The position numbers and the translations under genes were made by a program. The notes under the pieces were generated by a model. That model saw only the letters and a program-made list of their open reading frames with translations. It was not told the origin of the DNA and did no database searches. Source: a virus. Taken from it: a stretch of DNA of 46,893 nucleotides. The first letter of the stretch is position 1; each line of letters starts with the position of its first letter. The stretch is from positions 1 to 46,893 of the IMG/VR virus record IMGVR_UViG_3300025769_010854. One strand, 5' to 3'. Shown piece after piece: positions 1-46,893 of this stretch.

Positions 1-422
1 TTATTACACAAATGTTAAAAAATCCTAAAGAGATTAACTTAGGATATGGTGAGCCATACAGAAACTTTATTTACATTGATGATTTATTAGATGCATGGGA
101 AACTGTTATTACAAATCCAGAACAATGTGCTGGGGAAATATTTTGTATAGGCCCTGACAATGCAATTAAAATTAAAGATTATGTAAAACTTATTGCAAAT
201 AAAATAGGTTGGGACGGCCATGTAAATTGGAACACAAAACCACCACGCCCTGGTGAAATATTTTTACTAAACAGTACAAATCATAAAATTACAAGCAGAC
301 TAGGATGGTTTCCTAAAGTTGGTCTCAGTGAAGGCTTAGATAGAACTATTGCTGTTTGGAAAAATATTCTAGAAAACCAATTACCTTATAATCAAGACAA
401 AAGATTTTCAAAAGGCAAATAA
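1..422 (+). CDS. NAD-dependent epimerase/dehydratase, C-terminal part (5' truncated by window)
   Basis: The reading frame is open back to the window edge (codons ATT ACA CAA precede the first ATG at 12), so this is the last ~139 codons of a longer gene. The segment LGYGEPYRNFIYIDDLLDAW matches the part of extended short-chain dehydrogenases (UDP-glucose 4-epimerase / GDP-mannose 4,6-dehydratase type) that shapes the sugar-nucleotide pocket, and the end (RLGWFPKVGLSEGLDRTI) matches the usual family C-terminus. The Rossmann motif and the YxxxK catalytic pair would lie upstream and cannot be seen. Such enzymes alter nucleotide sugars for surface polysaccharide or DNA/virion glycosylation. The substrate cannot be told from this fragment. 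Confidence 0.8.
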   Translation, partial: ITQMLKNPKEINLGYGEPYRNFIYIDDLLDAWETVITNPEQCAGEIFCIGPDNAIKIKDYVKLIANKIGWDGHVNWNTKPPRPGEIFLLNSTNHKITSRLGWFPKVGLSEGLDRTIAVWKNILENQLPYNQDKRFSKGK

Positions 423-428
423 TTTTCC

Positions 429-457
429 TTGACAAATAAATAAATCTTTGTTAGACT
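429..457 (+). promoter_or_regulatory. Possible sigma70-like promoter overlapping a late-type box
   Basis: TTGACA at 429-434 and TAGACT at 452-457 are separated by 17 nt. A late-like AATAAATA lies between them at 435-442. Either could drive the small membrane-protein gene at 483, which has AGGAGA at 467-472. The -10 is weak, so this is tentative. Confidence 0.35.
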
Positions 458-482
458 TATTGTTTTAGGAGAATTGTGAACT

Positions 483-707
483 ATGGATACATACATTTTA
501 TTTCTACTTTTTATTCTAGCAAACAGTTATTTTATGTTTAAGGCAGGTGAAAAAGCAGGAAAATTTACTGGAATGATAAGTATTACTCAGTTCTTTAAGC
601 AAAAAAGTGTGCTTAAAGATAAAAAAGATATAATAGGGTTCAATAATTGGCCTGAGCCAATTAAAATAATGTACGAAGTACCGGACCCAAGTTTATTTAG
701 AGATTAA
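483..707 (+). CDS. Small single-pass membrane protein, unknown function
   Basis: 74 aa. Residues ~3-20 form a strongly hydrophobic segment (LFLLFILANSYFMF), so the protein is probably anchored in the inner membrane with a ~50 residue hydrophilic cytoplasmic tail ending in PDPSLFRD. The start is ATG at 483: an in-frame TGA two codons upstream excludes an earlier start. AGGAGA at 467-472 lies somewhat far (about 11 nt) from the ATG. It stands between a sugar-nucleotide gene and the structural block, 7 nt before the next gene. No family is recognised and no function is inferred. Confidence 0.7.
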   Translation: MDTYILFLLFILANSYFMFKAGEKAGKFTGMISITQFFKQKSVLKDKKDIIGFNNWPEPIKIMYEVPDPSLFRD

Positions 708-714
708 TACACAC

Positions 715-1875
715 ATGCCCAGAAAGAAGCAACAGAGAAGTATTTACGTTACCAAAGAACCTGACTGGCAAACATTCAGGGCTCTTACAGACATAAAAGA
801 ACAAGAAGAAGCATTTCATAAATGTGAATATTTTGTTAGAACAGAAATACCTAAAAAGAAATTAGTTGCTTCTGTTAGAAATTGGGTTAAAGATAAGTCA
901 GGGTGGACTAAAGAAGAGCAAAAGTTTGTTTTAGCAAATCCAGATTGGGCCTTTAGTGCTACAGGAATCTCTACATTTATTGAATATAAATTAGGTTATA
1001 TTCCTGAAAACACTTTAAACCATTTACATAAAAGAAAAGAGGAATGGTTAGAACGTGGTAAAGGTGTAATTGCCGAAAAGAAAGAAAAAGCACAACAAAC
1101 TAGCAAAAAAGTCATTAGCATTCAGGAAAGAATGAAAATGCAGGTGGAAAGTTTATGTGCTGATTGGGAATATAAATTAGATTGTTTAGTTGAAGGGGAA
1201 TTAACATTAAAGGATTTTGAACCATATAAAGATATTATATCATACAGACCAGAGATAAAGGCCGCCCATGCCAAACTCATAAAAGAAGATTTTGAGCCAG
1301 CATACCAAGAAGCATTAGAGGTTAAAGAATGGAGTGATCCTGATATTAAAGAAGGGTATTCACACTTTTCCGCCAAGCAACGTAAAGAGTATCTAGAATT
1401 TTTTGAAAAGATTAATACAGCATGTGATACTACTATTCAAACAAAGGTTACTACAAGAAAAGCTCGTAAGCCTAAAGCAAGAAGCAAAGATGCAATTATA
1501 AAAAAATTAAAGTATCAGATTAATGATAGTGAATTAGGCATAGCAAGTATACATCCTACAGACATTGTGAATGCAAATGAAATTTGGGTGTACAATACAA
1601 AGACTAGAAAACTAGGAGTTTATCATGCTATTAATAAAGACCCTAAAAATTTAGCAAGACCTGGTTCAGGACTAATGGTGAAAGGTACAACTATACAAGA
1701 CTTTGATGAAGAATTAAGTGTGCAAAAAACATTGCGTAAACCCAAAGAGCAAATAAGTAATTGGACAGGAAAAGCGAAGACTAAGTTTGCAAAAGCATTT
1801 GACGAGCTTACTACAACAGGTATTAAAATGAATGGTAGAATTAACGATTCCACAATCATTCTAAAGGCATTTTAA
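715..1875 (+). CDS. Conserved phage protein of structural block, unknown function
   Basis: 386 aa, rich in Lys and Glu. The N-terminal third (DWQTFRALTDIKEQEEAFHKC, then WVKDKSGWTKEEQKFVLANP) looks globular. A highly charged helical middle (residues ~105-150) follows, then a basic linker TTRKARKPKARSKDAI near residue 245-260 and a C-terminal domain with NEIWVYNTKTRKLGVYHA. That last stretch reads like a beta-hairpin module. I associate similar proteins with marine T4-like phages next to neck genes, but know no function. No Shine-Dalgarno is visible; the start lies 7 nt after the preceding stop, so translational coupling is likely. A structural or DNA-binding late role is a guess from position and charge. 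Confidence 0.6.
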   Translation: MPRKKQQRSIYVTKEPDWQTFRALTDIKEQEEAFHKCEYFVRTEIPKKKLVASVRNWVKDKSGWTKEEQKFVLANPDWAFSATGISTFIEYKLGYIPENTLNHLHKRKEEWLERGKGVIAEKKEKAQQTSKKVISIQERMKMQVESLCADWEYKLDCLVEGELTLKDFEPYKDIISYRPEIKAAHAKLIKEDFEPAYQEALEVKEWSDPDIKEGYSHFSAKQRKEYLEFFEKINTACDTTIQTKVTTRKARKPKARSKDAIIKKLKYQINDSELGIASIHPTDIVNANEIWVYNTKTRKLGVYHAINKDPKNLARPGSGLMVKGTTIQDFDEELSVQKTLRKPKEQISNWTGKAKTKFAKAFDELTTTGIKMNGRINDSTIILKAF

Positions 1876-1885
1876 TTTAAAAACA

Positions 1886-1893
1886 GATAAATA
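1886..1893 (+). promoter_or_regulatory. Late promoter box GATAAATA, leaderless geometry
   Basis: GATAAATA differs from the T4 late box TATAAATA only at the first base. It ends 5 nt before the ATG at 1899. With the T4 rule (box at -13 to -6) the transcript would start at the A of the ATG. No Shine-Dalgarno is present. Confidence 0.7.
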
Positions 1894-1898
1894 GTAGT

Positions 1899-2660
1899 AT
1901 GCCAAAAGATCAGATAGGATACAAAAGTCGAGAAGAACTCATTTCTGAAATGCAACTTCGTCTTGGTGACGGAATGGTTGATGTTGAATTAGACAGAGAA
2001 CATTATGATGTTGCTATAGACAAGGCTATTGCTATCTACAGACAGTTAAGTGCTGGTAGTGTGGAAGAAAGTATTATATTTTTCCAAACAAAAGACGGTG
2101 TTACAGAGTACACTTTACCAGATGAAGTAATGGAAGTAAGACGTCTCTATAGAAGAGGTATTGGTACTAACAGTGGTGGCGGCACTAACTTTGATCCTTT
2201 TGATGTAGCATTTAATAATATGTATATGTTACAGGCAGGACAAATTGGCGGACTTGCTGTTTTTGATGCCTTTGCACAATACAAAGAAACTATTGGAAGA
2301 ATTTTTGGTAGCGAATACAATTTTATCTGGAATAGAAACACCAAACAACTTAAAATTTTGCGTAATGTAAGGCATGAAGAAGATATTGCAGTAGGTGTTT
2401 ATAACTTTATTCCAGAAACAATTCTTTTAACTGATGTGTATGCTAGTAATTGGTTAGGTTCGTATGCATTAGCACAATCTAAATACATGTTAGGTGAAGC
2501 CAGAAGCAAATATGCTAGTGGATTACCTGGTGCCGGTGGTGCTATTCAGTTGAATGGTGAAACATTAAAGAGCGAAGCACAAAATGAGATACAAATGCTC
2601 AAAGATAGTATTCATAATATGGAAGAAGGTAATATTCCGTTAAACTTTATAATAGGATAA
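1899..2660 (+). CDS. 13: Neck protein, T4 gp13-like
   Basis: 253 aa (T4 gp13 is about 309). The N-terminal pattern LISEMQLRLGDGMVDVELD followed by AIDKAIAIYRQLSAGSVEES and TEYTLPDEVMEVRRLYRRG is the arrangement seen in gp13-type head-tail connector proteins: a helix pair that packs on the portal, then a beta-rich part. The middle is Gly-rich (SGGGTNFDPF) and the C-terminus has amphipathic helices. In T4, gp13 with gp14 forms the neck that closes filled heads and receives the tail. The gene has a late box 5 nt upstream, fitting late expression. The family call rests on remembered patterns, so other head-tail joining proteins remain possible. Confidence 0.6.
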   Translation: MPKDQIGYKSREELISEMQLRLGDGMVDVELDREHYDVAIDKAIAIYRQLSAGSVEESIIFFQTKDGVTEYTLPDEVMEVRRLYRRGIGTNSGGGTNFDPFDVAFNNMYMLQAGQIGGLAVFDAFAQYKETIGRIFGSEYNFIWNRNTKQLKILRNVRHEEDIAVGVYNFIPETILLTDVYASNWLGSYALAQSKYMLGEARSKYASGLPGAGGAIQLNGETLKSEAQNEIQMLKDSIHNMEEGNIPLNFIIG

Positions 2661-2661
2661 C

Positions 2662-3324
2662 ATGATAATAGGCATTTGTGGTTTTATAGGCAGTGGCAAG
2701 GATACAGTTGCTAATATGTTTGTAGAACATGGATGTGTACATGACAGTTTTGCCGCTCCCCTAAAAGATGTTTGTTCCAGTATATTTGGATGGCCTAGAG
2801 AAATGTTGGAAGGCGATACTGTGGAAAGCAGAGACTTCAGAGAAATGCCTGATATGTTTTGGAGCAGAAAATTAGGCGTACCAAATTTTACCCCTAGATT
2901 AGCATTACAACTTATGGGCACGGAAGTTCTTAGAACCCATTTTGATCAGGATATTTGGCTTAACAGTTTAGAATACAGAATGAGAAAACTAACAGAAAAC
3001 TCTCCATGTGTGGTTGTAAGCGATGCCAGATTCAGAAACGAATTAGATCTTATACGAAAAATGGGCGGTACTATTATTTGGGTACAACGTGGAGAGTTAC
3101 CTGAATGGTATGAAACAGCAAGTCAGGCCCACGAAAACGTTGTCTCCCACAAGATTATGACTACTAAGTATAGAGATGTACATGAAAGCGAATGGAACTG
3201 GGCAGGTTACCCAGTTGATTACATTATTAATAATAATGGCACCCTCGAAGATCTAGCCAAGCAAGTAGAAGAAATACGAAACTGGAAAACAGGCGAATTT
3301 AAAGAACATTTAAAAATAGTATAA
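2662..3324 (+). CDS. 1: Deoxynucleoside monophosphate kinase (T4 gp1-like)
   Basis: 220 aa (T4 gp1 is 241). The N-terminus is a P-loop, GFIGSGKDT at residues 7-15, followed by a hydrophobic strand and FAAPLKDVCSSIFGWPREML, the typical dNMP-kinase substrate region. LALQLMGTEVLRTHFDQDIW and VVVSDARFRNELDLIRKMGG (the Walker B/lid region) are also characteristic. It phosphorylates dTMP, dGMP or hydroxymethyl-dCMP to diphosphates for phage DNA synthesis. It begins 1 nt after the neck gene stop, so it is co-transcribed with structural genes. In T4, gene 1 also neighbours structural genes. Confidence 0.88.
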   Translation: MIIGICGFIGSGKDTVANMFVEHGCVHDSFAAPLKDVCSSIFGWPREMLEGDTVESRDFREMPDMFWSRKLGVPNFTPRLALQLMGTEVLRTHFDQDIWLNSLEYRMRKLTENSPCVVVSDARFRNELDLIRKMGGTIIWVQRGELPEWYETASQAHENVVSHKIMTTKYRDVHESEWNWAGYPVDYIINNNGTLEDLAKQVEEIRNWKTGEFKEHLKIV

Positions 3325-3375
3325 TACGCCCTAATACGTCTTAATTTTCTAAAATACCCTAAAATACTAAGAAAA

Positions 3376-3383
3376 GATAAATA
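3376..3383 (+). promoter_or_regulatory. Late promoter box GATAAATA before tail sheath
   Basis: GATAAATA predicts a transcript start near 3389 and a ~37 nt leader carrying AGGAGA (3416-3421) before the sheath ATG at 3426. This is the leadered class, as expected for a very abundant virion protein. Confidence 0.7.
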
Positions 3384-3425
3384 CATTTAAGTAATTTATA
3401 AATTTATCTTAATTAGGAGAAAATT

Positions 3426-6230
3426 ATGGCAACATTAGTTTCACCTGGAGTTAGTGTTAGTGTATCAGACGAAAGTTTTTACTCTCCGGCTGGTGCAGGT
3501 TCAGTACCTCTTATAGTTATTGCAACTGCTCAAGACAAGAGTAGTCCAGATGGCTCAGGTACAGCACAATATACAACTTCAGCAACCGCTGATAAACTTT
3601 ACAGAATTTCAAGTCAGAGAGAACTATTACAAAATTATGGTAACCCTGTCTTTAAATCAAGTGGAGGAACTCAGTTACACGGTAACGAACAAAACGAATT
3701 CGGGTTGTTAGCCGCTTACAGTTTTCTTGGTGTAGCCAATAGTGCATACGTTTTAAGAGCAAATGTTGATTTAGGAGCCTTGACAGCAAGTGCTTCTGCC
3801 CCAACAAGTGCTCCAGCAAATGGATCATATTGGTTAGATACAGCAAGTTCTGTAATTGGTATTAAAAAATATGATGGTTCATCATATGTATTGCAAACAG
3901 TTAAGGTTCCTGCTTCAACAGATTTAGCATCTGATGGCACACCTAAAACAGGTTTCGGTACATTAAATGACTTTGCAGTTGTTTATTATGATGTATCAGG
4001 AAATACACTTGCAACCTTTAAAGTATATGAAAAAACAAGCTCAAGTGCATGGAATCTAATAGGTTCTACAGGATGGTCAACAGCAAAAAGTTCAGCAGAC
4101 TTCCAAATTGGGACAAACGCAAACTTACCAGTCACAAGAGCTGGTGGTGGTGCATTAGTATCTGGAGATATTTTCTTACAGTTAAATGCCCTTAATAATG
4201 GTAGTAGTTGGTCTTTAAAACTTTATAATAGTTCAACAGCACAATTTACAGTTCAAACTGTTGAAAGTTCTGTTAATAGTGCAGGTGCATTTAGTCCTGC
4301 AAGACATGGTGCAAATCCTGAGGTCGGAGATATTTACTTTGATGTTTCAGGGGATGGAGCCAATGAAGCAGATGGAACAGCATCTTTCAAACCTAAAAGA
4401 CATAACGGTAAATCAACTGTTGAATTTGAAAGTACAGCCGCACTTGCTGACACAGATATTTCATTAACTGGTCACAGTGGCAAAGTAAGTATTTCATTAA
4501 GAGTTAATAGTGGATCAAACGTTGATGTCACATTTAGTACTGATGGTGATGCAGATGGAAACGCAAGTGTTGATGATATGGTACAAGATATCAATACAGC
4601 ATTAGCGGCTTCAAACAGTAGTTTAACTTTTGCAAACACAGTTGTTGCTTCAAACAACTCAGGAAAAATTAAGTTTGTTAATAGTGCAGGTACTGACGTT
4701 TTAGTTATAGACGGAAACGTATCAGGATTTAGTGCTTCTAACTTAAATCTTTCCAGTGCAAATGCTTACAGCAACTTTGAAGCATTAAGTTTCACTGCAA
4801 AAGCAACTGCTATTACAGGTACATTAGCAGACGGTACATTATGGTACGATAGTTCAGTAAGTACTGAAAAAGTTGATTTACTTTACAATGATGCTACAAC
4901 TGGATGGGAACCTTACACAGGTGACGTTCAGGTCAAAGGTTCAGCACCAACTCTACAATCTGATGGCGTAAGTTCATTAGTAGATGGAGATATTTGGGTT
5001 GACGGAAGTGACTTAGAAAATTATCCAGTAATTTACAAAAGAGCCTCTAGTGATTGGGTGTTAGTTGATAACACAGACCAAGTATCACCAGATGGTATAC
5101 TTTTTGCAGATTTTAGAAACTCTAGTTTAAGTAATACCTTAATAACAGCCGCTCCTACTTCAACAATTTATCCAGCAAACATGCTAGGATGGAACAAATT
5201 GTTAAGTGGTGGTAATGTCAAGAAATATGACTCCACAACAGGTTTATGGACAGATGAGTCAGGTAATAAATCAGACGGTTCACCATACATGTTGAGAAAG
5301 GCTCAGAGAGCAGTTATTGTTAAGTCAATGCAGGCCGCCGTTACAGCCAACCAAGATATTAGAAATGAAACAAACAGATTTAATATCATGGCAGTACCAG
5401 GGTATCCTGAACTTGCAGACGAAATGATTAATTTAGGTGTTGACAGAAAGAATACTGTTTTCAGTATTATTGATTCACCATTTAGATTGGCTTCAGATGC
5501 AACAAGTACTAAAAATTGGGCAACAAACTCAAACAACGCAGGTGAAAATGGAGAAGATGGTCTAGTATCAAGTGATCCATACGCCGCAGTTTACTATCCT
5601 TCAGGACTTTCAACAAACCTTGATGGTTCAAGTGTTATGGTTCCTGCCTCACATATGGCATTGAGAACATTAGCATTTAATGACCAAGTGGCTTTCCCTT
5701 GGTTTGCACCAGCAGGTTTCCAAAGAGGATTAGTGAACAATGCAACTAGTGTAGGTTATTTAGACTCTGCAAGTAGTGAGTATGTTCCAGTTGCTTTAAG
5801 TGAAGGACAAAGAGATAATCTTTACATTAACAAAGTAAACCCAATTGGTAACTTCCCAGGTAGAGGATTAGCAGTATTTGGACAAAAAACTCTAAACCCT
5901 GTATCAAGTGCATTGGATAGAATTAACGTGTCTAGATTAGTTGTTTACCTACGTGAGCAATTAGATGACGCAGTTAAACCATTCTTGTTTGAACCTAATG
6001 ATGAAGTAACAAGAGCAAACGCAAAATCAGTAGTTGATAGACTACTTGGCGAACTTGTTGCTCAAAGAGGACTATTTGACTTTATCACAGTTTGTGATAG
6101 TTCAAATAATACACCAGCAAGAATTGATAGAAATGAGCTACACATTGACGTCGCTATACAGCCAGTCAAAGCAGTTGAATTCATTTACATACCTATCAGA
6201 ATCCAAAATACTTTGGGACAAACTGGTTAA
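3426..6230 (+). CDS. 18: Tail sheath protein gp18, with large repeat-bearing insertion
   Basis: 934 aa, much longer than T4 gp18 (659). The N-terminus (TLVSPGVSVSVSDESF... VPLIVIATAQDKSSPDGSG) and the C-terminal half (RAQRAVIVKSMQAAVTANQD, FNIMAVPGYPELADEMINLG, then a VVYLREQLDDAVKPFLFEPND-type end and IPIRIQNTLGQTG) are classical contractile-sheath segments. Between residues ~115 and ~545 lies a Ser/Ala/Asn-rich insertion with short repeats of the form (D/N)G-x-hydrophobic-W/F-x-D, near residues 136, 248, 305, 473 and 524. T4 gp18 carries its protruding domain I at about the same place, so the insertion probably decorates the tail surface. The sheath polymerises round the gp19 tube and contracts at infection. 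Own late promoter, strong ribosome-binding site and a terminator after it. Confidence 0.93.
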   Translation: MATLVSPGVSVSVSDESFYSPAGAGSVPLIVIATAQDKSSPDGSGTAQYTTSATADKLYRISSQRELLQNYGNPVFKSSGGTQLHGNEQNEFGLLAAYSFLGVANSAYVLRANVDLGALTASASAPTSAPANGSYWLDTASSVIGIKKYDGSSYVLQTVKVPASTDLASDGTPKTGFGTLNDFAVVYYDVSGNTLATFKVYEKTSSSAWNLIGSTGWSTAKSSADFQIGTNANLPVTRAGGGALVSGDIFLQLNALNNGSSWSLKLYNSSTAQFTVQTVESSVNSAGAFSPARHGANPEVGDIYFDVSGDGANEADGTASFKPKRHNGKSTVEFESTAALADTDISLTGHSGKVSISLRVNSGSNVDVTFSTDGDADGNASVDDMVQDINTALAASNSSLTFANTVVASNNSGKIKFVNSAGTDVLVIDGNVSGFSASNLNLSSANAYSNFEALSFTAKATAITGTLADGTLWYDSSVSTEKVDLLYNDATTGWEPYTGDVQVKGSAPTLQSDGVSSLVDGDIWVDGSDLENYPVIYKRASSDWVLVDNTDQVSPDGILFADFRNSSLSNTLITAAPTSTIYPANMLGWNKLLSGGNVKKYDSTTGLWTDESGNKSDGSPYMLRKAQRAVIVKSMQAAVTANQDIRNETNRFNIMAVPGYPELADEMINLGVDRKNTVFSIIDSPFRLASDATSTKNWATNSNNAGENGEDGLVSSDPYAAVYYPSGLSTNLDGSSVMVPASHMALRTLAFNDQVAFPWFAPAGFQRGLVNNATSVGYLDSASSEYVPVALSEGQRDNLYINKVNPIGNFPGRGLAVFGQKTLNPVSSALDRINVSRLVVYLREQLDDAVKPFLFEPNDEVTRANAKSVVDRLLGELVAQRGLFDFITVCDSSNNTPARIDRNELHIDVAIQPVKAVEFIYIPIRIQNTLGQTG

Positions 6231-6247
6231 TCTAGTAATTTAACTAT

Positions 6248-6274
6248 AAAAGGGCGGTTTTTCCGCCCTTTTTT
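6248..6274 (+). terminator. Rho-independent terminator after gp18
   Basis: A 10 bp stem (AAAAGGGCGG pairing with CCGCCCTTTT) around a T5 loop runs into a T run. It follows the sheath stop by ~18 nt and separates the sheath from the separately promoted tube gene. Confidence 0.9.
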
Positions 6275-6319
6275 ATGGGTATCTATTAAAACTATAGTTA
6301 ATTTATTTTATCAAGATCA

Positions 6320-6327
6320 GATAAATA
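6320..6327 (+). promoter_or_regulatory. Late promoter box GATAAATA before tail tube
   Basis: GATAAATA with predicted start ~6333 and a ~48 nt leader ending in AGGAGA (6370-6375) before ATG 6381. It sits directly downstream of the gp18 terminator. Confidence 0.7.
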
Positions 6328-6380
6328 TTCGTATAATTAAAGTAATAACTTTAATATATAATTAGTTCTAGGAGAACAAC

Positions 6381-7019
6381 ATGGCAGTAGATAGTGCAAC
6401 AACAGAAACCAAAAGTAAATTTGGTGTACCCTTAACCGGTAATACTGGTTCTGGGGTATTAATGCCCAAACTTAAATATAGATTCCGTGTGAGTTTACTG
6501 AGCAATTTTGGTGATAGTGCTGAAACAAAAGTTTTAACACAGAACGTTCAGAACGTTACAAGGCCAAAAATCAGTTATGAAGAGCAAATAATTGATAGTT
6601 ACAACTCAAGAGTTTATGTTCAAGGCAAACATTCATGGGAACAAATTACTTTAACTGTTAGGGACGATATCCAAAACCAAGTAACTAAACTTGTTGGAGC
6701 ACAGGTTCAAAGACAATTAAACCATTTCCAACAATCAGCACCTGCTTCAGGTAGTGACTACAAATTTGATTGTCAAATAGAAGTATTAGACGGTGTAAAT
6801 GCCGGTGCTAGTGAAGTTTGGTTCCTTGAAGGTTGTTTTTTAACACAGGTTGACTATAGTGATTCCGATTATGCGGCAAGTGATCCAGTACAAGTCATTA
6901 TGACTATTAGATACGATAACGCAGTACACTTCGAAGGCGACAACGATGTGAACGGAAGAATAGTTGGCGGAGATCCATTCCCAGAAACAGTAGGTATAGG
7001 CAATACTACACTAGGGTAA
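6381..7019 (+). CDS. 19: Tail tube protein gp19
   Basis: 212 aa (T4 gp19 is 163; marine relatives are longer). Residues ~28-60 (KLKYRFRVSLLSNFGD, TKVLTQNVQNVTRPKISYEE) and the later QVDYSDSDYAASDPVQVIMT followed by TIRYDNAVHFEGDN are the hallmarks of the T4-type tube fold, with the last strand pair before the Asn/Asp-rich C-terminus. Hexameric rings of this protein stack into the tail tube through which DNA passes. It follows gp18 but has its own late promoter and strong ribosome-binding site, and is probably co-transcribed with the tube-like gene at 7038. Confidence 0.93.
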   Translation: MAVDSATTETKSKFGVPLTGNTGSGVLMPKLKYRFRVSLLSNFGDSAETKVLTQNVQNVTRPKISYEEQIIDSYNSRVYVQGKHSWEQITLTVRDDIQNQVTKLVGAQVQRQLNHFQQSAPASGSDYKFDCQIEVLDGVNAGASEVWFLEGCFLTQVDYSDSDYAASDPVQVIMTIRYDNAVHFEGDNDVNGRIVGGDPFPETVGIGNTTLG

Positions 7020-7037
7020 GCCCAGTAGGAGTGCTTA

Positions 7038-8300
7038 ATGCAGTTTCTTAAATTCGGTGGCGGGCGAAAGTTCTATGCAAAGGACTTTCGCAACGCCTAT
7101 CATTTCAGACCAGATGTCGCTCCACCGCGACAAAAGTTCCAAGGGTATATAAATTTTGTGCCTAACAGAGCTCTTCTGAGTTCCTTTTTAGGATTAGAGG
7201 ATAGTTTAAATTTAAGAACTAGACTAAGTTCATTAATTAGAACAGCTCAATTACCTGAAGTAACTATAAATACAGAAATAAAAAATTCTTATAATAAAAA
7301 ACGTATAATTACAACTGGTAGGGAATATGCTCCTATAAATTTAACATTGTTTGATACCATTCAAAATGAATGGCTTACAATGTTAATGAAATATTTTACT
7401 TATAATTTTAGAGATTCTACAGGCAAAATGACCTCAGGATCTTCTATAGAAAATAAAAGAGATTTAGATTTTGAATTAAATCAAGATAGTCTAATAGCAT
7501 ATAATAGTGAAACTAAACATGGTCAAGACAGTAGCAAAAAAGGATATGACAGTGATGCTTTTGGATATTCTCCAAGTTACCACAAAAACTTTTTTGAAAG
7601 AATAGATATCATTCTATACCATGGAAATAAAGGTGTACAATATACATTAGTAAATCCAGTAATTACTACAATAAATTTTGGTGATATAGATTATTCAGAT
7701 AGTGGATTTAAAGATTTTAATTTAAGTCTTCAATATGAATACTTTACAGTAGTTGATGAATTAAACTTTAATTTAGGTGATGCTGATTTGGCCAGATTTG
7801 AAAGAATGGAAGGTGTAAAACTTCCAGGCTCTAGAAATGCAAAACCTCCAGTAGCACTTGAAAAATCTACCAGTATAGAACCTATAATGGAAAGAAAAAG
7901 GGCAAGCCAAGTATTTACTCAATTTGGAGAGGAAGACCCTGTAAAACCAGAAGTACAAAAATATTACAGTAAAGAATACGAAACTCAAGATGGTGGACCA
8001 GGATCATTTTTAGATAGTATTGGTGACTTTTTAGATGACAATCCTTTTGGAAGAATTTTAGACAAAGGTTTAAGTGCCGCAATACACGGTACTGATGTAA
8101 AAGATGCTTTGTTAGGTGGTATAACAAATGAGGTAGTTCAAGGTATCACAAATCCAAATGATGATACTATATTTGGTCCTGATGCAAACTTTCAATATGA
8201 CATTGGTGGTGCTATTACAGACGGAATTAATAGTGCGGCTACAGGATTAGGTTGGAGACCTGATACAGGAAGTGACGGTGAAGGTGACGGAGGTACATAA
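7038..8300 (+). CDS. Tail-tube-like baseplate protein (gp54/gp48-like tube initiator, putative)
   Basis: 420 aa. After a short leader (FLKFGGGRKFYAKDFRNAYH) comes FQGYINFVPNRALLSSF, then LIRTAQLPEVTINTEIKNSY, KKRIITTGREYAPINLTLFD and NEWLTMLMKYFTYNF. This is the order of elements in tube-fold proteins (gp19, gp48, gp54), and NPVITTINFGDIDYSDSG with LSLQYEYFTV completes the fold. The C-terminal ~150 residues are Gly/Asp-rich and low complexity (ending DTGSDGEGDGGT). In T4, gp54 and gp48 start the tube on the baseplate. The position directly after gp19 and the tube fold support such a role, but which of the two T4 proteins it replaces cannot be told. AGGAG at 7026-7030 supports the ATG. Confidence 0.65.
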   Translation: MQFLKFGGGRKFYAKDFRNAYHFRPDVAPPRQKFQGYINFVPNRALLSSFLGLEDSLNLRTRLSSLIRTAQLPEVTINTEIKNSYNKKRIITTGREYAPINLTLFDTIQNEWLTMLMKYFTYNFRDSTGKMTSGSSIENKRDLDFELNQDSLIAYNSETKHGQDSSKKGYDSDAFGYSPSYHKNFFERIDIILYHGNKGVQYTLVNPVITTINFGDIDYSDSGFKDFNLSLQYEYFTVVDELNFNLGDADLARFERMEGVKLPGSRNAKPPVALEKSTSIEPIMERKRASQVFTQFGEEDPVKPEVQKYYSKEYETQDGGPGSFLDSIGDFLDDNPFGRILDKGLSAAIHGTDVKDALLGGITNEVVQGITNPNDDTIFGPDANFQYDIGGAITDGINSAATGLGWRPDTGSDGEGDGGT

Positions 8301-8740
8301 TGAGTAGTCAAAATTTATATGAAACATTTGGTAATAGCAAAGAATATAAAGTATTAAATGAAGTACTAACTATATTTTTAGAAAACTCTACAGTTGATTT
8401 CCCATTGCCTCAAGCATCTGCAGAAATTTTAGGCAATTTAAATCCTGAAGATGTAGAAGAAAGAATTAATGGTCCATTATTAGAACAAATTAAATTAAGA
8501 CTAAAAAGTTCAGGTTTTTCAGATGCAAATGCAAATGCTTTAAGTTTTGTATTATTAAAAGTTTCAGAGCAACAAGGTATTCATCCTTTTGAGTTTTTTG
8601 AACTTTCAACAAATACCCTTAAGATAACTAAAGATGCCTATGATGCCATAAATGCATTAAGGCCTGTAGGCAACAGAGTAAATTTAGTTGTACCATTAAA
8701 AAATTCTAAGAGCACAGTTAGTAAATTAATAAAGGCATAA
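8300..8740 (+). CDS. Hypothetical structural-block protein
   Basis: 146 aa, mostly helical, acidic N-terminus. It contains LYETFGNSKEYKVLNEVLTI and LSFVLLKVSEQQGIHPFEFF. The start overlaps the stop of the tube-like gene by one nucleotide (TAATG), so it is translationally coupled and probably part of the same tail or baseplate assembly step. I recognise no motif. A small baseplate or chaperone role would fit the position but is not shown. Confidence 0.6.
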   Translation: MSSQNLYETFGNSKEYKVLNEVLTIFLENSTVDFPLPQASAEILGNLNPEDVEERINGPLLEQIKLRLKSSGFSDANANALSFVLLKVSEQQGIHPFEFFELSTNTLKITKDAYDAINALRPVGNRVNLVVPLKNSKSTVSKLIKA

Positions 8741-8743
8741 ATT

Positions 8744-9211
8744 ATGAAAAAATTTATGCAAGGCAAATACCTAGTCCAGGAAAGTGCAAAATACGTTGGT
8801 TCTAAGGAGCCTACTTACAGAAGTAGTTGGGAGTTAGCATTTATGCGAATGTGTGATACACATCCTAACATCACTAAATGGGCAAGTGAAAATGTCAAAA
8901 TACCATATAGAAGTCCTTTAGACGGAAAATATCATAATTATGTTCCTGACTTTATGATACAATATACAGATCGAGACGGGCATAATCATGTAGAACTTAT
9001 AGAGATTAAACCTAGCACTCAAACTACTCTTAGAAACGCAAGAAGCAAAGGAGACGCAATTCAAACCGCCGTAAATGCCGCTAAATGGGTTGCGGCACAA
9101 GAATGGTGTAAACGCAAAGGCATACGTTTTAAAGTCATAAATGAAGATCAAATTTTTAGGAATAACAAATCACGTAAGCCTAAACAACGAGTAGCTCGTA
9201 AACGCAAGTAA
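8744..9211 (+). CDS. 4: Head completion protein gp4 (TnsA-like nuclease fold)
   Basis: 155 aa, close to T4 gp4 (150). PTYRSSWELAFMRMCDTHPN, then ENVKIPYRSPLDGKYHNYVPDF followed by a strand and ELIEIKPS, is the pattern of gp4/gp50-type head-completion proteins. These share the TnsA/restriction-nuclease core; the visible catalytic-type residues are E in SWELAF, D in VPDF and E-x-K in IEIKP. gp4 is needed for closing filled heads before tail joining. The C-terminus is very basic (KSRKPKQRVARKRK), suiting contact with packaged DNA. It lies 4 nt after the previous gene and just before the terminase genes. Confidence 0.88.
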   Translation: MKKFMQGKYLVQESAKYVGSKEPTYRSSWELAFMRMCDTHPNITKWASENVKIPYRSPLDGKYHNYVPDFMIQYTDRDGHNHVELIEIKPSTQTTLRNARSKGDAIQTAVNAAKWVAAQEWCKRKGIRFKVINEDQIFRNNKSRKPKQRVARKRK

Positions 9212-9217
9212 TAAATA
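9210..9217 (+). promoter_or_regulatory. Late promoter box AATAAATA, leaderless geometry
   Basis: AATAAATA overlaps the gp4 stop codon and ends 5 nt before the gp16 ATG at 9223, so the predicted transcript start is the A of the ATG. No Shine-Dalgarno is present. The first base departs from the G of most boxes here. Confidence 0.55.
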
Positions 9218-9222
9218 CTGAT

Positions 9223-9708
9223 ATGACTAAAAAACTAGAAGAAGAGTTTAATCTACCCCCTATTGAAGAGGTTACAAAAACCGAAGCCACTATTGTGGAG
9301 ACAGAAGCAGAGATAGAAGAAACTCAGAACGCATTAAGTGTTAGTGAAAAAATAAATGCCGCTTTTAAAGAAATCAAAGGTTTAGAAGATCACGAAGGTG
9401 AAATGAATGACATAGCCAAAAAGGCTATAGAAAGTTATGAACAACTTATGCAATTAGGCATGAATGTAAGTGACATGGCGGCTGGTAAAGTATTTGCAGA
9501 AGCAAGTAATATGCTTAAAATAGCCTTAGATGCCAGTGACGCCAAAACAAAAGCAAAGTTACAACAAATAGATTTAATGCTTAAGAAAGCAAGAATAGAT
9601 AAGTTTGATAATAAGGGTAGTGAAACAGAAGCCGTTCAAGCAACAGTATTTGATAGAAACGATCTTTTAAGAATAATTAAAGATGAAAATGTAAAAAATG
9701 ATAAATAA
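9223..9708 (+). CDS. 16: Small terminase subunit gp16
   Basis: 161 aa (T4 gp16 is 164). A very acidic N-terminal ~45 residues precedes a helical hairpin region (ALDASDAKTKAKLQQIDLML, KKARIDKF). The C-terminal segment EAVQATVFDRNDLLRIIKDE corresponds to the conserved NATVF...ELL end of T4-type small terminases. The protein forms a ring that recognises or threads concatemeric DNA and stimulates the gp17 ATPase. The final codons GAT AAA TAA form the late box of the next gene. The large subunit lies two genes downstream. Confidence 0.78.
   Translation: MTKKLEEEFNLPPIEEVTKTEATIVETEAEIEETQNALSVSEKINAAFKEIKGLEDHEGEMNDIAKKAIESYEQLMQLGMNVSDMAAGKVFAEASNMLKIALDASDAKTKAKLQQIDLMLKKARIDKFDNKGSETEAVQATVFDRNDLLRIIKDENVKNDK
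9700..9707 (+). promoter_or_regulatory. Late promoter box GATAAATA inside the gp16 stop
   Basis: GATAAATA encodes the last Asp-Lys-stop of gp16. The predicted start is ~9713, giving a ~21 nt leader with GGAG (9724-9727) before ATG 9734. Confidence 0.6.
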
Positions 9709-9733
9709 CATTATATAGAATTTGGAGTTTCTA

Positions 9734-10450
9734 ATGGAATTAAAGCAATACATAGCAGAAGCATTTAGCAAAGAATACGGATACAGAATTAAAGTTGCCG
9801 CAGATTGTGGTGATGATCATATGGATATTTTAGAAAAATGTCTTGCTAAGTATAATTTTGTTAGTGCTACACCTTTTAAAAGAACTCCAATTCAAGAAAA
9901 TCCATTAGAATTTAGCCGAATTAAAGGCGTACAATTTACATCAGAAGTTTGCAGTTCAGATATTATACTAAAATATCCTGTAAACGAAAGAATTCTTGAA
10001 GTTTGGTTAGCAGTTAATATGGGACTTGATCATGAAAGAGTTATATGCTATGGTGTTAAAGAACCAAGAAGACTTGAAGCAGATATTCAGGCAGAAAGGG
10101 TAGCAAATGATGTAGATAGAAATGTTGACATAGATCCTGAAAATATTGATTTACATGATGGTGCTGAAGCATTTGAGCATTATGAAATGGAAAATCAAGA
10201 CATGGATTTTTCAGAAGCAATGTTTGGTGAAGAATACAACAAAAAATTCTTAGATGAACTTGCTAAAATTAAAGCAGAAAAAGGTGCTGACTATTTTAGA
10301 AATTATCCTAGCAAAGATGAACTAATGGGTGATAACCTTGCTCCAACATATGATGATCTTACTAAAGGTGTTAATATGGGTAAGGGTGCTGAAAGTTCTA
10401 AAGAAGTTTCTAGAGTATCTCAATCCAGAGGTGCTGGAGGATTAGTTTAA
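9734..10450 (+). CDS. Putative internal head protein with T4-like capsid-targeting N-terminus
   Basis: 238 aa from ATG 9734. A TTG at 9722 is in frame, but GGAG at 9724-9727 is correctly spaced for 9734 only. The N-terminus MELKQYIAEAFSKE closely resembles the T4 internal-protein targeting peptide (MKTYQEFIAEA) and has the same IAE|A junction cut by prohead protease gp21. After it come a predicted alpha/beta domain (CLAKYNFVSATPFKRTPIQE, ILEVWLAVNMGLDHERVICY) and an acidic, disordered-looking C-terminal half. I associate similar proteins with marine T4-like phages but know no function. Packaging into the prohead is inference from the N-terminus. Confidence 0.6.
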   Translation: MELKQYIAEAFSKEYGYRIKVAADCGDDHMDILEKCLAKYNFVSATPFKRTPIQENPLEFSRIKGVQFTSEVCSSDIILKYPVNERILEVWLAVNMGLDHERVICYGVKEPRRLEADIQAERVANDVDRNVDIDPENIDLHDGAEAFEHYEMENQDMDFSEAMFGEEYNKKFLDELAKIKAEKGADYFRNYPSKDELMGDNLAPTYDDLTKGVNMGKGAESSKEVSRVSQSRGAGGLV

Positions 10451-11286
10451 TGAAATTAGACGAACTACAAACATTTCAAGGCGGAGAAAGATCTGCATTA
10501 AGACAATGGTTGAATGCATCAGGAATGAATCCTAGTCAAATAGAAATGCTTTTTAGATTGTTTAATAAAAAGAATCAAGGACAAGGTGCTTCTGCTCAAG
10601 AATTACAAACATTAGATACTATAGAAGAATTACTTCATAATTTAGCATCTCAAGGAATATCAGGACTTAAAAGAACAGATCAAATTGCTAAACAAGGTCA
10701 AAGTAAAAGAGACAAAAAAGAAAAACCAATAACAAAATCTAGTAATAGTTTAGATGGTGTAGATATGCCATTAGCCGCAAGTAAAGATTATGATGCTGAT
10801 CCTATAAATGAAGCAGAATGCGGATGTTGTGGTAATAACCCATGTGATTGTCCAAAAGATTGTGATGGTTGCAGAGGTAAAGTTGATGAAAGTTTAGGTT
10901 ATGCTATGCCTGGACAAGACGAAGATAAAGAAACTGTAACATATACCAAAACTAAAAAACAAGGTGATTCCAGTGTTACTGTTAGTGCAAATGCTGACAG
11001 TATGGATGAACTACATGATATTTTAAGACTTGCAGGTATTACACTTCCAAAATCAGATGAACCAAAGCATGATGAACCAGAGCATGACGAACCAGAGCAT
11101 GATCATGAAGAGCCAGAAGCAGAAGTATGTGGTGATTGTGGTCAAGCAGATTGCGGATGTGATGATCAAGAACCTGAAGAAATAGTAGTAAAAGGCTTAC
11201 CTCAGGACGATAAACCTAATTATAGTACTGATAAAGAAGTTCTTATAAACTATTTAAAAGATAAACTAACTAAATCAGTAGGTTAA
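10450..11286 (+). CDS. Cys/His-rich acidic protein of unknown function
   Basis: 278 aa. The N-terminal ~80 residues are helical (ERSALRQWLNASGMNPSQIE). A central Cys cluster (residues ~120-140) reads CGCCGNNPCDCPKDCDGC, and a second, CGDCGQADCGCDD, lies near residue 235. Between them are SVTVSANADSMDELHDILRL-AGI and an imperfect HDEPE repeat, the latter rich in His/Asp/Glu. The Cys and His/acid clusters could bind metal. The first residues MKLDELQTF recall the targeting leaders of other late genes here, but no clean cleavage site follows. The start overlaps the previous stop (TAATG), so it is coupled to the gene at 9734. Confidence 0.6.
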   Translation: MKLDELQTFQGGERSALRQWLNASGMNPSQIEMLFRLFNKKNQGQGASAQELQTLDTIEELLHNLASQGISGLKRTDQIAKQGQSKRDKKEKPITKSSNSLDGVDMPLAASKDYDADPINEAECGCCGNNPCDCPKDCDGCRGKVDESLGYAMPGQDEDKETVTYTKTKKQGDSSVTVSANADSMDELHDILRLAGITLPKSDEPKHDEPEHDEPEHDHEEPEAEVCGDCGQADCGCDDQEPEEIVVKGLPQDDKPNYSTDKEVLINYLKDKLTKSVG

Positions 11287-11317
11287 TCTTTTTTAAAGAT
11301 ATTCCCCTTAAATTCCT

Positions 11318-11325
11318 TATAAATA
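11318..11325 (+). promoter_or_regulatory. Late promoter box TATAAATA before gp17
   Basis: An exact T4 late box ends 6 nt before the gp17 ATG at 11332, placing the predicted start at 11331. The transcript would therefore be leaderless or carry one extra base. No Shine-Dalgarno is present. Confidence 0.7.
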
Positions 11326-11331
11326 CTTATT

Positions 11332-12918
11332 ATGGCAAGAGGAACAGCAGATACCAGTCTGGTTAAACAAGGTTATAGTAAAACATCATATACACCAGAC
11401 ACTATAGAAGATTTCAAAAATTGCGCCAATCCGGCGACAGGTCCTCTGTATTTTATGGAACATCACGTAAAAATACAACATCCTACAAAAGGTGGTATAG
11501 ACTTCGAACCTTTTAGTTACCAGTTAGATCTAATAGAAAATTATAATAATCACAGATACAGTATAAACATGCTGGGCAGACAGATGGGTAAAACTACTGT
11601 GGCGGCAGGTTATTTGTTGTGGTATGCTATGTTTAGACCCGACAGCACAATACTAGTTGCGGCTCACAAACAAGCAGGTGCTCAGGAAATTATGCAACGT
11701 ATTAGATATGCATACGAAAGTGTGCCTGATCATATCAGAGCAGGTGTGACAGAGTACAATAAAGGTAGTATTAGTTTTGATAATGGTAGCAGAATTGTTG
11801 CCGCCACAACAACAGAAAATACTGGTAGGGGTATGTCGCTTACTCTAGTGTACTTAGATGAGTTTGCTTTTGTGCCTCAACGTATTGCATCTGAATTTTG
11901 GACAGCACTATCCCCCACCTTAGCAACAGGTGGTAAATGTATAATTACTAGCACACCTAACAGTGATGAAGATACCTTTGCTATGATTTGGCAACAAGCA
12001 AATAAATTGTTTGATGAACACGGTAATGAACAGGAAGTAGGCATAAATGGGTTTAAACCATTACTGGCAAAATGGGACGAACATCCTGACAGAGACGCCA
12101 CATGGGCAACTGAAGAACGTGGCAGAATAGGTGAAGAAAGATTTAAACGTGAACACGAATGTGAATTTGTTATATATGATGAAACACTTATAGATCCCCT
12201 TAAACTTTTGGAAATGAAAGGCGTAGATCCTGTATTGCGTAGCGGTCAAGTTCGTTGGTATAAACATCCTACACCTGATTTTACTTATGTGGTAAGTTTA
12301 GATCCAAGTACCGGTACAGGTGGTGATAATGCGGCCATACAAATTTTAGAAGTACCTAGTATGACTCAGGTGGGAGAATGGTGTCATAATAAAACTCCTA
12401 TAGAAGGACAAATGAGAGTAGTTATGGAAATCCTTCATTACATTAGAGAGCAAACAAATGGTGCTATGACATACTGGACTGTTGAAAATAATGCTATAGG
12501 TGAAGCGGCTCTTGTTGTAATTAGAGACACAGGTGAGGAAAACTTTCCAGGTGAAATGTTACATGAGCCTAAAAAAATACAGGGTAAAAAAGGAAGAAGA
12601 GGTTATCACACTACACATAAAAGCAAAATTGAATCCTGTCTGACATTAAAAAGACTTATAGAGCAAGATAAACTATTTTTAAAAAGTAAACCTATTGTAA
12701 GTGAATTAAAAAACTTTGTATCTAATGCTAATTCATTCAAAGCAAAACCAGGTCAAACAGATGACTTAGTAATGAGTATGGTGTTAGCCTTGCGTATGGT
12801 TGATTACATAAGTACATTTGAAGACGATGTTTACAATGCTGTAAGCAGTGGACTGGGTTGGAATAGTTTTGATGATGAAGATGGTGATGATTATGATCAA
12901 CCTCTTCCTGTTATATAA
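11332..12918 (+). CDS. 17: Terminase large subunit gp17
   Basis: 528 aa (T4 gp17 is 610). The N-terminal ATPase has Walker A in MLGRQMGKTT (residues ~82-89), Walker B in LVYLDEFAFV (acidic pair near 176-177) and the coupling motif CIITSTPNSDEDTFAMIWQQ. The C-terminal RNase H-like nuclease begins with VVSLDPSTGTGGDNAAIQIL (first catalytic Asp near 324), with further acidic residues in TVENNAIGEAA and the final TDDLVMSMVLALRM. The protein cuts the concatemer and pumps DNA into the prohead. The start lies 6 nt downstream of an exact TATAAATA. Confidence 0.96.
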   Translation: MARGTADTSLVKQGYSKTSYTPDTIEDFKNCANPATGPLYFMEHHVKIQHPTKGGIDFEPFSYQLDLIENYNNHRYSINMLGRQMGKTTVAAGYLLWYAMFRPDSTILVAAHKQAGAQEIMQRIRYAYESVPDHIRAGVTEYNKGSISFDNGSRIVAATTTENTGRGMSLTLVYLDEFAFVPQRIASEFWTALSPTLATGGKCIITSTPNSDEDTFAMIWQQANKLFDEHGNEQEVGINGFKPLLAKWDEHPDRDATWATEERGRIGEERFKREHECEFVIYDETLIDPLKLLEMKGVDPVLRSGQVRWYKHPTPDFTYVVSLDPSTGTGGDNAAIQILEVPSMTQVGEWCHNKTPIEGQMRVVMEILHYIREQTNGAMTYWTVENNAIGEAALVVIRDTGEENFPGEMLHEPKKIQGKKGRRGYHTTHKSKIESCLTLKRLIEQDKLFLKSKPIVSELKNFVSNANSFKAKPGQTDDLVMSMVLALRMVDYISTFEDDVYNAVSSGLGWNSFDDEDGDDYDQPLPVI

Positions 12919-14174
12919 TGTCTATTGTAAATGTAAATTTAAATACATATCCAAAAAAATTTTTTAACTATAAAGGAAATGTTTACGAGCACTTTAATGG
13001 ATATTCAGAAGAAAATATTTTAAAAACCATTAAGTTAGGAATTTATGAAAAAGTCTTTCCAGTACCACATAAAACTATATACCCTGTAAGTGATATAATA
13101 TCACATTTTAAAAGTAATGATAAAAACCTTTTTGCATATCATATATTTGTTGCACCAGGAATTTTTACTGACGTTTTATCAGATACAGATTCTTTTGAAA
13201 TACCACAAGATGTATTAGATGCTTCCCACAATAATAAAGTTTTGATAATTTTAGATAGTTTTATAGAACACACCAGTATTAAAAAAGATAGTACATTACA
13301 TAAAGTGTTACAAAACACAATTAAAAAGTACAAATTAAAAACAGAGAATATTTGTTCTGTAGTTAATACATTTAATACAAAAAGTATTTTAGGCATAGAC
13401 GTAATTACTAGAAATATTCCGGTTGCTGTAGAGCCTTTGTATGAAACAGATGATATTAAAATACAGGAAAATATTAAAACATTAATGGCTCCAATACAGA
13501 GGCCTTACAAATGTATGGCACTTTTAAGAAAGCCAAGACGTAGTAGGTGTCAATTTGCAGAGTTTATATATCAAAATAATTTATTACAAGAAAATTTAAT
13601 TTCCTTTAATAGCACAAAAGAGAAAGTAGAGCAGTATAATCCTAATATAGATTTTAAATTTAAACACTCTTTACCCTGGCAAAATAAAGTTGAAGAATTT
13701 GAAAATAATAAAGTAGCATCAGTGAATCATTTATTAAAGTTATTTCATAACAATAAATTATATAATAAAGCCTATTGTGAATTTATATTTGAAACAGAAT
13801 TAGATTCTCCTTCAGGTGAGGTAATTTTTACAGAAAAATTAAACAAACCATTTAAATATTTGTATCCATTTATATTTTTTGGTGAGCCAAACAGTTTGGA
13901 AATTTTGCATGATTTAGGATTTAAAACTTTTGATAAATGGTGGGACGAAAGTTATGATAAAATAATAGATTCTGATGAAAGAATAGTCTATATTAACAAT
14001 CTTTTTAAAGATCTTTCAGGTTGGAGCCATAAAAAATGGAGTAATACTCTAGTAGAAATGAAAGACATATTATTACATAATCATAATTTGTATTTTAAAA
14101 TACATAATAATCATTTATGCTATTCGGAACTGTCTGCTTATGTGGACCAATTTGTAGCAAAGAACGATAAATAG
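12918..14174 (+). CDS. Glycosyltransferase-like protein (putative)
   Basis: 418 aa with low sequence complexity (Lys/Asn/Ile rich). The C-terminal third (residues ~290-350) carries GEVIFTEKLNKPFKYLYPFI, then FFGEPNSLEILHDLGFKTFD and KWWDESYDKI. This pattern (FxTEKxxKPI...PFIxxGxPxxLxxLxxxGFxTFxxWxDExYD) resembles the nucleotide-sugar-binding half of alpha-1,3-fucosyltransferase-like (GT10-type) proteins in phages and large viruses. The N-terminal part is not recognised. It overlaps the gp17 stop (TAATG), so a late-expressed enzyme that modifies virion or surface glycans is plausible. Its last codons GAT AAA TAG double as the next late promoter. Confidence 0.5.
   Translation: MSIVNVNLNTYPKKFFNYKGNVYEHFNGYSEENILKTIKLGIYEKVFPVPHKTIYPVSDIISHFKSNDKNLFAYHIFVAPGIFTDVLSDTDSFEIPQDVLDASHNNKVLIILDSFIEHTSIKKDSTLHKVLQNTIKKYKLKTENICSVVNTFNTKSILGIDVITRNIPVAVEPLYETDDIKIQENIKTLMAPIQRPYKCMALLRKPRRSRCQFAEFIYQNNLLQENLISFNSTKEKVEQYNPNIDFKFKHSLPWQNKVEEFENNKVASVNHLLKLFHNNKLYNKAYCEFIFETELDSPSGEVIFTEKLNKPFKYLYPFIFFGEPNSLEILHDLGFKTFDKWWDESYDKIIDSDERIVYINNLFKDLSGWSHKKWSNTLVEMKDILLHNHNLYFKIHNNHLCYSELSAYVDQFVAKNDK
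14166..14173 (+). promoter_or_regulatory. Late promoter box GATAAATA, leaderless geometry
   Basis: GATAAATA overlaps the Asp-Lys-stop end of the preceding gene and ends exactly 5 nt before ATG 14179, so the predicted transcript start is the start codon. No Shine-Dalgarno is present. Confidence 0.7.
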
Positions 14175-14178
14175 TTGT

Positions 14179-15438
14179 ATGGCAGTAAATTACGAAATAG
14201 TATCGGAAAAACTTTTTAATATACTCAAAGGATTTGGGTATAGTGTTAAAAGTTATAATAAAGAAGGTGATTTAGTTTTAAATCCTCAAGAAGCAACACG
14301 TTTTGCTGTTCAAGAGCCTAATCTTTTAGCAAGATTAGACTTGGCAGAAAAAACTATCATGTTAGCAACAAGTGAAGATTTATCAGAAGAACCTGTTCGA
14401 GCTATGATAAAAGATTTAGCCCAAGATTATTTAATGAGTTTTGATTATAAAATTTTTAATAAAAAAATCAAACCCAAAGGCGAAGAAATGAACGTCAAAA
14501 AAAGTGCGGAGAAAGACATGGCAGATGTAATGGAAGCCAGTTTTAACAAACTTACAGGTTCATCTAAATCCAGTTATCAGGGAATAGATGAAGTTAAAAT
14601 TGTGTTAAGACATAAAAAGGCTATAGACGAAGAAAAACGTGGTGCTAGAAGTAGAGATATCCATAGTATATATATTAAACGTGGTCAGGAAATGTTTAAA
14701 TTACCTGAAAATAATTTAGCGATGGCAAGAGCTATGGCTAGGCATATACACAATGGTGGTGAAACTTTTGACACAGTAGGACAAACTATTACAGAAATGG
14801 CTAAAGATTACAGACAACTCCGTGAGTTTGTGAGATATGTTAGAAATTCTAAATTAGTAAATGAAGATAATCAAGAGTTTGTTGAACTGGCTGTGGAAAA
14901 TATCCAGGAAATACAAAGTTATTTCAAAAGATTACAAGGTGTAAAAAGTTATGCCAACGCAGTTGAAAGTTTAAATGATTATAATTCTGTAGAAGTTCTT
15001 ACAGACGATATAGATATTGAAAGTAAATTTACAGAAACACATTTTGATGACAAAGTTGCTAATGTGACTAATAACTTAAAAAATTTAATCAGCAGAAAGA
15101 AAAGTTTTGAAAGTTATATAACAAAAGCAGTAGAGTCAGAAAATTTTGCTGAACTAAAAGACAGGTTAACAGAAACAGATATTATGGATTTCGAAAATCC
15201 TCATGCTAGACTTGGACATCAGGTAAGTATGTTAAGCCAAACAGCAAAAGATGATAGACTATCAAATTATTTACAAAATTTGAGCAGTAAACTTAGTGCA
15301 GGTAGTGGACTTAATCAGTTTGAATACGGTACTATTAAAAGTTGTTTATTGAGTGCTAATAACAATTCATATACAAAATCAGCACCTATGGATGTTGCAG
15401 AAGCATATGAAGTGTTTATAAGCCAATTTGCAGAGTAA
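14179..15438 (+). CDS. Conserved virion-type protein of marine T4-like phages, unknown function
   Basis: 419 aa. The N-terminal domain (NYEIVSEKLFNILKGFGYSV, LVLNPQEATRFAVQEPNLLA) is followed by IKDLAQDYLMSFDYKIFNKK-IKPKG. The middle includes SKSSYQGIDEVKIVLRHKKA and RSRDIHSIYIKRGQEMFKLP, and a long helical C-terminal half ends AEAYEVFISQFAE. I recall related proteins in structural blocks of cyanophage-type genomes; a virion or prohead role is inferred from the late box and the position after terminase. No enzymatic motif is seen. Confidence 0.6.
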   Translation: MAVNYEIVSEKLFNILKGFGYSVKSYNKEGDLVLNPQEATRFAVQEPNLLARLDLAEKTIMLATSEDLSEEPVRAMIKDLAQDYLMSFDYKIFNKKIKPKGEEMNVKKSAEKDMADVMEASFNKLTGSSKSSYQGIDEVKIVLRHKKAIDEEKRGARSRDIHSIYIKRGQEMFKLPENNLAMARAMARHIHNGGETFDTVGQTITEMAKDYRQLREFVRYVRNSKLVNEDNQEFVELAVENIQEIQSYFKRLQGVKSYANAVESLNDYNSVEVLTDDIDIESKFTETHFDDKVANVTNNLKNLISRKKSFESYITKAVESENFAELKDRLTETDIMDFENPHARLGHQVSMLSQTAKDDRLSNYLQNLSSKLSAGSGLNQFEYGTIKSCLLSANNNSYTKSAPMDVAEAYEVFISQFAE

Positions 15439-15452
15439 AATCAGCATTTAAA

Positions 15453-15460
15453 GATAAATA
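15453..15460 (+). promoter_or_regulatory. Late promoter box GATAAATA upstream of gp32
   Basis: GATAAATA predicts a transcript start at ~15466, one base before a perfect 7 bp hairpin. The leader to the gp32 ATG would be ~129 nt and would contain the sigma70-like promoter for the same gene. Confidence 0.6.
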
Positions 15461-15466
15461 AATTTG

Positions 15467-15484
15467 TTGGCCAGAAATGGCCAA
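15467..15484 (+). promoter_or_regulatory. 5' stem-loop with GAAA tetraloop in gp32 leader
   Basis: TTGGCCA (15467-15473) pairs perfectly with TGGCCAA (15478-15484) around a GAAA (GNRA) loop. No T run follows, so it is not a terminator. It would sit at the very 5' end of RNA from the upstream late box, a position where stem-loops are known to stabilise bacterial mRNAs. Confidence 0.6.
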
Positions 15485-15501
15485 TAGTTGTAAAAAAGTA
15501 C

Positions 15502-15530
15502 TTGACTTTTTTGCATCAAGGCATTATAAT
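15502..15530 (+). promoter_or_regulatory. Sigma70-like promoter for gp32
   Basis: TTGACT (15502-15507), 17 nt spacer and a perfect TATAAT (15525-15530). The predicted start ~15537 gives a ~58 nt leader with AGGAG (15583-15587). This is the best host-type promoter in the window, fitting early/middle gp32 synthesis. Confidence 0.8.
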
Positions 15531-15594
15531 AATAAAACAGTTGTACCCTAAACACAGAAGGTATGACAAACATGGCAAATATAGGAGAAACATC

Positions 15595-16614
15595 ATGGCC
15601 TCATTAGCAGAAATAAGAGCAAAACTACAATCTATGGAATCCAAATCCAGCGGTAGTTCCCCAGCTCAAAGCGATAACGCAATTTACCCATTTTGGAATA
15701 TAGACGAAGGAACAAGTACCTTGTTAAGGTTCTTACCTGACTCTGATCCAAACAACACGTTCTTTTGGGTTGAACGACAAATGATCAGACTTACATTCCC
15801 TGGAGTTGTAGGTGGCGATCAAAAACCAACAACTGTACAAGTACCTTGTATGGAAATGTTTGGTGAAAATTGTCCAGTATTGACTGAAGTTAGACCTTGG
15901 TTTAAAGATCCATCTTTAGAAGATATGGGTAGAAAATATTGGAAAAAACGTTCTTACATTTTCCAAGGTTTCGTAAACGAAAATCCACTAAACGAAGAAA
16001 GTCCTGAGAATCCAATTAGAAGATTTGTAATTGGTCCTCAAATTTTTAACATTATTAAATCAGCATTAATGGATCCAGAAATGGAAAACCTACCAACTGA
16101 TTATGTTAATGGTACTGACTTCCGTTTAGCAAAAACAACTAAAGGACAATACGCAGATTATTCCACAAGTAAGTGGGCAAGAAAAGAAACAGCATTGACT
16201 GAAGAACAACTTGCGGCGATTGATACACATGGATTATTTAATCTAAATGATTATCTTCCAGCAAAACCAACTGAAGAAGGTGTACAAGCGATTGCTGAAA
16301 TGTTCCAAGCAAGTGTTGATGGAGAGCTGTATGATCCAGCAAGATGGGGTAACTTTTTTAAACCCTATGGACTTGATACAGGAAGTACAAACACTCAATC
16401 AACAGTCGCACCAGCTCAAACTGTACCAGCAACTGAAACAGCGAGTGTGGCTCCTGTAACAGAAACTGCACCAGCACCTGCACCAGCAGTAGAAACTCCT
16501 GCACCAGCACCAGCGGCTGAACCAGTAGCAACTGCTCCAGCAGAAGCATCAGGTGATGCAGGTAAAAAATCAGCAGATGATATTCTTGCAATGATTAGAA
16601 ACAGACAGTCATAA
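15595..16614 (+). CDS. 32: Single-stranded DNA-binding protein gp32
   Basis: 339 aa from ATG 15595, chosen because AGGAG at 15583-15587 is spaced correctly; the frame is open upstream to 15502, which adds unrelated residues. The N-terminal basic helix (SLAEIRAKLQSMESK) is the LAST-type cooperativity region. The OB-fold core has AIYPFWNIDEGTSTLLRFLP, FWVERQMIRLTFPGV, the putative zinc-loop CMEMFGENCP and RKYWKKRSYIFQGFV. The late motif FRLAKTTKGQYADYSTSKWA is typical of marine gp32. An Ala/Pro/Val/Thr-rich linker (~80 residues) leads to KKSADDILAMIRNRQS, less acidic than the T4 tail. It coats ssDNA in replication and recombination and contacts UvsX. Two promoters feed it. Confidence 0.93.
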   Translation: MASLAEIRAKLQSMESKSSGSSPAQSDNAIYPFWNIDEGTSTLLRFLPDSDPNNTFFWVERQMIRLTFPGVVGGDQKPTTVQVPCMEMFGENCPVLTEVRPWFKDPSLEDMGRKYWKKRSYIFQGFVNENPLNEESPENPIRRFVIGPQIFNIIKSALMDPEMENLPTDYVNGTDFRLAKTTKGQYADYSTSKWARKETALTEEQLAAIDTHGLFNLNDYLPAKPTEEGVQAIAEMFQASVDGELYDPARWGNFFKPYGLDTGSTNTQSTVAPAQTVPATETASVAPVTETAPAPAPAVETPAPAPAAEPVATAPAEASGDAGKKSADDILAMIRNRQS

Positions 16615-16623
16615 GGAGTAAAC

Positions 16624-17730
16624 ATGCAAAAACCTTTTGACTTAACAAAGTTCAGAACTGGATTGACTAAAAGCATTAGTGGAATTAGTGCTGGTTTCCA
16701 TGACCCTAGGGATTGGATCAGCACTGGTAACAAAACACTTGACTACCTAATAAGTGGGGACTTCAATGGAGGTATCCCACTAGGTAAAGTTAGTGTGTTT
16801 GCAGGTGAATCAGGTTCTGGTAAATCGTTTATATGTTCTGGAAACATTGTAAAAAATGCACAAGATAAAGGATGTCAGGTAGTATTATTTGACTCTGAAA
16901 ATGCATTGGACGAACAATGGTTACAGGCATTAGATGTAGACACTAGTCCAGAAAAATTACTGAGAATTAGTGTATCAATGATTGATGACGTTGCCAAAGC
17001 AATATCTGAATTTATTAAAGACTATAAAGCAAATTATGGCGATCTAGAATATGATGAAATGCCAAAACTTGTTTTTGTTGTAGATAGTTTAGGTATGCTT
17101 CTAACTCCAACTGACGTTGATCAATTCAACAAAGGTGATATGAAAGGTGATATGGGTCGTAAACCTAAGGCACTAGCCTCCTTGGTTAGAAATACGGTAA
17201 ACCAAATTGCACCTTTCCCTATCGCTTTAGTGGCTACTAACCACACTTACGCAAGTCAGGACATGTTCGATCCTGATGATAAAATAAGTGGCGGTCAAGG
17301 ATTTATCTACGCAAGTAGCATAGTAGTAGCAATCAAAAAACTAAAACTTAAAGAAGATGCAGATGGTAACAAAACATCTTCTGTGCAAGGTATAAGAGCC
17401 GCATGTAAAGTTATGAAGTCAAGATACAGCAAACCTTTTGAAGGTGTGCAGATCAAGATTCCATATGAAAGCGGAATGGATCCATATAGTGGTATGTTAG
17501 AGATGTTAGAATCCAAAGGCATTGTGGAAAAAGTCGGAAATAAATTATCTTACATATCTCCTGTAACTGGTGAAGAAATAAAAGAGTTCAGAAAAGCATG
17601 GACTAATGAAAAACTTCAGATAGTTATTGATGAATGGGGACAAAATCCTGTAGCACAAGAAGATGTGCCTGAGGACATAGACCCTGACGTTTTAGAACCA
17701 GAAATGGAGGATTACACAGATGAATCCTGA
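16624..17730 (+). CDS. uvsX: RecA-like recombinase UvsX
   Basis: 368 aa (T4 UvsX is 391). Walker A is GESGSGKS (residues 61-68). VVLFDSENALDEQWLQALDV and LVFVVDSLGMLLTPTDVDQF (Walker B) follow, then ALVATNHTYASQDMFDPDDK-ISGG, the DNA-binding loop region. The start ATG has GGAG 5-6 nt upstream (taaggagtaaac) and lies just after gp32. UvsX drives strand exchange in recombination-dependent replication with gp32. The acidic C-terminal tail (EDVPEDIDPDVLEPEMEDYT) overlaps the next gene by 11 nt. Confidence 0.95.
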   Translation: MQKPFDLTKFRTGLTKSISGISAGFHDPRDWISTGNKTLDYLISGDFNGGIPLGKVSVFAGESGSGKSFICSGNIVKNAQDKGCQVVLFDSENALDEQWLQALDVDTSPEKLLRISVSMIDDVAKAISEFIKDYKANYGDLEYDEMPKLVFVVDSLGMLLTPTDVDQFNKGDMKGDMGRKPKALASLVRNTVNQIAPFPIALVATNHTYASQDMFDPDDKISGGQGFIYASSIVVAIKKLKLKEDADGNKTSSVQGIRAACKVMKSRYSKPFEGVQIKIPYESGMDPYSGMLEMLESKGIVEKVGNKLSYISPVTGEEIKEFRKAWTNEKLQIVIDEWGQNPVAQEDVPEDIDPDVLEPEMEDYTDES

Positions 17731-17956
17731 AGTAGCACTTATGTATGAGGTATGGGATAATATTAAAAGTACTATACCTCAAAAAGAACGTCTTCAAGTT
17801 GCAGAGTCAATGGTGAGAACTTTTGATGAGCATGTTGATATTTCAGAAGTCGAAAACAATCTAAACGAGTTCGATACAATTATGAAAACTGCTATCGTTA
17901 GTCATTTTGATATCGGCCTGGAAGAAGAAGATGAAGACGAGGATTGGGAATATTAG
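17720..17956 (+). CDS. Small conserved acidic protein downstream of uvsX
   Basis: 78 aa. MNPEVALMYEVWDNIKSTIP followed by KKERLQVAESM-type helix (here QKERLQVAESMVRTFDEHVD) and a C-terminal acidic tail EEEDEDEDWEY. The start lies within the last codons of uvsX, so it is coupled. I associate small proteins with this N-terminus with the same position in marine T4-like genomes, suggesting a recombination-linked role; none is established to my knowledge. Confidence 0.7.
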   Translation: MNPEVALMYEVWDNIKSTIPQKERLQVAESMVRTFDEHVDISEVENNLNEFDTIMKTAIVSHFDIGLEEEDEDEDWEY

Positions 17957-18417
17957 TGGCAACCTATTATAATAAAATTGTTGACGATCTAGGAAACATT
18001 GTAGATGCAATAGCATTCTATGAAGGCGAACTGGAAGATGCAAGATGGGAAGTCAGGATCAAAGGGAGTTTGGAGAAAGCCTCCTCCTCCCTTCCCGGTC
18101 TCACTGAGTTTCGCTTCAATCAACTACAAGAGATTGAAGCAATTCTCGAACATTTAAATATAGAACTTCGCAGAGAACGTTCTAAAACATTCCGTAAGTA
18201 TTTGGAAAACTATAATAGAACTTTGAGCAGTAGAGATGCAGATAAGTTTGTAGATGGCGAAGAAGGTGTTATAAATTTAACACACTTGGTAAACCAATTT
18301 AGTTTATTAAGAAACAAATACTTGGGAATTATGAAAGGACTAGATGCCAAGCAATGGCAAATAGGACACATTACCAGACTCAGAACTGCTGGTATGGAAG
18401 ACATTGTTATAGATTAA
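17956..18417 (+). CDS. Conserved replication/recombination-block protein, unknown function
   Basis: 153 aa from GTG 17956, whose G is the last base of the previous TAG (TAGTG); a TTG at 17944 is in frame but less likely. It is a helical protein with a distinctive centre, SLPGLTEFRFNQLQEIEAIL followed by LNIELRRERSKTFRKYLENY, and an end NKYLGIMKGLDAKQWQIGHI. I recall cyanophage-type proteins with this pattern (SLPGITE...EAILE.LN..LRR) between uvsX and helicase genes. A mediator or helicase-loading role would fit the place, but no homology to T4 gp59 is visible. Confidence 0.65.
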   Translation: MATYYNKIVDDLGNIVDAIAFYEGELEDARWEVRIKGSLEKASSSLPGLTEFRFNQLQEIEAILEHLNIELRRERSKTFRKYLENYNRTLSSRDADKFVDGEEGVINLTHLVNQFSLLRNKYLGIMKGLDAKQWQIGHITRLRTAGMEDIVID

Positions 18418-18419
18418 TA

Positions 18420-18953
18420 ATGAGACCTTTAGTAGTAAAAAATGCTCTATCAGAAGAAACTTTAGCATTTATAAATTCTATAGATGAAAAATGGCAAAAA
18501 GGTGGGTTTATGAGAAATGAACAAACTCACACCTATAGGAATGTTTTAAGTAAAGATAGAAGGTGCTGGGCAATTAATTTAAATGGTTATAAAAAATTAT
18601 TAAATGAATTTGAAAGTTTAATTAAAACATATAATAATACAAATCAAGAAATAAAATTAACTAATGGAAACATTGATTGCCATCTTTTAGAATACAGAGA
18701 TGAGGATGTTGGTACATTAGCAGAGCATCAAGATGTATATTATATAGATTCAGATGTTAGAAAATTGAGCATGACAGTTCAGTTAAATGATAATTTTGAA
18801 GGCGGCGAATTTTATATTAATGGTGATAATGTTGAATTAGGTAAAAATGATGCAGTAATTTTTCCAAGTTTTTTACCACATGGAGTTAAACCTGTATTGA
18901 AAGGAAACAGAAGAGTAGTTTTAGTTTGGGCATTCGGCCCGCATTGGCAATAA
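18420..18953 (+). CDS. 2-oxoglutarate/Fe(II)-dependent oxygenase
   Basis: 177 aa from ATG 18420, 2 nt after the previous stop; the frame continues upstream to 18354 inside the previous gene and I reject that start. The double-stranded beta-helix signature is complete: H-x-D in AEHQDVYY (His103, Asp105), the distal His in FPSFLPHGVKPV (His154) and the 2OG-binding Arg in GNRRVVLVWA (Arg164/165). FEGGEFYINGD is typical of prolyl-hydroxylase-like PKHD-type enzymes. Such phage enzymes hydroxylate proteins or nucleic acids; the substrate is unknown. The neighbours are recombination genes. Confidence 0.85.
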   Translation: MRPLVVKNALSEETLAFINSIDEKWQKGGFMRNEQTHTYRNVLSKDRRCWAINLNGYKKLLNEFESLIKTYNNTNQEIKLTNGNIDCHLLEYRDEDVGTLAEHQDVYYIDSDVRKLSMTVQLNDNFEGGEFYINGDNVELGKNDAVIFPSFLPHGVKPVLKGNRRVVLVWAFGPHWQ

Positions 18954-19162
18954 TGAAACTTGATTTACATGGTATAAGACATCAAGAAGTAGATATCAAA
19001 GTTGAAAATTTTATTTATTTGAATCAGGACCAATTACCATTAACAATAATATGTGGAAATAGTCAGAGAATGATAGACTTAGTAAATGAAGTAATTGATA
19101 GAATAGGCTGTAAAACAGTCATTATGGATTTATACGGTGTGATAGTAATTAGAGAGATATGA
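18953..19162 (+). CDS. Minimal Smr-domain protein (putative nicking nuclease)
   Basis: 69 aa from ATG 18953 (TAATG overlap with the oxygenase). It starts MKLDLHGIRHQEVDIKVENF, matching the LDLHG motif of Smr domains (MutS2 C-terminus), then LPLTIICGNSQRMIDLVNEV, which takes the place of the usual (T/C)GxG(x) loop: here CGNSQRM. Smr domains nick DNA or RNA. This is among the shortest possible versions and lacks the canonical GKGxHS form, so activity is uncertain. It ends with ATGA overlap into the next small gene. Confidence 0.65.
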   Translation: MKLDLHGIRHQEVDIKVENFIYLNQDQLPLTIICGNSQRMIDLVNEVIDRIGCKTVIMDLYGVIVIREI

Positions 19163-19320
19163 AATATAAATTAGATAAGTTGATAAGACAATTTAGAATG
19201 TGGAGAATTGCTATGGGAGTTAAGTTTTTATTGTGGAATTCTGAAAGAAGGCTTAAAAAAGTAGCAAAAAAGCAAGAAAAATTAAAAATAAATCAAAAAA
19301 GGCTTGACATATCACAGTAA
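19159..19320 (+). CDS. Very basic 53-residue protein, unknown function
   Basis: 53 aa starting at ATG 19159, overlapping the Smr stop (ATGA). The sequence begins MKYKLDKLIRQFRMWRIAMG and is dominated by Lys/Arg with a short hydrophobic patch VKFLLW. The C-terminal half is a Lys-rich helix. A nucleic-acid or membrane-surface contact is possible. The last codons contain the -35 of the promoter for the next gene. Coupled start and uninterrupted frame support a real gene, though it is small. Confidence 0.5.
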   Translation: MKYKLDKLIRQFRMWRIAMGVKFLLWNSERRLKKVAKKQEKLKINQKRLDISQ

Positions 19321-19331
19321 TTTGCTATACT
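19304..19331 (+). promoter_or_regulatory. Sigma70-like promoter for AAA+ ATPase gene
   Basis: TTGACA (19304-19309), 16 nt spacer, TATACT (19326-19331). The predicted start ~19338 gives a ~30 nt leader with GGGAGGAA (19357-19364) before ATG 19367. Confidence 0.75.
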
Positions 19332-19366
19332 ATATGCATAGTTTAAATTAATCCGTGGGAGGAAAT

Positions 19367-20404
19367 ATGCAAAACTTTGTAAAAATTAAATCAGGAACTT
19401 ATCGTAGTTCCCCATTAAAGGATATGATCTTTCCTTTAATTAAACCAACTAGTTATGGAAAACGTGGTGCATTTGTAACTGTAGATGCAAGTGCTGTTAT
19501 GAACCCAGACTTTAAAAAAATAAGAGTTTTAATTGATAGCCCTACTGATGTAGAGCCATCATCCAAAGACGAATATGAAAGGTTAATGGGTGTTGGTAAA
19601 AAAGAAACTAAAAAACCTGAAACAACGCAACAGGCAATGGACAGAATTAAAGGTCGTTTTGAAATATTAGACAAAATGACTGATGCAGTTGCTAATGGTG
19701 TAGTTAGAGGACTTATAGTAAGTGGTCCTCCTGGAGTAGGTAAAAGTTTTGGTGTAGAAAAAATTCTAGAAGAATATGATGCAATGGCTAAACTTGGTGG
19801 AGTAACTAAAACAGAAATTGTTAAAGGGTCTATGACACCAATAGGATTATATCAAACACTTTATAATAATTCCAATAAAGGTGATATATTAGTATTTGAT
19901 GACTGCGATAGTATTTTGTTTGATGAAGTTTGTCTAAACATGCTTAAAGCAGTTTTAGATAGTGGTAAGAAAAGAACTATTAGTTGGAAGGCAGAATCAC
20001 AAGCACTTCGTAGAGAAGGTATACCTGATAGGTTTGAGTTTGCTGGTGGTGTTATTTTTATTACTAATGTTAATTTTGAGAATGTTAGAAGTAAAAAAAT
20101 ACAAGATCATTTAGCCGCTCTTATGTCAAGATGCCATTACATTGATCTTGGAATGGATTCTATAGAAGACAAGTTTTTAAGAATTAATCAAATCGTTAGA
20201 GATGGTATGCTTAAAGAATACGGATTCAGCAAAGAGTTCGAAAAAGAAATCATAAACTTTATGATTAAACATAGTGCTAGACTTAGGGAGGTTAGTTTAA
20301 GAATGGTTCTTAAAATTGCTGACTTGGCACAAATGGATTTTGACAACTGGAAAGAAATTTCAGAGTCAACTTGCATGAGAAGGATTAATATATACGAATC
20401 CTAA
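19367..20404 (+). CDS. AAA+ ATPase, conserved in marine phages
   Basis: 345 aa from ATG 19367, chosen because GGAGG lies 6 nt upstream (a GTG at 19355 would put the start before the ribosome-binding site). Walker A is GPPGVGKS (residues 120-127). Walker B is ILVFDDCDSILFDE (residues ~175-187). Sensor 1 lies in GGVIFITNVNFENV, and a sensor/arginine region in LAALMSRCHYIDLGM. The C-terminal lid is helical. Similar single-domain ATPases occur in marine T4- and T7-like phages without a known role; remodelling of replication complexes or of a host protein is possible. It has its own promoter and a hairpin/terminator cluster after it. Confidence 0.85.
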   Translation: MQNFVKIKSGTYRSSPLKDMIFPLIKPTSYGKRGAFVTVDASAVMNPDFKKIRVLIDSPTDVEPSSKDEYERLMGVGKKETKKPETTQQAMDRIKGRFEILDKMTDAVANGVVRGLIVSGPPGVGKSFGVEKILEEYDAMAKLGGVTKTEIVKGSMTPIGLYQTLYNNSNKGDILVFDDCDSILFDEVCLNMLKAVLDSGKKRTISWKAESQALRREGIPDRFEFAGGVIFITNVNFENVRSKKIQDHLAALMSRCHYIDLGMDSIEDKFLRINQIVRDGMLKEYGFSKEFEKEIINFMIKHSARLREVSLRMVLKIADLAQMDFDNWKEISESTCMRRINIYES

Positions 20405-20410
20405 TCATCA

Positions 20411-20430
20411 CTGTAAATATATTTTTACAG
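20411..20430 (+). repeat. Hairpin CTGTAAA/TTTACAG
   Basis: CTGTAAA (20411-20417) pairs with TTTACAG (20424-20430) across a 6 nt loop. It is the first of three hairpins between the AAA+ ATPase and the TonB receptor. No T run follows. Confidence 0.5.
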
Positions 20431-20437
20431 TCCCCCT

Positions 20438-20467
20438 AGTGTTCGGAACCCTCCCACTTCGAACACT
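20438..20467 (+). repeat. Inverted repeat AGTGTTCG/CGAACACT
   Basis: AGTGTTCG (20438-20445) and CGAACACT (20460-20467) form a perfect 8 bp inverted repeat with a 14 nt pyrimidine-rich loop. It could be an RNA stem or an operator-like site; function unknown. Confidence 0.5.
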
Positions 20468-20469
20468 TA

Positions 20470-20504
20470 GAATCCCCAAAGCAATTTGGGGATTCATCTT
20501 TTTT
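20470..20504 (+). terminator. Strong Rho-independent terminator before TonB receptor gene
   Basis: An 11 bp perfect stem (GAATCCCCAAA with TTTGGGGATTC) around a GCAA tetraloop is followed by a T6 run at 20499-20504. It ends the AAA+ ATPase transcript and insulates the receptor gene. Confidence 0.92.
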
Positions 20505-20514
20505 AAGAAAACAC

Positions 20515-20542
20515 TTGACTTTAAGTTTTTTCAGTATATAAT
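20515..20542 (+). promoter_or_regulatory. Sigma70-like promoter for TonB-dependent receptor
   Basis: TTGACT (20515-20520), 16 nt spacer and perfect TATAAT (20537-20542). The predicted start ~20549 leaves a ~23 nt leader with a GGAG-type site (atggagaataa) before ATG 20572. Host-type boxes suggest pre-late expression. Confidence 0.8.
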
Positions 20543-20571
20543 TAAATTTACTGACATATTATGGAGAATAA

Positions 20572-22557
20572 ATGAATAAATTCGATAAAAACTTTCACTT
20601 AAACTTCTTACCTTTATATGCTGTATTTGTTTTCATGCTGTTTATGTTATGGGCAAATGAAGTAAAAGGTGATGAAATAGAAGAAATTGTTGTGACAGCA
20701 CAACAAGAAAAAACAATTAAAGCAAACCCAATTACTAGCAGTAGTTTGATGAGTGCTATTATGCCAGTCTTTACCTGGAATGCAGGTGGCTATGGTGGCT
20801 TTGTAGGATACAATGAGCGAGGTGCTCAAACATCACATACATCAGTTTATGTGAATGGTATTCCAGCAAACGATCCAGGTGCAAGTTGGTATGACTTTGG
20901 ACATGACTTTGCTAGTGGTCAAACAGTAAAAGTTATATCTGGTGCTAACGGTGTTTTATACGGCTCAGGTAGTATGGCTGGAACCGTGCTAATACAAGAC
21001 ACTATAGAACGTGGACTAACACTTAGAGCAGAAGATGAAGTAAACTATTTTAGAATTGCTCCTGTTGATCAGTTAGAGTTTAGTATGGTTAAAGATAGCA
21101 TGGGTAGTGTTCGTAATGACAATGACGAAGAAGACAATTACGAAAACAAAACAGCAAGGTTTAATATAGATGCAGGTGACTTTACTATAGTAGGTAAGTT
21201 TACTGAATACGAATACGACTATGATAATTGTTTTAATTATGATTTTGGGCAAAGCAATGACTGTTTACAAGACGGTCAAAGATATAATGTTGCTATTAGA
21301 AATGATTACATCACAATAGGCAGAAACTATAATACAGCAGAATACTTTACTGAATTAGAACCTACATACACAAATGAAAGTTATAGAGATTATTTTAGAA
21401 TTGGTAATCAAGTAGAACTTAGTAATAGTTTGAATGTTGCATTTGGTATAGATGTAGAAAAACAATATTATAACACCAGCAGTTGGCAAAATGTTGAAGG
21501 CACAGAACTTGTAGAACGTTATAATACAATACCAGGTTCCTATACAGATGACAATTTAAGTTATAATGATGGTACTTTGTTGCCTTTATGGGACGGCACC
21601 ACAAGACCAGATTTAAATAATCCTATTGAAGTACTTGATGGAAACGGTATTTACACCTTAACACAAACTGATCTAAAGTACTCAGATGAGAATGGTGGTA
21701 TATATTTTCAAGCCAATGCTAACTTTATTTTAAATTATAACTTTGGTATTAGATTAGGCAATGATGATCAGAATGCTCTTAGACTGGGTATAGAAAAAGG
21801 AGACTTCTTTTTTAACATTGGTAACAGTTTTAGAAAAGCAAACTTATATGAAAAGTTTGGTGATGGAGTTGTACAAGGCAATGAGGAACTAGAGCCTGAA
21901 AAAGGTGTAGGTGTTGAATTAGGATATGGTGTATTAAGTGTATTCATGTATGATTTTGAAGAAGCAATAGAATATGTTCCAGGATATTATACAGATGTTA
22001 TTACAGCAACATTGGAACTTAATGATGATTTATCTGTAAATAAAGACGGCACATATGGTGGTTGTGTATTAGATCCTAATTATACAGCATCAGATGGTAT
22101 GCCATTAGGGTGTGTTTATACATTAGTAGAAGACAATAATCCAGTTTATACTATGCCTACCTATGCTAACACAGGAGAATACACCACAGCAGGTATGAGA
22201 TATGCAAATAACTTTGGTCCTCTTTTTGTAATGTTAAAATATACAGATACAGATCAAACCAGAGTACCTAAATTTGCTGGTGTATTACAGTACAGCGAAG
22301 ACTTTTTTGATGTGAACTTTAGAATAAAGTATGCATTTAATTTAGATAGAGCACCTGGACCTTATGATGTATTAGAAGAAGGACAGGAGTATTTGGAAGA
22401 CTTGAATAAGTTAAACTTGTATGTGACCAAAGAGTTTACAAATGGTTTAACAATTTCCTTTAAAGCAGAAAACATAACAGACGAAGTAGTAGAAGTTGTT
22501 CCTTTTTATAATACACAAGGTACAGAATATTACTTGACATTAGGGTATAAGTGGTAG
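20572..22557 (+). CDS. TonB-dependent outer-membrane receptor (phage-encoded)
   Basis: 661 aa. An N-terminal signal (hydrophobic FLPLYAVFVFMLFMLWA, residues ~13-29) precedes a TonB-box-like DEIEEIVVTAQQ. The plug domain shows GYGGFVGYNERGAQTSHTS, VYVNGIPANDP and VKVISGANGVLYGSGSMAGT, the canonical (V)DGxP...VExxxGxxxxLYGxGAxxG pattern. The barrel includes SFRKANLYEKFGDGVVQGNE-ELEPE, matching the FR.PNL.E......L.PE motif, and a C-terminal strand pair, SFKAENITDEVVEVV... ending LTLGYKW with an aromatic last residue, as BAM substrates need. Two Cys pairs sit in extracellular-loop-like regions. The frame is complete, so the protein could be exported and inserted. The ligand is unknown; a cobalamin/siderophore-type substrate is only a family expectation. 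Confidence 0.92.
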   Translation: MNKFDKNFHLNFLPLYAVFVFMLFMLWANEVKGDEIEEIVVTAQQEKTIKANPITSSSLMSAIMPVFTWNAGGYGGFVGYNERGAQTSHTSVYVNGIPANDPGASWYDFGHDFASGQTVKVISGANGVLYGSGSMAGTVLIQDTIERGLTLRAEDEVNYFRIAPVDQLEFSMVKDSMGSVRNDNDEEDNYENKTARFNIDAGDFTIVGKFTEYEYDYDNCFNYDFGQSNDCLQDGQRYNVAIRNDYITIGRNYNTAEYFTELEPTYTNESYRDYFRIGNQVELSNSLNVAFGIDVEKQYYNTSSWQNVEGTELVERYNTIPGSYTDDNLSYNDGTLLPLWDGTTRPDLNNPIEVLDGNGIYTLTQTDLKYSDENGGIYFQANANFILNYNFGIRLGNDDQNALRLGIEKGDFFFNIGNSFRKANLYEKFGDGVVQGNEELEPEKGVGVELGYGVLSVFMYDFEEAIEYVPGYYTDVITATLELNDDLSVNKDGTYGGCVLDPNYTASDGMPLGCVYTLVEDNNPVYTMPTYANTGEYTTAGMRYANNFGPLFVMLKYTDTDQTRVPKFAGVLQYSEDFFDVNFRIKYAFNLDRAPGPYDVLEEGQEYLEDLNKLNLYVTKEFTNGLTISFKAENITDEVVEVVPFYNTQGTEYYLTLGYKW

Positions 22558-22563
22558 TATAAT
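22534..22563 (+). promoter_or_regulatory. Sigma70-like promoter for uvsW, inside receptor 3' end
   Basis: TTGACA (22534-22539), 18 nt spacer, TATAAT (22558-22563). The -35 lies in the receptor coding region. The -10 ends 5 nt before ATG 22569, so the transcript would be leaderless or nearly so. No Shine-Dalgarno is visible. Confidence 0.7.
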
Positions 22564-22568
22564 AAGTT

Positions 22569-24026
22569 ATGGGTAAATGTGTTTTAGAAATTAGAGATGA
22601 AGTGAACGTCAGGTTCCAGGGTCTTGATGTAAAAACAAGGCGAAAGATTTCTGATGAAGTAAAATACTTTTTACCTTATGCTTATCATATGCCTGCCTAC
22701 AAATTGGGTAGATGGGACGGCTGTATTAGATATTGTGATATAGGTGGTAGAACATATTTCCATTTGCTGGATAAATTGTTGCCTATAGTTACAAATGATG
22801 GTTATGAAATAGAAGTAAAAGATCTCAGAAAAAAATGGGACTTTAGTTTTAGCGAAGTAACCAAAGACAGTTATCAACATGTTGTATGGCCTAAAGGGCA
22901 TCCTGTTGAAGGTGAGCCAATAATATTAAGAGATTACCAAGTAGACATTGTGAATAAGTTTTTAGAAAATCCACAATGCTTACAAGAAATAGCCACAGGT
23001 GCTGGTAAAACACTTGTTACCGCAGTACTTAGTGAGAAATGTCAAGAGTATGGAAGAACAATAGTTATAGTACCTAATAAAGATTTGGTTGTACAAACAG
23101 AAAAAGACTACAAAAATCTAGGATTAGATGTGGGTGTTTTATATGGAGATAGAAAAGAATATGATAAAACGCATACAATTTGTACTTGGCAAAGTCTTGC
23201 TGTATTAGAAAAGAAAACAAAAAATTATGAAGCAGACTTTCCTATAGATGAGTTTTTAGATGGTGTTGTTTGTGTTATGGTGGATGAAGTACATAAGGCA
23301 AAAGCAGAAGTATTAAAAAACTTACTGAGTGGTCCATTTAGTGGTGTCCCTATTAGATGGGGACTTACTGGAACAATACCCAAAGATGAACATGAAGCAG
23401 TTGGGTGTTTGTGTAGTTTAGGTCCTGTGGTAGGTAATTTAAGCAGTAAAGAATTACAAGATATGGGTGTACTTGCTGATTTAGATATCAGTGTTTTACA
23501 ATTACAAGATGGCATGATAGGGTTTAGTAGTTATGCTCAAGAATTAAAATGGCTTGTGACAGATCCTAAGAGAATGGATCATATAAGTGAAATTATAAAT
23601 GGATTTAGTGTTAATGGAAATACATTGGTATTAATTGACAGAATTAAAACAGGAGAAATGTTAGCAGAAAAAAATTCTGACTGGGTATTTGTTTCAGGTT
23701 CAATGAAACAACAGGACAGACAAGACAATTATGATGACGTTTCTGAAATGGATAATAAGGTCATTGTTGCTACTTATGGAGTGGCGGCAGTAGGTATCAA
23801 CATACCTAGAATATTTAATTTGATTATGTTGGAACCAGGAAAAAGTTTTGTGAGAGTAATACAGAGCATTGGCAGAGGTATTAGAAAGGCGCAAGATAAG
23901 GACTATGTGCAGGTTGTTGACCTGACTAGCAATTTAAAATATAGTAAAAGGCATTTGACGAAAAGAAAACAATTCTATAAAGAACAAAATTTTCGTCATA
24001 CCGTAACTAAGGTGGAATATAAATGA
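22569..24026 (+). CDS. uvsW: UvsW DNA/RNA helicase
   Basis: 485 aa (T4 UvsW is 503). The N-terminal substrate-binding domain has YHMPAYKLGRWDGCIRYCDI. The superfamily 2 core follows: LRDYQVDIVNKFL (Q-type), IATGAGKTLVTAVL (Walker A, residues ~142-148), VMVDEVHKAKAE (DEVH, near 239), RWGLTGTIPKDEH (motif III) and SIGRGIRKAQDKDYVQVVDL (motif VI). UvsW unwinds R-loops and branched DNA and switches T4-type phages from origin- to recombination-dependent replication. Its promoter overlaps the receptor gene end. The stop overlaps the next start (ATGA). Confidence 0.95.
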   Translation: MGKCVLEIRDEVNVRFQGLDVKTRRKISDEVKYFLPYAYHMPAYKLGRWDGCIRYCDIGGRTYFHLLDKLLPIVTNDGYEIEVKDLRKKWDFSFSEVTKDSYQHVVWPKGHPVEGEPIILRDYQVDIVNKFLENPQCLQEIATGAGKTLVTAVLSEKCQEYGRTIVIVPNKDLVVQTEKDYKNLGLDVGVLYGDRKEYDKTHTICTWQSLAVLEKKTKNYEADFPIDEFLDGVVCVMVDEVHKAKAEVLKNLLSGPFSGVPIRWGLTGTIPKDEHEAVGCLCSLGPVVGNLSSKELQDMGVLADLDISVLQLQDGMIGFSSYAQELKWLVTDPKRMDHISEIINGFSVNGNTLVLIDRIKTGEMLAEKNSDWVFVSGSMKQQDRQDNYDDVSEMDNKVIVATYGVAAVGINIPRIFNLIMLEPGKSFVRVIQSIGRGIRKAQDKDYVQVVDLTSNLKYSKRHLTKRKQFYKEQNFRHTVTKVEYK

Positions 24027-24520
24027 AAATACTAACGATTGAAAATAATACATACGATATAGATTGTGTACCTGACGAAATAGATGATATAAGATATTGT
24101 GTATTCGATGGTGGTGATCAGGAATTTCAGGATTATTACTTCCTGCCATTAATATTCTTAGAAAGTTTTCATGCTCCTGCAATCTGTTTACAGATAGGAG
24201 AATACAATTTACAGATGCCAATGGACTGGAGCATATTAACTTGTGATGAGGATTTTGCAGATTTAGAAATAATCCCACTAGCAAGTTTAAATAATAGAGG
24301 GTTTTTAAGTCCTATACTTAATCCAATGCACAGTTGGATGCCTCGAGCAGAAGAAATACAGATTACTAATGTGTACCAAGATGTTAAATGGTACTTTCCA
24401 AAGTTAAAAAACGGTCATATGTTGGTTGTTCCATTAGAAGATGGACCTGAACCAAAATGTGCTATGTTTGTAAAAGACTACAAAAAAATAAAAAATGTAG
24501 ATATTTCGGATTTGTTATAG
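24023..24520 (+). CDS. Conserved hypothetical protein downstream of uvsW
   Basis: 165 aa, acidic. The middle FLPLIFLESFHAPAICLQIG followed by YNLQMPMDWSILTCDEDFAD, LEIIPLASLNNRGFLSPILN and YQDVKWYFPKLKNGHMLVVP is a pattern I associate with an uncharacterised marine T4-like phage family. No catalytic motif is seen. The start overlaps the uvsW stop by 4 nt. Confidence 0.7.
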   Translation: MKILTIENNTYDIDCVPDEIDDIRYCVFDGGDQEFQDYYFLPLIFLESFHAPAICLQIGEYNLQMPMDWSILTCDEDFADLEIIPLASLNNRGFLSPILNPMHSWMPRAEEIQITNVYQDVKWYFPKLKNGHMLVVPLEDGPEPKCAMFVKDYKKIKNVDISDLL

Positions 24521-24529
24521 GAGGAAAAA

Positions 24530-25309
24530 ATGGCAAAAAGAAGATTTAGAATAGAAGGCGGCAATTATGGAGGAGAACTTGTTTTAGGTTCAGTGAATCC
24601 AGCATTTGCTAGTTATTATGCAGAACTGGACGACACCAGTGAATTAATTGATGCTGTATTAGAAGCAGATCAAGTAGGATATGGAGATGAGGAGGAACCA
24701 GACGATGCATTATTAGATCCAAATACTCCCCCAGGTCCTGCCGAAGAAGCAGACGAGTACTTTAACATGTGGGAGAATGATGAGATTGAACACATTAATA
24801 GTGCCTATGCTGATGGTGGATTCACAGTATATGAAGTTCCAGCAGATGGTTCAGATGATTGGAACTATGATAAAGAAGTATATGAAGGTGAAGCAATTCA
24901 TGTATATGGCAGAGAAGGCGGATACTTTAGTACTGATGACGAACCAGAAGTAATAAACGAAGAAGATGAAGACGGTAACAAATATGTGCCTGTATTGATG
25001 TTCCACAGTTGTGAGAAAGGTTCTTTTGGTGCTTGGTTTGTAGACTCAGATGAAGATTTTGATGAGTTTAAACTTGGAATGGGTGTTGTGGAAACAAATT
25101 TAGGTGAATTTGTTGATGCTGTATTTTACGATAAACTAGAATTAGATTGTGATTACGATTATAATGACACAACCGGTAAAAGTTATGATGCTCAAGTAGG
25201 CTGGTTAAATACTAAGTGGCATGATAGTCAGGAAAACATACAAGAAAACTTAGAAGAATATCTTGCAGAGTTTGAAGAAAATGCAGAATGGGAAAGGGAA
25301 AATAGATGA
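24530..25309 (+). CDS. Highly acidic protein of unknown function
   Basis: 259 aa, dominated by Asp/Glu with many Tyr/Trp. It begins AKRRFRIEGGNYGGELVLGS, a basic beta-strand start, then a long acidic region (DEEEPDDALLDPNTPPGP) and a C-terminal part with KYVPVLMFHSCEKGSFGAWF. AGGAGG stands 6 nt before the ATG, one of the best ribosome-binding sites here. The strong charge suggests a DNA mimic or a protein-binding inhibitor as one possibility; this is a guess from composition. I recall related N-termini in marine phages. Confidence 0.65.
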   Translation: MAKRRFRIEGGNYGGELVLGSVNPAFASYYAELDDTSELIDAVLEADQVGYGDEEEPDDALLDPNTPPGPAEEADEYFNMWENDEIEHINSAYADGGFTVYEVPADGSDDWNYDKEVYEGEAIHVYGREGGYFSTDDEPEVINEEDEDGNKYVPVLMFHSCEKGSFGAWFVDSDEDFDEFKLGMGVVETNLGEFVDAVFYDKLELDCDYDYNDTTGKSYDAQVGWLNTKWHDSQENIQENLEEYLAEFEENAEWERENR

Positions 25310-26106
25310 AACGAATCTTAATTTTTGGTTTACCAGGTGCTGGTAAATCCACTCTAGCAGAAAAACTGGTTGAAGTTTTAGGAAACGCAGACTGGCACAA
25401 CGCAGATAAAATACGAGAAACATTTGATGATTGGGACTTCTCACCTGAAGGTAGAGAACGTCAATCATTGCGTATGAGAGATTATGTACGCAAAAGTGTT
25501 GCAAAAGGAAATTATGGTGTAGCAGATTTTGTTTGCCCAACAAATGAACTTCGTGAAAAAAATGTGCCAGAATATGTAATCTGGATGGATACTATTGAAG
25601 AAGGCAGGTTTGAAGATACTAATAAAATGTTTGAGCAACCTGATGGTAGCACTTTTATAAATGTTAGAATATCTGCTGATCAATGGTGGACTGATGAATC
25701 AGTTGAAGAATGGGCAAAATTAATTGCTGTTGATGTCAAAGATCATGAGTTCCAACCTAAGCAACCAACCACACAGATGCTAGGAAGGTTTCAACCATTC
25801 CATGATGGACATAAAGCATTATTTGAAAGAGCATTAGAAAAACACGGCCAAGTAGCAATACTGGTTAGAGATATGCCACTAACAGATGATAATCCTTGGC
25901 AAGTGGATAAAATATGTGAAAACATAGAAATTTCATTGGCCGAATATGCTGGTAAGTTTAGATGTTACCCTGTTCCTAACATCATGAATATTACTTATGG
26001 TAGAGACGTAGGATATAAAGTGGAGCAGGAAACATTTGATGCAGATATAGAAGATATCAGTGCAACAAAAATTCGTAAACAAATGAAAGAAGAGGGTAAA
26101 CTTTAA
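25306..26106 (+). CDS. APS-kinase-like / nucleotidyltransferase fusion protein
   Basis: 266 aa with two domains. Residues 1-~140: P-loop kinase, GLPGAGKST (8-16), then WHNADKIRETFDDWDFSPEG and RMRDYVRKSVAKGNYGVADF, the order seen in adenylylsulfate kinases (CysC). Residues ~155-266: cytidylyltransferase-like fold with GRFQPFHDGHKALFERALEK (160-179, HxGH) and ISATKIRKQM near the end (ISSTxIR motif), as in NMN adenylyltransferases. At ~110 residues the second domain is far too short for ATP sulfurylase. PAPS synthesis or NAD salvage (compare NadR, in which NMN adenylyltransferase and a kinase are fused in the opposite order) are alternatives. The start overlaps the previous stop by 4 nt. Confidence 0.8.
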   Translation: MKRILIFGLPGAGKSTLAEKLVEVLGNADWHNADKIRETFDDWDFSPEGRERQSLRMRDYVRKSVAKGNYGVADFVCPTNELREKNVPEYVIWMDTIEEGRFEDTNKMFEQPDGSTFINVRISADQWWTDESVEEWAKLIAVDVKDHEFQPKQPTTQMLGRFQPFHDGHKALFERALEKHGQVAILVRDMPLTDDNPWQVDKICENIEISLAEYAGKFRCYPVPNIMNITYGRDVGYKVEQETFDADIEDISATKIRKQMKEEGKL

Positions 26107-26402
26107 TGGAAGAACTTGTAAAATTGGTTGAGCAATGGCATGTGGATAGAAACTTAATTGACGGTGCCACTGACAAAGATCAAGTTTTAAAACTTATACA
26201 AGAGATGGGCGAGTTATCTGACAATGTGTGTAAAGGAAACGACATCAGAGATGATTTAGGAGACATGCTAGTTGTAATGATAAACATTATGAAAAGAAAT
26301 AATATTTCTATGGAAGAATGTTTACAAGTAGCATACAATGATATTAAAGACAGAAAAGGCCGTATGGTAGATGGCATTTTCGTAAAAGAAGGAGATACTT
26401 AA
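26106..26402 (+). CDS. mazG: MazG-like nucleotide pyrophosphohydrolase
   Basis: 98 aa. KLIQEMGELSDNVCKGNDIR followed by DDLGDMLVVMINI is the all-alpha NTP pyrophosphatase signature: ExxE in QEMGELSDN and ExxD-type DDLGDM for Mg2+. The length fits the single-domain MazG-like type in phages. It hydrolyses (d)NTPs or (p)ppGpp-like nucleotides. TAATG overlaps on both sides tie it into the cofactor/nucleotide cluster with the kinase fusion and metK. Confidence 0.85.
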   Translation: MEELVKLVEQWHVDRNLIDGATDKDQVLKLIQEMGELSDNVCKGNDIRDDLGDMLVVMINIMKRNNISMEECLQVAYNDIKDRKGRMVDGIFVKEGDT

Positions 26403-27511
26403 TGAGTTATCAATTTACCAGTGAAAGTGTTAGTAAAGGACATCCTGATAAAGTTGCTGATTTAATTTCAGATACTGTCGCAAACTACATTATAGATAAT
26501 AATATAAATCACAGAGCGGCTGTAGAAACACTTGTAACAACCAATATGGTTACACTTGCTGGTGAATATAAAAGTGATAAGTTTGATAAAGTCTATATTG
26601 AAAAACTTGTTAGAGCAGTAGTTAGAGATATAGGCTATGAACAAGAAGGATTCCATTGGGAAAACTTAAAAATTTATAATGAATTACATGGGCAAAGTCC
26701 TGATATAGCATTAGGTACTGACAACTTTGGTGCAGGTGACCAAGGACTTATGTTTGGATATGCATGTAACGAAACTGAAAATTACATGCCAAGTGCTATT
26801 CATTATAGTCACAGAATTCTCAGAAGGCTACAAAGTGAAAGAACAAGTAATAAAATACACTGGTTAGAACCTGACAGTAAAAGTCAAGTTACAATGAGCT
26901 ATGATGGTTTTAACAGTCCTTTAAGTATAGACAAAATTGTATGCAGTACTCAACACAAGGATAGTGTAAGTATAGAAGAAGTTAGAACTACTTTAGAAGA
27001 GATTATTAGAGATGAAATATCGGAATATGATTTAGATAAAACAGACTTTTTAATTAATCCAACTGGAAGATTTGTTATTGGTGGACCAGATGGAGATACT
27101 GGACTTACTGGACGTAAAATTATTGTTGATACTTATGGCGGGTATGCACCACATGGTGGCGGTGCCTTTAGTGGTAAAGACTGTACCAAAGTGGATAGAA
27201 GTGCGGCTTATATGGCTAGATACTTAGCAAAAAATATAGTCGCAAGTGGCAAGGCAAAGAATGCCACAGTACAATTAAGTTATGCTATTGGTGTTGTTGA
27301 ACCTACTAGTGTGTATGTTTATGCTGACGGTGAAGTAAGAACAGACTTAGCAGATAAATTACAAGAACTTGTTGACTTAACACCAAAAGGTATAATTGAT
27401 AAGTTTAATTTATTTAATTTAGATCTTACCAAGACAACAAATTATGGACATTTTGGTAAATCAGATTTACCTTATGAGAAAATGATTTGTTTTAATGTTT
27501 TCAGTATATGA
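26402..27511 (+). CDS. metK: S-adenosylmethionine synthetase MetK
   Basis: 369 aa (bacterial MetK ~384). All signature segments are present: FTSESVSKGHPDKVADLISD, NFGAGDQGLMFGYACNET (GAGDQG hexapeptide), TGRFVIGGPDGDTGLTGRKI and PHGGGAFSGKDCTKVDRSAA (the usual DPTKVDRS has Cys for Pro). It makes SAM from methionine and ATP, feeding DNA methylation or polyamine synthesis. The end, YGHFGKSDLPYEKMICFNVF-SI, diverges after the conserved PWEK-like point, where the next gene overlaps by 17 nt. The overlap with mazG leaves no room for a SAM riboswitch. Confidence 0.95.
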   Translation: MSYQFTSESVSKGHPDKVADLISDTVANYIIDNNINHRAAVETLVTTNMVTLAGEYKSDKFDKVYIEKLVRAVVRDIGYEQEGFHWENLKIYNELHGQSPDIALGTDNFGAGDQGLMFGYACNETENYMPSAIHYSHRILRRLQSERTSNKIHWLEPDSKSQVTMSYDGFNSPLSIDKIVCSTQHKDSVSIEEVRTTLEEIIRDEISEYDLDKTDFLINPTGRFVIGGPDGDTGLTGRKIIVDTYGGYAPHGGGAFSGKDCTKVDRSAAYMARYLAKNIVASGKAKNATVQLSYAIGVVEPTSVYVYADGEVRTDLADKLQELVDLTPKGIIDKFNLFNLDLTKTTNYGHFGKSDLPYEKMICFNVFSI

Positions 27512-27851
27512 GATAAAATTTAAAGATGGTTTTATTTATTATGGATATACTGCAAAACCTTTTAATCTCAGATTAAAAGAACATTTAAAAGCAAGTCAAA
27601 AAGGTAAAAGCCTTTTGTATAAAAAAATGCGAAATGCTGAATATGATTGTGACGCCAGAGTGGTACAAACTTTTCCTACAATGGAAGAAGCATTAGATTG
27701 GGAAAAGAAGTTAATAAAAAGGACACCACACAATTTGAAATTGAATACAAGTTGGGGTGGCGAAAATGGAGAAAACAATTTTAGGCGGTGGAAACAACAG
27801 GATATTATTAAAAAGCATTACAAAAGGAAAAAGACCAAATACAAATTTTAG
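27495..27851 (+). CDS. GIY-YIG family nuclease-like protein
   Basis: 118 aa. VYEIKFKDGFIYYGYT is a GIY-YIG variant (YEI...YYGYT), followed by Arg in FNLRLKEHL (catalytic position), Glu in LDWEKKLIKR and Asn in LKLNTSWGGEN, the order of catalytic residues in this family. The basic C-terminus (KHYKRKKTKYKF) could bind DNA. Free-standing GIY-YIG nucleases (Seg type in T4) are homing endonucleases. It starts within the last 17 nt of metK and no good ribosome-binding site is visible. Confidence 0.7.
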   Translation: MFSVYEIKFKDGFIYYGYTAKPFNLRLKEHLKASQKGKSLLYKKMRNAEYDCDARVVQTFPTMEEALDWEKKLIKRTPHNLKLNTSWGGENGENNFRRWKQQDIIKKHYKRKKTKYKF

Positions 27852-28098
27852 TCATCCTGCTTATACAAGGTATCCACATTTGAAAGAAAAAGGACCAACA
27901 GATCCAGAATATACAGAATGGCAGAAATGGTTTGCTTGGAAACCTGTTAAATGTTTAGATGGTGAACGTGTTTGGCTTAAATATGTTTACAAAAGAGAAA
28001 GGACAATCAAATGGACACCACCACAATTTCCCCCTGATGCTTTTAATAGAACGGAATATAGTACCTGGGAAGGTATTTTAAATATGAGAATGAGATGA
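27766..28098 (+). CDS. Hypothetical protein overlapping the GIY-YIG gene
   Basis: 110 aa from ATG 27766 (a GTG at 27757 is in frame; the G-rich run 27754-27760 can serve as ribosome-binding site). It overlaps the GIY-YIG gene by 86 nt in another frame, unusual here. The core, YPHLKEKGPTDPEYTEWQKW followed by FAWKPVKCLDGERVWLKYVY, looks like a real conserved small domain, with many Trp/Tyr. The Gly/Lys-rich first ~28 residues may be a recent extension. Function unknown. Confidence 0.55.
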   Translation: MEKTILGGGNNRILLKSITKGKRPNTNFSHPAYTRYPHLKEKGPTDPEYTEWQKWFAWKPVKCLDGERVWLKYVYKRERTIKWTPPQFPPDAFNRTEYSTWEGILNMRMR

Positions 28099-28637
28099 TT
28101 GATATTAAAAAACATATTAGAACAGTTCCAGATTTCCCTATCAAAGGAATTCAGTTCAGGGATATTACAAGTCTTTTAGAAAATACAAAAGCATTTAACA
28201 AAACACTTATAGAGATGACAGCATATTGTATGATGTTTAATGCTAACAAAATGATAGGTATAGAAAGCAGAGGGTTTTTATTTGGGTCTCCAATTGCTAG
28301 AGATATGGAAATACCATTTTACCTGGCAAGAAAACCTGGAAAACTCCCAAATGAAACAGTGAGTAGAAGTTATGAGTTAGAGTATGGTGAAGCAGAATTA
28401 CACATACAAAAAATTTCTAAATTGACAGAATACGATAAAATTGTTATAATAGATGATCTAATAGCCACAGGTGGTACAGCTCTTGCCTGTGCTAATTTAG
28501 TAAGTGAAAAATTTTATGTACCAAAAGAAAATATAATGGTTCTTGCCGTTATTGATCTTCCTGATTTAGGAGGTTCAAAACTAATAGAGAGCTCAGGTTA
28601 CAAAGTAGAAACACTAGTAGAGTTTGAAGGAGAATAA
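28095..28637 (+). CDS. apt: Adenine phosphoribosyltransferase
   Basis: 180 aa, the normal length. It begins IRTVPDFPIKGIQFRDITSL, the Apt N-terminal signature, with GIESRGFLFGSPIARDM next and the PRPP-binding motif VIIDDLIATGGTA (residues ~116-128). It converts adenine and PRPP to AMP. The start overlaps the previous stop (ATGA). Together with MetK and MazG it suggests manipulation of adenine nucleotide and SAM-product pools in the infected cell. Confidence 0.93.
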   Translation: MIDIKKHIRTVPDFPIKGIQFRDITSLLENTKAFNKTLIEMTAYCMMFNANKMIGIESRGFLFGSPIARDMEIPFYLARKPGKLPNETVSRSYELEYGEAELHIQKISKLTEYDKIVIIDDLIATGGTALACANLVSEKFYVPKENIMVLAVIDLPDLGGSKLIESSGYKVETLVEFEGE

Positions 28638-29104
28638 TGCCTAAGAAGCCACAAATACCATTAAAAGAAATAATGGCGGCTATTGATAAAAAGGACAGAA
28701 ACTTTTATAATAACCTTAGTGACGAACAAAAAAAGGCATTTAGTGCCTGGATGATGATGAGGTATTGCAGTAGTGTGCAAGGCAGAGATGCCGCAAACTA
28801 CATATACATGACAAACGAGCTTGTAAATTATCAGTTTAGTGAAGTCAGTAAGCACCCTGAGTTACAATGGTTGTTACTTAGTGCCTGTGGTGTAGGAAAA
28901 ATACAATTTCATCCTTACTTAAAACCGCCTAACGCAAGAAAAAAGAAAAATAAAACATTTGAATTTATTTATGAATTATATCCTCACATGAAAGCAGAGG
29001 ATATAAATAATCTAATAGATATCAATACAAAAGAACAATTAAAAGAATTAGCAGTAGCACACGGATATGATGACAAATCAATTACAGAAATCTTTGGAAA
29101 GTAA
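28637..29104 (+). CDS. 62: Clamp loader small subunit gp62-like (probable)
   Basis: 155 aa (T4 gp62 is 187). The centre FSAWMMMRYCSSVQGRDAAN followed by YIYMTNELVNYQFSEVSKHP and LQWLLLSACGVGKIQFHPYL resembles the clamp-loader small subunit as annotated in marine and vibrio T4-like phages (pattern: MMRW/SS...NELVN..F....HPEL.WLLLCA.G.GK). The C-terminal helices (INTKEQLKELAVAHGYDDKS) are SAP/lid-like. With gp44 it would load the gp45 clamp. Neither gp44 nor gp45 is in the window, so the call is moderate. Confidence 0.6.
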   Translation: MPKKPQIPLKEIMAAIDKKDRNFYNNLSDEQKKAFSAWMMMRYCSSVQGRDAANYIYMTNELVNYQFSEVSKHPELQWLLLSACGVGKIQFHPYLKPPNARKKKNKTFEFIYELYPHMKAEDINNLIDINTKEQLKELAVAHGYDDKSITEIFGK

Positions 29105-29771
29105 CACTTGTAAATGGTGTGAAAAAAGTTTTATGAGTGAAAGAACTCTGAGTGCTCATATGTGTATTAAAAAAAGACGTTGGGCTGACAAAGATTTGAC
29201 GCATACTAGATTAGGTTACAGAGTATTTCAAATGTTTTATGAAATAAATACTACAGCATCTAAATCTAAAACACAGGAAGAGTTTGTTAAAAGCCAATAC
29301 TATGAAGGATTTGTAAAATTTGGTAGAAGTTGTGTTACAAATGAATATTTACAACCTGAAAAATTTGCAGAATGGTTAATCAAAGAAGGCAAAAAATTAA
29401 AAGATTGGAGTAAAGATACTCTTTATGATGAATTTTTATTAACTTATGTAAAAAAAGAACCAGGAATGAAAGCACTGGAAAGAAATATTATTTATTTAGA
29501 TAATTGGGCTAAAGAAAATAATACACAATGGCAAAATTATTTTACTGAAGTAAGCACACCAAGAGCAGTACATGATATTAGGAGTGCTAAAATATCTCCA
29601 TGGTTGATTTATTTAAGTTTAACAGGAGATAAATTGTTGCCTAGATTTAGTGATGAGCAAGTAAAAATGATAGAGCATATTATAGAAGCAAACTTTTGGA
29701 TGAAACTTTTTGTACAAAATAAAGAAGAAGTTGCAGAAGTAAAAAAATCATGTGAGGTAGCAGGAATATGA
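29067..29771 (+). CDS. Zinc-finger-like DNA-metabolism protein, unknown function
   Basis: 234 aa. The N-terminus has a C2H2/C2HC-type finger: C-x2-C, then H-x-C, in CKWCEKSFMSERTLSAHMCI, followed by basic KKRRWADKDLTHTRLG. The rest is helical, with VKFGRSC, KKEPGMKALERNIIYLDNWA and ISPWLIYLSLTGDKLLPRFS. I associate this protein with marine T4-like phages beside replication genes. Two tandem ATG codons (29067, 29070) lie inside the previous gene (38 nt overlap). Single-strand or primer-template binding is plausible from the finger. Confidence 0.65.
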   Translation: MMTNQLQKSLESNTCKWCEKSFMSERTLSAHMCIKKRRWADKDLTHTRLGYRVFQMFYEINTTASKSKTQEEFVKSQYYEGFVKFGRSCVTNEYLQPEKFAEWLIKEGKKLKDWSKDTLYDEFLLTYVKKEPGMKALERNIIYLDNWAKENNTQWQNYFTEVSTPRAVHDIRSAKISPWLIYLSLTGDKLLPRFSDEQVKMIEHIIEANFWMKLFVQNKEEVAEVKKSCEVAGI

Positions 29772-29938
29772 AAAAAAAATTTAATATGAACGACATTAGC
29801 AGTATGGCAGAAAAATGGAAACCCAGCGAAGAAGGTATTAATTGGGATTTAATACAACGTATGAGATTTATGAATGCTGATGCAGAAATAGATCCTAAAG
29901 ACGGGTATTCTGAAGGCAAAAGAAAATTAAAAAAATAA
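29768..29938 (+). CDS. Small 56-residue protein, unknown function
   Basis: 56 aa from ATG 29768, overlapping the previous stop (ATGA) and ending 1 nt before the next start. It begins MKKKFNMNDISSMAEKWKPS and ends in a Lys-rich tail; the middle (INWDLIQRMRFMNADAEIDP) is helical. The tight junctions on both sides support a real gene. No family is recognised. Confidence 0.6.
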   Translation: MKKKFNMNDISSMAEKWKPSEEGINWDLIQRMRFMNADAEIDPKDGYSEGKRKLKK

Positions 29939-29939
29939 A

Positions 29940-30512
29940 ATGAAAATAGATTTTGATGTAGATATTGATATGGCTAACAGAGAGGATTTCCTCAAGTTAG
30001 TAAATGTCACACCTGCAAGTATTGAAAAGGATGGTAAGTTTACTAAACACAATACTGGTGTCTACTTTCAAAACATTCCTAAGTTTCCACTAGAAGGCTA
30101 CAGCACAATAGACCATAAACAAGCAGAACAAGATGGTTGGTTTAAAGTAGATTTTTTAAACAATCATGTTTACAAAGGCATAAAAGATGAACAGCATTTG
30201 GATAAACTTATTAGTACAGAACCAATGTGGGAATTACTAGAACATCAAGAAGTTGTAGAGCAATTATTCCATATCAATAATCATTTTGATATAGTAAAAC
30301 AATATAAGCCTAAAAGTATTGAACAGTTAGCAATGATATTGGCAATGATAAGACCTGGTAAAAGGCATCTGGTAGGCAAAACTTGGGCAGAAGTTGAAGC
30401 AGATGTATGGGTCAAGCCTAAAGGTAATACTTACTTCTTTAAGAAATCACACAGTTATGGTTATGCTTTAGCAATAATTGTTCAGTTGAATCTGATAGTT
30501 GAAGGCTTGTAA
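29940..30512 (+). CDS. Small protein with DnaE (Pol III alpha) palm/finger motifs
   Basis: 190 aa. Four segments line up, in order, with C-family polymerase motifs: IDFDVDIDMANREDFLKLV (residues 3-21) with the DxD catalytic motif PDFDVDF..KRD; FKVDFLNNHVYKGIKD (Asp71) with VKFDFLGL, the third catalytic Asp; LAMILAMIRPGKRHL with the A..AL.RPG motif; and FFKKSHSYGYALAIIVQLN with KAHAxAYAxxxYQ. DnaE itself exceeds 1,000 residues, so this keeps only the motif core. It could be a relic, a regulator or a minimal enzyme. I associate similar proteins with marine T4-like phages. It ends 1 nt before the antisense gene's 3' end. Confidence 0.65.
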   Translation: MKIDFDVDIDMANREDFLKLVNVTPASIEKDGKFTKHNTGVYFQNIPKFPLEGYSTIDHKQAEQDGWFKVDFLNNHVYKGIKDEQHLDKLISTEPMWELLEHQEVVEQLFHINNHFDIVKQYKPKSIEQLAMILAMIRPGKRHLVGKTWAEVEADVWVKPKGNTYFFKKSHSYGYALAIIVQLNLIVEGL

Positions 30513-30899
30513 TTAATTATCTTTGGGTTTAATTACAAGTTGTACGCCTCTTCTTTTAATTCTTTTCTTTAATAAATTTTGTAAAGTGGTTATAGGACCA
30601 AAAAGTATTTCTATATCTTTCATTACAAATGTTCTTAAACATCTATGAAATGGTTTCATTTCATGATGTAAAAATATATCTATGGGTAATTGTCTATTAC
30701 TTTCCCACCACCAAGTTTCTCCTAATTCAAGGAATTCTTCACGTTCTTTTTGAGAGCCTATTTTGGAAAAATCATAAAAAGTCATTATAGCATTATCATG
30801 ATTTACTACAACGCCTATATATTCTTCTTCTGCGTATTGGATACCCGTAAGGAAAGGATATCGCTCTGTTGTCTCTGTTATAAGATTATCTTTCTCCAC
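30513..30899 (-). CDS. Antisense-oriented conserved small protein
   Basis: 128 aa from GTG at 30899; the only clear minus-strand gene. It contains ETWWWESNRQLPIDIFLHHE, LRTFVMKDIEILFGPITTLQ and KKRIKRRGVQLVIKPKDN. I recall the W-W-E-S-N-R...KRIKRRR pattern from marine T4-like phages, where it is uncharacterised. No Shine-Dalgarno precedes the GTG; an exact late box TATAAATA on the minus strand ends 5 nt before it. It faces the + strand gene at 29940 with no intergenic DNA, so convergent transcription must overlap. Confidence 0.75.
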   Translation of the reverse strand: MEKDNLITETTERYPFLTGIQYAEEEYIGVVVNHDNAIMTFYDFSKIGSQKEREEFLELGETWWWESNRQLPIDIFLHHEMKPFHRCLRTFVMKDIEILFGPITTLQNLLKKRIKRRGVQLVIKPKDN

Positions 30900-30904
30900 A
30901 AAAG

Positions 30905-30912
30905 TATTTATA
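30905..30912 (-). promoter_or_regulatory. Late promoter box TATAAATA on the minus strand
   Basis: Read on the minus strand this is TATAAATA. The predicted start is base 30899, the G of the GTG start codon. It is divergent from the + strand box at 30922-30929. Confidence 0.6.
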
Positions 30913-30921
30913 CTGCGAAAC

Positions 30922-30929
30922 GATAAATA
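30922..30929 (+). promoter_or_regulatory. Late promoter box GATAAATA before virion protein gene
   Basis: GATAAATA predicts a start at ~30935 and a ~21 nt leader to ATG 30956. Only a weak AAGAG-type site is visible. Confidence 0.65.
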
Positions 30930-30955
30930 GTATATTATTAAGAGTAAAAAAATTT

Positions 30956-31759
30956 ATGTCACATGGTGATCACAGACTATATCTTTACGAAGACATCATC
31001 GGATTGGTGGTGGATACCAATGGACTTTATGTGGATAACAGACCAATGAATAATAGAAAACTAATTGCCCACAAAGGCATGTACAACCAAATAAAATTTG
31101 ATATTAGGAATAGAGACAGAAAACTACAGAATGTTTTTTCTAATAGTTTATCTGCTACACTTATCAATCCTACTACTAAACGCAGAATATTTACTAAACT
31201 TCTTGAGCATACAAGCGATGTTGGGCAAGTTAAACTTGTTTTAGACGAAGGAGACTTAAGAAATATTGATGAGGGTTTATATACAATTTATGTTTCTATG
31301 ACAAAAGAAGATGGTAATGAATATCCAGTCTATACTGATCAAAATAGTAGTGTAAAGTTTCAGATAGAAATAAGCAGTCAAATCAAATACGAACCTGTAG
31401 CAACACAAATAGCAAACAGTTTTACACAGGTTGCTAGTACTGATTCTGGAGATCCAGCAAACGTATTTACAACAAGTGCCTTGTTTGGTAATCAGGATAG
31501 AAATTTTAGTCATGCTCTTCACAGTATTGCTGTTTACCCGTCAGCATATACAGGTAATTTTACTATACAAGCAAGTTGTATAGAAAATACTCCTAACAGT
31601 GATGAAGCAAGTTCTGATTGGTTCAATATAGAAAGCAATATTAGTTTATCGGCATCTAGTGACATATATCATAAAACATTTTCTGTTAATGCCAATTGGA
31701 TCAGAGTAATTCATACACCTGACAGTGGTTCTATAGATAAAATTCTGGTCAGAAACTAA
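30956..31759 (+). CDS. Probable virion structural protein (tail/neck associated)
   Basis: 267 aa, beta-rich. HRLYLYEDIIGLVVDTNGLY, KLIAHKGMYNQIKFDIRNRD and ATLINPTTKRRIFTKLLEHT then LYTIYVSMTKEDGNEYPVYT resemble an N-terminal immunoglobulin-like module common in marine T4-like virion proteins. The C-terminal ~130 residues (HSIAVYPSAYTGNFTIQASC ... WIRVIHTPDSGSIDKILVRN) look like a discoidin-type beta sandwich. It has its own late promoter though it lies among replication genes, supporting a late structural role. The exact location in the virion is unknown. Confidence 0.65.
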   Translation: MSHGDHRLYLYEDIIGLVVDTNGLYVDNRPMNNRKLIAHKGMYNQIKFDIRNRDRKLQNVFSNSLSATLINPTTKRRIFTKLLEHTSDVGQVKLVLDEGDLRNIDEGLYTIYVSMTKEDGNEYPVYTDQNSSVKFQIEISSQIKYEPVATQIANSFTQVASTDSGDPANVFTTSALFGNQDRNFSHALHSIAVYPSAYTGNFTIQASCIENTPNSDEASSDWFNIESNISLSASSDIYHKTFSVNANWIRVIHTPDSGSIDKILVRN

Positions 31760-31787
31760 TTGACTTTTGGCATAAATCTGCTATAAT
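31760..31787 (+). promoter_or_regulatory. Sigma70-like promoter for primase, leaderless geometry
   Basis: TTGACT (31760-31765), 16 nt spacer, perfect TATAAT (31782-31787). The ATG at 31794 is 7 nt after the last base of the -10, the usual start-site distance, so the mRNA would begin at the start codon. No Shine-Dalgarno is present. Confidence 0.75.
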
Positions 31788-31793
31788 ATCCGT

Positions 31794-32771
31794 ATGGATA
31801 TTGACTTTCTTGTAGAACAGGTACATCGTCTCCTTTTGGATAATCTTCCCGTTAGAACAACGAAAACGCCTAGTGGCTGGATTACAATGGATTGTCCAAT
31901 GTGTAATGACAAACGAAAAAGAGGCGGCCTAATTACAACTGGTGCCAGAATAAGTTATAACTGTTTTAATTGTGGATTTACTACAGGCTGGGCACCTAAT
32001 CCTAATTTAGGAAAAAAATACAAAGATTTAGCATCAATACTTGGTGTATCTGACAGTGATATTCACAAGGTACAAATAGAATTATTAAAATACAATGATG
32101 TATTAGAGCAGGAAGAAGTAAGTGATTACATATATAACTTACAAAAATTCAACACGGAGAAACTGCCAGACACAGCCAGAGCCGTAGAAGATTTACCTGA
32201 TACACATAATGTTAAGCAATACGCAATTCAAAGGGGTCTGCTGGGTCTATATCCACTGCTGTATTTTGATGAAAGTCTTTACAAGCAGAGATTGGTAGTC
32301 CCCTTTACTTACAATAATGAACTGGTAGGTTGGACTGCAAGGCATATAAATCCTCCAACTAAAGCAACACCAAAGTATCTACACAAGATACAACCTGGAT
32401 ATGTTTTTAACATTGATAGATTTGCAGACAGTAAAAGAGAAATAGTTATTGTAACAGAAGGTGTATTTGATGCTATACAATTAGATGGTGTTAGCATACA
32501 GGGTAATAGTGTAACTCCTGAACAGGCACATCTGATTGAAAAATTAGGCAAACGTGTTATACTATGTCCTGACAGAGATAGTGCAGGTAAAGAACTTATT
32601 GACCAGGCATTAGAGTTAGGTTGGGAAGTGAGCTTTCCTCCCTGGGCAAATGATATAAAAGATGCCGATGAGGCAGTTAAGCGATATAGTAGATTGGCAA
32701 CTGTGGCAAGTATAATAAAACATTCCACAGATAATAAATTAAAAGTACAAGTAAAGGCAAAAATGTTATGA
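31794..32771 (+). CDS. 61: DNA primase gp61
   Basis: 325 aa (T4 gp61 is 342). The zinc ribbon has Cys34/Cys37 (CPMC) and Cys57/Cys60 (CFNC). The central part has KQYAIQRGLLGLYPLLYF and LVVPFTYNNELVGWTARHIN. The TOPRIM core shows VTEGVFDAIQ (Glu222) and CPDRDSAGKEL (Asp260, Asp262). It synthesises RNA primers for lagging-strand synthesis with the gp41 helicase, encoded two genes downstream. The start codon coincides with the predicted transcript start. Confidence 0.93.
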   Translation: MDIDFLVEQVHRLLLDNLPVRTTKTPSGWITMDCPMCNDKRKRGGLITTGARISYNCFNCGFTTGWAPNPNLGKKYKDLASILGVSDSDIHKVQIELLKYNDVLEQEEVSDYIYNLQKFNTEKLPDTARAVEDLPDTHNVKQYAIQRGLLGLYPLLYFDESLYKQRLVVPFTYNNELVGWTARHINPPTKATPKYLHKIQPGYVFNIDRFADSKREIVIVTEGVFDAIQLDGVSIQGNSVTPEQAHLIEKLGKRVILCPDRDSAGKELIDQALELGWEVSFPPWANDIKDADEAVKRYSRLATVASIIKHSTDNKLKVQVKAKML

Positions 32772-32923
32772 GAGAAAAAATAAAACATTGGGCAAGTGTG
32801 TGTAAATTACATTGGAAGGAAATAGTTACACTATCTATTGCATTACATTGGATAGTTGATTTATTAATATTAGCACCTGTTATGATTGCTATAGGATGGT
32901 TTGCAAGAGGATTTTTTGGCTGA
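32768..32923 (+). CDS. Small membrane protein (51 aa)
   Basis: 51 aa from ATG 32768, overlapping the primase stop (ATGA) and the next start (TGATG). Basic N-terminus MREKIKHWASVCKLHWKEIV, then a hydrophobic stretch from about residue 20 to 45 (LHWIVDLLILAPVMIAIGWF) and RGFFG at the end. The HWKEIV..ALHWxVD pattern is one I recall from marine T4-like phages. It probably resides in the inner membrane; function unknown. Confidence 0.7.
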   Translation: MREKIKHWASVCKLHWKEIVTLSIALHWIVDLLILAPVMIAIGWFARGFFG

Positions 32924-33633
32924 TGAATTTATATATTAATGGATGTAGTTTTAGTTCTGGTACACAGTTTTTTGAGGGCACTAAAGATTTAATAAATTGG
33001 GGCGGCTGGTTGAATGAAAAATTTGATACAGTTGTAAACCAAGCAATAGAAGGTGGTAGCAATCGCAGACTATTCAGACTGACTACAGATTTTATTAATA
33101 ATACTGAAAATATAGATGATTGGATAATTGTAATACAACTTACTGAGCCAGATAGGACAGAATTTTTTTATGAAAAATATAAAGCATGGGTTGGTGTAAT
33201 TAAAAGTTACCATTTTACTGAGGACAGAGTTTTACAAGAAAGTGTAGATGTAGTAAAAGAGGTTGAAAATTTTTATCAAAGGTTAATATTACCTTCATTA
33301 TTTTTAACTAGAACACATGATCAAGGAGTATTTGAATTATATAACATGTTAAATACTTTTATACAATTTTGTAAAAGTAAAAACATAAAGTTTTTGGTTA
33401 CTGGTATGAGTAATAAATGTATGCCTAATGTGTTTACTGAATCTGGTCATGATGACCAACCTTTTAATGGATTAGACTTTCCAGTATTTGATAAAAGTAA
33501 TTTTATTTTGCCAGTATCAAATATTACTATAAACCACAAAATAAGTGAAGACGATAAACATCCAAACAAAGATGGCCATATTATTTTCGCAAGATATATA
33601 TTAAATGAGATAGAAAAAAGATGGCAGATATAA
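32923..33633 (+). CDS. SGNH/GDSL hydrolase-like protein (putative)
   Basis: 236 aa from ATG 32923 (TGATG overlap; an in-frame ATG at 32896 lies inside the previous gene). The N-terminus LYINGCSFSSGTQF places Ser after Gly-Cys as in the G-x-S block I of SGNH hydrolases; EGGSNRRLFR offers the block III Asn; and DDKHPNKDGHIIFARYI gives the Asp-x-x-His pair of block V followed by GH..A. Block II is not obvious. Such enzymes de-esterify polysaccharides or lipids. It sits between primase and helicase and overlaps the gp41 start by 13 nt. Confidence 0.65.
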   Translation: MNLYINGCSFSSGTQFFEGTKDLINWGGWLNEKFDTVVNQAIEGGSNRRLFRLTTDFINNTENIDDWIIVIQLTEPDRTEFFYEKYKAWVGVIKSYHFTEDRVLQESVDVVKEVENFYQRLILPSLFLTRTHDQGVFELYNMLNTFIQFCKSKNIKFLVTGMSNKCMPNVFTESGHDDQPFNGLDFPVFDKSNFILPVSNITINHKISEDDKHPNKDGHIIFARYILNEIEKRWQI

Positions 33634-35003
33634 AAACATATACAGAAGAAACACAAGAACTGTTTTTGAGATTTTTACTTAGCGATGCAGATTTATTTGC
33701 TAGGTGTCAAAATATTGTAAAACCTGACTTTTTTAATTTAAAATATCGTAAAGCAGTTGATTTATTTGTAAGTCATAGCACAAAATATAATTCTATTCCT
33801 ACACCTGAGCAGGTAAGTGCTGTATGTGGTGTACATCTTGAACCTATTCCAAATGTAACTCCTGATCATCATGATTGGTTTATGAATGAGTTTGAAACAT
33901 TCTGCAGACATAAGGCACTGGAAAAAGCAATTATTGAAAGTACTGACTTGTTGGAAAAACAAGACTATGGCACTGTGGAAAATAAAATTAAAGAAGCAAG
34001 TCAAGTGGGACTTGTTAAAGATCTAGGTTTAGATTATTTTGATAATCCTAAAGAAAGACTGGAATGGATTAAGGCACAAGCAGGTGCTGTAAGCACAGGA
34101 TGGAAAGGTATAGACCAAAAACTATATGGTGGATTAAACAGAGGCGAAATGACAATCTTTGCTGGTGGTTCAGGTGCTGGTAAAAGTTTATTTTTACAAA
34201 ATTTTGCAGTTAATTGGGTACAAGCAGGATTTAATGTTGTTTATATCAGTTTAGAGTTAAGTGAACAGTTAATTAGTATGCGACTTGACAGTATGGTTAG
34301 TGGATTTGGTACAAAAGAAATAATGAAAAACATTGATGATGTTGATCTAAAAGTTCGTATGAAAGCCAAAGGTGCAGGTAAACTGAGAGTTAAACAAATG
34401 CCTAACGGTGTGAACTGTAATGATATCAGAACATTTTTACGTGAATATGAGATAGCATCAGGTGAAAAAGTAGACTGTTTACTTGTAGACTATTTAGATT
34501 TGATGATGCCAATAAGTCAACGTGTCAGTGGTGGTGATTTGTTTATCAAAGACAAATATGTATCTGAGGAGTTGCGTAACTTAGCAACAGAAAGAGACTT
34601 ATTATTTGTTACTGCTTCACAGTTAAACAGAGGTGCAGTAGAAGAAATAGAGTTTGATCATCATCACATAGCAGGTGGTATCAGTAAAGTACAAACAGCA
34701 GATAATGTTGTGGGCATTTTTACTAGTAATGCTATGCGAGAGAAAGGCAGGTATCAGATACAGTTTATGAAAACCAGAAGTAGTAGTGGTGTTGGCACAA
34801 AAGTTGATTTGAGATTTGATCCTGATACACTAAGGATTGAAGACTTGCAAGAAGGTGATGAAGATGCAATGACAGTAACTACAAATAACTTGGTTGATCA
34901 ATTAAAACGTGGTAATGCCATAAAGGCTGATCAACCTGAACAAAAATCTACAATAGAACAGTCTATGAACATGCGAGAGTTCCTGAAGAAAACCGACTTA
35001 TAA
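33621..35003 (+). CDS. 41: Replicative DNA helicase gp41
   Basis: 460 aa (T4 gp41 is 475). A helical N-terminal domain is followed by the RecA-type core: VSTGWKGIDQKLYGGLNRGE, Walker A GGSGAGKS (residues 182-189), VVYISLELSEQLISMRLDSM, Walker B CLLVDYLDLM, then FVTASQLNRGAVE and the arginine-finger/C-terminal region IQFMKTRSSSGVGTKVDLRF. This DnaB-family hexamer unwinds the fork and activates gp61. It overlaps the SGNH-like gene by 13 nt. Confidence 0.95.
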   Translation: MADIKTYTEETQELFLRFLLSDADLFARCQNIVKPDFFNLKYRKAVDLFVSHSTKYNSIPTPEQVSAVCGVHLEPIPNVTPDHHDWFMNEFETFCRHKALEKAIIESTDLLEKQDYGTVENKIKEASQVGLVKDLGLDYFDNPKERLEWIKAQAGAVSTGWKGIDQKLYGGLNRGEMTIFAGGSGAGKSLFLQNFAVNWVQAGFNVVYISLELSEQLISMRLDSMVSGFGTKEIMKNIDDVDLKVRMKAKGAGKLRVKQMPNGVNCNDIRTFLREYEIASGEKVDCLLVDYLDLMMPISQRVSGGDLFIKDKYVSEELRNLATERDLLFVTASQLNRGAVEEIEFDHHHIAGGISKVQTADNVVGIFTSNAMREKGRYQIQFMKTRSSSGVGTKVDLRFDPDTLRIEDLQEGDEDAMTVTTNNLVDQLKRGNAIKADQPEQKSTIEQSMNMREFLKKTDL

Positions 35004-35004
35004 T

Positions 35005-35012
35005 GATAAATA
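35005..35012 (+). promoter_or_regulatory. Late promoter box GATAAATA opening the 35-40.7 kb block
   Basis: GATAAATA lies 2 nt after the gp41 stop. The predicted start ~35018 gives a ~26 nt leader with GGAG (35035-35038) before GTG 35044. It probably drives all genes up to 40764. Confidence 0.7.
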
Positions 35013-35043
35013 GCATTATATATAATTTTTTCTTGGAGAAAAC

Positions 35044-35325
35044 GTGAAAAAGGCTCGCAGTATATTAGAAGAACTCAATCAAATCTCAGTAGATCGTGAT
35101 AGAAACCACGTGGTCTCAAACAGAGGCGAGCATGTAATCAATAGTGCTATCAACTTGATAGAACAAATTGAGACACACTACGATGAGCAAACAGCAAAAG
35201 ATCTAACAAACAGATTAATAAACAGTATTCGCGGAAAAGATGCAAATAAATTCTCCAGAGGTATAAAAAAAGTTATCAAAGAAGACCAAAAAGAGATAGA
35301 AGATGCGAATTCTAGAAGTAACTAG
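35044..35325 (+). CDS. Small conserved helical protein, unknown function
   Basis: 93 aa with GTG start; GGAG stands 5 nt upstream. KKARSILEELNQISVDRDRN, then VINSAINLIEQIETHYDEQT and LTNRLINSIRGKDANKFSRG are helical and recall an uncharacterised marine T4-like family (LEELNEISVDRD...INSIRGRD..KF). It is first in a late transcript that runs through the large proteins downstream, suggesting a virion-associated or assembly role. Confidence 0.65.
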   Translation: MKKARSILEELNQISVDRDRNHVVSNRGEHVINSAINLIEQIETHYDEQTAKDLTNRLINSIRGKDANKFSRGIKKVIKEDQKEIEDANSRSN

Positions 35326-37540
35326 TTTAAATAGCAAAGTTTTTGAAGCACCATCATCTACTTCAAAACAGATGCATGGCATGTATGCTAGAGACCCATA
35401 TTCAGGCAAACTAATACAACGCAATGGTGAATACTTTGTTTGGTTATATGATCTGACACCTATAGTAGGTAAACAGGAAAAATATACACCAGGAAAATGG
35501 TGGGACGATGATATTTTGCCAAACAAAGAAACATACCCTAATCCAAATGATTATGAAAAAGTTCTTAAAAAGAATAAAGAAAATATTCCTTTTGGACAGC
35601 CTAACATTACTGCAATAAAAAATGCTATAAAATTGCGAAAGCCTGAAGAAATTGACGTATTGACAATGCCTGGAGAAGATCTTATGGCAAAGTATATTCC
35701 TAACAATGCAGGAGTAGGTTACTGGCACAGAATTGGACAGAACTCAGAGCCATATAATTTAGGAAAATCTAGAAATCAAGAATATAGATTAACTATAGCA
35801 GAGTTAATGTATACCTTAATGGGAGATAAAAGATTTAAGCCTACATATGACGATAGCAAAGGAAAATTCGATTACAATCAAGCATTAAAAAACTTAGATG
35901 GAGATGGAGATCTAAGTTCAGACGGTACGATACATTGGAGAGAGATAGAGGATCATAGAAAATTAGCAGTTAAGAAACAACAAGAGTTTCAACAAGAACA
36001 ATCTCGATCTGAAGGTGCAAAATTAAAACATGACAGAACCTATCCTATGAGGGGTAGTGGTGTAAAATATAAATATATTTCAGAATTGGAAAAAACTGTA
36101 GATGGTGAGAAAAAAACAGTAGTAATGGATCCATTAAGATATCCTAATGATCCAAACCATCAACCATATTTTATTAGAGTTGCAGATAACAAAAAAGTTC
36201 CAGTAAATTCAGCCGCCCATGCTTTGATTTGTGCTAGTTTAGGATTCGAAGCAGATACGGTAACCAAAATGGAAGACAGTCTTGCTAAAAAAACAAAAGA
36301 TTGGTTTACTAAACAATTTAGTTTGTATGGAGATGATTTAGATCCCAAAGCACCATTGTTTACTAAAATAATAAAAAAAGGAATATATGATCCTATTTCA
36401 AAAGTAATTTTTAACCAAATTGATAAAAGTATAGACAAAAAATATGAAAAATTAAAACAGGCATATGGCTGGCAAGATGCACAGGGACAGATACAAGAAA
36501 CAGATGAAGCCAAAAAAAGCATAATATATTGGGAACAAAAATTAGATTATCTTGCCGATGAAATAGTAAAAGGAAGTGAAGATGTTACAGTATCAGAATT
36601 ACTTGAAAACTATGAAGCACATTTACTTGCATACGAACAAGAAACTAAAAATAAAACATTTAGTCCAGAAGATTTAAAAACGGCTAAAAGAAATATAAAA
36701 AAATATACAGCTCTGATGACCAAATACTATGGTAGCAATTTTAATAAAGGCGACATAGTAATGATAAAACCTGATATTAAAGGAATACAAGGTGCAGGAA
36801 ATGAGGCCTACCCCACAATAGGATTTAGTTGTTCTGGAGTTGTACAGGCTAGAGGTATTGCTGGAAATCATACTATACCTGACGTTAGAATAGATCCAAA
36901 AACAGGTAAATATTTGCCTCCTAAATCAAAAGATGCTAAGGAATATGATAAATCACAGAAATTAGATGTAGTTAGAACAAATGATGGAACTCCTGTATAT
37001 AGAAAAACAGTAGAGTCTAATTCTTTAATAGTTAAATTACATTTTCCAGAAATAGGTTTAGATATTAAAGTCCCTCAAGGCCCTAATGGTGATGGGTTCC
37101 TTTTCTATACAGGAGAGATAACAGGAATAAAACCTGGAAAAAGAGTGGTAAGTAAAGATCATCATGATATGCTAACAAAGATCGCTCAACAGGCAATGAA
37201 ATTAAAAAATCAGGAAGATCCTAATTATAAACCAGAGCAACAAGAAAAAACTCAAATATTACAGAAAGGAATTAGTATTGTTGGTGGTAAACCTCAAATA
37301 CTTAAACAAAAACCAGAAAATCAGGCGGCAAGATTAGATTACAGCAATTTAAAACAAGGTTCTAAAATTACCTGGATTGGTATAGAAGGACCATTAGCAG
37401 GTAAACCAGTTAAAGGTGTAGTGAAATCTGCTCCTATTGTTGATCAATTTGAAAAACCTTTATCTATTGATGTTGCAGTTGTAGGGAATGATGAATTTAG
37501 ATTTAATTTACATCCTGAAAGAATAAGCAGTATAGGTTAA
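35303..37540 (+). CDS. Large late protein with capsid-targeting-like N-terminus
   Basis: 745 aa. The N-terminus MRILEVTSLNSKVFEAPSS has the form of the targeting leaders described for this block, with a VFE|A junction near residue 15. No enzymatic domain is recognised. Visible elements are DPYSGKLIQRNGEYFVWLYD, an acidic loop DGDGDLSSDGTIHWREIE resembling an EF-hand/dockerin Ca2+ loop (residues ~200-217), a long charged helical middle and two SH3-like stretches, FNKGDIVMIKPDIKG and LKQGSKITWIGIEGPLAGKP. It overlaps the preceding gene by 23 nt. Head packaging and injection is a hypothesis. Confidence 0.55.
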   Translation: MRILEVTSLNSKVFEAPSSTSKQMHGMYARDPYSGKLIQRNGEYFVWLYDLTPIVGKQEKYTPGKWWDDDILPNKETYPNPNDYEKVLKKNKENIPFGQPNITAIKNAIKLRKPEEIDVLTMPGEDLMAKYIPNNAGVGYWHRIGQNSEPYNLGKSRNQEYRLTIAELMYTLMGDKRFKPTYDDSKGKFDYNQALKNLDGDGDLSSDGTIHWREIEDHRKLAVKKQQEFQQEQSRSEGAKLKHDRTYPMRGSGVKYKYISELEKTVDGEKKTVVMDPLRYPNDPNHQPYFIRVADNKKVPVNSAAHALICASLGFEADTVTKMEDSLAKKTKDWFTKQFSLYGDDLDPKAPLFTKIIKKGIYDPISKVIFNQIDKSIDKKYEKLKQAYGWQDAQGQIQETDEAKKSIIYWEQKLDYLADEIVKGSEDVTVSELLENYEAHLLAYEQETKNKTFSPEDLKTAKRNIKKYTALMTKYYGSNFNKGDIVMIKPDIKGIQGAGNEAYPTIGFSCSGVVQARGIAGNHTIPDVRIDPKTGKYLPPKSKDAKEYDKSQKLDVVRTNDGTPVYRKTVESNSLIVKLHFPEIGLDIKVPQGPNGDGFLFYTGEITGIKPGKRVVSKDHHDMLTKIAQQAMKLKNQEDPNYKPEQQEKTQILQKGISIVGGKPQILKQKPENQAARLDYSNLKQGSKITWIGIEGPLAGKPVKGVVKSAPIVDQFEKPLSIDVAVVGNDEFRFNLHPERISSIG

Positions 37541-37541
37541 A

Positions 37542-38804
37542 ATGAAATTTAATGATCTACATAAAAATATTCTTAACAGTATTTTACTAGAAGCAGAAGG
37601 TAAAAATACACATCTTGAGCATTTAGAAGATAATATTTACAACAAAGGATATGAAGGTGCCAAAGAAGCAGTAGACTATCTGTACAGTTTACATCAAATG
37701 CTGGAAGGCGAATCAGATACTAAAATTTCTATGACAACTAAATGGGACGGTGCTCCTGCTATTATTTGTGGTAAAGATCCAGAAACAGGTAAATTTTTTG
37801 TGGGTACCAAAGGTGTATTTGCTAAAAAACCCAAAATGAATTTTACAAACAAAGACATAGAGGAAAATCATCCTGATAGTGGACTACAAGATATATTAAA
37901 AGTAGCATTGGAAAATTTATCAAAGTTAAATATTCAAACAGTTGTTCAGGGAGATATGCTGTACAAAAAAGATACATTACAACAGGGTAATATAAATGGT
38001 GAAGAAGTTATTTACTTTAAACCAAATACTTTAGTATATGGTGTGCCTGTAGGTTCAGAATTATCAAAGGAAATATCTGCTTCTAATATGGGAATTGTTT
38101 TTCATACTGAATATGTGGGAGGACCTACATTAGCAGACACCCAAGCAAAATTTGGATTTGATAGCAGTACATTAACAAAATCACCAGCAGTTTGGTTTAG
38201 AGATGCTACTATAGAAGATTTAAGTGGCACAATAACATTAACAAAATCAGAAAGCAAAGATATTTTAAATTCTATCTCAGTGGCAGACAAATATTTAAAA
38301 GGTGTTGGTAAGCCTATGTTTGACTGGATAAACAAAGGTAATGATGTTATAGGAAAAGATTTTATGGTTTATCTAAAAGCTCATATTAATTCCAACATTA
38401 GAGAAATGTCAAGTTTTGAACAAAATAGTGTACAGTTTGCCAAAGACTTTACACAAAGTTATATTGCCAGAATGAACAAAAAGATTGATGGATATAAAAC
38501 AGAACAAAAGAAAGACGAATATAGACAGTTACTAGTACAAGGTGTAAAGTTTTTAAAAGAGCATGTCAACAGTATTGTAGGTATATATGATTTATATTTA
38601 AAACTTATACAAGCAAAAAATTTAATTGTACAAAAATTAGAAACTATCAGACAAATGCCAACATTTAAAGAAACTGAAAAAGGATTTGAGGTAACTGGTG
38701 AGGAAGGTTTTGTGGCAGTAGACAGAGAAGGCAATGCTCTTAAACTTATTGACAGATTAGAATTTAGTAAACTAAACTTTGGAACAGGGAGGCCTGGAGC
38801 ATAA
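37542..38804 (+). CDS. KxDG-type ligase/nucleotidyltransferase-like protein
   Basis: 420 aa. After a leader MKFNDLHKNILNSILLEAEG (LLE|A junction near residue 17) comes HLEHLEDNIYNKGYEGAKEA and then TKWDGAPAIICGKDPETGKF. K-W-D-G fits motif I of DNA/RNA ligases (KxDG). FFVGTKGVFAKKPK, VVQGDMLY and MGIVFHTEY could be motifs III-IV. A uvrD-like or OB part is not seen; the C-terminal 150 residues are helical. Proteins with this KWDGAPA pattern occur in marine T4-like phages, and I believe they belong to a domain of unknown function. RNA or DNA end-joining is plausible but unproven. Confidence 0.6.
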   Translation: MKFNDLHKNILNSILLEAEGKNTHLEHLEDNIYNKGYEGAKEAVDYLYSLHQMLEGESDTKISMTTKWDGAPAIICGKDPETGKFFVGTKGVFAKKPKMNFTNKDIEENHPDSGLQDILKVALENLSKLNIQTVVQGDMLYKKDTLQQGNINGEEVIYFKPNTLVYGVPVGSELSKEISASNMGIVFHTEYVGGPTLADTQAKFGFDSSTLTKSPAVWFRDATIEDLSGTITLTKSESKDILNSISVADKYLKGVGKPMFDWINKGNDVIGKDFMVYLKAHINSNIREMSSFEQNSVQFAKDFTQSYIARMNKKIDGYKTEQKKDEYRQLLVQGVKFLKEHVNSIVGIYDLYLKLIQAKNLIVQKLETIRQMPTFKETEKGFEVTGEEGFVAVDREGNALKLIDRLEFSKLNFGTGRPGA

Positions 38805-40288
38805 TGGATACTATGACATTAGATCAGATGTTATCAAAGTTACAAAAAGATATGAAAGAAAGGCATCATCCAGATTGGCTTGGCTGGGTAAGTCAAAATA
38901 AAGTTTTTAAATTAAAAAATATTGATATAGACTCTGTATCTCCTGCAGATGGTTGGCAAGGAAATAAAGATAACATAGATAACATGTTTAAGAGTAATTT
39001 AAGTGATGCTCCTATCATTGTAGTTCATAAAAATGGCGGCATTATTGATGGCAATCATAGACATCAAGCATTAAAGAAACAAGGTGCTAAAACAATACAA
39101 GCCTATGTGGGCGAAGGAATAAGGGAAGCCAGGCAAATGAGCATACACAAAGATAAAATGACTGGCGATGAAATGAGAGAGTTATTGGATAAGAAACATG
39201 CTCATGACGACGGCATACATGTACCTGAAATGATATATGATGTTAGACGTCACAACTGGGTTTTAATAAACAATTACCCACTTGCTAAACTGGGTAGTTT
39301 GGAAGATCCTTATAATAGAATTGTAGATACAGATGATGATTATGCCATGAGAGACTCAGATTTGTCAGAGCCTATTGTAATTGCTCCTGACAGAAAAAGT
39401 GTTATAGATGGAAATCACAGAGTATATAAAGCAAGGGAAATGGGTAAAACACACTTACCAGCATACTTCCCAATGGTAAAAGAAAACAAGTTTGACTTTA
39501 AATTAATAGACAATGAAATAACAGAAGGCAGATTGCTAAGGACTACCAATAACTTTAAAAAATTAACTGGTCGTGATGTAGCAGATTTATTATACTTAAA
39601 CAGTTTAGTTATATATATTATGGCAAAAGACTCCAAACAGTCAGATTTTGCACTAGGGTATGCTAGAAAAACAACGCAGTATGGTAATTATACGTTATTT
39701 AGAACACATGCCACAGATATGTATTTGTTATCCTATATTGTAAACAATCCTGATTCCAAACAAATTAAACTAAAAGACACTATTTTTAGTAAAAGATTTT
39801 TAAACAGTTGTAAGTTTGATCCTAAACAACATTCCAAATTCTTCTATAAATTGGCTACACAGGGCAAAGTCCCTTTAGCAACAACATATTTTATGAGTTT
39901 GGAAAATCAGATTAAAATAAATGATTCCAGATATAAATCCTGGAGAAGAATGGCAGTGGATTGGGAACATTTAAAATACAGATCCAGACAATATATTGTG
40001 GCAAAAATTATACAAGAGTTCAGAAGAATTGCTATAACCAGTGAATTAGTTAGTAATCTTCAAACAATGACAAAATACAGAAGTTATGATATTACTGACA
40101 AGTATAGCAGAAAGCCTAGCACTGGAAGAAAAGTTGCTGGAGCGATTGCTGGTGGAGTTGCTGGTAGATACGCAGGTAAAAAGATTGCTAAAAAATTAGG
40201 CAAAGATTCTGATAAATATAAGAAAGTAGGAACAGGTATAGGCGCAATAGCAGGATATTGGGCCGGAGGTAGACAAAGGCAAAAATGA
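38804..40288 (+). CDS. Tandem ParB-like (Srx-fold) protein with glycine-zipper tail
   Basis: 494 aa. Two copies of the ParB/sulfiredoxin-like motif are seen: IIDGNHRHQALKKQGAKTIQ (residues ~79-98) and VIDGNHRVYKAREMGKTHLP (residues ~200-219), each preceded by a strand ending in IIVV/IVIA. DGNHR is the nucleotide-binding/hydrolysing core of ParB-like domains. A helical, basic domain with many Tyr/Lys (residues ~240-420) follows, and the C-terminus VAGAIAGGVAGRYAGKKIAK ... GAIAGYWAGG is a glycine zipper of the kind found in membrane-inserting proteins. The domain mix suggests a delivered or packaged effector. It overlaps both neighbours (TAATG, ATGA). Confidence 0.7.
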   Translation: MDTMTLDQMLSKLQKDMKERHHPDWLGWVSQNKVFKLKNIDIDSVSPADGWQGNKDNIDNMFKSNLSDAPIIVVHKNGGIIDGNHRHQALKKQGAKTIQAYVGEGIREARQMSIHKDKMTGDEMRELLDKKHAHDDGIHVPEMIYDVRRHNWVLINNYPLAKLGSLEDPYNRIVDTDDDYAMRDSDLSEPIVIAPDRKSVIDGNHRVYKAREMGKTHLPAYFPMVKENKFDFKLIDNEITEGRLLRTTNNFKKLTGRDVADLLYLNSLVIYIMAKDSKQSDFALGYARKTTQYGNYTLFRTHATDMYLLSYIVNNPDSKQIKLKDTIFSKRFLNSCKFDPKQHSKFFYKLATQGKVPLATTYFMSLENQIKINDSRYKSWRRMAVDWEHLKYRSRQYIVAKIIQEFRRIAITSELVSNLQTMTKYRSYDITDKYSRKPSTGRKVAGAIAGGVAGRYAGKKIAKKLGKDSDKYKKVGTGIGAIAGYWAGGRQRQK

Positions 40289-40764
40289 AAATAAATGAAA
40301 TAACAACATTATTTGAAAAATTAGATCAACCTGCAGTTGACCAGGTTGCTATATCTTTGAAAACAAACCCAGACCCTGAAGCACAATTAACATATTATCA
40401 TTTACAACGTGAGAGAGGTAATCCTGCTCACAAAAGTGTGGATTCAGCTCAACAGGCCGCTGAGATAAAGGCTAAAAGAGATATAAAACGAATTGATAGT
40501 ATAAAAAAAGATCCGGCCAAGCAGGATCAAAAATTAAAAAATGCAGATGAAATTAAACAATATAGTGATAAATTCAGAGGAAATCAATACGTTACTATAG
40601 CCAGAAAGCAATTACCTACTGAATTAGCGGCTTATTTACCTGTATTAGATGGTGAAAATCCAGAGGAATTTTTCAAAAGTAATTGGAAAATAGGCGACAA
40701 TATTGCTAATATTGGTGTTGGCCAAATAAAAACTACTTCAAAATTAGGTAAATCACCAAAATAA
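40285..40764 (+). CDS. Small late protein with targeting-like N-terminus
   Basis: 159 aa. MKINEITTLFEKLDQPAVDQ begins like the other leaders here (M-K/R-hydrophobic-x-E-I/V-T), with LFE|K near residue 11. The rest is charged and helical (AAEIKAKRDIKRIDSIKKDP) with a C-terminal KSNWKIGDNIANIGVGQIKT. No function is recognised. It is the last gene of the block that starts at 35044. Confidence 0.55.
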   Translation: MKINEITTLFEKLDQPAVDQVAISLKTNPDPEAQLTYYHLQRERGNPAHKSVDSAQQAAEIKAKRDIKRIDSIKKDPAKQDQKLKNADEIKQYSDKFRGNQYVTIARKQLPTELAAYLPVLDGENPEEFFKSNWKIGDNIANIGVGQIKTTSKLGKSPK

Positions 40765-40815
40765 AGATTGGTCTTTATAGTACTAATTTTAAACATTACT
40801 TTTTTCCCTTAATTA

Positions 40816-40823
40816 GATAAATA
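40816..40823 (+). promoter_or_regulatory. Late promoter box GATAAATA
   Basis: GATAAATA with predicted start ~40829 and a ~40 nt leader containing AGGAGA (40857-40862) before ATG 40869. Confidence 0.7.
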
Positions 40824-40868
40824 AATGTAACGGCGATAGAATTCGCTAAACAAATTAGGAGAATTAAA

Positions 40869-41138
40869 ATGGCACAATCAGATAGAAGAGCGGCGGCGGC
40901 TGGTGAGTTTATTGGTAAAGATGTATTCTTAAAAAGTTTTCAACAACAATCAGGAAACATTTCAGCAACTCAATTAACAGCACTAGTTAGTTCAGTCCAA
41001 AACTTAAACCTTTCAGTATTAAAAATTGGTGACTTCACAGCAGATAGTCAAACAACTGTAAACTTTATACTAGAAGGTGCAGACAACCTAGCAAACGGTG
41101 ACCTAGCAGGACACGTTATTGCAGACGTCTCATTCTAA
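40869..41138 (+). CDS. Small putative virion surface protein A
   Basis: 89 aa. AQSDRRAAAAGEFIGKDVFL is followed by a Ser/Thr/Gln-rich helix-like middle and the beta-rich end LKIGDFTADSQTTVNFILEG. It is an independent unit: own late box, AGGAGA ribosome-binding site and a terminator straight after the stop, the arrangement of highly expressed virion proteins. Its N-terminus resembles that of the next gene (MAQ..AA..A.GF(I/V)GK), so the two may be diverged duplicates. A capsid decoration or fibre-tip role is a guess. Confidence 0.65.
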   Translation: MAQSDRRAAAAGEFIGKDVFLKSFQQQSGNISATQLTALVSSVQNLNLSVLKIGDFTADSQTTVNFILEGADNLANGDLAGHVIADVSF

Positions 41139-41154
41139 GTTTATTTAACTTAAT

Positions 41155-41181
41155 AAAAAGGCAGTTTAACTGCCTTTTTTT
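41155..41181 (+). terminator. Rho-independent terminator
   Basis: AAAAAGGCAG (41155-41164) pairs with CTGCCTTTTT (41170-41179) around TTTAA and is followed by more T. It follows the gene at 40869 by ~16 nt. Confidence 0.88.
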
Positions 41182-41193
41182 ATGAGCAAAAAT

Positions 41194-41201
41194 GATAAAT
41201 A
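41194..41201 (+). promoter_or_regulatory. Late promoter box GATAAATA
   Basis: GATAAATA with predicted start ~41207, ~42 nt leader, AGGAGA at 41237-41242 and ATG 41249. Confidence 0.7.
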
Positions 41202-41248
41202 ATAGTAAGAGAGTCAAACGGCTCTAAAATATATTTAGGAGAAAACAA

Positions 41249-41491
41249 ATGGCACAAGCAAACCCAAACGCGGCAGTTAGAGCGGCAAACGGTTTCGTAG
41301 GAAAAACTTATATCCTCGAAGTTGATGACGTATCAGTAGTAACTGTAGAAGCGGCATGTACAGAAGCACAAAACGAAGGTTTTGTTGTTGTAGCAGTTGA
41401 AGGATTAGCATCAGGTAATCATATTGCACTACAAGGTGCATCTGCAACACCTTCTATTACAGGCGCAACATTAATCGCAACATTCGGTTAA
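41249..41491 (+). CDS. Small putative virion surface protein B
   Basis: 80 aa. AQANPNAAVRAANGFVGKTY then ILEVDDVSVVTVEAACTEAQ and VAVEGLASGNHIALQGASAT: small hydrophobic and Ala/Val-rich, beta-type, no charged clusters. Own late box, strong AGGAGA site and own terminator. The N-terminal block resembles the gene at 40869. A decoration protein is possible but unproven. Confidence 0.65.
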   Translation: MAQANPNAAVRAANGFVGKTYILEVDDVSVVTVEAACTEAQNEGFVVVAVEGLASGNHIALQGASATPSITGATLIATFG

Positions 41492-41513
41492 TCCGTAATA
41501 AACAATAAAGATT

Positions 41514-41537
41514 AGGGACCTCGAGTCCCTTTTCTTT
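41514..41537 (+). terminator. Rho-independent terminator
   Basis: AGGGAC (41514-41519) pairs with GTCCCT (41525-41530) around CTCGA and is followed by TTTCTTTT. The stem is short but well placed, ~23 nt after the stop at 41491. Confidence 0.75.
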
Positions 41538-41562
41538 TGATCAAAATTTCTTAAACAAATCT

Positions 41563-41570
41563 GATAAATA
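41563..41570 (+). promoter_or_regulatory. Late promoter box GATAAATA
   Basis: GATAAATA with predicted start ~41576 and GGAG (41591-41594) before ATG 41601. It probably drives the genes to the window end. Confidence 0.7.
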
Positions 41571-41600
41571 GTGTAATACATACATAATTTGGAGACACAG

Positions 41601-42005
41601 ATGGTTGGACAGAGATCAGGAGCAATGGGAAGTTCGGAAGTAGTATCCGGAAATATAGAGTTTTACACATTGTTTACAACTTTAGATATTACCAGAACAG
41701 GCGATTTTTCAGACAACACACAAAAAGATTTTGAAAGTGTAGTACAGGTAATTGGTTTAAGAGCTCAACCAGTTGTTATGAACAATCCTGTACAATTAAA
41801 TGGTGTGGGTGCCAACGTATTAGAAAACTATGGTGCACCAACATTAACAGGAGCAGGTTTTATTTTTAAGTTTGCTTTTGAAAGAGAAGGAGTTCACACA
41901 GTAGATACACTAAAGGATGAATTGGACGGAATTGTTTTAAACGATGGAACCGTAGATACAAAAAGTTCAGTTAATATGGAATTTACTAAACAAGACTTAT
42001 TATAG
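41601..42005 (+). CDS. Conserved marine T4-like virion protein
   Basis: 134 aa from ATG 41601, chosen over in-frame TTG 41589 because GGAG at 41591-41594 is spaced for 41601. GQRSGAMGSSEVVSGNIEFY, DFSDNTQKDFESVVQVIGLR followed by AQPVVMNNP, and the ending LKDELDGIVLNDGTVDTKSS are a pattern I recall from cyanophage-type structural proteins. Beta-rich with a helical end. The exact place in the particle is unknown. Confidence 0.7.
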   Translation: MVGQRSGAMGSSEVVSGNIEFYTLFTTLDITRTGDFSDNTQKDFESVVQVIGLRAQPVVMNNPVQLNGVGANVLENYGAPTLTGAGFIFKFAFEREGVHTVDTLKDELDGIVLNDGTVDTKSSVNMEFTKQDLL

Positions 42006-42013
42006 AGAATACA

Positions 42014-42253
42014 ATGCCTAAAAAAAGTGAGCCTAAAACAGAAATTAAGCCTTACATTGAGGATGGAAACATAGAAGCACATATAATTGCTGATATGTTA
42101 AGGATAGAAAGCATCACTGCTGAAATCAGAGAGTTCAAAGAAGTAACCAAAAGCAGATTAGATAAACTAGAAAATTGGATAATTGCTATTGTGGGTATAT
42201 CATTTACTACTTTGATTAGCATAGTAATTGCATTAGTTACAAGCCTAATATGA
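42014..42253 (+). CDS. Tail-anchored small membrane protein, XhlA/holin-like
   Basis: 79 aa. The N-terminal ~50 residues are charged and coiled-coil-like (MLRIESITAEIREFKEVTKS-RLDKLENW). One C-terminal transmembrane segment follows, WIIAIVGISFTTLISIVIAL. This order (short coil, then one C-terminal helix) is that of XhlA-type hemolysin/holin accessory proteins and of some tail-anchored lysis proteins. The position among late genes fits lysis, but no endolysin or spanin is seen nearby. The stop overlaps the next start (ATGA). Confidence 0.6.
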   Translation: MPKKSEPKTEIKPYIEDGNIEAHIIADMLRIESITAEIREFKEVTKSRLDKLENWIIAIVGISFTTLISIVIALVTSLI

Positions 42254-42540
42254 GATTAGAAGAGATTACAACAGATACTATTACCGAAGCCAGAATGGTT
42301 TGGCGTAAAATGGGTAAAACTGTTAAACGTGCTGTGAGATGTACATCAGGACCTAGAAGAGGCCGTGTGGTTTCAAATGTAGGCCAGTGTGCAAAACCTA
42401 TTAATCTTAAAAAACGTTTAACAATGAAAAAAACAAAAGCCAGAATGGGCTCTAGAATGGCCAGAAAAGCTCAAAGAACAAAAAGAGTAAATCCTGCTAG
42501 TAGAAGGGTAGCATCACTTAATAAGAGAAAATTTAAATGA
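42250..42540 (+). CDS. Very basic, probably packaged DNA-binding protein
   Basis: 96 aa. A leader MRLEEITTDTITEA ends at ITE|A (residues 11-14), a fit to the (L/I)-x-E|A prohead-protease site. The remaining ~82 residues are extremely basic: VWRKMGKTVKRAVRCTSGPR, RGRVVSNVGQCAKPINLKKR and RMARKAQRTKRVNPASRRVA. I recall the core pattern (RCTSG.R.GRVV....QC..PI..KKR....K....M.RKA.RTKR.NPAS) from marine phages. A head-internal, DNA-condensing or injected DNA-binding protein is the best reading. Confidence 0.75.
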   Translation: MRLEEITTDTITEARMVWRKMGKTVKRAVRCTSGPRRGRVVSNVGQCAKPINLKKRLTMKKTKARMGSRMARKAQRTKRVNPASRRVASLNKRKFK

Positions 42541-45500
42541 AACCTAGCGATTTTAGATCTATAGAGAGTGTAATAAAAGAATACAGTATGAAACCTGGTA
42601 AAACTACTCCTACGCCTGTCAAAGATCTAGGGTTAACCGTTGCAAAAGCAACTGCTCAGGCATCTAAAAATATGTCTAATATAGCACGAACTGGTACAAA
42701 TATTGGAGCCAAATTTGCTAATGCATCATCTGGAAAAGGCACTAATTTTTTTCCTGCTAAATCTAAATCCATAGCAACAGGCAACCAGCCTAAATCATCT
42801 ACACCAGTTAAAGCAAAAGATTTAAAATTAGACGATCAATTTGCAGATAAAGATGGCAATCCATTAAAAGTAATATCTCCCTATAAAATGGTAAGCACAG
42901 CAAATCCAAATGATGTAGAAAAAATAGTTTTAGTGCAAGATCCAGAAGGAAAAAATGAACCTATTGCATTAGACCCTGAAACAGACATAAAAGTATCTGA
43001 GGGAAAGCTCAGTAAAATAGCCAGTCGTAAAGGAAAAAAATTAAAAATAAAAGATTTAAAAACCAAAATTAAAAAACTTTCCAGAAAAAGATTAAAAGAA
43101 GCCAACCCAGCATTGTTTGAAATAAACTTTAATAAAAAAGAAATAGCCGTAGAGGCCTTGGATGCTCCTGTAAAATGTGGATTTGAAGCAGAAACATTTT
43201 TCTATAGTGTAGAGGGCAGTGGCTACGACGTTGATGATATGAGCATCAGTGATATCGAATACCAATACGGTGATATGCCTGACCAGGTATGGGAAGATTA
43301 TGAAGACTGGTTGTACAGCAAAGGACAAGACGAATACTTAGATGACCTCATAAATGATAAAGTAGAAGAAGTCAGAGAAGATGAGGAATACCTAAATGAC
43401 TTTATAGATAGTGGTTCAGGTCCAAGTTCAGAAGCAATAGAACGATACAAAGAAGAATTCGAAGAAAACGATCCAAAAGAATACGAAAACCGTGAGGAAG
43501 ATGGTTGGGAGTATATGAACTGGGTCAGAGAATATGTTGAAGAAGAATACGAAGAAGCATACCTAGAATGGTTAAGAAATGAAGTACAAGAAGAAAATGA
43601 TCTAGAAGATGATGCCAGAGAGGCCGCAAGAGAAGACTATAATGTAGAAGATTGGATATATCGCAACTACGATTATATGAGCAGTTTCCTTAATGATTAT
43701 GGCTATGAGTATGGTGGTGGTAGTGGCGATGTTGAAGGTGTTGCAGATGAATTATGGAACTGGATAAAGGATAACAGTAAATTTAATAGTTATCCGGAAT
43801 CAGGAGATTACGATGATACTTACACTACAACTAGTTGGGCAGTAGAAAAAGACAGCAGTATTGATCCTGATGAAGGTACAGGAGCAGAACTAATATCACC
43901 TGTGTTTGACAGTCCTAGAAAAATGCTTTCAGAAATGAAAAGTTTATTTGACTGGAGTGAAAAAAACTTTGGCACTAATAATTCTACAGGACTTCACGTC
44001 ACAATGAGTTGGCAAGGTAAAAAAGCAGAACAAAATAAATTAAAAATGGCACTACTGTTAGGTGATGAATACTTACTTGCAGAGTTTGGCAGACTTAAAA
44101 ACAGTTACACAAAAAGCCAATATCGAAATATTTTAAAATATGCTGAAGGCATGAAACGTGGAGATGCAAAGAGTTTTAAACAGTTTGAAGAAATGCTCAC
44201 AAAAGGTATAGATACTGGTAAGTTTAATAGTATACATTTCAAAGGCGAAAAAGACAATGACTCAGAAAACAATCTTGTAGAGTTTAGAATAGCCGGTGGT
44301 ACAGATTATAACACAATGTATGAAAAAGTTGTAAAAGCCTGTGTGAGATATGCTACCATAATGAAAGCAGGTTATGAAGAAGATGCATTTAGAAAAGATT
44401 ATGTAAATGCTGTATTTAGATTATTGCGTAAGTCACAGGAAATAGATCCTAAAAAATTAAAAGATTTAGAAGTAGTTAATCACGAAGTAATAGACTCTGC
44501 AAAAAGTATTGTGGGCAAAAAAGATTACTTTGATGTTATTAAATTATTAAGCACCAGTGTTGAATATTTACAAGGCTATAAAGAACTGAGTGATCCTGAT
44601 GCAGATAAACAATGGAAACAGAGTATAAAGGATTACGAAAAAGGTACTGGTAGCAAAGTAGAGATAGAAGAAGTAGAAGAAAAAGAGCCAATGCAGGGTT
44701 ATATAAAACCCAACAGTATGGCACCAAGCAAAAGAGCGGCTGGCGAATTAGACAAAGCACAAGACAGATTTGGGTCAGCAATAACATTGTTGGCAAGAGA
44801 CATAGCAGATGGCAATAACAGAGCACCTGTTAGTGCTAAACACATTGGTGCATTTAGAAAATTTGCCAAAGAATTACAACTAAACACTGATACTATAGAA
44901 AAACTGGCATTGTCAGGAATGAATAATTATAATTTTGATGGAACTGACAAAGAAAAAATAGCAAGATTACAAAAAGGTATAAATTCTTTATTCAAGCAAG
45001 ACATAATTAAGAAACCAGAATATCTGTCAATCAAAGACATTGATGTTATCGGTAGTAAAATGTGGCAGTTCTATCAGTCAGATGATGCCAAAGATAATGG
45101 CAAAATGGATAAACTTGCAGACTTACTGGTTAACCTAAATCCCTCAAATAACAAAATAGATGTTGAAGAAATATTAAGAGAATTACCACAAGAAAGAAGT
45201 GAAAATGGATTTTATGCTAAACTGAAAGGCTCCGGCTGGAATACAAGAGTATCATTATTAAAGAACAACGGTATAACAAGTAAAGGTTCTGCACAGGAAT
45301 TATTAAAATTCCTAGAACCATATGGTGGTTACAAACACCCAACAAGTCCAGACCATCACGTTAATATAAAGAGTGATGATCCATATACAGACGTATTTCT
45401 AATGAGGCTCACACAGAGATTAAGAGCCAGGTTGGACCATTTAAAAGACCTGGAAAGGGAAGACAAAGAAAAATATGTAAGTATTGCTAAACAAGTAAGC

Positions 45501-46893
45501 AAACTAGGAATAGAATTACTAGAGGCATTGAAGCCTAAAAAACTTGATCCATATGACGGCCCAAATTATCTGGCTTCGCACAATGAACTAGATCGATGGA
45601 ATGATGTAATGGACAGGCTTGTAAAAGCAGACAGTGAAATAGGAACAGATGAACAAACATTCAATTTACCTGCTCTTATTGATGATTATGTATTAGCATC
45701 TATCAATTTAAATTATTATTATAGAGAAAAACAATTAGGTACAACAATTAGTTCAGAAATAAAGTCATTAATTAAAGAACGATTTGCGGCAATAAAAAAA
45801 TTCTTATCAGCATTTGATAAAATATTCCAGAAAGAAGGATTTGTAAATCTTAAACAAGAAATAAAAGCCAAAAATACTTTGGATAAACGCAACAAAGACT
45901 TTGAAAAGAATGTCAGAGACAACGCAAAAGCAAAACTAAACATACCAAGTCACAGTTGGGTGTACATAGACAAAGACTTTTTTGACACTATTACTGATGA
46001 CAACTACGAAGACAGAGCGGCATATTTAGATAATCATATAGAACATTTTAATGACAAAGTAAACCAATCTAAAGTTTATGTCATACCTTCCAGTCATTTT
46101 ACTGATGCCGAAGATGCCACAAACGGTTTAGAACTTATAGATACATTTGAAAAAAACAAAAACTATTATCACACCTGGCGTAAAAAGGGTTATAAAAAAA
46201 TAGTAAATAGATTCAACAACAAATATGGTTATAGTTGGAAGGACTTAATCGACCCAGATAAGTTTATTCAAGGCGATGGTGATGTATATCAAAAATTACA
46301 AAGACTTGGTATTGAAGTCACTCACAAAGGCGACAGCAGAAAAGGTGCACCTGGACAAGAAGATTTATTTCCAGATGAAGAAACACGAAATCCCAAAAGC
46401 GGAGAGCCATTAAACAGAAGTTATGGCATAAGTTGGGAGAATATGGATGACGAGGCAGAGCAAAAACGTTTTGATGCATTTGATTGGGAACAGTACCCAG
46501 CAAAAATGAAAGATGTAGTTGCTAAAGAAATGGCCAACAAACAAAGCAGTGGTGGTAGTTTTAAGGTAGCATTAGACAACATTCTTAAAAAAGTACTTGA
46601 CGGTGATGTAGGTATAGACAAAGACGATCTAGGCAAACCCTTAGACAAGATGGCTATAGCGGCTGGCATAGAACCCGACGATGGTGGTTCCTCAAATGGT
46701 ATAGCAAGTAAAACAGATTGGGGCAATTTAGCAGACCATTTAGGAATAGAACGTGGCGTAAATGATCAAGGTGTAACCTTATTGGCTAAAGCATATAAAC
46801 AGTTTGATGGAAACCACGAATGGAGACCTGCTGAAACCGACGAGGATGGCAAAAATGTAATTGGATTGCGTAGATGGGCCGCCGCAGTAAGAG
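42537..46893 (+). CDS. Giant multidomain protein with amidoligase-like domain (3' end outside window)
   Basis: Open reading frame from ATG 42537 (ATGA overlap) to the window end, at least 1,452 codons without a stop. The N-terminus MKPSDFRSIESVIKEYSMKP resembles the targeting leaders (IKE near residue 15). A Lys-rich, low-complexity ~190 residues precede CGFEAETFF (residues 214-222), an amidoligase (COOH-NH2 ligase) GxExE start. An extremely Asp/Glu/Tyr-rich stretch follows, then AELISPVFDSPRKMLSEMKS (Glu451) and NNSTGLHVTMSW (His487), the ElvSP and glHv(h/t) motifs of the same fold. The remaining ~960 residues are helical and not recognised. This looks like a polyvalent protein delivered with the DNA. 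Confidence 0.75.
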   Translation, partial: MKPSDFRSIESVIKEYSMKPGKTTPTPVKDLGLTVAKATAQASKNMSNIARTGTNIGAKFANASSGKGTNFFPAKSKSIATGNQPKSSTPVKAKDLKLDDQFADKDGNPLKVISPYKMVSTANPNDVEKIVLVQDPEGKNEPIALDPETDIKVSEGKLSKIASRKGKKLKIKDLKTKIKKLSRKRLKEANPALFEINFNKKEIAVEALDAPVKCGFEAETFFYSVEGSGYDVDDMSISDIEYQYGDMPDQVWEDYEDWLYSKGQDEYLDDLINDKVEEVREDEEYLNDFIDSGSGPSSEAIERYKEEFEENDPKEYENREEDGWEYMNWVREYVEEEYEEAYLEWLRNEVQEENDLEDDAREAAREDYNVEDWIYRNYDYMSSFLNDYGYEYGGGSGDVEGVADELWNWIKDNSKFNSYPESGDYDDTYTTTSWAVEKDSSIDPDEGTGAELISPVFDSPRKMLSEMKSLFDWSEKNFGTNNSTGLHVTMSWQGKKAEQNKLKMALLLGDEYLLAEFGRLKNSYTKSQYRNILKYAEGMKRGDAKSFKQFEEMLTKGIDTGKFNSIHFKGEKDNDSENNLVEFRIAGGTDYNTMYEKVVKACVRYATIMKAGYEEDAFRKDYVNAVFRLLRKSQEIDPKKLKDLEVVNHEVIDSAKSIVGKKDYFDVIKLLSTSVEYLQGYKELSDPDADKQWKQSIKDYEKGTGSKVEIEEVEEKEPMQGYIKPNSMAPSKRAAGELDKAQDRFGSAITLLARDIADGNNRAPVSAKHIGAFRKFAKELQLNTDTIEKLALSGMNNYNFDGTDKEKIARLQKGINSLFKQDIIKKPEYLSIKDIDVIGSKMWQFYQSDDAKDNGKMDKLADLLVNLNPSNNKIDVEEILRELPQERSENGFYAKLKGSGWNTRVSLLKNNGITSKGSAQELLKFLEPYGGYKHPTSPDHHVNIKSDDPYTDVFLMRLTQRLRARLDHLKDLEREDKEKYVSIAKQVSKLGIELLEALKPKKLDPYDGPNYLASHNELDRWNDVMDRLVKADSEIGTDEQTFNLPALIDDYVLASINLNYYYREKQLGTTISSEIKSLIKERFAAIKKFLSAFDKIFQKEGFVNLKQEIKAKNTLDKRNKDFEKNVRDNAKAKLNIPSHSWVYIDKDFFDTITDDNYEDRAAYLDNHIEHFNDKVNQSKVYVIPSSHFTDAEDATNGLELIDTFEKNKNYYHTWRKKGYKKIVNRFNNKYGYSWKDLIDPDKFIQGDGDVYQKLQRLGIEVTHKGDSRKGAPGQEDLFPDEETRNPKSGEPLNRSYGISWENMDDEAEQKRFDAFDWEQYPAKMKDVVAKEMANKQSSGGSFKVALDNILKKVLDGDVGIDKDDLGKPLDKMAIAAGIEPDDGGSSNGIASKTDWGNLADHLGIERGVNDQGVTLLAKAYKQFDGNHEWRPAETDEDGKNVIGLRRWAAAVR

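Follow-up and report, generated by a model that had tools for sequence, protein, structure and literature searches.

A BtuB-like TonB-dependent receptor encoded by an apparently virus-restricted gene family of jumbo phages

Introduction

Why should a phage carry, among its replication genes, a gene for a receptor of the bacterial outer membrane? The question is raised by a viral DNA sequence of 46,893 nucleotides (IMG/VR record IMGVR_UViG_3300025769_010854, the whole of which is called the window below). An initial annotation, made from the sequence alone, had recognized an intact TonB-dependent receptor (TBDR) gene in it and had left the function open between nutrient uptake, remodeling of the host surface and exclusion of competitors.

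Phage-encoded TBDRs have already been annotated. A putative SusC-type TBDR of the marine megaphage Mar_Mega_1 and of LR745206 was suggested to raise uptake during infection, a suggestion that is untested (PMC9723777). In the pelagiphage Polarivirus skadi, a TBDR protein is annotated among the structural genes and was read as pointing to an adsorption receptor (PMC10504331). The present receptor shares with the former that it is a phage-encoded TBDR, but those are annotated as SusC (carbohydrate); it shares with the latter an annotated TBDR in a marine phage genome, but the P. skadi protein was not found as a relative here. Our search of the literature found no earlier report of this BtuB-like viral receptor family, and what is new is this BtuB-like, apparently virus-restricted variant.

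Results

An intact receptor gene with a conserved TonB box and plug

The receptor ORF begins with ATG and is uninterrupted and complete over 661 codons (Table 1). The Pfam family Plug (PF07715) matched residues 41-138 with an E-value of 3.4e-9 and 37.6 bits, above its gathering score of 23.9, and it was matched in all 41 non-redundant members of the family. No barrel family matched the receptor in the Pfam search. With the predicted fold described below, the intact ORF and the Plug match bear out the annotated complete receptor of 661 residues.

Table 1. Features of the receptor locus and its surroundings in the window
Feature	Position	Strand	Remarks
AAA+ ATPase (phrog_1250), left flank of cargo slot	19355..20404	+	
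Terminator-like hairpin AATCCCCAAA-GCAA-TTTGGGGATT and T run	20471..20504	+	downstream of AAA+ gene
Receptor sigma70-type promoter TTGACT-16-TATAAT	20515..20542	+	sequence motif
Shine-Dalgarno GGAG	20563..20566	+	GGAG-type motif upstream of most main-site members
TBDR coding sequence	20572..22557	+	661 aa, BtuB-like, family apparently virus-restricted
Signal peptide (residues 1-34)	20572..20673	+	signal-like N-terminus, cleavage site judged by eye
TonB box region IEEIVVTAQQE (residues 36-46)	20677..20709	+	family alignment
TonB box and plug domain (residues 36-146)	20677..21009	+	111 aa ungapped in 41 members
Beta-barrel domain (residues 147-661)	21010..22554	+	ends in C-terminal Trp
Putative extracellular loop L2 (SVRNDNDEED)	21103..21141	+	alignment, AlphaFold2 model
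Putative extracellular loop L3 (YDYDNC...NDC)	21208..21279	+	alignment, AlphaFold2 model
uvsW promoter TTGACA-18-TATAAT	22534..22563	+	overlaps receptor 3' end
UvsW-like DNA helicase, right flank of cargo slot	22569..24026	+	
S-adenosylmethionine synthetase MetK	26402..27511	+	TIGR01034 440 bits, above cut-off; Pfam

The signal peptide cleavage sites of relatives, as read by eye from alignments, are of an AKA/DE type (slash, cleavage), and four members (L004, L006, L015 and L019) have another leader in place of the signal peptide. The receptor leader, MNKFDKNFH.NFSPLY, also starts several unrelated ORFs (L034:2631-2714; L035:6001-6480; L036:6001-6087; L468), namely a 159-aa putative secreted protein, two 29-aa mini-ORFs and a 239-aa frame; it is possible that the leader is an exchangeable signal cassette.

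Near the mature N-terminus, a TonB box of the form IEE[IV]xVxxQQ is conserved, with E37, V41, Q44 and Q45 invariant in the 41 members, so that the annotated TonB-box-like EEIVVTA is borne out by the family. In the barrel, R181, D183, N184, E186 and D188 of L2 are invariant, as are D216, D218 and N219 of L3 together with the Cys pair C220/C231. Relatives vary in, or lack, the long barrel loops at about residues 303-372 and 469-530. Two Cys pairs had been proposed to form disulfides in extracellular loops; C220/C231 is the invariant first pair, but the second sits in a loop that many members lack. The remark that the barrel is short holds for the family at large (about 525-689 aa), and BtuB is short too.

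AlphaFold2 with the 41-member alignment gave a model (pLDDT 79.4, pTM 0.73) with a plug followed by a long series of antiparallel strands; this alignment was used in place of one of 17 sequences, which gave a poor model (pLDDT 60). The top Foldseek matches of the model were TBDRs only (E about 1e-16), among them BtuB (TM-score 0.72, normalized to the target length), PirA and Cir. The prediction thus has the plug and a barrel that matches TBDRs. The strands were not counted rigorously in the model, and the 22 strands of the initial annotation are not established residue by residue.

Remote similarity to BtuB

When the family profile was searched against all PDB chains, only BtuB was found, in six chains, over nearly the full length and with a best E-value of about 1e-7; nothing else appeared up to an E-value of 10, though other TBDRs are among the chains. 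The similarity is remote (about 33 bits), and a profile-profile alignment to Escherichia coli BtuB covered 513 columns at 27% identity. Because the scores lie far below the BtuB equivalog cut-offs (26.8 versus 836 bits for TIGR01779; 17.8 versus 599.7 for PRK10641), the receptor is BtuB-like and not a BtuB ortholog by that test. Weak model matches among the 41 members were to the heme/transferrin model TIGR01786 in 28 and to the B12 model in 27, and the SusC/RagA model TIGR04056 matched no member at an E-value of 0.01. Ten proteins were tested among the best alpha- and gammaproteobacterial relatives. TIGR01779 (BtuB) was the best NCBIfam model for all ten, below its cut-off, and led the next non-BtuB family by 80-140 bits in most cases.

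In BtuB, high-affinity binding of B12 depends chiefly on loops L2 to L5, and a cage of five aspartates holds calcium beside the pocket (PMC7360065). The profile alignment places D183-N184-D185 in L2 of the phage receptor on D193-N194-D195 of BtuB. The calcium ligands in L3 of BtuB, which we take to be Y229, D230 and D241, are not conserved as such in the phage family, where other invariant aspartates are present. Pairing YDYDNC of the phage protein with YGYDN of BtuB as a calcium site was rejected, as Y229 and D230 of BtuB lie in the following NYD. A calcium site in L2 and L3 is no more than a suggestion from the alignment.

In sum, the receptor resembles BtuB (E. coli NP_418401.1; PDB 1NQE/1NQG/1NQH) in its predicted plug-in-barrel fold, its TonB box, its length, the order of L2 and L3, and an acidic L2 with an aligned DND, and by profile BtuB is its only relative in PDB. 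It differs in the extra long loops of many members, in the Cys pair of L3 and in being a viral gene. The chances that the ligand is cobalamin or another corrinoid are about even; there are no binding or transport data.

A receptor family of mostly uncultured jumbo phages

The genes around the receptor in the window are phage genes (gp32, UvsX, UvsY, AAA+ ATPase, UvsW, terminase, tail sheath, primase and gp41). The gene order uvsX-uvsY-(cargo)-AAA-receptor-uvsW recurs on dozens of independent contigs with receptors 45-100% identical, which rules out the assembly chimera that had been named as a possible refutation. The window is collinear with contigs of 250.5 kb (G001) and 339.8 kb (G017), each with one receptor. 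For UvsX, the nearest cultured phages are the jumbo phages Phosso, SCTP-2, Atu_ph07 and their relatives (about 350-490 kb). The description as a T4-like phage therefore holds for the replication genes, but the phage itself is a jumbo phage by its UvsX relatives. The long contigs carry tRNAs, which were not traced to any host.

A single-sequence search of IMG/VR found 35 receptor loci, and profile patterns found at least 218 contigs with family members. No member was detectable at an E-value of 0.01 among the 50,697 phage records of INPHARED. The carriers are a large group of mostly uncultured jumbo phages. Of the PHROG families, phrog_5687 (unknown function, 760 positions) matched weakly (E 1e-6), and only over a short stretch of the plug. 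A SusC-type receptor of an uncultured marine phage (BFVD A0A8D9FQQ5), which may be that of Mar_Mega_1 or LR745206, is related by fold only, at 13% identity.

A close cellular source was sought and none was found: a pattern scan of 84,980 species genomes gave no relative of the receptor, and a scan with the plug alone gave cellular TBDRs at 26-48% identity and none closer. The family profile scores about 500-1000 bits inside the family; the cellular maximum was 51.5 bits in 369 gammaproteobacterial genomes and 52.6 bits in 385 alphaproteobacterial genomes. These scans were samples and depended on the patterns used, and a close but rare relative in cells may have escaped them. As far as they reach, the family is apparently restricted to viruses.

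A cargo slot that is filled, empty or decayed

The receptor occupies the slot between the AAA+ and uvsW genes at 59 loci, counted on contigs that carry both genes, with some contigs counted twice. In about 15 distinct contigs the slot is empty: the two genes are 102-116 nt apart, a gap that holds the AAA stop codon, a terminator hairpin and the uvsW promoter, and uvsW is still 79-81% identical. One slot is decayed (L353:3036-3535): the receptor is gone, but its promoter remains, as do the terminator and a start that resembles a signal peptide. This survey of the locus in related phages thus found filled, empty and decayed slots.

The receptor also has other sites. In other members of the clade it lies within the baseplate cluster, where it immediately follows a nucleosidase-like gene and runs in the opposite orientation to the baseplate genes; the copies in L057-L062 are placed between uvsY and AAA. 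An unrelated phage was at first suspected for the baseplate-site contigs (L007-L013, L021-L024), because the window and one long contig (G003) have little but the receptor in common. Longer contigs corrected this reading: transfer between unrelated phages was rejected, and those contigs are the structural region of the same clade. Adjoining the baseplate genes of G003 is an open frame of 7093 codons (L102:5142-20000 and L103:1-6423; G003:25142-46423), probably a giant fiber or adhesin.

The best explanation of these arrangements is that the receptor is a cargo ("moron"-like) gene of a jumbo-phage clade. It shows two marks of a moron: it is absent from the same slot in close relatives, and, judged by sequence motifs alone, it has a promoter and terminator of its own.

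Other cargo was seen in the same region. Judged by eye, the proteins encoded in the slot of distant phages (L284, L273) include a radical-SAM-like one and a secreted protease of subtilase-like type. Between uvsY and AAA, also a cargo position, the window has a gene for a 2OG-Fe(II) oxygenase (PF13640; 18354-18953), and relatives have different genes.

Expression signals

The annotated upstream terminator is visible as a stem-loop at 20471-20494. Relatives have GC-rich hairpins there too, which vary between them; such a hairpin is present in most of the 31 main-site members. The proposed sigma70-type promoter was likewise supported by the family, as TTGAC[A/T]-16-TATAAT, with exactly 16 nt of spacing, lies shortly upstream of the start in 30 of the 31 members. 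Members at the baseplate and uvsY-AAA sites lack this promoter, and the T4-type late motif TATAAATA was not found upstream of the receptor at the main site.

In the window, the wider class TTGACN-16..18-TATAAT has five occurrences on the coding strand and none on the other (0.09 expected per strand); in G017 the counts are 38 and 0. In the window it also precedes gp32, uvsW and the primase gene. Since the receptor shares its promoter class with these genes, it is probably transcribed together with the replication genes by an unmodified host-type polymerase; the timing is an inference. At the other end of the gene, the -35 box of the uvsW promoter falls within the last codons of the receptor (TTG ACA for Leu-Thr of YLTLxYKW) at 44 of 51 loci, and the receptor stop codon adjoins the -10 box. 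Promoters of the sigma70 type and strong Shine-Dalgarno sequences make a pseudomonadotal host likelier than one from the Bacteroidota, and we infer the former for these phages.

Purifying selection and allele replacement

Between pairs of receptors the dN/dS ratio ranged from 0.07 to 0.37, and for the plug it was mostly under 0.13, values that indicate purifying selection. Conservation was about 0.8 in the plug, L2 and L3, with L2 and L3 free of gaps, and 0.32-0.39 with many gaps in the loops 303-372 and 469-530.

The identity of receptor alleles does not follow that of the flanking genes. It correlated with that of uvsW at a Spearman coefficient of only 0.28, versus 0.77-0.86 for AAA, w24023, uvsY and uvsX, and among 79 pairs with uvsW at least 90% identical, 39 had receptors less than 70% identical. 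The neighboring gene w24530 was also partly swapped (17 of 67 pairs). By these comparisons, receptor alleles are swapped far more than neighboring genes.

Genes for S-adenosylmethionine and cobalamin chemistry

MetK is encoded 3.8 kb downstream of the receptor in the window (in PHROG, phrog_1569, of unknown function). An MTA/SAH-nucleosidase-like gene, below model cut-offs, immediately precedes the receptor at the baseplate site; in G017 such a gene is found 3.3 kb downstream. A B12-binding/radical-SAM protein, found in G017, G018 and more weakly in G001, is closest to the methylcobalamin-dependent KedN5 family, below the cut-off for that family. These three kinds of gene fit a theme of SAM, methyl groups and cobalamin. 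The viral relatives of the B12-radical-SAM protein are mostly on records without the receptor.

Similar KedN5-like, methylcobalamin-dependent radical-SAM-type proteins are encoded in jumbo phages at L384:58-1908 (-) and L385:1-1899 (-), with relatives on 129 viral contigs. The window also encodes an adenine phosphoribosyltransferase-like protein (28095-28637), a possible partner of adenine release by the nucleosidase-like genes of relatives.

A B12-dependent ribonucleotide reductase was considered as the reason for a B12 need and rejected: the phages encode a class Ia enzyme (NrdA and NrdB), so B12 is not needed for dNTP synthesis. There was no cobalamin riboswitch in 16 records and no Rfam family in the window. 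No match to TonB (PF03544) was found in the 16 records; host TonB would therefore be needed.

Discussion

We propose that the receptor is a cargo importer of BtuB type. Host-type RNA polymerase would transcribe the gene from its own promoter alongside the replication genes. Its signal peptide would direct the protein to export, and it would fold into the outer membrane of the infected cell, where it would couple to the host's TonB-ExbBD and take up a ligand in short supply. Cobalamin or another corrinoid is the likeliest, and it would sustain methionine and S-adenosylmethionine chemistry during infection. Expression at the surface, its timing, the use of host TonB, the corrinoid ligand and the link to SAM are inferred. 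We put the probability of the proposal as a whole at roughly 0.48. The molecular activity alone, TonB-driven import, is considerably safer and has good support. Active uptake is favored because the TonB box and plug are conserved under purifying selection and the profile is BtuB-like, so that the choice left open by the initial annotation is narrowed towards uptake, with exclusion and remodeling still possible.

What keeps these alive is the heavy allele swapping, which is stronger than a plain nutrient gene would predict. A phage receptor could supplant or hide the host receptor on which competing phages or bacteriocins rely, or replace one that the phage shuts down, with transport incidental. 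This is the leading rival and a serious one, if held by us at only about one chance in four for its variants together, and it could operate together with import. The replacement of alleles at a fixed locus (39 of 79 close pairs), the great differences in length of two extracellular loops and a host-type promoter suited to an early role all agree with it, yet a passive decoy would not need the TonB box and plug, which are among the most constrained parts, and it is the putative ligand loops L2 and L3 that are conserved while other loops vary. Part of the swapping may moreover be local recombination, as w24530 is swapped too. A doubtful further possibility joins both functions: the constant TonB box, plug and L2-L3 would import the corrinoid, and the variable loops, recombining between phages as whole alleles at the fixed slot, would type the cell against superinfecting related jumbo phages.

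If the protein is an importer, its ligand might instead be iron, heme or another metal chelate, taken up as by siderophore-type TBDRs for the di-iron NrdB of the phage enzyme. The presence of NrdA and NrdB, the weak TIGR01786 matches in 28 of 41 members and the rank of siderophore receptors beside BtuB by fold are compatible with this, but we think it unlikely, as the sequence profile finds BtuB alone among solved TBDRs, with no siderophore or heme receptor, and the nearest cellular relatives are BtuB-like. The location of the gene inside the baseplate cluster at the alternative site might indicate a barrel carried in particles or vesicles as a decoy or adsorption aid; there, however, it stands on the opposite strand next to a nucleosidase-like gene, and at the main site it has the promoter type of replication genes and no late motif upstream, which makes a virion or lysate component very improbable. 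That the gene was recently transduced from a host or belongs to a chimera, without phage function, is already refuted by these results: beyond TBDRs being common bacterial genes we found no support for it, and the same order on many independent contigs, the absence of a close cellular relative from the genomes scanned, the low dN/dS and the kept promoter position speak against it.

Another outer-membrane barrel carried by a phage is the Lc porin of the temperate phage PA-2; unlike the present receptor, Lc is not TonB-dependent. Viruses that alter entry across the outer membrane, and not just the cell interior, are hardly known. The import reading preferred here suggests that these phages equip infected cells with an additional nutrient port, and the natural set of filled, empty and decayed slots comes with a specific, testable ligand, cobalamin. 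If import is true, vitamin supply enters phage ecology. If exclusion is true, the family would be an unusual case of a viral TonB receptor that shuts out rivals, and if both functions are joined, one viral gene would provide its own vitamin transport as well as receptor polymorphism.
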